Of a stretch of DNA of 41,731 nucleotides, positions 1 through 41,731 are shown piece by piece. Made by a program: the position numbers and the translations under genes. The DNA lies in assembly GCA_034190085.1 (NCBI GenBank), contig JAXHTS010000055.1, forward strand, positions 74,117-115,847, given 5' to 3'. A model generated the notes under the pieces. The model did not search any database. It had not been told where the DNA came from and worked only from the letters and a program-made list of their open reading frames with translations. This stretch comes from Spirochaetota bacterium. GTDB lineage: Bacteria; Spirochaetota; UBA4802; JAFGDQ01. The first letter of the stretch is position 1, and the number at the start of each line of letters is the position of its first letter.

Positions 1-342
1 CTTTTCATCAGCAATATAGTATTTATCATGAGAAAGCTTAAGTATCTCACATTCTGTTCCATCATATAAAATAACCTGAAAAAAATTACCCTTTTTTAAA
101 ACATGGTAGTTTGTAATAACATATCCATTTTTTGATATAATGGTACCTGATCCATATCCGACCTTTGAAAGATATCTCTTCCCATTTTTTTCCAATCGTT
201 GACTAATAATTATGCTAACAACAGAAGGTTTTGCATACTTAGCGGCATCGATAAAAAGGCTATTGAATCCATTATGCCTTCCTGCATATAAATTCAAGCA
301 CAAAAAATTAATCATAATTATAATATTAACTCGCAATCGCAT
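1..342 (-). CDS. HtrA/DegP-like trypsin-type serine protease, N-terminal part (cut by window edge)
   Basis: The reverse strand is open from an ATG at 342 to the window edge (114 codons, no stop), so the C-terminal part is missing. The first ~20 residues are hydrophobic (VNIIIMINFLCLNLYA), which suggests a signal peptide and export. From residue ~33 it reads as the first beta-barrel of a trypsin-like protease: AKPSVVSI, then GYGSGTIIS, then ITNYHVL with the expected catalytic His at residue ~80. This pattern matches the GxGSGFII...TNxHV region of HtrA/DegP enzymes, which degrade or refold damaged envelope proteins. The Asp/Ser part of the triad and any PDZ domain lie outside the window. An internal ATG 10 codons in is an alternative start; neither has a clear ribosome-binding site. 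A terminator for the upstream gene lies just before it, so it is probably transcribed on its own. Confidence 0.7.
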   Translation of the reverse strand, partial: MRLRVNIIIMINFLCLNLYAGRHNGFNSLFIDAAKYAKPSVVSIIISQRLEKNGKRYLSKVGYGSGTIISKNGYVITNYHVLKKGNFFQVILYDGTECEILKLSHDKYYIADEK

Positions 343-360
343 AATATGATATTTTTCATA

Positions 361-388
361 AAAAAAATGGGAGACACACCCCCATTTT
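361..388 (-). terminator. Intrinsic terminator for the exported-protein gene
   Basis: On the minus strand an 8-bp stem (AAAATGGG / CCCATTTT) with a 9-nt loop is followed directly by a run of T. It lies about 110 nt after the stop of the gene ending at 495 and just before the protease start at 342. Confidence 0.55.
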
Positions 389-494
389 CCTTGAGTAATT
401 TGTTATTTTAATCTCTTAGTAATTCTATTATTGAAGAATCATTACATACATATTTTATCACAAAGATATAGTCATATCTATGACTAGTCTATGA

Positions 495-1256
495 TTATGT
501 CTTTGGTTTTTCAACCTTTTCAGGATTTAATATCCTATTTCGATTATCAGCCTTTTGAATATCAAATCTGCCCTTGGATTTTTCAGGATCCAATTGCTCT
601 AGAATTGAAATCGCATAGGATTTTGCAATTCTATAATGACTAATTGATGATCTAAAAACATTTTCAATATATGAAGATTCAGCATCATCCACCTGGCCAT
701 AAGCAATCCACAATCTCATCATGTTTTTAAATAAAATTCTACTCCTATTAGGATCATATTTGTTTTTCTCCTCCAAGGAGAAATCAAGAATCTTATCCGC
801 GCACTCCTTGAGTAAAGCATGAGTATCCTTTCTGTAGAGGGTGACCATCTTTTTATATAACTCTGATATTGCCTTCTTATTCTTTTCAAGCTCAACCCTT
901 GAATAAACAACAATCCGTCTGTAGAATAAACTTACACCCTTTTTATAGTTTTCATAGATATCCTGATAGTCCTTATCCCACCCTTGGTCTTTAAAGTTTG
1001 ATACAATAACCTTCAATATAAAGATATTCTCTAAATTCTCTTTCATAAGCTTTTCAGAAACCCTAATCCCTTCAAAACGAGCAAGATAGTTCTCTTCTGG
1101 TCTTTCGGCTTCAGTGTACTCATCTCTTGGTGACTTCTCCTCAACTGCAGTCTCGGGTGCGCCTGTTGCGCCTTGTTGTGCAAAAACATAAAATGGAACA
1201 GCAAGAAACATTACTAAATATAATATACCAATCCTTTGAAACATTTTTATATTCAT
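495..1256 (-). CDS. Exported protein of unknown function
   Basis: I do not recognise the family. The start at 1256 is chosen because TGAGGAG lies 7 nt before it; a longer frame to 1301 has no such site and would spoil the signal peptide. The resulting 253-aa product begins with a basic/hydrophobic signal sequence (FQRIGILYLVMFLAVPFYVFA) and probable cleavage after FAQ. The mature part is charged and helical, rich in Lys, Glu, Tyr and Arg, with no cysteine at the cleavage site, so it is periplasmic or secreted rather than a lipoprotein. It ends with a Lys/Pro-rich tail (NPEKVEKPKT). It is followed by its own terminator and separated from glycerate kinase by ~150 nt, so it is likely monocistronic. 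Confidence 0.6.
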   Translation of the reverse strand: MNIKMFQRIGILYLVMFLAVPFYVFAQQGATGAPETAVEEKSPRDEYTEAERPEENYLARFEGIRVSEKLMKENLENIFILKVIVSNFKDQGWDKDYQDIYENYKKGVSLFYRRIVVYSRVELEKNKKAISELYKKMVTLYRKDTHALLKECADKILDFSLEEKNKYDPNRSRILFKNMMRLWIAYGQVDDAESSYIENVFRSSISHYRIAKSYAISILEQLDPEKSKGRFDIQKADNRNRILNPEKVEKPKT

Positions 1257-1402
1257 AATAACACTCCTCAATAAATTAAAAATTTTTGAACAAGCATCCA
1301 TGCTTTCATAAATATATTATGATTTGAATATTAAAGTACAGTTTGTAAATATGCAAGATTTTTTTTATTATATAAATTATTTTTTTAGTTACCGCTAGAT
1401 AA

Positions 1403-2740
1403 CTACACCAATAGCATTATTCTAATATCCATCACATTTGTATTGGTAGGCCCCGTAATTACCAAGCCTCCAACCTCTTTAAAAAGATTATAAGAGTCAT
1501 TGTTCTCAATATACCCGTATATATCGATTCCATTTTGCGCTGCGATTCTCATAGTGTTTCCATCAACAATTGCTCCGGCAGCATCAGTAGGGCCGTCAGT
1601 GCCATCAGTGCCCACACTAGCTAATGTAATATTATTACTACCATTGATGTAAACTGCCCCATGCATGGCGAACTCCATATTCCTACCCCCAATACCACTT
1701 CCAGATACAGTAACCGTAGTCTCACCACCACTTATAACACATGCCGGTTTACTAATAGGATTTGAGGATTCTATTATCTCCTTTGCTATTGCATAATGGA
1801 AAAAAGCTACATCCTTAGTTTCTCCCTCAAAAAAGGAGGAAAGAATAATAGTATTATACCCCCTCCCTTCAGACTCCTCCCTTGCAGCCCTTAAAGCAAT
1901 GATATTCGAGGCAATAATATGATTTGTTACCCTCTGAAAGACCGCGCTATCCTCACCGGGATTCTCTTCAACGTTACCCTCAATTCCTGATTTAATATAA
2001 TCTAAAACCGATCCAGGCACTCTTTGATCTATGTCATATTTTTTCAGGATAGACATCGCATCATTAAATGATGAATTATCCGGCACGAAGGGACCAGAGG
2101 CAATAACATCCATATCATCTCCAACTACATCCGAGATCATAAGATTGATTACCCTTGCGGGATATGCTGCCTTGGCAAGATTTCCACCCTTCACTAAAGA
2201 AATATGTTTCCTAACGGAATTTATCTCATGTATAGAGGCCCCACTCCGAAGCAAGAGATTAGTAGTCTCCCCCTTCTCTTCAAGTAAAATTGTGTCCGGG
2301 GGCAAGGGCAAGAGCGCGGACCCACCACCTGATATAAGAGAAATAACGAGATCATCCTCCCCTGCATCCATCAACAACCCCCTTATCCTTCTAGCGCCGG
2401 CTAATCCATGATCATCTGGCAAGGGATGTGAGGCCTCGATTATTTCTATTCTCTTAAGCCCTTCTGTATAACCATACTTCACAATGATACACCCAACATC
2501 AATATTATCACCAAATATCTCTTCAATAGCCCTGGCCATTGACGCAGTGGCCTTGCCGGCTCCAACTACAAGTATCCTTTTATATTTTTCAAGAGGAAAA
2601 TATTTGTATGGATCTTCACCCGAATACAGAATCAGTTTCCTATTTTCAATTCTCATCTGTTTCTTTATTGCTTGAGCAGGATTAGCTGCCTCAATAGCCT
2701 TTGTATAAATTCCCTTTATATCATCCCTTACCTTACTCAT
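1403..2740 (-). CDS. Glycerate 2-kinase (MOFRL / DUF4147 family)
   Basis: The 445-aa product has the two-domain layout of the GckA/TtuD type glycerate kinases, which phosphorylate D-glycerate to 2-phosphoglycerate with ATP. The N-terminal DUF4147 domain shows ILVVGAGKA (residues ~55-63), EASHPLPDDHG and the glycine-rich ISGGGSALLPLP. The C-terminal MOFRL domain shows VISGGETTVTV, GIGGRNMEFA and SVGTDGTDGPTDAAGA. Length is normal for the family. The ATG at 2740 follows AGGAGCAGAGA, a good ribosome-binding site. Older annotations often call this family hydroxypyruvate reductase, but the domains are those of the kinase. The gene diverges from cstA and has no partner, so the glycerate source (serine, glyoxylate or sugar-acid breakdown) cannot be told from here. 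Confidence 0.88.
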   Translation of the reverse strand: MSKVRDDIKGIYTKAIEAANPAQAIKKQMRIENRKLILYSGEDPYKYFPLEKYKRILVVGAGKATASMARAIEEIFGDNIDVGCIIVKYGYTEGLKRIEIIEASHPLPDDHGLAGARRIRGLLMDAGEDDLVISLISGGGSALLPLPPDTILLEEKGETTNLLLRSGASIHEINSVRKHISLVKGGNLAKAAYPARVINLMISDVVGDDMDVIASGPFVPDNSSFNDAMSILKKYDIDQRVPGSVLDYIKSGIEGNVEENPGEDSAVFQRVTNHIIASNIIALRAAREESEGRGYNTIILSSFFEGETKDVAFFHYAIAKEIIESSNPISKPACVISGGETTVTVSGSGIGGRNMEFAMHGAVYINGSNNITLASVGTDGTDGPTDAAGAIVDGNTMRIAAQNGIDIYGYIENNDSYNLFKEVGGLVITGPTNTNVMDIRIMLLV

Positions 2741-2867
2741 TCTCTGCTCCTATTAAGTGTTTCATTATTTCCGAAAAGGAAAATCTCGACCTATACAATA
2801 GATTGATAATATTTAAAATGATCATGCTTGTCAAGCCCCTATTACTTATTATGACTGCAACCCTTCA

Positions 2868-2898
2868 TTTGATATAATTGAGAAGGAATAATATCAAA
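2868..2898. promoter_or_regulatory. Inverted repeat in the glycerate kinase / cstA divergent region
   Basis: TTTGATAT is followed 15 nt later by its exact reverse complement ATATCAAA, about 105 nt before the cstA start. A third GATAT lies shortly after. It could be an operator shared by two divergent genes, but in such AT-rich DNA chance is a real possibility. Confidence 0.25.
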
Positions 2899-3002
2899 CA
2901 ATAATATCATATTTTACTTGATATTTTTGTGTATTTAATTCCAATTAATTATACTATTCTGTTTAATAGATTAACATCAAATCATCTCATAAGGAGATTG
3001 AG

Positions 3003-4610
3003 ATGGGTTCCATGTGGCTTATTCTAACAGCAATTATAGCCTTTGTTATTGCCTATTCCCTGTATGGGAAATATGTTGGGAGAAAACTGGGCATAAACCC
3101 ATTAAGGGAAACACCCGCCCATACGATACACGATGGGATCGACTATATTCCTGCAAGAGCCCCCGTTCTTCTGGGACATCACTTTGCCTCAATAGCTGGA
3201 GCCGCTCCAATTATCGGACCAATAGTAGCTGCCCTCTTTGGATGGTTGCCAGTTATGCTTTGGATATTTATTGGTAGCATATTTATGGGAGCAGTTCACG
3301 ACTTTTCAGCCCTAATAGCCTCAGTCAGGCATGGTGGAAGGTCCATCGGCGAGGTCATCGAAGAGGAGATCGGATATAGGGGTAAAATACTCTTCCTTAT
3401 ATTCTCATGGTCAGCCCTTACCCTTGTAGTAGCGGTCTTCATTATTGTGGTTTCAAGAACCTTTGAGTCGGTCCCTTCCGCTGCAACTGCGTCTATACTC
3501 TTTATTGCTGCTGCGCTGATTATTGGCTTTCTTCTATATAAATTAAACCTGCCCCTTGCTGCAGCCACTATTATTGGGATTATTATGCTTGCTGCTTCAC
3601 TCTATATAGGATATCTATTCCCAATCAATCTATCAGCATTAACATGGACTTATATATTATTGGGATACATCTTCGTCGCTTCAACTTCACCAGTCTGGGT
3701 GCTGCTTCAACCAAGGGATTATCTTAATTCTTTTATATTATATGCTCTAATGATTCTAAGCGTTATCGGGATAATCTACGTAAATCCTGAGATAAAAATT
3801 CCTGCTTTTACGTCTTTTAAGGTTGAGAAACTCGGATATCTCTTCCCAATACTCTTCGTTACTGTGGCATGCGGCGCTATCTCAGGATTCCACTCACTGG
3901 TAGCATCAGGCACCTCGGCAAAGCAACTAAACAACGAAAAGGATGCCAAACTTGTGGGATATGGATCAATGTTAATCGAATCTCTTCTGGCAATCGTTGC
4001 CCTAATAACAGCTGCCATTCTAATCCAAGATAAATATCACGAATTAAAACAGAATCCTGTTGAGGTATTTGCATATAGTCTTGGCAACATTATGACCCCC
4101 TTTGGAATCGACTTTGAGTCTGGCAAGATGTTTGCCTCCCTTGCGGTTTCAGCTTTTGCCCTAACCTCTCTGGATACTGCTGCAAGACTTTCAAGGTTTG
4201 CCTTTCAGGAATTTTTCTACAAAAAAAATTCTAAACACGAAGATCAATCGATTTTTTTTAAAAATAGATATTTGGCAACACTTATCGGTGTAGTTAGCGC
4301 TGGTCTGCTAGTTATTAGCGGTCAGGGCTTGAATATCTGGCCAATCTTTGGATCAGCCAACCAGTTGTTATCTGCCCTTGCTTTGCTATCGGTTACGGTA
4401 TGGTTGACCAGGCATAATAAAAAGAAAAATATGTTTATAAAAATTCCTATGATCGTAATGTTCATTATAACGCTCTCCGCCCTTGTTTTGATGATCGTAG
4501 AAAATATCAACGAAAAGAATTTTATTCTTACACTGATTGCATCCATCCTATTTCTATTAGCAGCTATATTAGCTCTTGAGGCACGAAACAGCATTAAAGA
4601 CATAAAATGA
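3003..4610 (+). CDS. cstA: Carbon starvation protein A family peptide/pyruvate transporter
   Basis: The 535-aa protein is almost entirely hydrophobic, with roughly 15 membrane spans. It carries the family's conserved N-terminal stretch: YGKYVGRKLGI, then TPAHTIHDGIDYIPA, VLLGHHFASIAGAAPIIGP and MGAVHDFSALIASVRHGGRSIGE. Later hallmarks are GAISGFHSLVASGTSAKQL and the GQGLNIWPIFGSANQLLSALAL region. CstA proteins take up peptides in carbon-starved E. coli, and relatives take up pyruvate; the substrate here is unknown. It is somewhat shorter than the ~700-aa E. coli protein and resembles the shorter form common outside enterobacteria. The ATG follows AAGGAGATTGAG. The next gene follows after 59 nt on the same strand. 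Confidence 0.9.
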   Translation: MGSMWLILTAIIAFVIAYSLYGKYVGRKLGINPLRETPAHTIHDGIDYIPARAPVLLGHHFASIAGAAPIIGPIVAALFGWLPVMLWIFIGSIFMGAVHDFSALIASVRHGGRSIGEVIEEEIGYRGKILFLIFSWSALTLVVAVFIIVVSRTFESVPSAATASILFIAAALIIGFLLYKLNLPLAAATIIGIIMLAASLYIGYLFPINLSALTWTYILLGYIFVASTSPVWVLLQPRDYLNSFILYALMILSVIGIIYVNPEIKIPAFTSFKVEKLGYLFPILFVTVACGAISGFHSLVASGTSAKQLNNEKDAKLVGYGSMLIESLLAIVALITAAILIQDKYHELKQNPVEVFAYSLGNIMTPFGIDFESGKMFASLAVSAFALTSLDTAARLSRFAFQEFFYKKNSKHEDQSIFFKNRYLATLIGVVSAGLLVISGQGLNIWPIFGSANQLLSALALLSVTVWLTRHNKKKNMFIKIPMIVMFIITLSALVLMIVENINEKNFILTLIASILFLLAAILALEARNSIKDIK

Positions 4611-4669
4611 CATGACAAAAAATCTATACTTGGAAATGAATTCACGTCAGCATCAAAAGGTACATAACG

Positions 4670-6088
4670 GTGCGAATACTCTATACTAAGGATGTCAATA
4701 CAACGATGATCTCATTTACTGGTTTTGATAAAACAATTAACAATGTTTATAAATTCAATCAGGATCATGTTTTTCAATATTGGAGCGATTTAACTGATGA
4801 GGGGAAGACTACGCTGCTTAAAGAATTATCAATGGTAGATTTTGAACTCATGAACAAGCTTTATCATCAAAGAGAAATAAAAATCGCATATAATCTTGAA
4901 TTTGATCCAGCTCCATATATACCCTTACCAAAGTCAAAAAGGGATATTGAGGAATTTGAGAAAGCAAGGGAGGCTGGCATTAAATATATTGGCAAGGGTA
5001 AAGTCGCTGCCCTTCTCGTATCCGGGGGTCAGGGCACAAGGCTTGGTTTTCATGGCCCTAAGGGATTGTATCCAATAGGTCCGGTGAGCGATAAATCTCT
5101 ACTGAGGATTCATGCAGAAAAGATATTGAAATATTCAGAAAAGTATGGCGTTTCTATACCATGGTGCATTATGACCTCCTTGGATAATCATGATGATACT
5201 GTAAGATACTTCGATGAGAATAGATTCTTTAATCTTAATAAAGGGGATGTCATATTCTTTTCTCAAAAAATGATCCCTTCATTGAACTCAGAAGGGAAGT
5301 TGATACTAAAAAGCAAGAATTCCATATTCATGAATCCTGATGGACATGGGGGAACCCTAACTGCCCTTCATGCTTCCGGGGTCCTAGACGATCTGGATGG
5401 TCGAGGGATTGAATCCATATCATATTTTCAAGTGGACAATCCGATGATGAGGATAATCGATCCAGTCTTTATTGGATTTCATATTATAAATAATTCCGAT
5501 GTATCGAGCAAAGCTGTAAGAAAGCTGACATCTACAGAAAAAGTTGGTGTATTTGTTAAATTCAATAATGGGAAACTAGGTGTAGTTGAATATTCAGATT
5601 TATCTCTAGATAAACAGAATGCCATTGATGATGACGGAGGGCTGAAGTTCTGTATGGGAAGCATAGCCATCCATATCTTTAACATATCCTTTGTAAAAGC
5701 TATAACCTCAGGGAAAACAATTTCCCTTGACTATCATCTTGCAAAAAAGAAGATCGAGGCTTATCAAATGGAAGGTAATGTAGAGATTGACGGATTCAAA
5801 TTTGAAAAATTCATCTTCGATTCACTTACCTTAACAGAAAAAAATACAATATTGGAAACACTAAGAGAAGATGAGTTCGCTCCGGTAAAGAATAAAAGCG
5901 GTGTTGATTCTCCAGAGACTGCAAAGGAGTTGATGAGTAATTTATTCAGGAGATGGTTGACAAGCAAATCTTGTGAGATTCCTGATGAGACCAAGATGAT
6001 TGAGATATCCCCCTTGTTAGCCGTAGAACCCGATGATCTGCATGATAACATCACTATTCCTCCAGAGGAGAAGGTCTATCTGGAATAG
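4670..6088 (+). CDS. UDP-sugar pyrophosphorylase (UDPGP family, UAP1-like)
   Basis: The 472-aa product has the nucleotidyltransferase signature VAALLVSGGQGTRLGFHGPKGLYPIG at residues ~109-134 (the LxxGGQGTRLG...PKG uridine-binding loop). Further family marks are PWCIMTS, the MNPDGHGGTLTALHASG segment and YFQVDNPM. These place it in the eukaryotic-type UDPGP family that joins UTP to N-acetylglucosamine-1-phosphate or glucose-1-phosphate. The motifs resemble UDP-N-acetylglucosamine pyrophosphorylase more than GalU, which is unrelated in sequence. The start is GTG at 4670 with AAAAGG 9 nt upstream; an ATG 12 codons later is possible. It may supply activated sugars for cell-envelope or glycogen-type polymers; the exact sugar cannot be read from sequence. 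Confidence 0.8.
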   Translation: MRILYTKDVNTTMISFTGFDKTINNVYKFNQDHVFQYWSDLTDEGKTTLLKELSMVDFELMNKLYHQREIKIAYNLEFDPAPYIPLPKSKRDIEEFEKAREAGIKYIGKGKVAALLVSGGQGTRLGFHGPKGLYPIGPVSDKSLLRIHAEKILKYSEKYGVSIPWCIMTSLDNHDDTVRYFDENRFFNLNKGDVIFFSQKMIPSLNSEGKLILKSKNSIFMNPDGHGGTLTALHASGVLDDLDGRGIESISYFQVDNPMMRIIDPVFIGFHIINNSDVSSKAVRKLTSTEKVGVFVKFNNGKLGVVEYSDLSLDKQNAIDDDGGLKFCMGSIAIHIFNISFVKAITSGKTISLDYHLAKKKIEAYQMEGNVEIDGFKFEKFIFDSLTLTEKNTILETLREDEFAPVKNKSGVDSPETAKELMSNLFRRWLTSKSCEIPDETKMIEISPLLAVEPDDLHDNITIPPEEKVYLE

Positions 6089-6183
6089 GGGATCAATATT
6101 GATTGTATTACTAAGGAGAGAAAAATAGGATTACAATAAAATAGAAAATCTTGAGGTTACTGAATTCAAGGACAAATAAATCT

Positions 6184-7044
6184 GTGAAAAAATATATTGA
6201 TAAGGTAAATACCCTAATTGAGTCTTTCCCCTATATACAGGAGTTTTATGGAAAGACAATCGTGATTAAATATGGCGGCAGTGCCATGATTGAAGATAAT
6301 ATCAAAAATTCTTTTGCCATAGATATGGTTCTCCTAAAACATGTAGGGATAAATCCTGTAATAGTGCATGGTGGAGGTCCTCAGATCGGGAGTTTGCTCA
6401 AGCAGATTGGGAAGGAGAGTAAATTTATCAACGGACTTAGGATAACAGATAGTGAAACAATGGATGTGGTTGAAATGGTTCTGGTGGGGAAGGTTAACAA
6501 GGAAATCGTAAACAACATCAATCTAGCTGGCGGAAAAGCGGTTGGAATATCCGGAAAGGATGGAGGGCTGCTTGTTGCAGAAAAGATGTTTCATCAAAAT
6601 AATGGCATTGATGTAGATATTGGTCATGTAGGCGTAATTAAGACTGTCAACTCAAAGGTAATAGAGGCTCTTGATAAAGAACAATTTATTCCAGTAATTG
6701 CGCCAATTGGATTTGATAATAAGGGGATTACATATAACATCAATGCAGATATGGCGGCAGGCAAGATGGCTGGATCATTAGGTGCGGAGAAACTGATTTT
6801 ACTAACTGATGTTGAGGGTGTAAAAGTTTCGGGAGAACTTGTATCTTCCCTGAAAAAGACTGAAATTAATGAGTTAATAGAGATGGAAGAGATAACAGGG
6901 GGCATGATACCAAAGGTCAAATGCTGCCTTGACGCTTTGGAGACGGATGTCAAAAAGGCGCATATAATCGATGGAAGAGTGGAGCATGCGGTATTATTGG
7001 AAATATTTACCGATGCCGGCATTGGTACTGAGATAGTGAGGTAA
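6184..7044 (+). CDS. argB: Acetylglutamate kinase
   Basis: It phosphorylates N-acetyl-L-glutamate in the second step of arginine synthesis. The amino acid kinase fold is clear: [10 protein letters not shown] near residue 25, [17 protein letters not shown], the Lys/Gly-rich VGISGKDGG loop, NINADMAAG and the C-terminal [27 protein letters not shown]. The start is uncertain. The frame runs back to a TTG at 6151, but the GTG at 6184 has AAGGA 10 nt upstream and gives the usual N-terminus ([18 protein letters not shown]), so I chose it (286 aa). It sits ~95 nt after the pyrophosphorylase and could be co-transcribed. No other arg genes are in view. Confidence 0.93.
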
Positions 7045-7107
7045 TAAATTATGCTATCACAATATTTTGAACATTATGCAACTGGCAGGTTAGAAGAAGG
7101 TTTTTCG

Positions 7108-7545
7108 TTATATTTTGATTCGTTTCACTATAGAAAGGGATTCAATATCTCCCTTTAACTTCACCCTCTTATCCTCCAAACTAGCAATTAGCATATCCCG
7201 TTCAGTGGTGAGAGCGCCTATTATCTTAGCTAATTGATCTAATATGGCCCTTAGCTCTATGAATATCTTCTCTTTCTTATTTATTATTTGATTAAAGTCC
7301 TGGGAATTCACCCCAGAAACATTGCATATCCTACTCTTTAATGCTTCAATATCACAGTCCAATACGTTTATGCTTTCATATATCTCTTTGTCTTGCTCAA
7401 TTGATTCGAGCAGATCCTCAATGTTATCGGACTTGGCAAAATAACGCTTATTAATCTCCGAAATATATAATTTTTCAAATAACTTACATTTAAGGTTATA
7501 CAATGATATAAGGTCACTGAAAAAATCCTTAAGATCATCCCTCAA
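7108..7545 (-). CDS. FlgN/FliT-like flagellar export chaperone (putative)
   Basis: A 145-aa, charged, all-helical protein that begins inside the end of fliS (11-nt overlap, TTG start at 7545), so the two are translationally coupled. Two long heptad-rich helices are evident, around LESIEQDKEIYESINVLD and NKKEKIFIELRAILDQLAKI, and no enzyme motif is seen. Size, fold and position directly after fliS suggest a chaperone of the FlgN/FliT type, which binds hook-associated or cap proteins before export through the flagellar type III apparatus. Sequence similarity is too low for me to tell FlgN from FliT. The gene ends 63 nt from the convergent argB. Confidence 0.55.
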   Translation of the reverse strand: MRDDLKDFFSDLISLYNLKCKLFEKLYISEINKRYFAKSDNIEDLLESIEQDKEIYESINVLDCDIEALKSRICNVSGVNSQDFNQIINKKEKIFIELRAILDQLAKIIGALTTERDMLIASLEDKRVKLKGDIESLSIVKRIKI

Positions 7546-7969
7546 TGCTGAAGTTGCCCTTTTTATTGATGTTTACTCCATCCGAAGCGGTTTCCTTTGC
7601 AGATATCTTTTCCCATACCTCCCTTAATTCTTGCAAATGACTTACCACCTCAATTATTATCTCTTTATCCTTTTGTACATTTGCCTCTAAAAGCTTTTTT
7701 TTGAAATACATATATAAATTGAAAAGATTACCCGCAATCTCTCCACCCTCTTTCATGTTAAGAGAGAGTAATAATTCAGTTATTATATCCTGAGCCTTTA
7801 CAATGTTATTATTAACAATATCATAGGTCTCAATACTCATATTCTCAAGAGCAATATTAAGGAACTTAATTGCTCCATCATAGAGCATAACAATCAGTTT
7901 ACCCTGATTTGCAGTATTTATCTCTGTCTTTTTATAACTATCATAAGGATTCCTCTGTGGAAGAGCCAT
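7535..7969 (-). CDS. fliS: Flagellin export chaperone FliS
   Basis: The 144-aa product matches FliS over its length. The N-terminal NPYDSYKKTEINTANQGKLIVMLYDGAIKFL is the family's conserved cap and first helix (residues ~8-38). It continues through NNNIVKAQDIITELLLSLN, GGEIAGNLFNLYMYFKKKLLEAN and a C-terminal helix around VSHLQELREVWEKI. FliS binds the C-terminus of newly made flagellin in the cytoplasm and keeps it unfolded until export. The ATG follows GGGAGTGTGTAA. With the overlapping downstream gene it forms a two-gene chaperone unit; no flagellin or fliD is in the window. Confidence 0.92.
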   Translation of the reverse strand: MALPQRNPYDSYKKTEINTANQGKLIVMLYDGAIKFLNIALENMSIETYDIVNNNIVKAQDIITELLLSLNMKEGGEIAGNLFNLYMYFKKKLLEANVQKDKEIIIEVVSHLQELREVWEKISAKETASDGVNINKKGNFSIEG

Positions 7970-8289
7970 TTACACACTCCCGATAAATATTTTTTTTTGT
8001 TTATAATAAAGCAATGCTCATAAAAGATGAGCACCTTTTCACAGCTAATAACATGGAAGGCAGTGTTTGATATAGGTTAATGTGATCCATACTTCTTTAA
8101 ATCAAATATTTTCATAGCTTTTGATGATTATAGGTAAATACATCATAATACTTGAAAAAGAATGAGGCAACACATTATTTATACACCTCAATGAGTGAAA
8201 GTTGATAAATGCTTTTTTATATATACTACTAGTATTGATGCAAAATCCTGATATTATTATCGTGTAAAGGGATTGTAAACTTGATCAAA
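7970..8289. other. Intergenic region between purC and fliS
   Basis: This 320-nt AT-rich stretch has no convincing gene on either strand. It holds a perfect small hairpin at 8016-8032 (GCTCAT, 5-nt loop, ATGAGC) about 45 nt upstream of fliS, which could end transcription coming from purC or lie in the fliS leader. The fliS promoter should be here, but I could not pick out a reliable flagellar-type or housekeeping promoter. Confidence 0.4.
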
Positions 8290-9180
8290 TTACTCTTGTA
8301 CAAAAATAGATTTTATCCTTTGGAGTATTTCCAGGTATTTATCCCTTGTATTATATACTATTTCATCAGGAAGTGGAGGAGGCTGGGAATCCTTATCCCA
8401 ATCCGTTGTTTCTAAATAATCCCTGATAAACTGTTTATCGAAACTTACTGGTGAAACACCCACCCTATATTGGTCTTTATCCCAGAATCTTGAACTGTCT
8501 GGGGTTAGAACTTCATCTATAAGTACAATCTCATTCCCGATATATCCAAACTCGACCTTTGTATCAGCCAAGACAATGCCTGCCCTATCCAGTTTTTCCC
8601 GTGCATATTCATAAATTTGAAGAGTCAATCCCCCTAGATGCTCAGCAACCCCTGTCCCAAGCTCCATTCGCATTATATCCATTGATATATTAGTATCATG
8701 TCCATCATCGGCCTTAGTGGCAGGAGTAAAAAGTGGCGCTGGTAAATCTTGAGCCAGTTTTAGGCCTGAAGGAAGCTTAATACCACATAATTCGCCTGTA
8801 TTTGTGTAATCCTTCCACCCACTACCCACTATAAATCCCCTAGCAACGCATTCAAAGTCTATTCTCACCGCCCTCTTTACCAACACTGACCTCCCGTCTA
8901 ATTGCTCCGGAAAATCGGAAAATGGTTTAGGGAAATTCTTAAATTCAACCTCTACAATATGATTCTTTACAAATTCTATATTTGAAAACCATATATTGGA
9001 TATCTGATTTAGTACTATTCCCTTACCTGGAATACCGTTTGGGAAAACATGATCAAATGCTGAGACCCTATCAGTTGAAACCATCAATAGATGTTCCTCA
9101 TCAACTCTATAAATATCCCTAACCTTACCGCTGAAGAGCTTCCTTGCTCCTGATATCTTCGTTCTTAATACCTCGTTCAT
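8290..9180 (-). CDS. purC: SAICAR synthetase (phosphoribosylaminoimidazole-succinocarboxamide synthase)
   Basis: It joins aspartate to CAIR with ATP in de novo purine synthesis. The 296-aa product is the longer bacterial/eukaryotic-type PurC. Marks are the N-terminal KLFSGKVRDIY nucleotide-binding strand, MVSTDRVSAFDHVFPNGIPGKG, the signature FECVARGFIVGSGWKDY, PATKADDGHD (metal/ATP site) and LADTKVEFG with LIDEVLTPDSSRFW near residues ~225-240. It starts at an ATG preceded by TTAGGGAGATTTTA. It stands alone between AT-rich gaps, with no other pur genes adjacent. Confidence 0.95.
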   Translation of the reverse strand: MNEVLRTKISGARKLFSGKVRDIYRVDEEHLLMVSTDRVSAFDHVFPNGIPGKGIVLNQISNIWFSNIEFVKNHIVEVEFKNFPKPFSDFPEQLDGRSVLVKRAVRIDFECVARGFIVGSGWKDYTNTGELCGIKLPSGLKLAQDLPAPLFTPATKADDGHDTNISMDIMRMELGTGVAEHLGGLTLQIYEYAREKLDRAGIVLADTKVEFGYIGNEIVLIDEVLTPDSSRFWDKDQYRVGVSPVSFDKQFIRDYLETTDWDKDSQPPPLPDEIVYNTRDKYLEILQRIKSIFVQE

Positions 9181-9389
9181 TAAAATCTCCCTAATTCATC
9201 TTCCTTTATGTATGGTATAATTTTCCTTATTATATTTAAGGATTAAAATAAATAAAATCCATTTTTTCTTTTTAATTAGCTCTGCTAATAAATGCATAAA
9301 ATTGTTGAAAAATAATAAAAATACACTATTGTAATTAACCAATATTAACTTGATACCCTATCAGAATGTATGATATAAATCTATTTGCT

Positions 9390-9629
9390 TTATATGAATA
9401 ATTGAATGATTTCAAATAAATTTTCACTAATTCCTAACCTAATTTTAAGCGCATCAGAATCTCCATATATTACATGAACGCTATTAATTAACTTTTTCAA
9501 ACAGCGCCAAAATAGCATGGATGAACTATTATATATATAACAATTTGTCAAGGAAAATGACATTACTATTGAATGCAAGCTTTCAACATCCAATAAACAG
9601 AATGGGACTCCTATAAATTCTATTAATAT
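9390..9629 (-). pseudogene. Possible remnant of a STAS-domain protein
   Basis: An open minus-strand stretch of about 80 codons has no ATG and no well-placed ribosome-binding site (TTG at 9593 is the only usual start). Its second half reads like the end of a STAS domain: IVMSFSLTNCYIYNSSSML resembles the strand and DSSGL phosphorylation loop of anti-sigma-factor antagonists, with Asp changed to Asn. It continues as ALKIRLGISENLFEII, like the usual final helix. The N-terminal half of a STAS domain is absent. It may be a decayed gene, or chance in AT-rich DNA. The surrounding 9181-9637 region (457 nt) otherwise shows no features. Confidence 0.22.
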
Positions 9630-9637
9630 TCATATCC

Positions 9638-10147
9638 ATGAACAGAAAACTTAAACAACAATCCCTAGGAAAAAAGACAGCTCTGCTCCTTGCTATACTC
9701 TTGCCCATTATAGGTTATTGTATTGGAAGCCATTTAGGAAAGCATATGATTGTCCATTTTCTGTCAGGTGAAAACTCACTGTTATTTTTACTCTATCAAC
9801 CCGCTTTTGAGAATATTAGTAAAATCAGGCTTTTGGGTAGTAATAATGAATATAAAAGACTTGTAGGTTACCATTCTCTTATAGAAAATAGAAGAATAGA
9901 TGTCGATTTTTTAATTGATAGATACACAAGTGAAGAATCAATATATCTAAGAAGATCTATCATCTGGCTGATGGGATATTCTAAAGATGAAAAGAGTATA
10001 TATAATTTTCTATCTGATATTTATGAAGAAGCCCCTTGGCGGAATAAGCTTGAAGTTTTACGGACCATGAAAAGGTTAGACATAAATCTATTTAATAAAT
10101 TTATCAAGTATCATAATATTGATATAGGGCAATTCAATGGGATATAA
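9638..10147 (+). CDS. Small membrane-anchored protein with HEAT-like helices
   Basis: I do not recognise a named family. The 169-aa product begins with a basic N-terminus followed by one hydrophobic span (ALLLAILLPIIGYCIGSHLG, residues ~15-35), then a helical domain. Helix pairs such as SEESIYLRRSIIWLMGYSK and NKLEVLRTMKRLDINLF resemble HEAT-type repeats, which serve in protein binding. It is probably a type II membrane protein with the helical part outside the cytoplasm. No strong ribosome-binding site precedes the ATG. It lies 143 nt before the RND exporter and may be its partner, but that is inference from position only. Confidence 0.5.
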   Translation: MNRKLKQQSLGKKTALLLAILLPIIGYCIGSHLGKHMIVHFLSGENSLLFLLYQPAFENISKIRLLGSNNEYKRLVGYHSLIENRRIDVDFLIDRYTSEESIYLRRSIIWLMGYSKDEKSIYNFLSDIYEEAPWRNKLEVLRTMKRLDINLFNKFIKYHNIDIGQFNGI

Positions 10148-10290
10148 TTAGCCATTCATGATATAGTAGGCTTCACAAGTATTTAGTTGTAATATTTTGT
10201 ATTTCTGTATTATTTAAAAATCCCATCGTATTGGAATTTATACTCCTTCAAATTAGAAGCGATTATCTACTTGGAAGAGACTGAAAACAA

Positions 10291-12624
10291 ATGACAAATT
10301 CTGACAGCTTAATAGAGATAATTATTTCTAGGTATAAGCATATCCTCCTAGGCATTTTAATCATTACAATCCCCCTATTTTATTACTTCCTACAACAAAA
10401 GCATGTCAATCAGATTGATATCTATTTTGATGAGGATAGTCCAGAATTGTTATTCTATAAGAGATTCCAAGAAACTTATGGGAATGAAGAACTCCTGGCT
10501 ATTGCCTTCAGTGAGGAAGATATATTCACAAAGGCGAACATTGATATCATCAGGTCCATAACGAATACGATTAAGGGGATAGATGGCGTGCAGAGGGTAT
10601 TCAGTCTAACGGAAGTAGAGGAGGCAGTAGGATATGATGACACCATCTCATTTAAAAAGATCATCCCAGAGGAGATGATCGCAGAGAATAAACTACACGA
10701 GATAAGGGATGATGTATTAGAGAACAACCTTCTCATTAACAGTCTGATCTCAAGAGATGGAGGTACTACAGCAATCTTAGCGGAGATACAACCGCTTATA
10801 CAGAAAGAGAAAAGAGAGGTTTTAAAAAATATTGTCAGAACAATTGATCATATTTGTAGCGATAAGGTTGAAATTCATTATACTGGCATTCCATATACTG
10901 AATTGGAGATGAGTAAACTCTCTATAAGGGATTTTATCACATTTACTCCTATTATCCTGTTATGTATATTCATTATTATAACTATAATGCTAAAAAATTT
11001 CAGTCTCTCTATACTCTCTCAGTTCAATCTTCTGGTTATATTTGTATGGGGCATCGGTTTTTTTATCTTCTGTGGAGAGAGCTTCAATATTGTTACTATC
11101 ATTATGGGAGCGATTCTATTAGCTATTGCCATTGCTGATACGATTCACTTACTATCACACTACAAGGATAATTATCAAATCATTGATAATGATCATAGTC
11201 TGATAGTTGAAAACACTGTTAAACAGATATGGCTTCCCTGCTTCTATACAAGCATAACAACAGCAATAGGATTCTTTTCTTTTATATTGAGTAGCATCAG
11301 GCCGGTTAAGATACTCGGAGTCTTTACCTCCATCAGTGTTTTAATTGCTTTCTTTATCACAATGACCTTTCTTCCAGCGATGCTTTTAATTTTCCATAAG
11401 AATAACTGGCTAAATACCCTTGAGGATAAGGCGTTTAAACCTTCGAATAATAATAATAACAGCCCGCTTATGAAAATATTTTGGGTAATTGGTAGTTTCG
11501 TTATAAATCATGATAGAATAATTGGAATTTCTACAATCGTGATAATAGGACTCTCCATTATTGGCATATCAAAGATAAAATTTGAGACCAACACAATAAA
11601 TTATCTACCCGAAAAGAATAAATTGAGGATGGATGTCGAATTTATTGACAATAAACTCGGTGGCACGATACCCTTTGCAATGCTGATTCAGGCTAAATCC
11701 AGCGATTGTGATTTCACTCATCCCGCAAGTCTTAACCTGATCAATGACATACAGAATTATATGATGAGTAATATAGTTCATTTCTCAACCTCCTTTTCGA
11801 TTGCTGATTATTGTAAAGAGATAAATAGGGCCTTTAACAACGGCAATGAAAAGTACTATAGGATTCCCAAAGAGAGAAGTGATATAGTGGATTTTTATGA
11901 GATCGGGGATTCTGAGATTCTTGACAGGGTAATTGCGCCTGACTTTATGGAGGCAAGAATATCTTTTCAATCCGTCTGGGATACAAATGAGACGGCAAGC
12001 AGATATGAAAAACTGATTTTTGATTATTTAACAGCAAAGCTGGGACAAAACTTCAGCTACAAAATGACTGGACTCTCATCCCTATATCTTACCATGGAGG
12101 AGAATCTCAAGTATAGTCAGATCAAGAGCTTTCTATTAGCCTTTGTACTTATATTTATAATGATGTTTTTTGTATGTAAAACCATATCACTTACAGTGAT
12201 CAGCATGATAGCAAACATCTTCCCTATAGCCTCTATTCTTGGCATTATGGGATGGTATAATATCCCAATGGATGTTTCAACAATAATGATTGCAAGCGTT
12301 ACACTCGGGATAGCTGTGGATGATACAATTCATTTTCTCACCTGGTTCAAGAGAAATATGTCTACCAGGGGAGAGATTAAGTCCGCTCTTTTGAATACCT
12401 ACAAGGACGTTGGGAAGCCAATCGTTATCACATCTTTGGTCCTTTTCTTGGGGTTCTTTATTCTGATATTAGGCAGCCTTAAACCAACCCACTTTTTCGG
12501 AGTGCTTACAGCCTTTGCAATGTTGCTGGCTCTAATTGGTGATCTGGTAATACTCCCATCCCTATTGATAATCTTTAAACCTAAAATACAACTAAAAAAT
12601 CAATTGAAGATTTCTTCTCACTAG
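10291..12624 (+). CDS. RND-superfamily exporter (MMPL / HAE-3 type)
   Basis: The 777-aa protein has the duplicated RND plan. A first membrane span (residues ~15-32) is followed by a ~170-residue extracytoplasmic loop and five spans (~215-370). A second single span (~405-425), a second loop and a final five spans (~625-765) follow. Each half has the characteristic fourth-helix motif: ADTIHLLSHYKDN in the first, VDDTIHFLTWFKR in the second, with the Asp likely in proton relay. Length and motifs fit the HAE-3/MMPL branch, related to hopanoid and lipid transporters, rather than the ~1040-aa AcrB type. The substrate is probably a lipid or hydrophobic compound. No adaptor or outer-membrane channel gene is adjacent. 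Confidence 0.85.
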   Translation: MTNSDSLIEIIISRYKHILLGILIITIPLFYYFLQQKHVNQIDIYFDEDSPELLFYKRFQETYGNEELLAIAFSEEDIFTKANIDIIRSITNTIKGIDGVQRVFSLTEVEEAVGYDDTISFKKIIPEEMIAENKLHEIRDDVLENNLLINSLISRDGGTTAILAEIQPLIQKEKREVLKNIVRTIDHICSDKVEIHYTGIPYTELEMSKLSIRDFITFTPIILLCIFIIITIMLKNFSLSILSQFNLLVIFVWGIGFFIFCGESFNIVTIIMGAILLAIAIADTIHLLSHYKDNYQIIDNDHSLIVENTVKQIWLPCFYTSITTAIGFFSFILSSIRPVKILGVFTSISVLIAFFITMTFLPAMLLIFHKNNWLNTLEDKAFKPSNNNNNSPLMKIFWVIGSFVINHDRIIGISTIVIIGLSIIGISKIKFETNTINYLPEKNKLRMDVEFIDNKLGGTIPFAMLIQAKSSDCDFTHPASLNLINDIQNYMMSNIVHFSTSFSIADYCKEINRAFNNGNEKYYRIPKERSDIVDFYEIGDSEILDRVIAPDFMEARISFQSVWDTNETASRYEKLIFDYLTAKLGQNFSYKMTGLSSLYLTMEENLKYSQIKSFLLAFVLIFIMMFFVCKTISLTVISMIANIFPIASILGIMGWYNIPMDVSTIMIASVTLGIAVDDTIHFLTWFKRNMSTRGEIKSALLNTYKDVGKPIVITSLVLFLGFFILILGSLKPTHFFGVLTAFAMLLALIGDLVILPSLLIIFKPKIQLKNQLKISSH

Positions 12625-12732
12625 TCATTATTTTCAGCATTTATACATTTTTATCTTGAAATTTCGGAGTCTCTATTTACTCTTTACAACAATCAATAGT
12701 ATGTGAAATCGATTGATTAGGGAGGATTTACT

Positions 12733-14481
12733 ATGAGTAATGAAGATATATACAACAATATTGAACAAGCCAAGAAGGAATGGGAGGAGAAGGTACTAAC
12801 CCCTGCGTATCAGCGTTTTGGTCAGCAGGAATCACCAACAAAAATCTATACACCTTTGGATGTAAAGGATTTTGATTATATGAAGGATGTCGGACTCCCC
12901 GGTCAATATCCCTTCACTGGCGCAACATATCCAACAAATATCTTTGGACTAGGGATAAAGATGATGGCCATAGGAGGGGGAGATCTGCCTTTAAGAAGGG
13001 CAGCGATCTATTCAGGATATGGCACGTCTGAGGATACTAGAGATTATTACAAGGAAGAGATATCTCGTGGATTTACTGGAGGCCCAAATCTGGCCCTAGA
13101 TCTCCCAACTCAATGCGGGTTGGATTCGGATAATCCAACAGTTGAGGGTGAAGTAGGAAAGGTTGGGGTAGCGATTGATACTCTTAAAGACTTCGAAATA
13201 ATATTTGAACCGTTTGTAAATGGACGCGATCTGGATAAAATTGGTACTAACATTACCATCAATGCAGCATCAAATATCTTAATGGCAATGTATCTGGCGC
13301 TTGCAGATAAGAGAGGCGTAAGCTGGGATAAATTGAGGAGCACCCCTCAGAATGATATTCTAAAAGAGTTTGTATCCAGAGGAACATACATTTATCCACC
13401 CAGACCATCGATGAGGATGTTCAGAGATAGCCTTGTCTTTTTTAATAAAAACTGTCCCGGAATTAATATAACAAGTATTGGTGGTTACCACATTAGAGAG
13501 GGTGGCGCTACTCGAATTCAGGATTTAGCATTTAGTATGGCAATAGGCATAGCATACATTCAGGAAGGTATTAATGCTGGATTGGATATTGATTCCTTTG
13601 CTCCCAAATTTACATTTAATGCCTTTGGTGGAAGTATGGAGTTTTTTAAGGAAATTGGCTTCCAGAGAGCAGCAAGGAGAATGTGGGCAAGGATTTTAAA
13701 AGAAAGGTTTGGAGCAAAGAAGCAAGAGAGTATGAGAATACGCGTTCCAGCTGCAGCGCATATTGGCTGCAGCAGCACTACTAAGCAGCGTGCGCTGAAT
13801 AATGTGACAAGAGCAATAGTCGGTGGAATAGCTGGAGCCCTATCAGGCGGACCGCCTGCTGCATTTCCTCCCTATGATGAGGCTTTAGGATTAGGTTGGA
13901 GCAGAGAAGCAAAGCAACTCATGATTGATGCAGTAAGAATTCTAATTCTTGAGGCCAAACTATCAGATGTGATTGATCCCTTAGCAGGATCCTATTATGT
14001 AGAATCCCTGACCAATGAGATTGAGGAGGAGGCTTGGGATGAATTGAAAAAAATCGAAGAGATGGGCGGCGCTGTCGCTGCCATTGAGGATGGATATATG
14101 CAGAGAGAGGTAGCAAAGAGCGCTGCTGAAAAACAGCGCAAGATAGATGACAGAGAAGAGTTTGTTGTTGGTGTCAATTGCTTTACAGATGACACAGAAC
14201 TGGATGTTACCACAAGCAAGATTGTAGAAAATCCCTATAATCCTGAAAAAAGGGCTAAAGCTGAAGAAAAACAGAAGCAAAGGCTGTCCGAAATTAAGAG
14301 CAAGAGAGATAATAAAGAGGTGAGTAGATTACTCAAGGATCTTAAAGAGGCAGCAAAAGATGAGAGCAAAAACTTGATGCCAATCTTTATTGACTGCGCC
14401 AAGGCTTATGTCAGTGAACAGGAGCAGTGTGATGTCTTGAGAGAGGTCTTTGGCGAATGGGAGAGGGATACATATATTTAG
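12733..14481 (+). CDS. Divergent acyl-CoA mutase large subunit, copy 1 (methylmalonyl-CoA mutase family)
   Basis: The 582-aa product covers the full substrate-binding barrel and C-terminal linker of B12-dependent acyl-CoA mutases but has no B12-binding domain, as in the two-subunit types. Aligned by eye with P. shermanii MCM, it keeps Gln197 (Q206), Arg207 (R216), Tyr243/His244 (Y252-H253) and Glu370 (E383). Differences: Tyr89 is Ile70; PWTxRQYAGF is replaced by a longer segment ending LRRAAIYSGYG; HxQTSG is lost; HTNSxDE reads FPPYDE, so Asn366 is Pro. These motifs are, as I recall, shared by MCM, isobutyryl-, ethylmalonyl- and 2-hydroxyisobutyryl-CoA mutases, so the substrate is probably different, or activity is altered. 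The ATG follows AGGGAGGATTTACT. The paralogue follows after 257 nt. Confidence 0.82.
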   Translation: MSNEDIYNNIEQAKKEWEEKVLTPAYQRFGQQESPTKIYTPLDVKDFDYMKDVGLPGQYPFTGATYPTNIFGLGIKMMAIGGGDLPLRRAAIYSGYGTSEDTRDYYKEEISRGFTGGPNLALDLPTQCGLDSDNPTVEGEVGKVGVAIDTLKDFEIIFEPFVNGRDLDKIGTNITINAASNILMAMYLALADKRGVSWDKLRSTPQNDILKEFVSRGTYIYPPRPSMRMFRDSLVFFNKNCPGINITSIGGYHIREGGATRIQDLAFSMAIGIAYIQEGINAGLDIDSFAPKFTFNAFGGSMEFFKEIGFQRAARRMWARILKERFGAKKQESMRIRVPAAAHIGCSSTTKQRALNNVTRAIVGGIAGALSGGPPAAFPPYDEALGLGWSREAKQLMIDAVRILILEAKLSDVIDPLAGSYYVESLTNEIEEEAWDELKKIEEMGGAVAAIEDGYMQREVAKSAAEKQRKIDDREEFVVGVNCFTDDTELDVTTSKIVENPYNPEKRAKAEEKQKQRLSEIKSKRDNKEVSRLLKDLKEAAKDESKNLMPIFIDCAKAYVSEQEQCDVLREVFGEWERDTYI

Positions 14482-14738
14482 TAAGCATAGAATAAATTCT
14501 GCTAAAATACATATTTTATTTGTGTGGATAACGACAATATAAACTAATGAGAATATATTAAAGGGATAGAAATGATGGCTAAGGGAAAAGAATTTATCCA
14601 GAGATTGAATCTCTAAACAAACATAAATTCTCAAATCACACAACAGTCGATCCATTTATCGTGATCATTTATTCACCAAGTTTCGACTCATAAAACAATA
14701 ATACTAAGGGTATACTAACAAACAAAGGAGGAATTCAT

Positions 14739-16484
14739 ATGAGCAACGAAGATATGAAAAAAGAGATTGGAGAAGCCAAGAAGGTATGGGAAGAGAAGGT
14801 ATTAACTCCAGCATTTCAGCGCTTTGGACAGCAGGAATCACCAACAAGAATTTATACTCCCCTTGATGTAAAAGATTTTGATTACCTGAAAAAAGTGAAC
14901 TTCCCTGGACAATATCCCTTTACTGGCGGCACCTATGCCACAAACGTTTATGGTTTTGGTTTAAAGATGATGGCTGCGGGTGGTCAACTGCCAATGAGAA
15001 GGGCTGGGATGTATTCAGGATATGGCACTGCTGAGGATACGAGAGATTACTATAAGAATGAGATATCTCTTGGCATGCAGGGCGGCCCGAACCTGGCCTT
15101 AGATCTGCCTACCCAATGCGGTTACGATTCTGACGAACCATCTGTTGAGGGCGAAGTTGGCAAGGTCGGTGTTGCCATTGATACACTTAGGGATTTTGAA
15201 ATTATTTATGAGCCATTCGTGAATGGCAGCGATCTGGATAAGATTGCGACAAACATCACTATCAATTCTGCATGTAACATCCTCTTTGCAATGTATCTGG
15301 CGCTGGCAGACAAAAGGAGAATAAGCTGGGATAAACTCAAGAGTACTCCACAGAATGATATTCTTAAAGAATTTGTTTCACGCGGCACCTACATTTTTCC
15401 TCCAAGACCATCGATGAGGATGTTCAGAGACAGTCTGGTTTTCTTTAATAAACATGTACCCAAGGTAAATATAACCAGCATGGGCGGTTACCACATCAGA
15501 GAAGGCGGAGCAAACCACATTCAGGATCTGGCATTCAGCATGGCCAACGGTATTGCCTATCTGCAAGAGGGAGTAAACGCAGGACTCGATGTCGATTCTT
15601 TTGCCAATAGATTTACCTTCAATGCATTTGGCGGTAGTATGGATTTCTTTAGGGAGATAGCCTTTCACAGGGCAGCCAGAAGAATGTATGCCAGAATTTT
15701 GAAAGAGAGATTTGGGGCAAAGAAGCCAGAGAGCATGAGAATAAGGGTTCCAGCAACCGCCATGATCGGACCAAGCAGCACAACCAAACAACGTGCTCTC
15801 AATAATGTCACTAGAGCTGTAGTAGGGGCAATTGCTGGCGCATTATCTGGAGGACCTCCAGCACCATTCCCACCCTATGATGAACCTCTAGGATTGGGAT
15901 GGAGTAGAGAGGCAAGACAACTTGCGGATGATGCATTGAGAATACTCATATTAGAGGCAAAACTGTGTGATGTAACTGATCCATTGGCTGGATCATATTA
16001 TATTGAGTCCCTAACAGATGAAATTGAAGAGGAGGCATGGGCAGAATTAAAGAAAATAGATGAGATGGGTGGCGCTGTAGCAGCCATTGAGAGTGGATAC
16101 ATGCAGACTGAACTTGCTAAAAGCGCAGCCGAGCGACAACGCAAGATTGAGTCCAGGGAAGAATTTGTGGTGGGCGTGAATTGCTTTACGGATGATGTAG
16201 AACTAGATGTGACAACTAGCAAATTGGTAGAGAATCCTTATAATCCACAAAAGAGGGCAGAAGCTGAAGAAAAACAGAAAAAGAAGCTAGCCGAAATCAA
16301 GAGGACAAGGGATAACACTGAAGTGAGTAGATTACTCAAGGATCTTAAAGAAGCTGCAAAGGATGAGAGTAAAAATCTGATGCCAAACTTTATTGATTGC
16401 GCTAAGGCCTATGTCACTGAGCAGGAACAGTGCGATGTATTGAGAGAGGTTTTTGGCGAATGGGAGAAGGATACATACATTTAA
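14739..16484 (+). CDS. Divergent acyl-CoA mutase large subunit, copy 2 (methylmalonyl-CoA mutase family)
   Basis: This 581-aa paralogue is about 80% identical to copy 1 by eye and one residue shorter, in the altered segment near residue 82. It shares the same losses (no PWTxRQYAGF, no HxQTSG, PPYDE for NSxDE) and the same kept residues (Gln205, Arg215, Tyr251-His252, Glu382). It differs at likely pocket positions: Val70 for Ile70, and MIGPSS for HIGCSS after residue 340. The pair could form a heterodimer, like bacterial MCM with one active and one inactive subunit, or two homodimers with different substrates. Here both copies keep the same key residues, so neither looks like an obviously dead subunit. 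The AGGAGG site 7 nt before the ATG is very strong. A long hairpin follows the gene. Confidence 0.82.
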   Translation: MSNEDMKKEIGEAKKVWEEKVLTPAFQRFGQQESPTRIYTPLDVKDFDYLKKVNFPGQYPFTGGTYATNVYGFGLKMMAAGGQLPMRRAGMYSGYGTAEDTRDYYKNEISLGMQGGPNLALDLPTQCGYDSDEPSVEGEVGKVGVAIDTLRDFEIIYEPFVNGSDLDKIATNITINSACNILFAMYLALADKRRISWDKLKSTPQNDILKEFVSRGTYIFPPRPSMRMFRDSLVFFNKHVPKVNITSMGGYHIREGGANHIQDLAFSMANGIAYLQEGVNAGLDVDSFANRFTFNAFGGSMDFFREIAFHRAARRMYARILKERFGAKKPESMRIRVPATAMIGPSSTTKQRALNNVTRAVVGAIAGALSGGPPAPFPPYDEPLGLGWSREARQLADDALRILILEAKLCDVTDPLAGSYYIESLTDEIEEEAWAELKKIDEMGGAVAAIESGYMQTELAKSAAERQRKIESREEFVVGVNCFTDDVELDVTTSKLVENPYNPQKRAEAEEKQKKKLAEIKRTRDNTEVSRLLKDLKEAAKDESKNLMPNFIDCAKAYVTEQEQCDVLREVFGEWEKDTYI

Positions 16485-16533
16485 AAATTTTCAGATAATT
16501 GAGATATAGAATAATATTAATACTTCTTGCTAT

Positions 16534-16578
16534 ATTGAATACCCCTCATAATTGATATTATTTAGAGGGGTATTCAAT
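16534..16578. terminator. 14-bp perfect hairpin between convergent genes
   Basis: ATTGAATACCCCTC is followed after a 17-nt loop by its exact reverse complement. It sits between the mutase stop (16484) and the convergent methyltransferase stop (16604), so it probably ends transcription from both sides. Neither side has a proper T-run, so it is not a textbook intrinsic terminator; mRNA end protection is another possible role. Confidence 0.6.
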
Positions 16579-16603
16579 CCTTCCTGTATGTCACGAAAGG
16601 TCA

Positions 16604-17839
16604 TTATATTACCACTGCCTGAGCCATACCGAAAAAAGCGGTTATTTTACCCCCAATTGAGCCGTCTTTTTTTATCAAGAAATCTTTAGCCAACTCTTCA
16701 GCACTATGATGCCCTATTAATTGTAATCCCCTCTCCTCTAAAAAAAAATTGATTTCTCCTTCTTTTATTTTAAATTTATATGGCTCTCCAGTTGAATTAA
16801 TAGATTCGATCTGCTCTTTTACACCATATCCATCCCTTAATCTTTCTGAATCAATAATATAATTGAATACAACAAAACTACCTGGCTTTGAAATACTCTT
16901 TATAGCATTGAATATTGCATTAACTGCTCCTTCAGACAGATATTGAATTAAACCCTCCAGTAGAAATGTCGTTTTTTTCCCATTATCAAATCCTGCTTTA
17001 GATAAGCGATCTTCAATAGATTCTATAGCAAAATTAATAGGAACAAAAGTCACCTGTTCTGGTATATCAACATTTGATTTAATTAGACACTCGATCTTAT
17101 AACGCTGTGTAGTATGAATATCAAGTTCATAAATCCGTGTCTCCTGTATGTTGTCCTTAAAACGATATGCTCTTGAATCGAATCCTGCCCCAAGAATTAC
17201 TATTTGTGGGCAATTCTCATTTAAAGCCTTTGTGAATATTTGATCAAAAAATATGGTTCTTGCGCTATGATACTCGACTATTCCTTTTGCCAGTTTATTT
17301 TCCTTTATCCATTGTAAAACATCAAGGTTTTCGAATACTGTAAGCCAGTCTAAAGGAAGAAATATCTTGGCTATATTGTCTGGTCCTGGTATTCCGTCAA
17401 TCTTTTCAAAACAATGAATAGCGCGACAAAAAGCTGCTCCCATTGCTGTGACAGATGGTTTCTCTTCAACGCCCTTGGCCCCTTTTTGTTCATATATTCC
17501 TATAATATTCCCAAATGGATCATATACTGCAGCGGTACGTATTATATAATTTTCTTCGTAATTCTCAGATATATCAGTATGTTTAATTGCGCCGAATTCA
17601 ATAAGTTTTTGATATACTGATTCAATATCATCAACTGACCAGTAACCAATAAAATTAGTATTTGTACCGTTTATATCTTTTCTCCTCAAATTGAGGTATA
17701 GATTTATCCCGCCAATTTCAAAAATCAATGAAAAAGGCGTTTCAGATATAGGTTCCTTATCAAGAACTCGAGCATACCAATCCCTTGCCTTTTGGATTTC
17801 ATCTACTGTATATACAAGTGAATGCAAATTTTTAAACAT
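16604..17839 (-). CDS. VOC domain fused to a TIGR00027/PPM-type SAM methyltransferase
   Basis: The 411-aa product joins two domains. Residues ~1-120 form a vicinal oxygen chelate (glyoxalase/bleomycin-resistance) fold: LHSLVYTVDEIQKARDWYARVLDKEP at the start and DPFGNIIGIYEQ at the end, with His and Glu at two of the usual metal positions. Residues ~130-411 are a class I methyltransferase of the leucine-carboxyl/TIGR00027 type: EYHSARTIFFDQ, the SAM loop IVILGAGFDSRAYR, YELDIHTTQ and FLLEGLIQYLSEGAV. This methyltransferase branch modifies small molecules or protein ends; the substrate is unknown. The fusion suggests a metal-bound substrate site and methyl transfer in one polypeptide. The gene is convergent to the mutases and divergent from hypB. 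Confidence 0.8.
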   Translation of the reverse strand: MFKNLHSLVYTVDEIQKARDWYARVLDKEPISETPFSLIFEIGGINLYLNLRRKDINGTNTNFIGYWSVDDIESVYQKLIEFGAIKHTDISENYEENYIIRTAAVYDPFGNIIGIYEQKGAKGVEEKPSVTAMGAAFCRAIHCFEKIDGIPGPDNIAKIFLPLDWLTVFENLDVLQWIKENKLAKGIVEYHSARTIFFDQIFTKALNENCPQIVILGAGFDSRAYRFKDNIQETRIYELDIHTTQRYKIECLIKSNVDIPEQVTFVPINFAIESIEDRLSKAGFDNGKKTTFLLEGLIQYLSEGAVNAIFNAIKSISKPGSFVVFNYIIDSERLRDGYGVKEQIESINSTGEPYKFKIKEGEINFFLEERGLQLIGHHSAEELAKDFLIKKDGSIGGKITAFFGMAQAVVI

Positions 17840-17975
17840 AATCCCTCCCTTCCAACAGATGAAAAATATGATGAAATGGATTGATCAATCTTGTCAAGAT
17901 AATAAACTTGCCATTAAGGCTGTTATGTGTTTGTAAAGCTTCATTAAATTTGTTTTTTTTACATACATTACATTT

Positions 17976-18004
17976 TTGACTTTTTTATATAGATGAATTA
18001 ATGT
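17976..18004 (+). promoter_or_regulatory. Candidate housekeeping promoter for hypB
   Basis: TTGACT and TAATGT are separated by 17 nt, 85 nt before the hypB start, inside the divergent region after a T-rich stretch. The -10 element is a weak match. Confidence 0.25.
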
Positions 18005-18089
18005 AATAATGGAGAATAATATCGTCAAGAGATATCAACATTATTGTCTCGTTTAATGAAAAGAAAAAATCCTGGATTAGGGAGGAGAC

Positions 18090-18755
18090 ATGGAGATAAA
18101 AATTTTAAAAAATATATTTGAATCAAACGTTGAGATGGCCGGTTCTATTAGAGATTTGCTAATACAAGAGAAGGTATATATGATCGATATAATGGGCTCC
18201 CCAGGATCGGGGAAAACCACCCTGACTGATAAAATAGTAACATCACTAAAGGATGAATATAGAATTGGCATTATTGAGGGTGATATAAAGACTACAAAGG
18301 ATTCGGAGAAGCTTACAAAGCATAAAGTGCCCATTGTTCAAATTGAAACTTCACTCTTTGGTGGGGATTGTCACCTCGAGAGTTCATGGATAAAGAAATC
18401 GCTGGAGGAGTTTGACCTAAGCATTATAGATTTAATAATCATCGAAAATATTGGAAATCTTGTTTGCCCTGCGGAATTTGAACTTGGAGATGATGAAAGG
18501 ATTGTCGTATTGAGCGTTACAGAGGGCGAGGATAAACCAGTAAAATACCCCTTGATGTTCAATACATCAAAGACCCTGATTCTGAACAAGATAGATCTTC
18601 TGCCCTATCTCGATTACAACCTAGAAGAGGTAAAGGATAATATAAGAAGAGTCAATCCTAATATGAATCTATTTCAACTGAGCGCTACTTCGGGCGAGGG
18701 GTATAATAGGTTTATAGAATATTTGAGAACGAATATCAATAATAAATTGAAATGA
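18090..18755 (+). CDS. hypB: HypB-type nickel/GTP-dependent metallochaperone
   Basis: The 221-aa SIMIBI-class GTPase has HypB marks: P-loop GSPGSGKT (residues ~36-43), IIEGDIKTTKD, the metal site GGDCHLES with Cys94-His95, ENIGNLVCPAEFELG with Cys126, the HypB signature LSVTEGEDKPVKYPLMF and the base-recognition NKIDLLP. In known systems HypB loads nickel into [NiFe]-hydrogenase with HypA and SlyD. The N-terminal CxxCGC or His-rich nickel-storage segments of some HypBs are absent. No hydrogenase or other hyp gene is in view. The neighbours are acyl-CoA mutases, which usually rely on MeaB, another SIMIBI GTPase, but this protein is not MeaB/ArgK. The ATG follows GGGAGGAGAC. Confidence 0.88.
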   Translation: MEIKILKNIFESNVEMAGSIRDLLIQEKVYMIDIMGSPGSGKTTLTDKIVTSLKDEYRIGIIEGDIKTTKDSEKLTKHKVPIVQIETSLFGGDCHLESSWIKKSLEEFDLSIIDLIIIENIGNLVCPAEFELGDDERIVVLSVTEGEDKPVKYPLMFNTSKTLILNKIDLLPYLDYNLEEVKDNIRRVNPNMNLFQLSATSGEGYNRFIEYLRTNINNKLK

Positions 18756-18802
18756 GCATTATCCCCTCAAAAGGGATGCACATTATTGTATCATAAAGGG
18801 AG

Positions 18803-19924
18803 ATGGGAATAGAAAGCCTAAGGCATAAATCCATTTTAATAATGGCATCAGTTAGATGGCATAATGCTTCAGCCTCTTATGCATTGCTCCTAGCCAAAGG
18901 ATTAGAGAAGCATGGTATGCGAGTCTCATTCTTTGGGATACCACATAGTCCAATCATTAAGGAAGCACAAATGGCTGGACTTCAGGTGTATGATGAGATT
19001 GATCTGATGGATAAAAATCCAATAAAATATTTAAAAAATATAAAAAAATTAAGGCAGATTGTAAATAAAGATTATATTGATATGCTTCATCCTCATATAT
19101 CGAGAGATCACACCTTTGCATATTTATCAACATTGGGTAGGTCGATTCCCATAATTAGAACCAGGACAGACAGCATCCCACCCAAGAATAATCCCATAAA
19201 CAGATTTTTTTATGTAAATTCTGCAAAGCAATACATAATCTCAGCCGGATACATGTTACCTGTATTGAAAGACATGGGTATTGAGGAGAGATCTATATCT
19301 ATTGTTCCTCCTGAAATCAATTACAAAATATTTTCAAACTATCATCCCAAAACTAATCTAAAGAAAGAATTGGGGATCCCTCAAAATAAAATAGTAATTT
19401 CCTTCATTGGAAGATTGGATAAAATTAAGGGAGTAGAATATTTTATCGATAGTTATTCCTTTTTAAGGAATAGAGATAAATTTCACTTTATTATCTCAGG
19501 TGAAGAGATAAATTTAACAGCCGAATATTTGAGAAAAGCTGCTGATCATCAAAAAATTGAGAATATATCATTTCTCGGAAGAGTAGATGATGTAAGGGAG
19601 ATACTTTCAATAACCGATATCGGGGTTATACCATCTGTTGGTTCTGAGGCTATTTGCAGAATAGCACTTGAGATGTTATCATTTGGAATCCCAATAATTG
19701 GCAGTAATGTGAATTCTATTCCAGAGATAATATCCGAGTTTGATGGAGTAGTGGTAAATTCAGGAGAGCCTGAAGAGATTGCTGATGCCATTGAAAAATT
19801 ATCTAATGTGGTTGAATATAATAAAACAAAAAATAACATTAGATCTAAAATTGAAAACAGAAATCCAGATAAATTTATAACCTCCTATCTGGATATCTAC
19901 TCAAAAGTCTTTGATCAATATTGA
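18803..19924 (+). CDS. GT4-family glycosyltransferase
   Basis: The 373-aa product has a GT-B fold. The N-terminal Rossmann half begins ILIMASVRWHNASASYALLLAKGLEKHG (residues ~10-38) and holds DMLHPHISRDHT. The C-terminal half has FIGRLDKIKGVEYFIDSY (~200), ISFLGRVDDV and the nucleotide-sugar site IPSVGSEAICRIALEMLSFGIPIIGSNVNSIPEII, with the ExxxxxxxE pair as E-A-I...A-L-E. It likely transfers a sugar to a lipid or envelope glycan on the cytoplasmic side; donor and acceptor are unknown. The ATG at 18803 sits directly against GGGAG, too close for an ideal site, so start choice is open by a few codons. It is 47 nt after hypB and may be co-transcribed. Confidence 0.82.
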   Translation: MGIESLRHKSILIMASVRWHNASASYALLLAKGLEKHGMRVSFFGIPHSPIIKEAQMAGLQVYDEIDLMDKNPIKYLKNIKKLRQIVNKDYIDMLHPHISRDHTFAYLSTLGRSIPIIRTRTDSIPPKNNPINRFFYVNSAKQYIISAGYMLPVLKDMGIEERSISIVPPEINYKIFSNYHPKTNLKKELGIPQNKIVISFIGRLDKIKGVEYFIDSYSFLRNRDKFHFIISGEEINLTAEYLRKAADHQKIENISFLGRVDDVREILSITDIGVIPSVGSEAICRIALEMLSFGIPIIGSNVNSIPEIISEFDGVVVNSGEPEEIADAIEKLSNVVEYNKTKNNIRSKIENRNPDKFITSYLDIYSKVFDQY

Positions 19925-20107
19925 TCCATATTTACAAGCAAATATACAATGTAGTTTTTTCAGTAAAAGCAATTTATGTATACCAAGTCGTTCGATATTC
20001 TAATTTGATAATTTTATTTTTTGATTCTTTTCGAGTATTTATATAAACGACTCTTCCAATAAAGCAATAACCAAATAAAAAAATATCTAAGCTGTACAAT
20101 CCGATGA

Positions 20108-21319
20108 TTACTTATTGCTCAATTTAGAGTATAAATTACCCTTAAGAGTAGTAGTCAAATCGTTAAGCACATTCATATAAACGATATATGCATCAAAGGG
20201 AGAATTGTAAGGGTTAAAATACTTATGAACATCACCATCAGAAAACCACTTGGTGCACATATAATAAAAATGATCAGAGGTTAAAAGTTTTCTCCATACA
20301 TTTATTAATTCATTATTATTTGAGGACATTACTTCCCCTTCATATCCATATGCCATCTCAAGCGCAGAATTTTGCAGAGGATTGCCCATCCATGCTGTCA
20401 GATCTCTCTCCATATCAGCCCATGAAATGTAATATGGCACATCCAGCTTTGCTATGGGAGTATAGTATTTGCCTGATTCGGAAGGAGTAATGAACTGCAT
20501 ATCTGGATGATTTAGTATTTTAGCCGGCAGTGCGCGCAAAAAATCAAAAATTCCAGTATCCGCCCATTGATGCTCTCCAAATGTCTCATAATCCATGAAT
20601 AGGTTTATCACCTCGCCATTGCCGTTGATATTATGTATCCAACTGGCGAACTTATCTGCTGTTAAGGGGTATTCCGACCAACCTCGGTTTGAGAATCTAA
20701 AGGCAATATCATCAGAAAGCTTATAATTCTTCAAAAGTAGATTTAACTTATTACAACTCTCTGGTCGATATAAAAAATTTGGTGAACGCCATCCCATAAT
20801 ATGATCTACCCCATCCGCAAGAATTGTTGTAAACCCTAAATCCTCAATATGCCTTGCCAGTTCATTATTGTAAATCAGCTCTGTATTTCTAAAAGTCGTT
20901 GGTCTCTGTTGGAAAAGACCATAAATAATTTTCATATGTTTAATTATTTGCCTGTTAAATTCACTTTTCGAAAAAAGGAAGGATAGCGAATGGTAATAAG
21001 TTTCAGTAATAAATTCAACGCATCCAGTAGATGCAAGTTCTCGAAATGAAATAATTACCTCAGGATTATACTTTTCAAATTGTTCAAGCGCAATTCCGCT
21101 AATCGAATAGGAAACCTTGAATTTCCCTTTGAATTTTTCAATAAGATCAAGCATTATTCTATTTGCAGGCAAATAACATTTCCTGCTTACCTTATTACAA
21201 ATCTCTCGATTCGCATCATCATCCTCGTAAAAATGATTTACTCCGATATCGAAGAATGAATAACCCTTTTTGAGTCGAAATGGTTGGTGCACCTGAAAAT
21301 AAAAACATACTGAAACCAT
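20108..21319 (-). CDS. GH57-family alpha-amylase / glucanohydrolase
   Basis: The 403-aa cytoplasmic enzyme shows the GH57 conserved regions in order: YFQVHQPFR (residues ~7-15), SYSISGIALEQ, FRNTELIYNNELA with the likely nucleophile Glu, and FMDYETFGEHQ with the likely acid/base Asp. It ends with a helical domain. GH57 enzymes of this size and layout act on alpha-1,4-glucans as amylases or related enzymes. The ATG follows AAAGGAGATAGTATA. The gene starts 29 nt after the glycogen synthase stop on the same strand, so the two form a glycogen synthesis/remodelling operon. No signal peptide is present, in line with work on an intracellular polymer. Confidence 0.88.
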   Translation of the reverse strand: MVSVCFYFQVHQPFRLKKGYSFFDIGVNHFYEDDDANREICNKVSRKCYLPANRIMLDLIEKFKGKFKVSYSISGIALEQFEKYNPEVIISFRELASTGCVEFITETYYHSLSFLFSKSEFNRQIIKHMKIIYGLFQQRPTTFRNTELIYNNELARHIEDLGFTTILADGVDHIMGWRSPNFLYRPESCNKLNLLLKNYKLSDDIAFRFSNRGWSEYPLTADKFASWIHNINGNGEVINLFMDYETFGEHQWADTGIFDFLRALPAKILNHPDMQFITPSESGKYYTPIAKLDVPYYISWADMERDLTAWMGNPLQNSALEMAYGYEGEVMSSNNNELINVWRKLLTSDHFYYMCTKWFSDGDVHKYFNPYNSPFDAYIVYMNVLNDLTTTLKGNLYSKLSNK

Positions 21320-21348
21320 TATACTATCTCCTTTAAAAAAAATTTTTT

Positions 21349-22623
21349 TTATGCGGCGAGTCTACAATAAATACTTTTGATTTTTTCTCCAGCGGTATTC
21401 CATTCAACGCCCTTAATCTCTTCCTGGCATTCCTTTACAATTTCTCTGGATAACTCTTCACTGTTAAGAATAGCTACAATGCAGTCAGCAAGCCTATTCA
21501 CATCCCAGAAATCTACACAGATCGCATGTTTAAGTATTTCCGAAGCCCCTGATTGTTTCGAGATTATTATTGGAATATCATAGACCAATGCCTCAAATGG
21601 AGTGAGACCGAAGGGTTCTGAAACTGAAGGCATAACATATAAATCGCTCATTGCATACATCCTTTCTACATCAGCGCCCCTTAAGAATCCTGTAAAATGA
21701 AACCTGTCCGCTATTCTCTGCTCGGCCATTTTATATATCATCTGAGGCAGAAGATCCCCATTGCCTGCCATGACAAACCTTACATTTTTCACTTTCTTCA
21801 ATACCTGATTTGCTGCCGCCATAAAATAATCAGGCCCCTTCTGCATAGTAACCCTTCCAAGATAAAGCACTATCTTATCATCAATATTTTTTTTTATACC
21901 GTATCTCTCGAACTGCCTCTCCTTATTAACTGCATTATGTATAACTTCAATCTTATCAGGATTGATGCCATAATGACGGACTATTATATTCTTGGTATAA
22001 CAGCTCACAGCTATAATCTTATCGGCATTATCCATGCCATATTTTTCAATATTATAAACATCCCTGTTAATATTATCTCCACTCCTGTCAAACTCAGTTG
22101 CATGGACATGAACAATAAGGGGCTTGTCACTTGCATTTTTTGTTAGTACGCCAGCCGGAAAAGTAAGCCAATCATGGGCATGGATAATGTCAAAATCCTC
22201 ATAATAACTTAAGGATTCTCCTGCTAAAGAATAGTTCATTACTTCTGCTAATAAATTTTCCCCATAATTACCAGTAAATTCCAAAATCCCTGCCTGCCCT
22301 TTCCTGGTTGGCACCTCTGAGGAAAAATGTTTCAGGTATTGTCTATTAGCAATAGTTGTATAATAGGGAGAATAAGAACCCAAAGAATCAATATTAATCA
22401 TTTTTAATTGTTCTCTTAGTTTTCCTATATTATTAACCAGAGGCACTTCATCCGCACCAATTATATTGACTTGACTGTTTATTCCCTTGCCTTTCTTTGT
22501 CGGAAGCACAAAGGTAATATCTACGTTGTTATCTATCAGACCTCTGGATATACCAAAACAAGCTGTGCCCAATCCCCCGCTCACATAGGGCGGGAATTCC
22601 CATCCGTACATTAATACTTTCAT
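21349..22623 (-). CDS. Glycogen/starch synthase-type glycosyltransferase (GT4/GT5)
   Basis: The 424-aa product has the GT-B layout of glycogen synthase-like enzymes. The N-terminus is MYGWEFPPYVSGGLGTACFGI with the donor-binding SGGLG loop, then IIHAHDWLTFPAG. The C-terminal half has VLYLGRVTMQKGPDYFMAA, GNGDLLPQM, FTGFLRGADVERMYAMSD and PSVSEPFGLTPFEAL with the conserved E-x7-E pair. It would extend alpha-1,4-glucan from ADP- or UDP-glucose. The ATG at 22623 is preceded by GGAGGCTTTG; a TTG one codon earlier is less likely. It is followed at 29 nt by the GH57 amylase, as in other bacteria that pair these two families. Confidence 0.85.
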   Translation of the reverse strand: MKVLMYGWEFPPYVSGGLGTACFGISRGLIDNNVDITFVLPTKKGKGINSQVNIIGADEVPLVNNIGKLREQLKMINIDSLGSYSPYYTTIANRQYLKHFSSEVPTRKGQAGILEFTGNYGENLLAEVMNYSLAGESLSYYEDFDIIHAHDWLTFPAGVLTKNASDKPLIVHVHATEFDRSGDNINRDVYNIEKYGMDNADKIIAVSCYTKNIIVRHYGINPDKIEVIHNAVNKERQFERYGIKKNIDDKIVLYLGRVTMQKGPDYFMAAANQVLKKVKNVRFVMAGNGDLLPQMIYKMAEQRIADRFHFTGFLRGADVERMYAMSDLYVMPSVSEPFGLTPFEALVYDIPIIISKQSGASEILKHAICVDFWDVNRLADCIVAILNSEELSREIVKECQEEIKGVEWNTAGEKIKSIYCRLAA

Positions 22624-22626
22624 CAA

Positions 22627-22932
22627 AGCCTCCTCTCTCTGAAATCTATTTTTTATGAATAAATAATGGAAAATTCTTAAAAATTAAATTTTTCAGCTAT
22701 TGTAAAAACTAATTTAAATTGTCACTTAATATAAAAATATTTATTTACGAATTTATAAGAGTTCGCACCAAATTCACTATTTAAACGGTTATAAATTATC
22801 CGAAGTTAATATTTTTACAAGTGGAGATAATCTATTTTCTAACTCAGAATTGGGATTATTTATATATAAAAAATTAAATAAGTTTAATGTAGGATTATGC
22901 TTACAAGGATGGTTACGACGGATTGAAAAAGG
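22627..22932. other. Intergenic region upstream of the glycogen operon
   Basis: This 306-nt, very AT-rich stretch lies between the LuxR-type regulator stop and the glycogen synthase start, and must hold the promoter of the latter. A plus-strand open frame of ~66 codons ends at 22936, but it lacks a start codon and I do not count it as a gene. A small AT inverted repeat lies near 22680-22695. Confidence 0.35.
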
Positions 22933-23565
22933 TTAATCCACAAGATTATTTTTTAATGCATAGCGAGTTAATTCAATCGTATTCTTCATATTCATCTTTT
23001 CAAGAATTCTACTTCTGTATGTGCTGATTGTTTTTACACTAAGATATAACTCCTTGGCAATATCTGAGACACTTTTCCCCATTACCAACTTGCAAAATAC
23101 TTGATATTCACGGTCAGAAAGAGACTCATGAAGTGGTATATTGTTATCCTGAATAAGATTATCGGCTAGTTCTTCAGCGAGAGTGGGGCTGATATATTTA
23201 CCTCCCTCTGATACCTTTATAATAGCTTCAATCATTTTTTCAGGCGAGGCAGACTTTGTCAGGTAGCCGGATGCCCCGGCTTTCAGTATTCTGACTGCAT
23301 AATGTTTTTCCGGATACATGCTTAGAACCAAAACTGGAATATTTGGTTTCTCTATTTTTAATTGTTTCAGAATTTCTAATCCATTTCTTCCGGGCATCGA
23401 GATATCCAGCAAAACGATGTCATACATGTTTTTTCTTATTTTCTCCAGTAACTCCTGCCCATCTCTTGCCTCATCAGTAACAGCATTGAAAAGCTGTTCT
23501 GAAAAAATCTCTTTAAGACCGGATCTTACAATTGCATGATCATCGGCTATAATAATTTTTAACAT
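22933..23565 (-). CDS. NarL/LuxR-family response regulator
   Basis: The 210-aa protein has an N-terminal receiver domain (residues ~1-120): IIADDHAIVRSGL with the acidic pair, phospho-acceptor Asp in IVLLDISMPGRNG (~54), Thr/Ser in VLSMYPEKH and Lys in YLTKSA. A LuxR-type helix-turn-helix follows at ~145-205: LSDREYQVFCKLVMGKSVSDIAKELYLSVKTISTYRSRILEKM. It binds DNA when phosphorylated. It is the last gene of the CheR/hybrid kinase/HisKA_3 run and lies 58 nt after the HisKA_3 kinase, the class that normally phosphorylates NarL-type regulators. The ATG follows AGAGGTCAGA. The target genes are unknown. Confidence 0.93.
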   Translation of the reverse strand: MLKIIIADDHAIVRSGLKEIFSEQLFNAVTDEARDGQELLEKIRKNMYDIVLLDISMPGRNGLEILKQLKIEKPNIPVLVLSMYPEKHYAVRILKAGASGYLTKSASPEKMIEAIIKVSEGGKYISPTLAEELADNLIQDNNIPLHESLSDREYQVFCKLVMGKSVSDIAKELYLSVKTISTYRSRILEKMNMKNTIELTRYALKNNLVD

Positions 23566-23623
23566 TCTGACCTCTTAAGCGTGTCATCATCCATATATAT
23601 AATAAAATTTAGGTAATAATTTA

Positions 23624-24742
23624 TCAAATAGAATATGTAATTGGAAATACTACTTTTACTTTTGTTCCCACATCCCTTATGCCTCCTATATATAACCTGG
23701 CATTATAAAAATTGGCTCTTTCCTTAATGCCAATAATTCCAAAGGAGTTAGGATTATTAATCTGCTCCTCTGTTATACCTTTGCCATTATCATTTATTTC
23801 TATTTTTATTGTATTCCCTTCCTCTGCTAAAACAATATCAACCTTAGTAGCTTGCGAATGCCGCGCAACATTTGTTAAAACCTCCTGATAAATACGAAAT
23901 ATATTCAGCATAAGTTTATCATCCATATGATTAATTTCTTCTGGATCAAAACGAAGCACGCACTTAATTCCGGTTCTCCCCTCAATTTCCCTTGCCAACC
24001 ATTCAATTGCGGCACATAATCCAAAATCATCTAATATGCCTGGTCTAAGTTCTGATGATATTCGATGTACTGATTCAATTGTATTATCTATAAGAGTTGA
24101 CATTAATTCCAATCTCTGTAAAAGAACGCTTCGATCATCATCCAATTTCCTTCTTATCCAACCCAAATCCATTTTGAGAGCGGTTAATGATTGTCCCAAC
24201 TCATCATGAAGCTCGCGAGCAATTCCAGTCCTCTCCTCCTCTCTTACTTCCAACAAATGTTGGGAAAGATTGCGCAATTCTCTTTCGCTATCTTTAAGCT
24301 CTTTTGTTCTCTCTACGACCATATCCTCTAACAAATTTTTCTCTTTATGCAACAAATCTTCTGCTTTCTTTATTCGCAACATTGCCTTAATCTGAGCCGC
24401 TAATTCCATTTCATCAATAGGTTTTGCACAAAATGCATCAGCCCCAATTTCCATACCCTTTACTTTGCTTTCAATATCAATATCGATGGCAGTCAACATA
24501 ATAACTGGTATGTATTTTGTCTTAGAATCTGATTTCAGCCTTTCGCATACTTCATATCCATCCATGTTTGGCATTTTAATATCTAACAATATAGTATCTG
24601 GCAATTCCTCGATAGCTTTTTTCAGGCCTTCATATCCAGATTCTGCTGTAATAACCTCGCACTCAGGAATAAGATTTTTTAATAAGGCCCTGATTGATAT
24701 TAAATTATCCCTTTTATCATCGATTGCTAATATCTTAGGCAT
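23624..24742 (-). CDS. Receiver-HisKA_3 hybrid sensor kinase (NarX-type transmitter)
   Basis: The 372-aa cytoplasmic protein has an N-terminal receiver (~1-120): ILAIDDKRDNL, phospho-Asp in TILLDIKMPNMDGYEV (~55), Thr in IMLTA and Lys in CAKPIDEME. A coiled linker follows (KKAEDLLHKEKNLLEDMVVERTKELKDSE), then the HisKA_3 helix with the phospho-His in GIARELHDELGQSLTALKMDLGWI (~180). The C-terminal HATPase has HRISSELRPGILDDFGL, NVARHSQATKVDI and DNGKGI. With no sensor of its own, it can take a signal through the receiver, probably from the hybrid kinase encoded 5 nt upstream, and pass it to the LuxR-type regulator downstream. The start overlaps the upstream gene's GGGAG end, suggesting translational coupling. 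Confidence 0.93.
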   Translation of the reverse strand: MPKILAIDDKRDNLISIRALLKNLIPECEVITAESGYEGLKKAIEELPDTILLDIKMPNMDGYEVCERLKSDSKTKYIPVIMLTAIDIDIESKVKGMEIGADAFCAKPIDEMELAAQIKAMLRIKKAEDLLHKEKNLLEDMVVERTKELKDSERELRNLSQHLLEVREEERTGIARELHDELGQSLTALKMDLGWIRRKLDDDRSVLLQRLELMSTLIDNTIESVHRISSELRPGILDDFGLCAAIEWLAREIEGRTGIKCVLRFDPEEINHMDDKLMLNIFRIYQEVLTNVARHSQATKVDIVLAEEGNTIKIEINDNGKGITEEQINNPNSFGIIGIKERANFYNARLYIGGIRDVGTKVKVVFPITYSI

Positions 24743-24747
24743 AATAT

Positions 24748-27700
24748 CTATTCTCCCAGGTTTTTTCTTATCGTTCTTAGAACCACCTCCGGCTCGACTG
24801 GTTTAGATATATAATCATCAAAACCGGCATCAAGGATTCTCTTTCTGTCTTCCGACATCGCAAATGCGGTCAATGCGATAACCGGAATATGCCTTGCAGC
24901 TTCGCTACTCTTTATTTTATTGATAATGTCAAAGCCGCTCATTTGGGGCAATGCGATATCAAGAAGAACTAAATCGGGAAGATTCTCATAAATTAAACTT
25001 AGCCCGCTTTCTCCATCAACTGCCTCTAATATATTATATCTTTTGCCAAGCACAGCCTTAATTGTAATCATATTATCCGGATTATCCTCGACTATAAGGA
25101 CATTATATTTACTATTTTCCCGCTGAATTAATTTATCATTTGCTTTATTTTTAATCTCATCTTTGTCATTATTATTGGAACTGTCCAATCCCCTGTCATT
25201 GATGGACTTATTTTTAAATAATTGCTGTATTTTGAATAATAATTCTTTTTTATTGATATCTCCCTTTTGAATCAACTGCTGAATATTGTTATTAGTGAGT
25301 TTTTTCATATCCTCAGCAGTTAAATCTTTTGCGGTAAGCACAAGTACAGGAATAGATTCAGTAGATTTCTTTGAGCGTATATCATTTAAAACATCAAAGC
25401 CATCCATCCCTGGCATCATCAGGTCTAGTATAATACCATCAGGAATAGAATATTTTAAATATTCAATCGCCTCCCTCCCATCATTAGCTATATCAATAAT
25501 AAATCCTTCTTTTACAAGAATTTTTTTCATCTGATTAACAGCAACCTCATTGTCCTCCACAAGCAAGATCCTTTTACCTATTACAGGATCATATATTTCT
25601 CCATTCTCAGAAGAATTATCCATAACAAAATCAATTGATTTTTCCCATTTTATTGGAAGAATTACAGTAAATGTAGAACCTTTATGTAGTTCACTCGCGA
25701 CTTTGATCTCAGCACCGATTATTTCTGCTGTTTTATAAGCAATAGCAAGTCCAAGTCCTGTGCCCCCATACCTGCCTGTTAAAGAACTATCTAATTGCGA
25801 AAATTCACTGAATATAATAGGAATTTCCTCTTCCGAAATACCAATTCCTGTATCAATAATTTTAATAAATATATTCTCATCATCAGTTGAGGCATCTATT
25901 GTAACGCTTCCCTCATCAGTAAATTTTATTGCATTTCCAATAATATTTTGAAGAATCTGATTTACCCTTTTCTTATCACTCTCAATTCTCGGTAGGTCAT
26001 CAGCGATATCTTTTTTTAACTCTATGCCTTTTTCATCTGCTATGGGCAAAAGGGATTCAACAATTGAATCTATTATTGCTTTCAAGGAAAAGGTATTAAG
26101 TTTTATCTCTATTTTACCTGCTTCTATTTTTGATATATCAAGGATATCATTTATTAAATATAAAAGATTTTTACCATTTCGATCAATTATATTAAGATAT
26201 TCTATTTCTTCGTGTGTAAGTCTATCCTTAGTTTGCATAATTAAAACGCGTGAAAGGGCAAGAATGGAATTAAGAGGGGTTCGCAGCTCATGACTCATAT
26301 TTGAAAGAAATACGCTCTTTAATCGATTTGCTTCCTCAATCTTATCTTTCTGTGTCATCAGCTCAATATTCTGATGCCGCAATTCATCCGATTGCTGAGC
26401 TAAGAGAGAGGCCTGCAAATTAAGCTCCTTTGACTGAATCTCTAGCTCACTGTTTTTGCTATTCAATTCTTCCGCCAACCTTATAGTTTCTTCATTAGCA
26501 AGCAGATTAGCTATCCCTGTATTGATGCTCTTCCAACCTATTTTAATAATTTCCATACTTTGTGCAGAATAGCGATTCAGGGCGCCAAGGGAAATAACAG
26601 CAAGCACTTCATCTTGAATAACAATTGGGATAGTAATTATCTCTTTAGGTAAATAATCCCCGGCAAATGTTTTGAATTTCAAAATACTATCTTTTGGAAT
26701 CTCTTTAAGATGACTGACATTTTTAGTCTCTATTGCTTTTCCGAACTCACCCTCTAGAATTTTAGCATTAAAAGATTGCAAGGCTTCAGCGTTTAACCCA
26801 ATTGAATAAAAAGGACAATATTTATCCTCTTCTCTTTCCAATACAAAATAAGCTCCAAAATCGGATTTTGTAATTTTAATTAAAATAGATAGGAGTTCCC
26901 TCCTGAAATCATAAATTCCTGTTGTGACTAATAATTTATTTATTATCTCAGCATTCCCGATTTGAACCTCAAATTGAGTCTTAATGGAATCAGCCATTTC
27001 ATTAAAGATATTCCCCAAATCGGCGACCTCGTCTTCACCAACAACATCATTTCTTGCTTCCAAATCCCCTAGGCGAATTCTATTAGCGACCCTAGACATA
27101 TGAATTATCTGCCTTGAAAGTCTATTTGCCAATCCCTTGGAGATAAAATATACGAAGACAAAAGATATTATTAAATATATTATTAATTGCCTCATCATTT
27201 TATAAATTGGCTGATAGACCTCATTTATATCCTGTTTGGCTACAAATCCCCATCGAGTTAGGGGAAGATACGAATATGCAGCTAATACCTTCTCTCCTCT
27301 ATAATCCCTTGTTTCTATAATCCCTCGATTACCTTTTGATACCAGAGATACGGGTTCTGCTACTATTCTCCTCTTTAACATGGCATCCCTGTCCCATCTT
27401 AACTCGCTTAACACAATGCCATCGCGACTAATGATAAAGGTCTCGCCTGTGTTCACCATGCCTGTATGGTCAAGAAGCAAATCATCTTGATAATGTTTCA
27501 AATCTATTTTGCCCGCTACAATGGCGATAGGATGTCTGCCTTTACGCTCTAAACAAAACATGGGTATTGATATAACCATAACAGGTTTATTAAGTCTCTT
27601 CGAATAATAGATATCATCAATATATAAATCCTTGCTCATTAAGGGCTTAATAAAGTAGGCATTCATGGATCTGTCTTTTCCTTCAAAAGATAAATCCGAA

Positions 27701-28092
27701 GAAATCTCAACAATTCCTGATTGTGCATTGATGACAGAAATTTCATCATAAAACTGATAGTTATTCATATAACGCTTTAAATCATTTCTCATCATCTCGA
27801 ATTTCTTTAGATCTTGAATATTTCTATCCTTTTTATTTATAATATATTCGATATTTTTACTATACAGATCATCTTTTACTGTAATTATATTTGAAATTCT
27901 ATCATTTAACCAGATGTCAATGGATTTAACCTTTAAATCCATTATGGCTTTTAACTTTTCAAATTCCCTATTTTTTATTGCTTCTGATCTGCTATTATAA
28001 ATATATATGCTTATAATAATGAGAGGAAGGATGGCGAGCGCAATAAACCAAAACTGCAATCTTGTTTTAATGCTTTTAAATCGAAGATTCAT
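24748..28092 (-). CDS. Cache-HAMP-GAF hybrid histidine kinase with two C-terminal receivers
   Basis: The 1114-aa membrane sensor has, in order: a span at ~13-32, an extracytoplasmic double-Cache sensor (~35-300; YDEISVINAQSG and TGETFIISRDG strands), a span at ~308-327, HAMP (~330-380), GAF (~390-540) and a coiled coil (~545-590). Then come HisKA with phospho-His ~601 in SNMSHELRTPLNS, HATPase (~710-820; DTGIGISEEEIPIIF, YGGTGLGLAI), receiver 1 (Asp ~887, IILDLMMPGMDG) and receiver 2 (Asp ~1041, VLLDIALPQMSG; Lys in YISKPVE). Receiver 1 ends IQQLIQKGDINKKE, where the usual KP is QKG. Two receivers and no Hpt domain imply either phosphate-sink behaviour or an Hpt encoded elsewhere. It starts at ATG after GAGGGCAA, 18 nt downstream of cheR. 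Confidence 0.93.
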   Translation of the reverse strand: MNLRFKSIKTRLQFWFIALAILPLIIISIYIYNSRSEAIKNREFEKLKAIMDLKVKSIDIWLNDRISNIITVKDDLYSKNIEYIINKKDRNIQDLKKFEMMRNDLKRYMNNYQFYDEISVINAQSGIVEISSDLSFEGKDRSMNAYFIKPLMSKDLYIDDIYYSKRLNKPVMVISIPMFCLERKGRHPIAIVAGKIDLKHYQDDLLLDHTGMVNTGETFIISRDGIVLSELRWDRDAMLKRRIVAEPVSLVSKGNRGIIETRDYRGEKVLAAYSYLPLTRWGFVAKQDINEVYQPIYKMMRQLIIYLIISFVFVYFISKGLANRLSRQIIHMSRVANRIRLGDLEARNDVVGEDEVADLGNIFNEMADSIKTQFEVQIGNAEIINKLLVTTGIYDFRRELLSILIKITKSDFGAYFVLEREEDKYCPFYSIGLNAEALQSFNAKILEGEFGKAIETKNVSHLKEIPKDSILKFKTFAGDYLPKEIITIPIVIQDEVLAVISLGALNRYSAQSMEIIKIGWKSINTGIANLLANEETIRLAEELNSKNSELEIQSKELNLQASLLAQQSDELRHQNIELMTQKDKIEEANRLKSVFLSNMSHELRTPLNSILALSRVLIMQTKDRLTHEEIEYLNIIDRNGKNLLYLINDILDISKIEAGKIEIKLNTFSLKAIIDSIVESLLPIADEKGIELKKDIADDLPRIESDKKRVNQILQNIIGNAIKFTDEGSVTIDASTDDENIFIKIIDTGIGISEEEIPIIFSEFSQLDSSLTGRYGGTGLGLAIAYKTAEIIGAEIKVASELHKGSTFTVILPIKWEKSIDFVMDNSSENGEIYDPVIGKRILLVEDNEVAVNQMKKILVKEGFIIDIANDGREAIEYLKYSIPDGIILDLMMPGMDGFDVLNDIRSKKSTESIPVLVLTAKDLTAEDMKKLTNNNIQQLIQKGDINKKELLFKIQQLFKNKSINDRGLDSSNNNDKDEIKNKANDKLIQRENSKYNVLIVEDNPDNMITIKAVLGKRYNILEAVDGESGLSLIYENLPDLVLLDIALPQMSGFDIINKIKSSEAARHIPVIALTAFAMSEDRKRILDAGFDDYISKPVEPEVVLRTIRKNLGE

Positions 28093-28110
28093 TTGCCCTC
28101 AGTAATGCGA

Positions 28111-28938
28111 TCAAATTTTAGTATAAATATGACAACATTTATCTATCCGTTGAAAGCGATTAATGTATCGTAAGGTTGGCATCTCTGTTTCACCAAGAAA
28201 AAGATAACCGCCCTTTACAAGAGATCTGTATATTTTGTTGAATATAAAATCATGTGATTCAACGCTATAATATATCAACACATTTCGGCATAATACAATG
28301 TCAAAGTCTCCATATATACTTTCTTCAGGCACAGAGGTTTTTTTGTCAAGAATATCGTACAAAGAAAAATTCACTATTTTTTTTATACAGGGATGAATAA
28401 TATACTGCTCATGTACTTCATCAATACATGAAAAATATTTCCTGAATAAACCATATTTTACATCAATAACGCTCTCAGGAGAATAGATACCCTTTCTGGC
28501 CTTATTCAGAGCATCTACATCAATATCAGTTGCAAAAAAATCAATATTAAATAATATTTTAGTTCTGGTAAGAAACTCATTTATTAAAATTGCTAGGCTA
28601 TAGGGCTCTTCACCGGTGGAACAACAGGTTGACCATATCCTTATATTATTTTCTTTCTTCTTTATTTTATCATATATAATATTTAAAAGGATATGTTTAT
28701 AAAAATATTCAAAGGTAAGGGTATTTCTGAAGAAGCTGCTTGTATTAATTATAATTTCATCGAGTAATTTACCAATCTCATCATCGTGATCTTTGAGATA
28801 ATCAAGATATTCGCTAATATTTAAACATTTATACAAAAATATTCTTCTATGTATAGTATTTTCTACAATTTCTCTTCTATAATCACTGAGATCTATGTGA
28901 CGTTTTTCATTTATAAATTCTAAAATAGATTGTATCAA
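28111..28938 (-). CDS. cheR: CheR-type protein-glutamate O-methyltransferase
   Basis: The 275-aa product has the CheR N-terminal helical domain (residues ~1-75) and the SAM-dependent catalytic domain. Marks are NTSSFFRNTLTFEYF, the SAM loop IWSTCCSTGEEPYSLAI (~105-121), FATDIDVDALNKARKGIYS and FDIVLCRNVLIYYS with GGYLFLGETE. CheR methylates glutamates on chemoreceptors using S-adenosylmethionine. Here no receptor, CheA or CheB is adjacent; instead it leads a run with a Cache-HAMP sensor kinase. It may therefore act in a non-motility signalling system, or serve receptors encoded elsewhere. The start is TTG at 28938 with only a weak ribosome-binding site. The SAM loop reads CCSTGEE rather than the usual GCSTGEE. 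Confidence 0.88.
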   Translation of the reverse strand: MIQSILEFINEKRHIDLSDYRREIVENTIHRRIFLYKCLNISEYLDYLKDHDDEIGKLLDEIIINTSSFFRNTLTFEYFYKHILLNIIYDKIKKKENNIRIWSTCCSTGEEPYSLAILINEFLTRTKILFNIDFFATDIDVDALNKARKGIYSPESVIDVKYGLFRKYFSCIDEVHEQYIIHPCIKKIVNFSLYDILDKKTSVPEESIYGDFDIVLCRNVLIYYSVESHDFIFNKIYRSLVKGGYLFLGETEMPTLRYINRFQRIDKCCHIYTKI

Positions 28939-29379
28939 TATCTTACATTACTCTTTTATGATTATTGATAATTATGAAATAATTACCAAAACGAACTCTA
29001 TATCCTAATTCAAAAGGTATAATAAAACTCAGAATATCTAGAATTCACTTGAAATTACTTTCATCCCATTTCACTTCAAATACAGACTCTTAAGATTATA
29101 TTAATAAACTATATTAAAAAAATCAAATTGTAGAGGATAAAAATAAAATTATTCTCTGGAATGAGTATTGAAGAGAAGAATTATAGGAGTTATAGTTTCA
29201 AGTAAAGCCTTTTACAAGACCTAATGAGGGTATATTTATTTAATATCAATTGAATCTAAATTATATTCGAGCTTATCACCTTTTGATCCATCGGCGGAAA
29301 AACTTATTAACAACTAAAGACGATATCTCTATTATAAGTCCCCCCTTATCAATCCTCCACTATAAAATTAGAGCAACGC
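28939..29379. other. Intergenic region between cheR and the PHP gene
   Basis: A 441-nt AT-rich stretch with no gene I can support. Short open frames on the minus strand near 29240-29360 (for example one ending KLEYNLDSIDIK) have coding-like residues but are under 30 codons with no start, so they might be gene debris. The promoter of the cheR signalling operon should lie near 28950-29050, but no clear -35/-10 pair stands out. Confidence 0.35.
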
Positions 29380-30315
29380 TTAATTTACAACCTTGTCAGC
29401 ACGATAAAGCGAATACCCTGCTGATCTAATGCTCTCAAATATCTTGTAGGGGACCAAGAATCTTTCGATATCCTCAATGTTATCATGCGTGTCAGTAGCG
29501 GATAATACCATAAGGTTATTTTCTTTTGCAAGTTTTACATATATGTTCTCATTCTCCGGCTCAAAGTATGATTTGTGATAAGCCTCAATTCCATCAATCC
29601 CGGCCTCTATTAATGAACTTATAACCCTCCAGCGGAAGTTCTCTGGTATCTGATGGGGATGGGCTATTACAGCAATGCCTCCGCAATCCTTGATCAGGTC
29701 TAACGCTGTAATGCTGTCTATAGTCTCCCTCTGATGATAACAAGGACCTCCCGGGCCAATAAGTATATCCGCATCCCTCCTGTCTTTTGCCATTCCCCTT
29801 TCCACCATTGCTTGCCTCAAATAATGCCATCTTAAGGGTCCATGCTCGATTACTCTTCCATACTTGTCCTTTTTAAGGGCGCTTGGACCTATATCCCTAT
29901 ACAAGTCTATTGAAAGGCCCTCTTTCTCAAATAAACGGTTTAATCGTCGACAGGTGTCTTCAAAGGCTTCCACCCTCTTGAACTGCTCCTTTAACATATA
30001 ATGGTATATCGAATAACATGTTGGATCAAGCTCATACCCAACAATATGCACATTAGCGCTGTCAGCGCTTATCTCAGTGCCGAAAATTAATTCAATATCA
30101 TATTGGGAAGCATATTCTCTCTCCTCTTTTATTATAGATTCGCTAGGATAAAAATCATGATCAACGATGGCAAATCCCTTAATCATCATTTTCCTTTTAT
30201 TTTGCAGATCGATATTTTTCTCGTGAGCTTTATCAATTAGTTCTTTAATTTGAAAAGTACCATCGGAATACATCGAATGATTATGCAAGCTGGCAAATTT
30301 TGCAATATCCGTCAT
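29380..30315 (-). CDS. PHP-domain metal-dependent phosphoesterase
   Basis: The 311-aa product has the PHP motifs for a trinuclear metal site: SLHNHSMYSDG near the start, AIVDHDFYPSE, GTEISADSANVHIVGYE, IAVIAHPH and SATDTHDN near residue ~280. The layout matches the RNase AM/YciV group (3',5'-nucleoside bisphosphate phosphatase or 5'-3' exonuclease on short RNA) more than histidinol phosphatase or polymerase PHP domains. An insertion between motifs 3 and 4 holds RVIEHGPLRWHYLRQAM, resembling the substrate-specific lid in that group. Start: the ATG at 30315 has GGAGGGAAAA before it; the ATG four codons upstream does not. It lies 173 nt after the diguanylate cyclase gene on the same strand. Confidence 0.8.
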   Translation of the reverse strand: MTDIAKFASLHNHSMYSDGTFQIKELIDKAHEKNIDLQNKRKMMIKGFAIVDHDFYPSESIIKEEREYASQYDIELIFGTEISADSANVHIVGYELDPTCYSIYHYMLKEQFKRVEAFEDTCRRLNRLFEKEGLSIDLYRDIGPSALKKDKYGRVIEHGPLRWHYLRQAMVERGMAKDRRDADILIGPGGPCYHQRETIDSITALDLIKDCGGIAVIAHPHQIPENFRWRVISSLIEAGIDGIEAYHKSYFEPENENIYVKLAKENNLMVLSATDTHDNIEDIERFLVPYKIFESIRSAGYSLYRADKVVN

Positions 30316-30488
30316 TTTTCCCTCCATATTTTATACAAAATAAATCCTATTAGAAAACCGAGAAAATAACATTGCCAATAAATACTATTAACATAATTCG
30401 CATTCGAAATCTTCTTTTTGTATACTATTAACACTAATATTTTAATATTTATATGATAATTGCTATATCATATAAAATGATAAATTCC

Positions 30489-31319
30489 TTAATTTATTAA
30501 TTTAGAGCTAATCATATTCCTACCGCTACGTTTTGACTGATACATAAGCTTGTCAGCACAATTTATCAATTCATCTACACTAGATGGGGGTGTTTCATAA
30601 GTGACAATCCCGATACTAAATGTCACAGGCCAGCCATGTTCTTTCATTAACCTTAATAAATTAGTATTAAGCTTATTGGAAATTGAAAAGGCCGCTTCCG
30701 CTCCACTTCCTATAAATAGTATCGCGAATTCATCGCCTCCTAATCTCGCAAATATATCAATAGTTCGAATATTTTTTTTTATGCTCTGAGCAACTACATT
30801 CAATAAATGATCTCCTTCATTATGTCCAAATTTATCATTTATAAACTTAAAATTATCAAGATCTATGTATGCAATAGAAAGGGGATATTTATGTCTCTGA
30901 ATCCTCTTTAACTCATTCTCCGCCTGTTTATAAAAAAATCTTCTATTAGCTATCCCTGTCAAAGGATCTGTCGCAGCAATCTCTTCTTGCTTATGTAATA
31001 AATGCATCAATTTTGATACTAAAAAAACAATAAACAAAAAGACAATAAACCTAAAGGTTTCATTCAAAAAAGGGATATATTTGCCTGAAAAATTTTCCAA
31101 CAACATAACATCAGCTATAAGCCATGACGCTGTGCTGAAAATGGACATAAAAATACCTGATATTCTTCCATTTACCATTGTGGTCATTGTGATCGGGATT
31201 AAATAAAATATTGAAAATGCCAGTTCCACACCTAATGAATAACGAATATACCCAATAACAACCGTAAACATGATGCACAGAATGAAACATAGTACCTTTA
31301 TATATTTTTGCTTTAACAT
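30489..31319 (-). CDS. Membrane diguanylate cyclase (GGDEF)
   Basis: The 276-aa product has about four to five N-terminal spans (residues ~8-105) with no recognisable sensor motif, followed by a GGDEF domain (~115-272). The domain is complete: TDPLTGIANRRFF, YIDLDNFKFINDKFGHNEGDHLL and ARLGGDEFAILF. The product-inhibition I-site RxxD is present as RTID exactly five residues before GGDEF. It should therefore be an active enzyme making cyclic di-GMP from two GTP with feedback control. It begins 8 nt after the DRTGG gene, so it is probably in the acyl-CoA operon, linking acyl-CoA metabolism or its signal to c-di-GMP. Confidence 0.92.
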   Translation of the reverse strand: MLKQKYIKVLCFILCIMFTVVIGYIRYSLGVELAFSIFYLIPITMTTMVNGRISGIFMSIFSTASWLIADVMLLENFSGKYIPFLNETFRFIVFLFIVFLVSKLMHLLHKQEEIAATDPLTGIANRRFFYKQAENELKRIQRHKYPLSIAYIDLDNFKFINDKFGHNEGDHLLNVVAQSIKKNIRTIDIFARLGGDEFAILFIGSGAEAAFSISNKLNTNLLRLMKEHGWPVTFSIGIVTYETPPSSVDELINCADKLMYQSKRSGRNMISSKLIN

Positions 31320-31327
31320 AACTCTTG

Positions 31328-32377
31328 TTACCTAAGGAAATTATCAATATTTACATTTTTCTCTATTAATTGAGCCAATAGCTTAATCCTATCATTACTT
31401 TCGCTTGTCAATAAAGCCTCCATCTCATCTATTCTTTTAGACACCTGATATGTATCCATGGGTACAAGAAGTAATGGGATATTATGCTCGGCCGCTTTTG
31501 AAATGATGTTCTGAGACGGCACAATATTATTAGTCAAAATTATCCCGATATTGCCGCTCTTTATCGAATTAAGTATTATATCATTTCTATCTCCGCTGGT
31601 TATCATTAGTTGATTGTCTCTAGTTATAGAATGAGACATCATCGAGTTGGTGGTTGACATTGTACCAATTAGAATGTTTTTTACGATGTTCTTCAAACCC
31701 TTTTCACCTGAAATAACCTTGGCAAAAAGACTTTCTGCCAAAAATCCAACATTAAAGTAAGTCAATTCTTCTTTATAAGGCAGAACTCCGAAAACATCTA
31801 TACCAATTTTATCAATAAGGGGAATATAATTATTATAAAACTCGTCGATATTATTAACTTTGTTTATTACAATACCACCAAAATTAATATCATCCAAATT
31901 TAAATATTTATTTATAAATTGTATATCGTCTATTATCATATCACTATCGCCGCTTATAATAATAATGACTTTTCCGTCTATATATTTTGATATTGAAAGC
32001 GGATCAAGATGCGCCGATGTCCCAAAACTTAGATCTCGACCACCCTCAATAAACAACACATCATTGTCACGGCCTATATCTCCGACCATCTCAGAGAGAG
32101 TTTCCTTTATTCCCTCTTCATCATACATATATCTAAGTTTTGAATGGTCAAAGCCTATTGTAATATTTTCCGAATGACTTTCGAGATCCCCTTCATAACC
32201 TAGAAGTTTTACAATTGTATGAGAATCGTAATCCCAGCTCTTTTTTCGATAATATACAAGCCTATCACCCAAAGGCTTAATATATCCAAACCTCTTATTC
32301 ACAGCAGTTACAAATCCAGCGATTATGCTGGTTTTGCCAACGCACTCACGTATCGATGAGATTACTATCTTTTTCAT
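31328..32377 (-). CDS. BioD-like P-loop / DRTGG protein (Pta N-terminal-like), acyl-CoA synthetase partner
   Basis: The 349-aa protein resembles the N-terminal regulatory half of long phosphotransacetylases. Residues ~1-200 form a dethiobiotin-synthetase-like ATPase: VISSIRECVGKTSI as a degenerate P-loop (Ile where Gly/Ala is usual), VLFIEGGRDLSFG and FGGIVINKV. Residues ~205-330 form a DRTGG domain: MITSGDRNDIILNSIKSGNIGIILTNNIVPSQNII and IPLLLVPMDTYQVSKRIDEM. There is no catalytic phosphotransacetylase (PTA_PTB) domain, so it is not a Pta enzyme. Such proteins often sit next to ADP-forming acyl-CoA synthetase genes, as here (ATGA overlap with the upstream stop), and may regulate it. Its ribosome-binding site GGAGG lies inside the upstream gene. 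Confidence 0.78.
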   Translation of the reverse strand: MKKIVISSIRECVGKTSIIAGFVTAVNKRFGYIKPLGDRLVYYRKKSWDYDSHTIVKLLGYEGDLESHSENITIGFDHSKLRYMYDEEGIKETLSEMVGDIGRDNDVLFIEGGRDLSFGTSAHLDPLSISKYIDGKVIIIISGDSDMIIDDIQFINKYLNLDDINFGGIVINKVNNIDEFYNNYIPLIDKIGIDVFGVLPYKEELTYFNVGFLAESLFAKVISGEKGLKNIVKNILIGTMSTTNSMMSHSITRDNQLMITSGDRNDIILNSIKSGNIGIILTNNIVPSQNIISKAAEHNIPLLLVPMDTYQVSKRIDEMEALLTSESNDRIKLLAQLIEKNVNIDNFLR

Positions 32378-34485
32378 CTTGCCTCCATTGAGCTATAGAT
32401 TAATATTCTTGCATCCAGAGCCTTTAGTCCCTTGTTTTCATCATATACAACTATGGGATTGATCTCAATATCTGATATCTTGTCACATTTTTCAATTATT
32501 GTCCCAATTTTTATTATACTATCTACTACAGCATCAATATCCTTCTTCTTTTCCCCTCTTGCTCCTAATAACAGGGAATATGCTATGGTCTCCTCCAGCA
32601 TTGACATTGCTATACTTCGATTTAATGGTATAGCTCTAAAAGATACATCCTTTATAAATTCCACATATATTCCTCCAAGACCACACATTACAATAGGCCC
32701 AAATGAAGGGTCTCTTCGCGCCCCGAGAATCAGCTCTATTCCCTGGGCAGCCATCTGACAGACTTCAATACCATCAATTATTGCATTTGGATTATATGCC
32801 TTGCATTTATGTATTATTGCCTCATATGCGTCGATTACTTCATCTCGATTCAATAAATCAAGCATTACGCCTCCAACATCACTCTTGTGCAGGATGTCTC
32901 TAGATACTACCTTCATCACAATAGGATATCCAATCTCCTCAGCATATTGCAAAGCCTCATGCAAGCTGTGTGCTATTCTGTTTATAGGCATTGTTATTCT
33001 AGCGGCTTCCATTACAGAAGCCCCTTCATGGGCCAATAAAAAAGTTCTACCATCATTTATAGCATAATCGATAATATTGTTAATTTTTTGGTCATTAATT
33101 TCCGCCACCTCAATATCATCTGATCTATCATTTAAGTATCCATAAAACCTGCAGGATGCGCCTAAGCAAGATACTGCATGGTCCACTTCATTGTATACTG
33201 GAATTCTCTGGTTTTTTAATCTATTTACAGAATTTTCAACATTCACTCCTCCAACTATTACATAGACTATTGGCTTGCCTCTCTCTTTGTGCATTTTATA
33301 GGTACGGGTAATCATTTCCTCTATGCTTCCAGAATCAAAAACCGCTGTCTCACAGTATAATGCTATTGTCGAGTCAATATTTTCACTTCCAGCGTTTACA
33401 GAAAGAGCAAGATTATAATCTTCCGCTTTAGCGCCTCCGGTTATATCGATTGGATTCTTTGTTGAACCGAAAGGCGGCACTACGGATTTATATAAGTTGT
33501 GTAAATATGACTGATCGTCATAGAGACCAATCATCTGTTTTTCACACGCATCGGCTGCAAGAACGCCAATGCCGCCACCGTTTGTAAGAATAACATTTCT
33601 AAAACCCATTGGTTTAGGACTTTCAGCAAGAAACTTGCACCAATTGAAAGCCTCTTCTAAATTGTTTGCTTTGAGTACCCCGCACTGTTTCATAATCGCG
33701 CCAAAAATCTCATCAGGAACAGCAAGCGAACCGGTATGCGAAGCTGCAGCTAAAGCGCCCCTTGTTGAACCCCCGGATTTTAAAACAATAACGGGTTTTT
33801 TTTTCGTCGCATTCTTCAATGCTTCAATCAATCTTTCCCCTTTCTTTATACCCTCCATATACATAAAAATTACCTTTGTTTCTTCTTGAAGGGTCAAGTA
33901 TTCTAGCAGGTCAGATTCATCAATATCACATTTATTGCCAATCGAGACAATAGCGGATAATCCTATATTCTCAACAGCGGTTTTGCCTATCATCGCAATT
34001 CCAAGAGCCCCGCTTTGAGTAAGTATGGCGACATGTCCTGGGCTAATAAGTGATGAAGAGAAGGTTGAGTTCAAAGATGAAACAGAAGAATATATACCAA
34101 ACATATTTGGCCCCACAACGCGCATTCCTGAAGCCCGAGCAATAGATACAATCTTCCTTTCTTCAGCATCATTGCCAATCTCCGAAAATCCTGAGCTTAA
34201 AATTTGCAAATATTTTACCTTCTTTCTCGCGCAATCCTTAACTGCGTCAATGACAGATCTTGCTGGTAATACTAAAGAGGCGCAATCAATTGTATCATCA
34301 ATATCATCAATACTTTTATATACCTTCATCCCATCGATTTCTCCGCCTTTCGGATTTATGGAATATAGTCTGCCATCGAACCCGCCTGAAATGATATTTT
34401 TCAATACTTTATATCCAATTTTATTCTCATTTTGTGAAGCGCCAATTAATGCAAAACTTCTGGGTTGAAACAGATATTTAATCAC
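32374..34485 (-). CDS. ADP-forming acyl-CoA (acetyl-CoA) synthetase, fused alpha-beta subunits
   Basis: The 703-aa protein joins the alpha part (CoA-binding Rossmann domain, FALIGASQNENKIGYKVLKNI at ~12-32; ligase domain with VAILTQSGALGIAM) and the beta ATP-grasp part (~500-700; GYPIVMKVVSRDILHKSDVGGVML and GIELILGARRDPSFGPIVMCGLGG). It converts acyl-CoA + ADP + phosphate to acid + ATP + CoA through a phospho-His relay, conserving energy when acids such as acetate are made. It is not a Pat-type fusion, as no GNAT domain is attached; a GNAT domain is instead on the neighbouring CoA-transferase. The start is GTG with AAGGA 8 nt upstream. It is 25 nt after the CoA-transferase stop and overlaps the DRTGG gene by 4 nt. 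Confidence 0.9.
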   Translation of the reverse strand: MIKYLFQPRSFALIGASQNENKIGYKVLKNIISGGFDGRLYSINPKGGEIDGMKVYKSIDDIDDTIDCASLVLPARSVIDAVKDCARKKVKYLQILSSGFSEIGNDAEERKIVSIARASGMRVVGPNMFGIYSSVSSLNSTFSSSLISPGHVAILTQSGALGIAMIGKTAVENIGLSAIVSIGNKCDIDESDLLEYLTLQEETKVIFMYMEGIKKGERLIEALKNATKKKPVIVLKSGGSTRGALAAASHTGSLAVPDEIFGAIMKQCGVLKANNLEEAFNWCKFLAESPKPMGFRNVILTNGGGIGVLAADACEKQMIGLYDDQSYLHNLYKSVVPPFGSTKNPIDITGGAKAEDYNLALSVNAGSENIDSTIALYCETAVFDSGSIEEMITRTYKMHKERGKPIVYVIVGGVNVENSVNRLKNQRIPVYNEVDHAVSCLGASCRFYGYLNDRSDDIEVAEINDQKINNIIDYAINDGRTFLLAHEGASVMEAARITMPINRIAHSLHEALQYAEEIGYPIVMKVVSRDILHKSDVGGVMLDLLNRDEVIDAYEAIIHKCKAYNPNAIIDGIEVCQMAAQGIELILGARRDPSFGPIVMCGLGGIYVEFIKDVSFRAIPLNRSIAMSMLEETIAYSLLLGARGEKKKDIDAVVDSIIKIGTIIEKCDKISDIEINPIVVYDENKGLKALDARILIYSSMEAR

Positions 34486-34510
34486 GCCGCTTATCCTTCA
34501 ATTATTTAAA

Positions 34511-36388
34511 TTATACGAATCTCATAGTTAGTTCAACAACACCAAGTTCAATTCTTTTTGATATATCAAAACCCATTGATTCGAATAGGCGTATCATAGG
34601 TCTATTCTCATAAAAAACATCTGCAGTAAATCCCTGAAGACCCTCTTTCTTTGCATGTATTGATAAATATGACAAAAGCTCTGTCCCTACTCCCTTATTA
34701 TGATAATCATCCCTAACTGCAAAGGCCACTTCAGCAGTATTATTGGTTTCATTTTTATAATACTGCCCTATTCCTATCAAAATCTCTTTATCATTTTCTT
34801 TGATAATAGCGAGTATTGCCATATCCATCGTGTAATCAATAACTACAAATTTCTGCCTCATCTTATGTGGAACGCTGAACATCTTGCTTAAAAATCTTCT
34901 CTGAAGACTTTTATCCGAAAGAGAATAGAAAAAATCCTTAATTAAGGTCTCATCATTAATTTTAACCGGCCGCAAAAAAATATTAATCCCGCTTTTAGTT
35001 GTCCTATATGCTTCCAAATGTTCAGGATATTCCCCCTTCTTGCCAGGGATAAACGCCTGATCTTTATATATAAGATTTATTTTTTTTGCTTCCTCAATCA
35101 ACCATGGCCTAAATTTAGGATGAGCAATAGCAATCAGATCCATTGCTCTCTCCCTGATATTCTTGCCATGAATATACGCAATGCCCAGTTCAGTAACGAT
35201 ATAATGAATATCTCCTCTTGTATATGTAACGCCAGCACCCGCATCTAGCAAGGGAACAATACGCGAAGCTTCGCCGTTCCTCGCAGTAGACTGAAGCACT
35301 AGCACGCTCTTGCCTCCAGTCGCCAAGACAGCGCCGCGCATAAAATTAGCGCTTCCGCCAATACCGCTGAAAAAAGTACTCCCAATTGACTCAGCCGTTG
35401 CCTGACCGGTTAGATCAACCTGCAATGCTGAATTAATTGCGGTCATATTGTTTATACTAGATATAACTAACGGATTGCTGGTATAATCTATGGTCCTAAA
35501 CCTTATTATCGGATTATCATTAAGGAATTCATAGGTTTCCTTAGAGCCCATACAAAATGTCGCCACTGTCCTGCCCCAATTTCTGCTCTTCATCGAGTTA
35601 TCAACAATCCCTTTTTTGATCAATTCAATTACCGAATTTGTTATAAGCTCTGTATGGATTCCAAGATGCTTCTTATCCTGCATGTTATATAGAACTGCAT
35701 TTGGCAAACTGCCATAACCGACCTGTATAGTATCGCCGTCATTGACTATCTGTGAAACATACTTCCCAACCTGCTGAGCAATTTCATCCGGAACTTTAGG
35801 CGAAAACTCTAATAAAGGCTCATCATGCGGAAGGACAAAATCGATATCCTTTATATTAATAAAAGAATCCCCATGCACTCGAGGCATATTTGAATTGATC
35901 TGAGCGATAACGAGGGATGCATTTGTAATCGCAGCTGGGGCAATATCAACGCTTATGCCTAAACTCAGGTATCCATTTTTATCTGGCAAAGATGTATGAA
36001 TCAGCGCTACATCAAATTGGATCAATCCTTTAGCTATTAAGCCAGGCACCTGTGAAAGAAATATAGGAGTATAATCTGCCAATCCTTTATTGACAGATTC
36101 CCTGGTGTTGTTACTAACAAAAAAGGAATTATGTCTAAAATTGTCTTTAAACTTCTCATCTGTATAAGGAGCGACACCGAGTGTCCATATATGAAAAATC
36201 TCAGCGTCAGCCACTGCTTTTGGATTTGATTCCACATACTTTATTAGCGCATTAACGAGATATTCCGGCTCGCCACATCCCGTACTTATGAATATCCTGT
36301 TACCGCGCCGAATATTTTGAAAGATAGCGTCCTCATCAATAAATTTTTCAGGATATTTATCTTTCCATATTTGTATAGTATCTTCCAT
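34511..36388 (-). CDS. Acetyl-CoA hydrolase/CoA-transferase fused to a GNAT acetyltransferase domain
   Basis: Residues ~1-430 are a class I CoA-transferase/acetyl-CoA hydrolase: RIFISTGCGEPEYLVNAL, DVALIHTSLPDKNGYLSLGISVD, DGDTIQVGYGSLPNAVLYNM, GIHTELITNSVIELIKKG with the likely catalytic Glu, and FFSGIGGSANFMRGA. It ends with the family's SRIVPLLDAGAGVTYTRGD...YGIAYIHGKNIRERA-like stretch. Residues ~470-625 are a GNAT fold: VAFAVRDDYHNKGVGTELLSYLSIHAKKEG carries the acetyl-CoA loop. This fusion is known in annotated genomes. It may move CoA between acids and also acetylate an amine, perhaps a lysine of the adjacent acyl-CoA synthetase, though the target is unproven. It is the first gene of the operon (ATG at 36388, weak AAGAG site). 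Confidence 0.88.
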   Translation of the reverse strand: MEDTIQIWKDKYPEKFIDEDAIFQNIRRGNRIFISTGCGEPEYLVNALIKYVESNPKAVADAEIFHIWTLGVAPYTDEKFKDNFRHNSFFVSNNTRESVNKGLADYTPIFLSQVPGLIAKGLIQFDVALIHTSLPDKNGYLSLGISVDIAPAAITNASLVIAQINSNMPRVHGDSFINIKDIDFVLPHDEPLLEFSPKVPDEIAQQVGKYVSQIVNDGDTIQVGYGSLPNAVLYNMQDKKHLGIHTELITNSVIELIKKGIVDNSMKSRNWGRTVATFCMGSKETYEFLNDNPIIRFRTIDYTSNPLVISSINNMTAINSALQVDLTGQATAESIGSTFFSGIGGSANFMRGAVLATGGKSVLVLQSTARNGEASRIVPLLDAGAGVTYTRGDIHYIVTELGIAYIHGKNIRERAMDLIAIAHPKFRPWLIEEAKKINLIYKDQAFIPGKKGEYPEHLEAYRTTKSGINIFLRPVKINDETLIKDFFYSLSDKSLQRRFLSKMFSVPHKMRQKFVVIDYTMDMAILAIIKENDKEILIGIGQYYKNETNNTAEVAFAVRDDYHNKGVGTELLSYLSIHAKKEGLQGFTADVFYENRPMIRLFESMGFDISKRIELGVVELTMRFV

Positions 36389-36528
36389 TACTCTTTTATT
36401 CTATAACACAGCCTAATTATTGCATGCTTAAATATTCCTTTATAATCATGTCCTGATTGTTTTCTTCAATTTTTACAAATACTAATATTTTTATAGATAA
36501 CAAATCCATTGGATTTGCATAATCTTAT

Positions 36529-36930
36529 TTATGATAATAATTCATAAATTTTATCAAAATCTTTTGATTTATCAAAAAAATAATCTGCTCCAAGATCAAT
36601 ACATCTAAGCTTGTACAGGGGATAAGCATAGTTAGTTAATATAATAACTTTAGTATTCGGGCAACTAATCTTAATCTTTTTTAATACATCTATTCCACTA
36701 CCTCCTTGTAGTTTGATGTCCAGTATTACGAAATCGGGTTTTTGTTTATTAATTTTTTCTATTGCATCAAATGGTATTCCTGATACACCTGAAATTTCAA
36801 CTTCCTTAATATATGAAAGCATCTCTACAATTTTAGCTAAAATCAACAATGAATCCTCTACTATTACTACTTTTTTAATAGCCTTATTATTATCTGTAAT
36901 CATCTCAGTTATTGGATTATTATTAAGCAT
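36529..36930 (-). CDS. Stand-alone receiver-domain response regulator
   Basis: The 133-aa protein is a single receiver domain (from residue ~18): KVVIVEDSLLILAKIVEML with the acidic pair, phospho-Asp in DFVILDIKLQGGSGIDVLKKI, Thr in VIILTNYAYP and Lys in YFFDKSKDF. It has no output domain, so it acts by protein contact or phosphate shuttling (CheY/Spo0F manner). The ATG at 36930 is chosen because GGAGG lies 5 nt before it; a longer frame (to 36957) starts inside the upstream small gene. It is 16 nt downstream of the 45-codon gene and is divergent from the NtrB/NtrC-type pair. Confidence 0.85.
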   Translation of the reverse strand: MLNNNPITEMITDNNKAIKKVVIVEDSLLILAKIVEMLSYIKEVEISGVSGIPFDAIEKINKQKPDFVILDIKLQGGSGIDVLKKIKISCPNTKVIILTNYAYPLYKLRCIDLGADYFFDKSKDFDKIYELLS

Positions 36931-36946
36931 TAGCGCCTCCATTGAT

Positions 36947-37084
36947 TTACAATACAAAATATATTATACTAGTTATCTTTTTAAAATATCTCTTTGAACG
37001 ACTTAAAACTTTTTTTAAGTTATCCTCAGTTAATAAAATACTATCAAAATCCCCTGTTCTTTTATTTCCACTAACAATAAACAT
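36947..37084 (-). CDS. Small 45-aa protein upstream of the receiver gene
   Basis: An ATG at 37084 is preceded by AAGGAG 8 nt upstream, one of the best ribosome-binding sites in the window, and opens 45 codons to a TAA at 36947. The product begins MFIVSGNKRTGDFDSILL, has a lysine/arginine-rich middle (KKVLSRSKRYFKKI) and ends in a short hydrophobic tail (IIYFVL). I recognise no family. The next gene starts 16 nt after its stop, so it would be the first gene of a two-gene operon or a leader coding region. It could be a small membrane-associated regulator or a partner of the receiver protein. Its size alone makes it uncertain. Confidence 0.5.
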   Translation of the reverse strand: MFIVSGNKRTGDFDSILLTEDNLKKVLSRSKRYFKKITSIIYFVL

Positions 37085-37221
37085 AATTTCACTCCTTGGG
37101 TAATTAAATTATTATCAAGAAAGCTTATTCCTCTTATTGCTTATGTTTATAAAAAAGCTAAAAATAATTTATCCACTTTATTACAATATATCAATTATAG
37201 AAAACCTGATTTATAATTGAG

Positions 37222-37248
37222 ATTATCTATATTAATTTTGTAGATAAT
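37222..37248. promoter_or_regulatory. Inverted repeat in divergent regulatory region
   Basis: ATTATCTA is followed after 11 nt by TAGATAAT, its exact reverse complement. It is 138 nt upstream of the small gene and 12 nt from the stronger palindrome, so it may be part of a compound operator. Confidence 0.35.
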
Positions 37249-37260
37249 TTCGTATAACGA

Positions 37261-37290
37261 ATGTAGGAATATTCCTACATATGTACATAT
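37261..37290. promoter_or_regulatory. Perfect 20-bp palindrome plus adjoining 12-bp palindrome
   Basis: A perfect 20-bp palindrome (half-site ATGTAGGAAT) spans 37261-37280, and a second perfect palindrome (half-site ATATGT) spans 37279-37290, sharing 2 bp. The site lies between divergent signalling genes (receiver operon on the minus strand, NtrB/NtrC-type pair on the plus strand). A dimeric regulator is the natural binder; the NtrC-type protein encoded here is one candidate. The surrounding 37085-37623 region (~540 nt) is otherwise AT-rich and geneless. Confidence 0.55.
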
Positions 37291-37623
37291 GAGCATAAGA
37301 CAAATAATTTTTAGAGCTATAATTAGAAGGCTATTGATTACTTGAATTCAAATTTAAATAAAACGACAAATTGAATATAGTAACGTAAATCATAATCTGA
37401 AAAACGTAATTACCAACAGCAAACGATCATTTTTCTACTTGACTTTGCATATTGATTAAATTCTTTTAATAATTGCACTTTAGCAATATTATTTATTATG
37501 ACTTATCATAAGGTAAATCTACCCTACCTTTAAATTATTCTATCTGATTAATGCGATTATATCTGTTTGTTTATTATACCTGGTTATTCAACAATTCTTA
37601 CGATCTATAAATCAATATTTATA

Positions 37624-39543
37624 ATGAAAATATATTTAAAGACAAAACTCGTAATTGTTTTTACCATAATAATTATGATGACTGGACTTATTACCTCAGT
37701 CATTGGAATATTTATTATCAATAAAGGAATGTTAAATCAAGTTCAAATTAAAATTTTAACCGATTTAAACTCAGCAAAAGAATTTATAAATAATAGAACC
37801 GATACAATTCAAAACACAATTTACTTCTCAACTTTAAGAGATTGTATTAAGATATCTCTTATGATTAAAGATATCACGTCATTGAAAGAATGTTTAGATC
37901 AAATTATTAATACTGTAAAAATGGATATAGCAGCGATTACTGATAAAAATGGTATTGTTATATACAGAGGGCATAATCCTGTAATCTTTGGAGATGATCA
38001 AAGCAATGATCAAATTATTAACAAAGTATTAGCGAGCAAAAAGATTGTTTGCGGGTTTATATTAGTACCGCAATCGGATTTAATAAATGAAGGAAGGCAC
38101 ATTGAGAAGCGTATAAATTATAACATAGAGAAAGCAGATAAAGGGGGATATGCTATGATACTAAAGGCAGCAGCACCGATATGGAGTGATAATGGCGATT
38201 TTATTGGCATTTTATATGGAGGAGATATCATAAACCAAAATTTCCATCTTGTCGATAAAATAAAAAAAATTGTATATAATAAACACAAAGGCATGGATAT
38301 AGGGAGAGTATCGATCTTCCAGAAGGATATTCGTATTGCTACAAATGTTCCTACAGATGATGGAGAAAGAGCTGTGGGCACAAGGGCTTCAAAAGAGGTA
38401 TACAAAAAAGTCATAGAAAATGGCAATCAGTACATTGGGAGAGCCTATGTTGTCAATTCATGGTATATAACAGGTTATTTACCGCTTAGAGACATTGATA
38501 AACAAATTATTGGAATGATCGGTTTGGGAATGATTGAACAACAATTTGTTGATATGAAGAGGGAAGCATTGCTTATTTTCCTTGGAGTTACAATGCTTGG
38601 TATGATCATAGTATTTCTTGTATCAAATATAATTGCCAACCGAATAACAAAACCAATAAAATTTTTAGTTAATGCATCTCAACAAATCTCAAAAGGTAAT
38701 TTTACTTTAAGCGCAAAAATTGATTCAAATGATGAGATAGGAGAGTTAGAAAAATCATTTAACATAATGGCTTTTAAACTCCAGGAAAGGGACATAAAGA
38801 TAGCAAAACAAACCCAACTGCAACTAATGCGTTCAGAAAAGTTGGCTGCTTTAGGTAGAATGGCAGCAGGGGTAGCCCATGAGATTAATAATCCATTAAC
38901 AGGTGTTCTTATGTATGGGCACCTGCTACTAAAAAAATTCCCTGAAGACACTCAAAATTGGAAAGATATAGAAATAATCGTGAAAGAGACAACTCGTTGT
39001 CGTGAAATAATAAGCAATTTATTAAACTTTGCAAGAGAAAGCATTCCACACAAGGAATCAGCTAATATCAATGATGTTATCAAAGACACTATTTCTATTA
39101 TCAAGAATCAAATATTTTTTGAGAAAATAAACCTAAAACTTAATCTATGTAACAATTTGCCTGACATTAAGATTGACATCAACCAAATTGAACAGGTTTT
39201 AATTAACATTATGCTGAATTCTGTTGAAGCCATGTCAGACGGTGGAGATCTAATTATTAAAACAAATATAAATGAAAATTATACCAATATTATTATATAT
39301 ATCACAGATACAGGATACGGTATTCCATATGAGTCTATAGATAAAATTTTTGACCCCTTTTTTACTACTAAAGAGATTGGGAAAGGGACAGGACTTGGAC
39401 TCGCTGTAAGTTATGGAATAATTAAGAGACATGGTGGCCAGATTATTGTCGATAGCCAGGTTGAAATTGGCACAACATTTACAATAATATTGCCAATTGA
39501 ATGTTTTAATAAAACTAATGATGAAGGTGTGTACGATGCATGA
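37624..39543 (+). CDS. NtrB/ZraS-type Cache-HAMP sensor histidine kinase
   Basis: The 639-aa membrane kinase has a first span at ~8-32, an extracytoplasmic Cache-like sensor (~33-315; IAAITDKNGIVIYRGH and GGYAMILKAAAPIWSDNGDFIGILYGG strands), a second span at ~320-343, and HAMP (~345-395; NRITKPIKFLV). HisKA has the phospho-His in RMAAGVAHEINNPLTGVLMYG, and HATPase has NQIEQVLINIMLNSVEAM, DTGYGIP and GTGLGLAVSYGI. Single Cache sensors bind small organic ligands outside the cell. The frame extends to a TTG at 37567, but the ATG at 37624 gives the expected short cytoplasmic N-terminus. It overlaps the sigma-54 activator gene by 8 nt, so the two are coupled partners. Confidence 0.92.
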   Translation: MKIYLKTKLVIVFTIIIMMTGLITSVIGIFIINKGMLNQVQIKILTDLNSAKEFINNRTDTIQNTIYFSTLRDCIKISLMIKDITSLKECLDQIINTVKMDIAAITDKNGIVIYRGHNPVIFGDDQSNDQIINKVLASKKIVCGFILVPQSDLINEGRHIEKRINYNIEKADKGGYAMILKAAAPIWSDNGDFIGILYGGDIINQNFHLVDKIKKIVYNKHKGMDIGRVSIFQKDIRIATNVPTDDGERAVGTRASKEVYKKVIENGNQYIGRAYVVNSWYITGYLPLRDIDKQIIGMIGLGMIEQQFVDMKREALLIFLGVTMLGMIIVFLVSNIIANRITKPIKFLVNASQQISKGNFTLSAKIDSNDEIGELEKSFNIMAFKLQERDIKIAKQTQLQLMRSEKLAALGRMAAGVAHEINNPLTGVLMYGHLLLKKFPEDTQNWKDIEIIVKETTRCREIISNLLNFARESIPHKESANINDVIKDTISIIKNQIFFEKINLKLNLCNNLPDIKIDINQIEQVLINIMLNSVEAMSDGGDLIIKTNINENYTNIIIYITDTGYGIPYESIDKIFDPFFTTKEIGKGTGLGLAVSYGIIKRHGGQIIVDSQVEIGTTFTIILPIECFNKTNDEGVYDA

Positions 39544-40954
39544 AAAAATGAGGATTCTTCTCATTGATGATGAACCAGTAGTATGCGGCAGTTGTGAACG
39601 CTTTCTAGGAGAAGAAGGATATGAAATAAAGACAACACTTAAGGGTAAAGAGGGTATAGAACTTATTAAAAATAATGAATTCGATATTGTTATAACAGAT
39701 CTTAAGATGCCTGAGATATCAGGAATGGACATTCTGGAATTTACTAAAAAAAATTATCCAGAGATTCAGGTTATTATAATAACAGGGTATTCCACTATAT
39801 CAAATGCAGTTGAAAGCATTAAAAAAGGCGCTTTTGATTATCTCCCTAAACCCTTCACACCTGACGAACTGCTTTCTGTTGTCAGAGACGCATCGATAAA
39901 AAGAATGCAATCACTGAAACATATATATAGATGTAAAGTTACTCCCCACAAATATGGACTGGATAATATAATCGGTATAAGTGATGAAATGATAAGGATA
40001 TTTGAGCTAATTGAAAAAATTGCGCCTACAGATTCAACTGTTTTAATTACTGGTGAAAGCGGAACAGGCAAGGAACTGATCGCACGCGCAATATACAATC
40101 ACAGTTCAAGAAAAGACATGCACTTTATTCCAGTTGATTGCAGCACCCTGGCTGAAAGTCTTTTAGAAAGTGAACTCTTTGGCCATACCAAGGGATCATT
40201 TACCGGAGCTTCCACTGGTAAACGCGGATTATTTGAAATTGCTGACAATGGTACACTCTTTTTGGATGAGGTATCCAATATACCAATGGATACCCAAAAA
40301 AAATTATTAAGGGTGCTGGAATCCCGTGAATTTAGACCAGTCGGTTCTGAGAAGGTCAAGAGGGTCGATATCAGGCTTATTGCAGCAACCAACCGTAATC
40401 TTAAAATGATGATAGAGAAAGAAAAATTTCGCGAAGACCTCTATTATAGATTAAATGTTTTTTCCATAGATGTTCCCCCTCTTAGGAAGAGACCTGAAGA
40501 TATTCCAATACTAGCATATAATTTTTTAAGACAGATATGCCAAACCCTTGATAAAAGACCCAAAGAATTCTCTAAAGAAGCAATGGACATTATGATGAAA
40601 TATAATTGGCCCGGGAATGTTAGAGAATTAAGGAACGCTATTGAAAGACTTGTTATTATCTCTGATGATGATCTTTTATCATCCGAAAATATAAATAATA
40701 TTATAGATATTGATGAAAACAGCATTTCTAATAACACAAATAAATATTCAGCGCCTATGACAAATATCGAATTGAAAGAGAACAAAAAAAAAGCAAGGGA
40801 AAATGCAGTTATAGAAGTGGAAAAGACCTTTGTTATAGAAGCTCTAACTAGAAATAAATGGAATGTCACAAAAGCTGCCGAAGATACAGGCATGCAACGA
40901 ACAAATTTTCAGGCATTAATGAAAAAATATAATATCAAACATCAAGATCCCTAA
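39536..40954 (+). CDS. NtrC-family sigma-54-dependent response regulator
   Basis: The 472-aa protein has a receiver (~1-120; ILLIDDEPVVC, phospho-Asp in IVITDLKMPEISG, Lys in YLPKPFTPDE), an AAA+ domain (~145-380) and a Fis-type helix-turn-helix (~430-470; NVTKAAEDTGMQRTNFQALMKKY). The AAA+ domain has Walker A GESGTGKE, the sigma-54 contact loop as GSFTGA instead of GAFTGA (a known variant), GTLFLDEVSNI as Walker B, and an arginine-finger region FREDLYYRLNVF. When phosphorylated it should hexamerise and open sigma-54 promoters. The start at 39536 has AAGG 8 nt upstream and overlaps the kinase stop; earlier in-frame starts would lengthen the N-terminus needlessly. I found no convincing -24/-12 promoter in the window. 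Confidence 0.94.
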   Translation: MHEKMRILLIDDEPVVCGSCERFLGEEGYEIKTTLKGKEGIELIKNNEFDIVITDLKMPEISGMDILEFTKKNYPEIQVIIITGYSTISNAVESIKKGAFDYLPKPFTPDELLSVVRDASIKRMQSLKHIYRCKVTPHKYGLDNIIGISDEMIRIFELIEKIAPTDSTVLITGESGTGKELIARAIYNHSSRKDMHFIPVDCSTLAESLLESELFGHTKGSFTGASTGKRGLFEIADNGTLFLDEVSNIPMDTQKKLLRVLESREFRPVGSEKVKRVDIRLIAATNRNLKMMIEKEKFREDLYYRLNVFSIDVPPLRKRPEDIPILAYNFLRQICQTLDKRPKEFSKEAMDIMMKYNWPGNVRELRNAIERLVIISDDDLLSSENINNIIDIDENSISNNTNKYSAPMTNIELKENKKKARENAVIEVEKTFVIEALTRNKWNVTKAAEDTGMQRTNFQALMKKYNIKHQDP

Positions 40955-41015
40955 AAAATCATAACACCTAAACATTGGATTTTAACCTAAACAAGCCGAA
41001 AATAAATAAATTTAA

Positions 41016-41050
41016 AAGTGAGCGCCTTATAAGAAATAATGGGCGCACTT
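41016..41050. terminator. Bidirectional hairpin terminator after the NtrC-type gene
   Basis: AAGTG-A-GCGCC pairs with GGCGCACTT across a 15-nt loop, with one bulged A. T-rich DNA follows on the plus strand and TTTTAAATTT on the minus strand. It separates the NtrC-type gene from the convergent transposase remnant. Confidence 0.55.
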
Positions 41051-41058
41051 TATTTGCA

Positions 41059-41590
41059 CTAGCCAGCATTTAATCTGACACTCTCATTTTCTTTTGTTGT
41101 CTGTAAGTTATTATCCAGCATCTTTTCTATAGCAATACTTTTCGAATCTAAAAATGTTTGCATAGGCGTTTTTCCGAAACAATATTTACCAGCATGTGTC
41201 CTCGCAACATTATATTCTTTTATCCAATTGTCAAGATCTTCTTGTAACTCTTCTAAATCTCTGTAAATCTTTTTTCTAAAAGCAATGCGATAAAATTCAT
41301 TCAAAACTGTTTTATGAAATCGTTCACAAATACCATTCGATTGAGGACTCCTGGCTTTTGTCTTAGAATGATCGATATTCTCAACTGCTAAATACAGCTG
41401 ATATTCATGGTTTTCCATTTTTCCACAATACTCAGTCCCTCTATCTGTTAATATCCTCAAAAGGGGAATCACTTGCTCCTTAAAAAATGGCAACACTCTA
41501 TCGTTTAAAATATCCGCAGCTGTAATAGCAATTTTAGTAGTGTAGAGTTTAACAAAAGCAACCTTTGTATAAGTATCGATAAAATGGCCT
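41059..41590 (-). pseudogene. IS481-type transposase remnant (C-terminal integrase core)
   Basis: About 177 residues of an IS481-like DDE transposase read in one frame: HFIDTYTKVAFVKLYTTK with the first catalytic Asp, LLRILTDRGTEYCG with the second Asp, and SPQSNGICERFHKTVL with the Glu. It ends in the usual NVARTHAGKYCFGKTPMQTF tail. The three acidic residues remain, but the N-terminal helix-turn-helix half is missing. At 41590 the similarity stops where the end of another element begins; the apparent N-terminus (MISLTPPLSLLSFLLLNF) is encoded by that element's end and is not real protein. Not expected to be active. Confidence 0.82.
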
Positions 41591-41731
41591 TGCCCCAAAA
41601 AAGATGACACGAAGTTAAGCAAAAGAAACGATAATAAGCTTAACGGAGGAGTCAATGAAATCAAGAAGAAAATTTGACAAACAATTTAAGATCGATTCAG
41701 TAGAGTTACTGGAGAGAAGCGGTAAAACAAT
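41591..41731 (+). mobile_element. Left end of an IS3-type insertion sequence (cut by window edge)
   Basis: Starts with TGCCCC at the break in the IS481 transposase frame, with an OrfA start 64 nt inside, the normal spacing for IS3-type elements. The opposite end lies outside the window, so the inverted-repeat partner and target duplication cannot be checked. Confidence 0.6.
41655..41731 (+). CDS. IS3-family OrfA (transposase helix-turn-helix subunit), N-terminal part
   Basis: The ATG follows GGAGGAGTCA and opens MKSRRKFDKQFKIDSVELL, the standard beginning of IS3-type OrfA proteins (RRKF..FK.. pattern of the Tnp_1 helix-turn-helix). Only 25 codons are in the window. OrfA normally frameshifts into OrfB to give the active transposase. 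Confidence 0.7.
   Translation, partial: MKSRRKFDKQFKIDSVELLERSGKT

Follow-up and report, generated by a model that had tools for sequence, protein, structure and literature searches.

A conserved gene module of a CoA-transferase-GNAT fusion, an ADP-forming acyl-CoA synthetase and a DRTGG protein in a Spirochaetota bacterium, with a diguanylate cyclase as lineage-specific neighbor

In the genome of a Spirochaetota bacterium (GCA_034190085.1), a diguanylate cyclase gene closely follows three genes that encode a CoA-transferase fused to a GNAT domain, an acyl-CoA synthetase and a DRTGG protein, and the question arises whether the four form one operon coupling acyl-CoA or acetyl status to c-di-GMP, as the original prediction proposed, or whether only a part of the cluster belongs together. 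The window, that is, the whole stretch of DNA analyzed, is 41,731 nt long (contig JAXHTS010000055.1, positions 74,117-115,847), and all coordinates given here are window positions. The features concerned are the following:

36388-34511, minus strand: CoA-transferase-GNAT fusion (CoAT-GNAT), 625 aa, first gene of the module
34511..35032, minus strand: GNAT domain of CoAT-GNAT (residues 453-625), with Pat-type proteins as its best PDB relatives
34485-32374, minus strand: ADP (NDP)-forming acyl-CoA synthetase (Acd), alpha-beta fused, 703 aa, GTG start
32377-31328, minus strand: stand-alone BioD-like P-loop plus DRTGG protein, 349 aa
31319-30489, minus strand: membrane diguanylate cyclase (DGC), 276 aa, lineage-specific neighbor outside the conserved module
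36529..36957, minus strand: response regulator with a REC domain only, located 140 nt before the start of the module
37567..39543, plus strand: histidine kinase (sCache_3_3-HAMP-HisKA) oriented divergently to the module, candidate regulator
39497..40954, plus strand: NtrC-type sigma-54 response regulator beside the sCache_3 kinase, candidate regulator

The predicted packing of the four genes proved exact in coordinates, strand and gaps, with 25 nt between CoAT-GNAT and Acd, a 4-nt overlap between Acd and the DRTGG gene, and 8 nt between the latter and DGC. The Pfam domains are AcetylCoA_hydro, AcetylCoA_hyd_C and Acetyltransf_1 for CoAT-GNAT, CoA_binding_2, Succ_CoA_lig, Ligase_CoA_2 and ATP-grasp_5 for Acd, AAA_26 and DRTGG for the DRTGG protein, and GGDEF for DGC.

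Conservation was judged in two overlapping sets of loci, the main set being the best 80 of 296 loci ranked as matches to the window DRTGG protein, i.e. chosen by similarity, and the same-order set consisting of 32 loci from 29 genomes of the same taxonomic order. A cyclase gene stands next to the module in 0 of the best 80 of 296 loci, 5 of which have less than 300 nt downstream of the DRTGG gene and could not reveal one, and in 0 of the 32 same-order loci (29 genomes), where the same applies to 3; in these sets, one locus has a cyclase homologue at a distance of 6.6 kb and another has one at 1.4 kb. The idea of a four-gene operon thus stands for CoAT-GNAT, Acd and the DRTGG gene, which form a conserved unit, and falls for DGC, which is a lineage-specific gene behind the module in this genome. 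The original prediction had itself tied the c-di-GMP link to conservation of the cyclase beside the other genes, and the neighborhood comparison found no such conservation; we therefore reject the coupling as a general feature.

It is highly improbable that all four genes act jointly, in such a way that the DRTGG protein and the cyclase translate acyl-CoA or acetyl status into a c-di-GMP level. Such joint action would agree with the 8-nt gap, in which a simple scan detected no terminator-like site, and with the cyclase sequence RTID-IFARL-GGDEF, which confirms the predicted intact active site and I-site, the latter being an RxxD motif five residues upstream of GGDEF. It would also agree with the 9 PilZ matches in the genome (8 above the Pfam cut-off), by which c-di-GMP signaling is probably present. 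Against it stand, besides the two surveys, the remaining two genomes from this family (G001 and G002), in which the closest cyclase homologue lies on a different contig from the module, and the 15 places in the genome that match the DGC query (E <= 0.001, window copy included), so that one cyclase neighbor in a single genome says little about linkage. In addition, no paper in the open-access literature searched brings together the terms c-di-GMP, diguanylate cyclase, acetyl-CoA synthetase and ADP-forming. In this one species, DGC may be co-transcribed with the module. As to the origin of the cyclase gene, foreign acquisition was considered from base composition and dropped, its GC content of 0.320 not being clearly apart from that of the DRTGG gene (0.334) or the window (0.351), and in the cyclase tree the window copy had no supported placement.

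A better conserved signaling neighbor than the cyclase is the sCache_3 histidine kinase, located beside the module in 7 of the 26 genomes that have both, in two lineages; its relatives adjoin the module in a different family, in 6 genomes. None of the gaps that precede the module contains a match to the sigma-54 pattern (at most 1 mismatch), and its 13 matches in the whole window compare with 15.1 expected by chance.

The three remaining genes constitute a module widely conserved across many lineages. Within the best 80 of 296 loci, Acd adjoins the DRTGG gene in 75, and a Pat-type GNAT gene is directly upstream of Acd in 56; in 3 more (L171, L173 and L174) the GNAT gene adjoins the DRTGG gene and Acd is missing, while L098 and L148 have neither beside it. 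Among the remaining 21 loci without the GNAT gene in place, 7 have too little sequence, and the other 14 have room and lack CoAT-GNAT beside Acd-DRTGG, which counts against the module reading; these 14 include locus L096 of the close relative G001, and 2 of them carry CoAT-GNAT elsewhere in the locus. The same-order set gave Acd in 30/32 loci and the GNAT gene in 21/32. Gaps from -35 to 25 nt, as measured with uncurated gene starts in the best 80 of 296 loci, separate Acd from DRTGG in 60/75 cases and CoAT-GNAT from Acd in 46/56. The distances of the three proteins correlate with each other (r = 0.60-0.79 for 50 loci), permutations (500 each) giving at most 0.17. In the accessible portion of the open-access literature, no description of this three-gene module was found.

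Acd carries the CoA-binding, Succ_CoA_lig and ATP-grasp_5 domains of NDP-forming acyl-CoA synthetases, in which two histidines act catalytically by phosphorylation. Both have counterparts in Acd, H250 and H533 aligning with the alpha and beta catalytic histidines of known synthetases and being kept in 73/75 (2 gaps) and 74/75 (1 gap) alignment rows, respectively. By sequence, Acd therefore appears to be an ADP (NDP)-forming acyl-CoA synthetase with both catalytic histidines; because its score against the NCBIfam equivalog (519 bits) is under the cut-off of 1300, we leave its substrate unassigned.

The fusion protein consists of a CoA-transferase part (about residues 8-440) and a Pat-type GNAT domain (about residues 453-625), and both the domains of the separate genes and the conserved loci bear out the claim that the GNAT is carried by the CoA-transferase instead of Acd. 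CoAT E247, kept in 56/57 rows (1 gap), aligns with E238 of 3gk7, which we take to be the catalytic glutamate forming the glutamyl-CoA intermediate, and the protein thus has the catalytic glutamate of family I CoA-transferases. It scores 246.6 bits against TIGR03948, the butyryl-CoA:acetate CoA-transferase equivalog, below the cut-off of 674.8. Of 14 relatives of the GNAT part in the PDB, the top eight belong to the Pat-type protein acetyltransferases, with 69.2 bits against 9isq/9it0 and, for the predicted model, TMt 0.82 against 4u5y. The model of the whole CoAT-GNAT is of moderate quality (pLDDT 76.8), and the placement of GNAT versus CoAT was left uninterpreted.

These observations bear on a reading in which the module is metabolic only, CoAT, Acd and the DRTGG protein handling acyl-CoA and the GNAT being an allosteric acetyl-CoA sensor or a relic. 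GNAT E553, which aligns with E809 of E. coli PatZ (9it0), is Glu in 50/57 rows and Asp in 7/57, and the P-loop G566 is replaced by D in 6/57, so that the domain is degenerate in some members, in favor of this reading; the 14 of the best 80 of 296 loci that have room and no GNAT gene beside Acd-DRTGG point the same way. In contrast, the predominance of Glu at E553, the retention of N595 in 57/57 rows and the Pat-type identity of the nearest solved relatives speak for acetyltransferase function, and we regard the purely metabolic reading as rather unlikely, though not negligible.

The DRTGG protein is colinear with the N-terminal half of the class II phosphotransacetylase (Pta) of its own genome (at C81), and matches positions 2-367 of the Pta model PRK05632 with 92.8 bits, below the cut-off of 418. 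Its predicted structure matches those of BioD (3of5), the DRTGG protein AF1212 (2ioj) and the N-domain of E. coli Pta (7t85). Archaeoglobus AF_1212 presumably adjoins an ADP-forming synthetase, AF_1211. In the P-loop, G14, K15 and T16 are each present in 79/80 rows (1 gap), as are K34, D49 and D51 (1 gap each), and E111 in 80/80. With respect to the canonical Gly-rich loop of BioD, GKT is kept and the first Gly is replaced by I9, which makes nucleotide binding uncertain. The conserved residues, together with a predicted model closest to dethiobiotin synthetase, would fit a BioD-like, ATP-dependent enzyme of metabolism, catalyzing for instance an acyl- or carbamoyl-phosphate step, rather than a regulator; given the colinearity with the regulatory half of Pta, the DRTGG domain and the missing first Gly, we consider such an enzyme quite improbable.

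The reading that we favor, with slightly better than even confidence, is an acyl-CoA/acid module able to form ATP, with a Pta-type regulator in trans and a lysine acetyltransferase on the CoA-transferase. From the observed catalytic residues, gene order, conservation and homology we infer its substrate, direction, complex formation, acetylation target and allostery as follows. CoAT would swap CoA between acyl-CoA and a free short-chain acid via covalent glutamyl-CoA on E247. Starting from ADP, Pi and acyl-CoA (probably acetyl- or propionyl-CoA), Acd would yield ATP together with CoA and the free acid, in two steps that proceed via phospho-histidines (H250 and H533), or might work in reverse for acid activation. 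The BioD-DRTGG protein would be the regulatory half of a class II phosphotransacetylase acting in trans and, since the P-loop lysine is kept, may bind ATP, adjusting Acd or CoAT to the energy state. The position of the GNAT suggests a concrete target, the neighboring Acd or the CoA-transferase itself, a lysine of which it probably acetylates at high acetyl-CoA as feedback. Several points count against this ATP-forming module, among them the degenerate GNAT of some members and the missing first Gly of the P-loop noted above. The genome additionally encodes acetate kinase and Pta. In Syntrophus aciditrophicus, related to some carriers, nine ADP-forming synthetase genes, comparable by enzyme class alone, show hardly any expression and an AMP-forming enzyme supplies the ATP, according to the available part of PMC4992975, an argument from one syntroph that weakens our confidence. 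In which direction the ADP-forming enzyme of haloarchaea runs in vivo is disputed, according to the available part of PMC11784441.

A bolder version of the favored scheme, a 'split Pat', is speculative and we hold it to be unlikely: the GNAT on the CoA-transferase would dock on the live Acd and be gated by its acetyl-CoA occupancy, as by the dead Acd domain of PatZ, with BioD-DRTGG gating both by ATP. If true, it would represent a self-acetylating, ATP-forming acyl-CoA complex found in many lineages of bacteria and in some of archaea, and would add a sixth architecture to the five GNAT types distinguished in the accessible text of a review (PMC8556138); a Pat-type GNAT on a CoA-transferase would extend the architectures listed there. 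For fermenters and syntrophs that are uncultured, substrate-level ATP formation from acyl-CoA is central, yet little is known of how it is controlled. An active Acd with a Pta regulatory half in trans would suggest a role for stand-alone DRTGG proteins such as DVU3031, a question left by PMC10102598, as far as its available part goes. The case of the cyclase illustrates that operon neighbors taken from one genome need a check of conservation.

Each component has known counterparts. Acd shares its domains and both histidines with the ADP (NDP)-forming acetyl/acyl-CoA synthetase 4xyl and the 4-hydroxybutyrate-CoA ligase 8wzu, and differs in being tied to CoAT-GNAT and the DRTGG protein. CoAT has the catalytic Glu and, in the predicted model, the fold (TMt 0.92 with 2oas) of 4-hydroxybutyrate and butyryl-CoA:acetate CoA-transferases (3gk7, 2oas), to which the window protein adds a C-terminal GNAT. 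AAA_26 and DRTGG are common to the window protein and class II phosphotransacetylases (E. coli Pta and the own-genome Pta), but by Pfam the former is without the catalytic PTA_PTB domain and its partner is Acd instead of a fused Pta. Likened by description in the available parts of PMC4481167 and PMC10102598, DVU3031 of D. vulgaris also has AAA and DRTGG without a PTA domain in an acetyl-CoA-to-acetate operon, the lactate-pta-ack operon, and matters on L-lactate (PMC10102598); its neighbors are pta and ack, whereas that of the window protein is Acd. As stated in the part of PMC4481167 available, a putative ADP-forming synthetase replaces pta-ack in six species with that lactate operon, and the DVU3031 homologue is usually missing from the operon and uninvolved in lactate oxidation, which counts against the favored reading. 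Widely among haloarchaea, the gene of an ADP-forming synthetase (HFX_0998) adjoins that of a putative PTA of 364 aa (HFX_0997), an arrangement like Acd-DRTGG when likened by annotation; the available part of PMC11784441 mentions no CoA-transferase-GNAT for this pair, whereas the window has one. Finally, type I/II Pat (E. coli PatZ, S. enterica Pat, S. lividans PatA) have the most similar GNAT among solved structures and, like the window GNAT, an Acd-type partner. In Pat, GNAT and NDP-forming synthetase share one chain, whereas here they are encoded by separate genes with the GNAT on the CoA-transferase, and type II Pat is said in the accessible part of PMC8556138 to have lost the catalytic His of the synthetase domain, whereas the window Acd keeps H250.

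The four consecutive genes from which the original prediction had proposed a coupling of acyl-CoA or acetyl status to the c-di-GMP level lie in the window exactly where and as claimed, on one strand, and the Pfam domain names agree for each.

36388-34511, minus strand: CoA-transferase-GNAT, 625 aa
34485-32374, minus strand: ADP-forming acyl-CoA synthetase (Acd), 703 aa
32377-31328, minus strand: BioD-like/DRTGG protein, 349 aa
31319-30489, minus strand: diguanylate cyclase, 276 aa

The intergenic gaps are, in gene order, 25, -4 and 8 nt, and no terminator-like site was found in them by a simple scan. The genome comprises 4.27 Mb in 86 contigs; outside the window, its contig C63 carries an open frame of 7163 aa along which AMP-ligase-like matches recur, and which may encode a giant peptide synthetase.

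The first three genes form a conserved module. Using the DRTGG protein as query against 59 relatives (E <= 0.001), we obtained matches in 33, fused phosphotransacetylase (Pta) proteins included. Within the same order (32 neighbourhoods from 29 genomes), Acd adjoins the DRTGG gene in 30 loci, and a GNAT gene of the protein acetyltransferase (Pat) type stands beside that Acd in 21. A pattern scan over contigs from 84,980 species, each represented by a single genome, confirmed 296 relatives, and the best 80 were retained for analysis; this set overlaps the same-order set, and the counts are not additive. Among these 80 loci, Acd adjoins the DRTGG gene in 75 and has the GNAT gene immediately upstream in 56; in three further loci (L171, L173 and L174) the GNAT gene is directly beside the DRTGG gene, without Acd. 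In 55 of these 59 loci the CoA-transferase part can be seen; the other four are truncated at the start of the contig. Among the 21 loci without a GNAT gene at that place, seven have less than 500 nt upstream and 14 have room, including L121, with the CoA-transferase-GNAT downstream instead, and L124, with it about 2.9 kb upstream of Acd; L098 and L148 carry the DRTGG gene without either neighbour. The carriers, by record title among the best 80 of 296, include Spirochaetes, Deltaproteobacteria, Syntrophaceae, Eisenbacteria, Bipolaricaulota, Balneolales, Dehalococcoidia, Aminicenantes, Thermoplasmata, Altiarchaeota and Micrarchaeota; since most records are metagenome bins, isolated odd taxon labels may be binning errors. 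Pairwise distances of the three proteins correlate (r 0.60, 0.77 and 0.79; maximum 0.17 in 500 permutations; 50 loci), the pattern expected of jointly inherited genes.

Four loci carry a tandem duplication of the DRTGG gene (L062, L063, L064 and L065, from G032, G027, G015 and G024, respectively). Directly downstream of it, several relatives encode a family of about 155 aa, 54-58 % identical to the L060 member and with weak, sub-threshold similarity to the RsbRD_N, HisK_N and Rsbr_N sensor domains.

L059:11925-12383, family member
L060:7429-7896, family member
L061:11691-12152, family member
L081:10418-10891, family member
L085:10984-11451, family member

The cyclase, which the original prediction had tied to the other three genes, is not conserved beside them. 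A homologue was found in one of the best 80 of 296 loci (L155, about 6.6 kb downstream), the space downstream of the DRTGG gene being at least 1,000 nt in 66 and at least 300 nt in 75 of the 80. The same-order set likewise gave one in 32, a REC-GGDEF protein 1.4 kb downstream in L083 with opposite-strand frames between, and 29 of the 32 loci have at least 300 nt downstream. Three species of the window's family were examined, each its own genus, and in the other two (G001 and G002) the closest homologues of the cyclase lie on contigs other than the module's. Among the cyclase matches listed from 46 genomes of the order, those on the module's own contig are confined to the window's genome and to G035, with about 98 kb between the two in the latter. 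The cyclase query matches 15 places in the window's genome, its own copy included, with one paralogue at 47 % identity, and the 15-row tree gave no supported placement of the window copy. For these reasons the cyclase looks like a lineage-specific neighbour, which, lying 8 nt behind the DRTGG gene, may still be co-transcribed with the module in this genome.

The best solved relatives of Acd are the 4-hydroxybutyrate-CoA ligase 8wzu (453 bits) and 4xyl (354 bits). Its catalytic histidines are conserved, H250 in 73 of 75 rows of the alignment from the best 80 loci (2 gaps) and H533 in 74 (1 gap), whereas the H250 region is replaced in E. coli PatZ, and PMC8556138 describes type I and II acetyltransferases as having an inactive synthetase domain, which in type II lacks a catalytic histidine. 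Acd thus has the appearance of a catalytically competent enzyme rather than of a Pat-like sensor. The CoA-transferase is most closely related to 4-hydroxybutyrate CoA-transferases and scores under the butyryl-CoA:acetate equivalog cut-off; in the alignment E247 falls on E238 of 3gk7, 56 of 57 rows retain it (1 gap), and the model of the fusion protein matches 2oas (TMt 0.92). Fourteen solved relatives were obtained for the GNAT domain, and the top eight comprise E. coli PatZ (9it0 and 9isq; 69 bits), the Pat GNAT of S. lividans (4u5y and 4nxy) and mycobacterial Pat entries. E553 aligns with PatZ E809; it is Asp in 7 of the 57 rows (Glu in 50), and G566 is Asp in 6 (Gly in 51), so that the GNAT may be impaired in some members.

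Two comparisons show colinearity of the DRTGG protein with Pta, one with the N-terminal half of the class II Pta from its own genome and one with positions 2-367 of the Pta model PRK05632; the score for the model, 92.8 bits, is far below the cut-off of 418, and the domain search found no PTA_PTB domain in the protein. The AlphaFold model (pLDDT 87.6) matches BioD 3of5, the AF1212 DRTGG domain 2ioj and the E. coli Pta N-terminal domain 7t85. Although the P-loop lacks its first glycine, its GKT is conserved in 79 of 80 rows (1 gap), as are K34, D49 and D51, and all 80 rows have E111. The N-terminal part of class II Pta has been linked to activity, oligomerisation and regulation (PMC12724200). 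DVU3031 of D. vulgaris, with the same two domains, is located with pta and ack; PMC4481167 calls it unknown, usually missing from the operon in other species and without part in lactate oxidation, and PMC10102598 important on L-lactate. In haloarchaea, a 364-aa putative PTA gene adjoins the ADP-forming synthetase gene, an arrangement that is widespread there (PMC11784441); we found the DRTGG family in the Haloferax volcanii control genome.

In the proposed working of the module, the CoA-transferase would shift CoA between acids, and Acd would keep the thioester energy as ATP or spend ATP to activate an acid, both steps being predicted from the catalytic residues. We infer that the DRTGG protein might serve Acd in trans as the N-terminal half serves Pta in cis, and that the GNAT might feed back the acetyl-CoA level as lysine acetylation. 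The purified ADP-forming enzyme of Haloferax mediterranei runs in both directions (PMC11784441); in S. aciditrophicus the ADP-forming synthetases are hardly expressed and ATP is made by an AMP-forming enzyme (PMC4992975). Since acetate kinase and Pta are also present in the window's genome, the module may be used for a different acid, for instance propionate, for which two tandem methylmalonyl-CoA mutase-domain proteins in the window (12733-14481 and 14739-16484) are only a suggestive hint. Beside this pair lies a 411-aa protein (16604-17839, minus strand) with glyoxalase and leucine carboxyl methyltransferase matches.

A better signalling neighbour than the cyclase is encoded divergently from the module.

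37567-40954, plus strand: sCache_3_3 histidine kinase with NtrC-type regulator

The sensor part was matched in 35 of the 59 genomes, once in 34 and twice in G048. A stand-alone DRTGG protein is also present in 26 of the 35; the kinase is near the module in seven of these, the window's genome and six of genus g12 of another family (L068-L073; no GNAT gene was found beside Acd in L072 and L073), and on another contig in the remaining 19. At L108, also of g12, the adjoining regulator is not of the NtrC type but a REC-HisKA protein. For G048 the search of 59 relatives found DRTGG domains only in a fused Pta; two sCache_3_3 kinases are encoded about 4 and 8 kb upstream of this Pta, in a stretch that also holds an NtrC-type regulator and a formate/nitrite transporter.

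L180:5138-8455, G048 kinase and NtrC-type regulator stretch
L180:12216-13502, plus strand: REC and Form_Nir_trans in one frame, 428 aa (start not curated), between the two-component genes and pta
L180:17638-18684, plus strand: protein matching both Pfam domains named for plant NARROW LEAF 1, just downstream of pta

A search upstream of the module gave no sigma-54 site. The kinase and regulator are a candidate sensor, and their position suggests, without proving, two-component control of acetate-type energy genes.

The component parts of the module are already known, and annotation pipelines already name such a bifunctional CoA-transferase-GNAT fusion. No description of the three-gene module was found in the mostly open-access literature searched, and the five-type scheme of bacterial acetyltransferases, as given in the available text of PMC8556138, holds no CoA-transferase-GNAT. 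For haloarchaea, an ADP-forming synthetase standing beside a Pta-annotated gene has already been published (PMC11784441).
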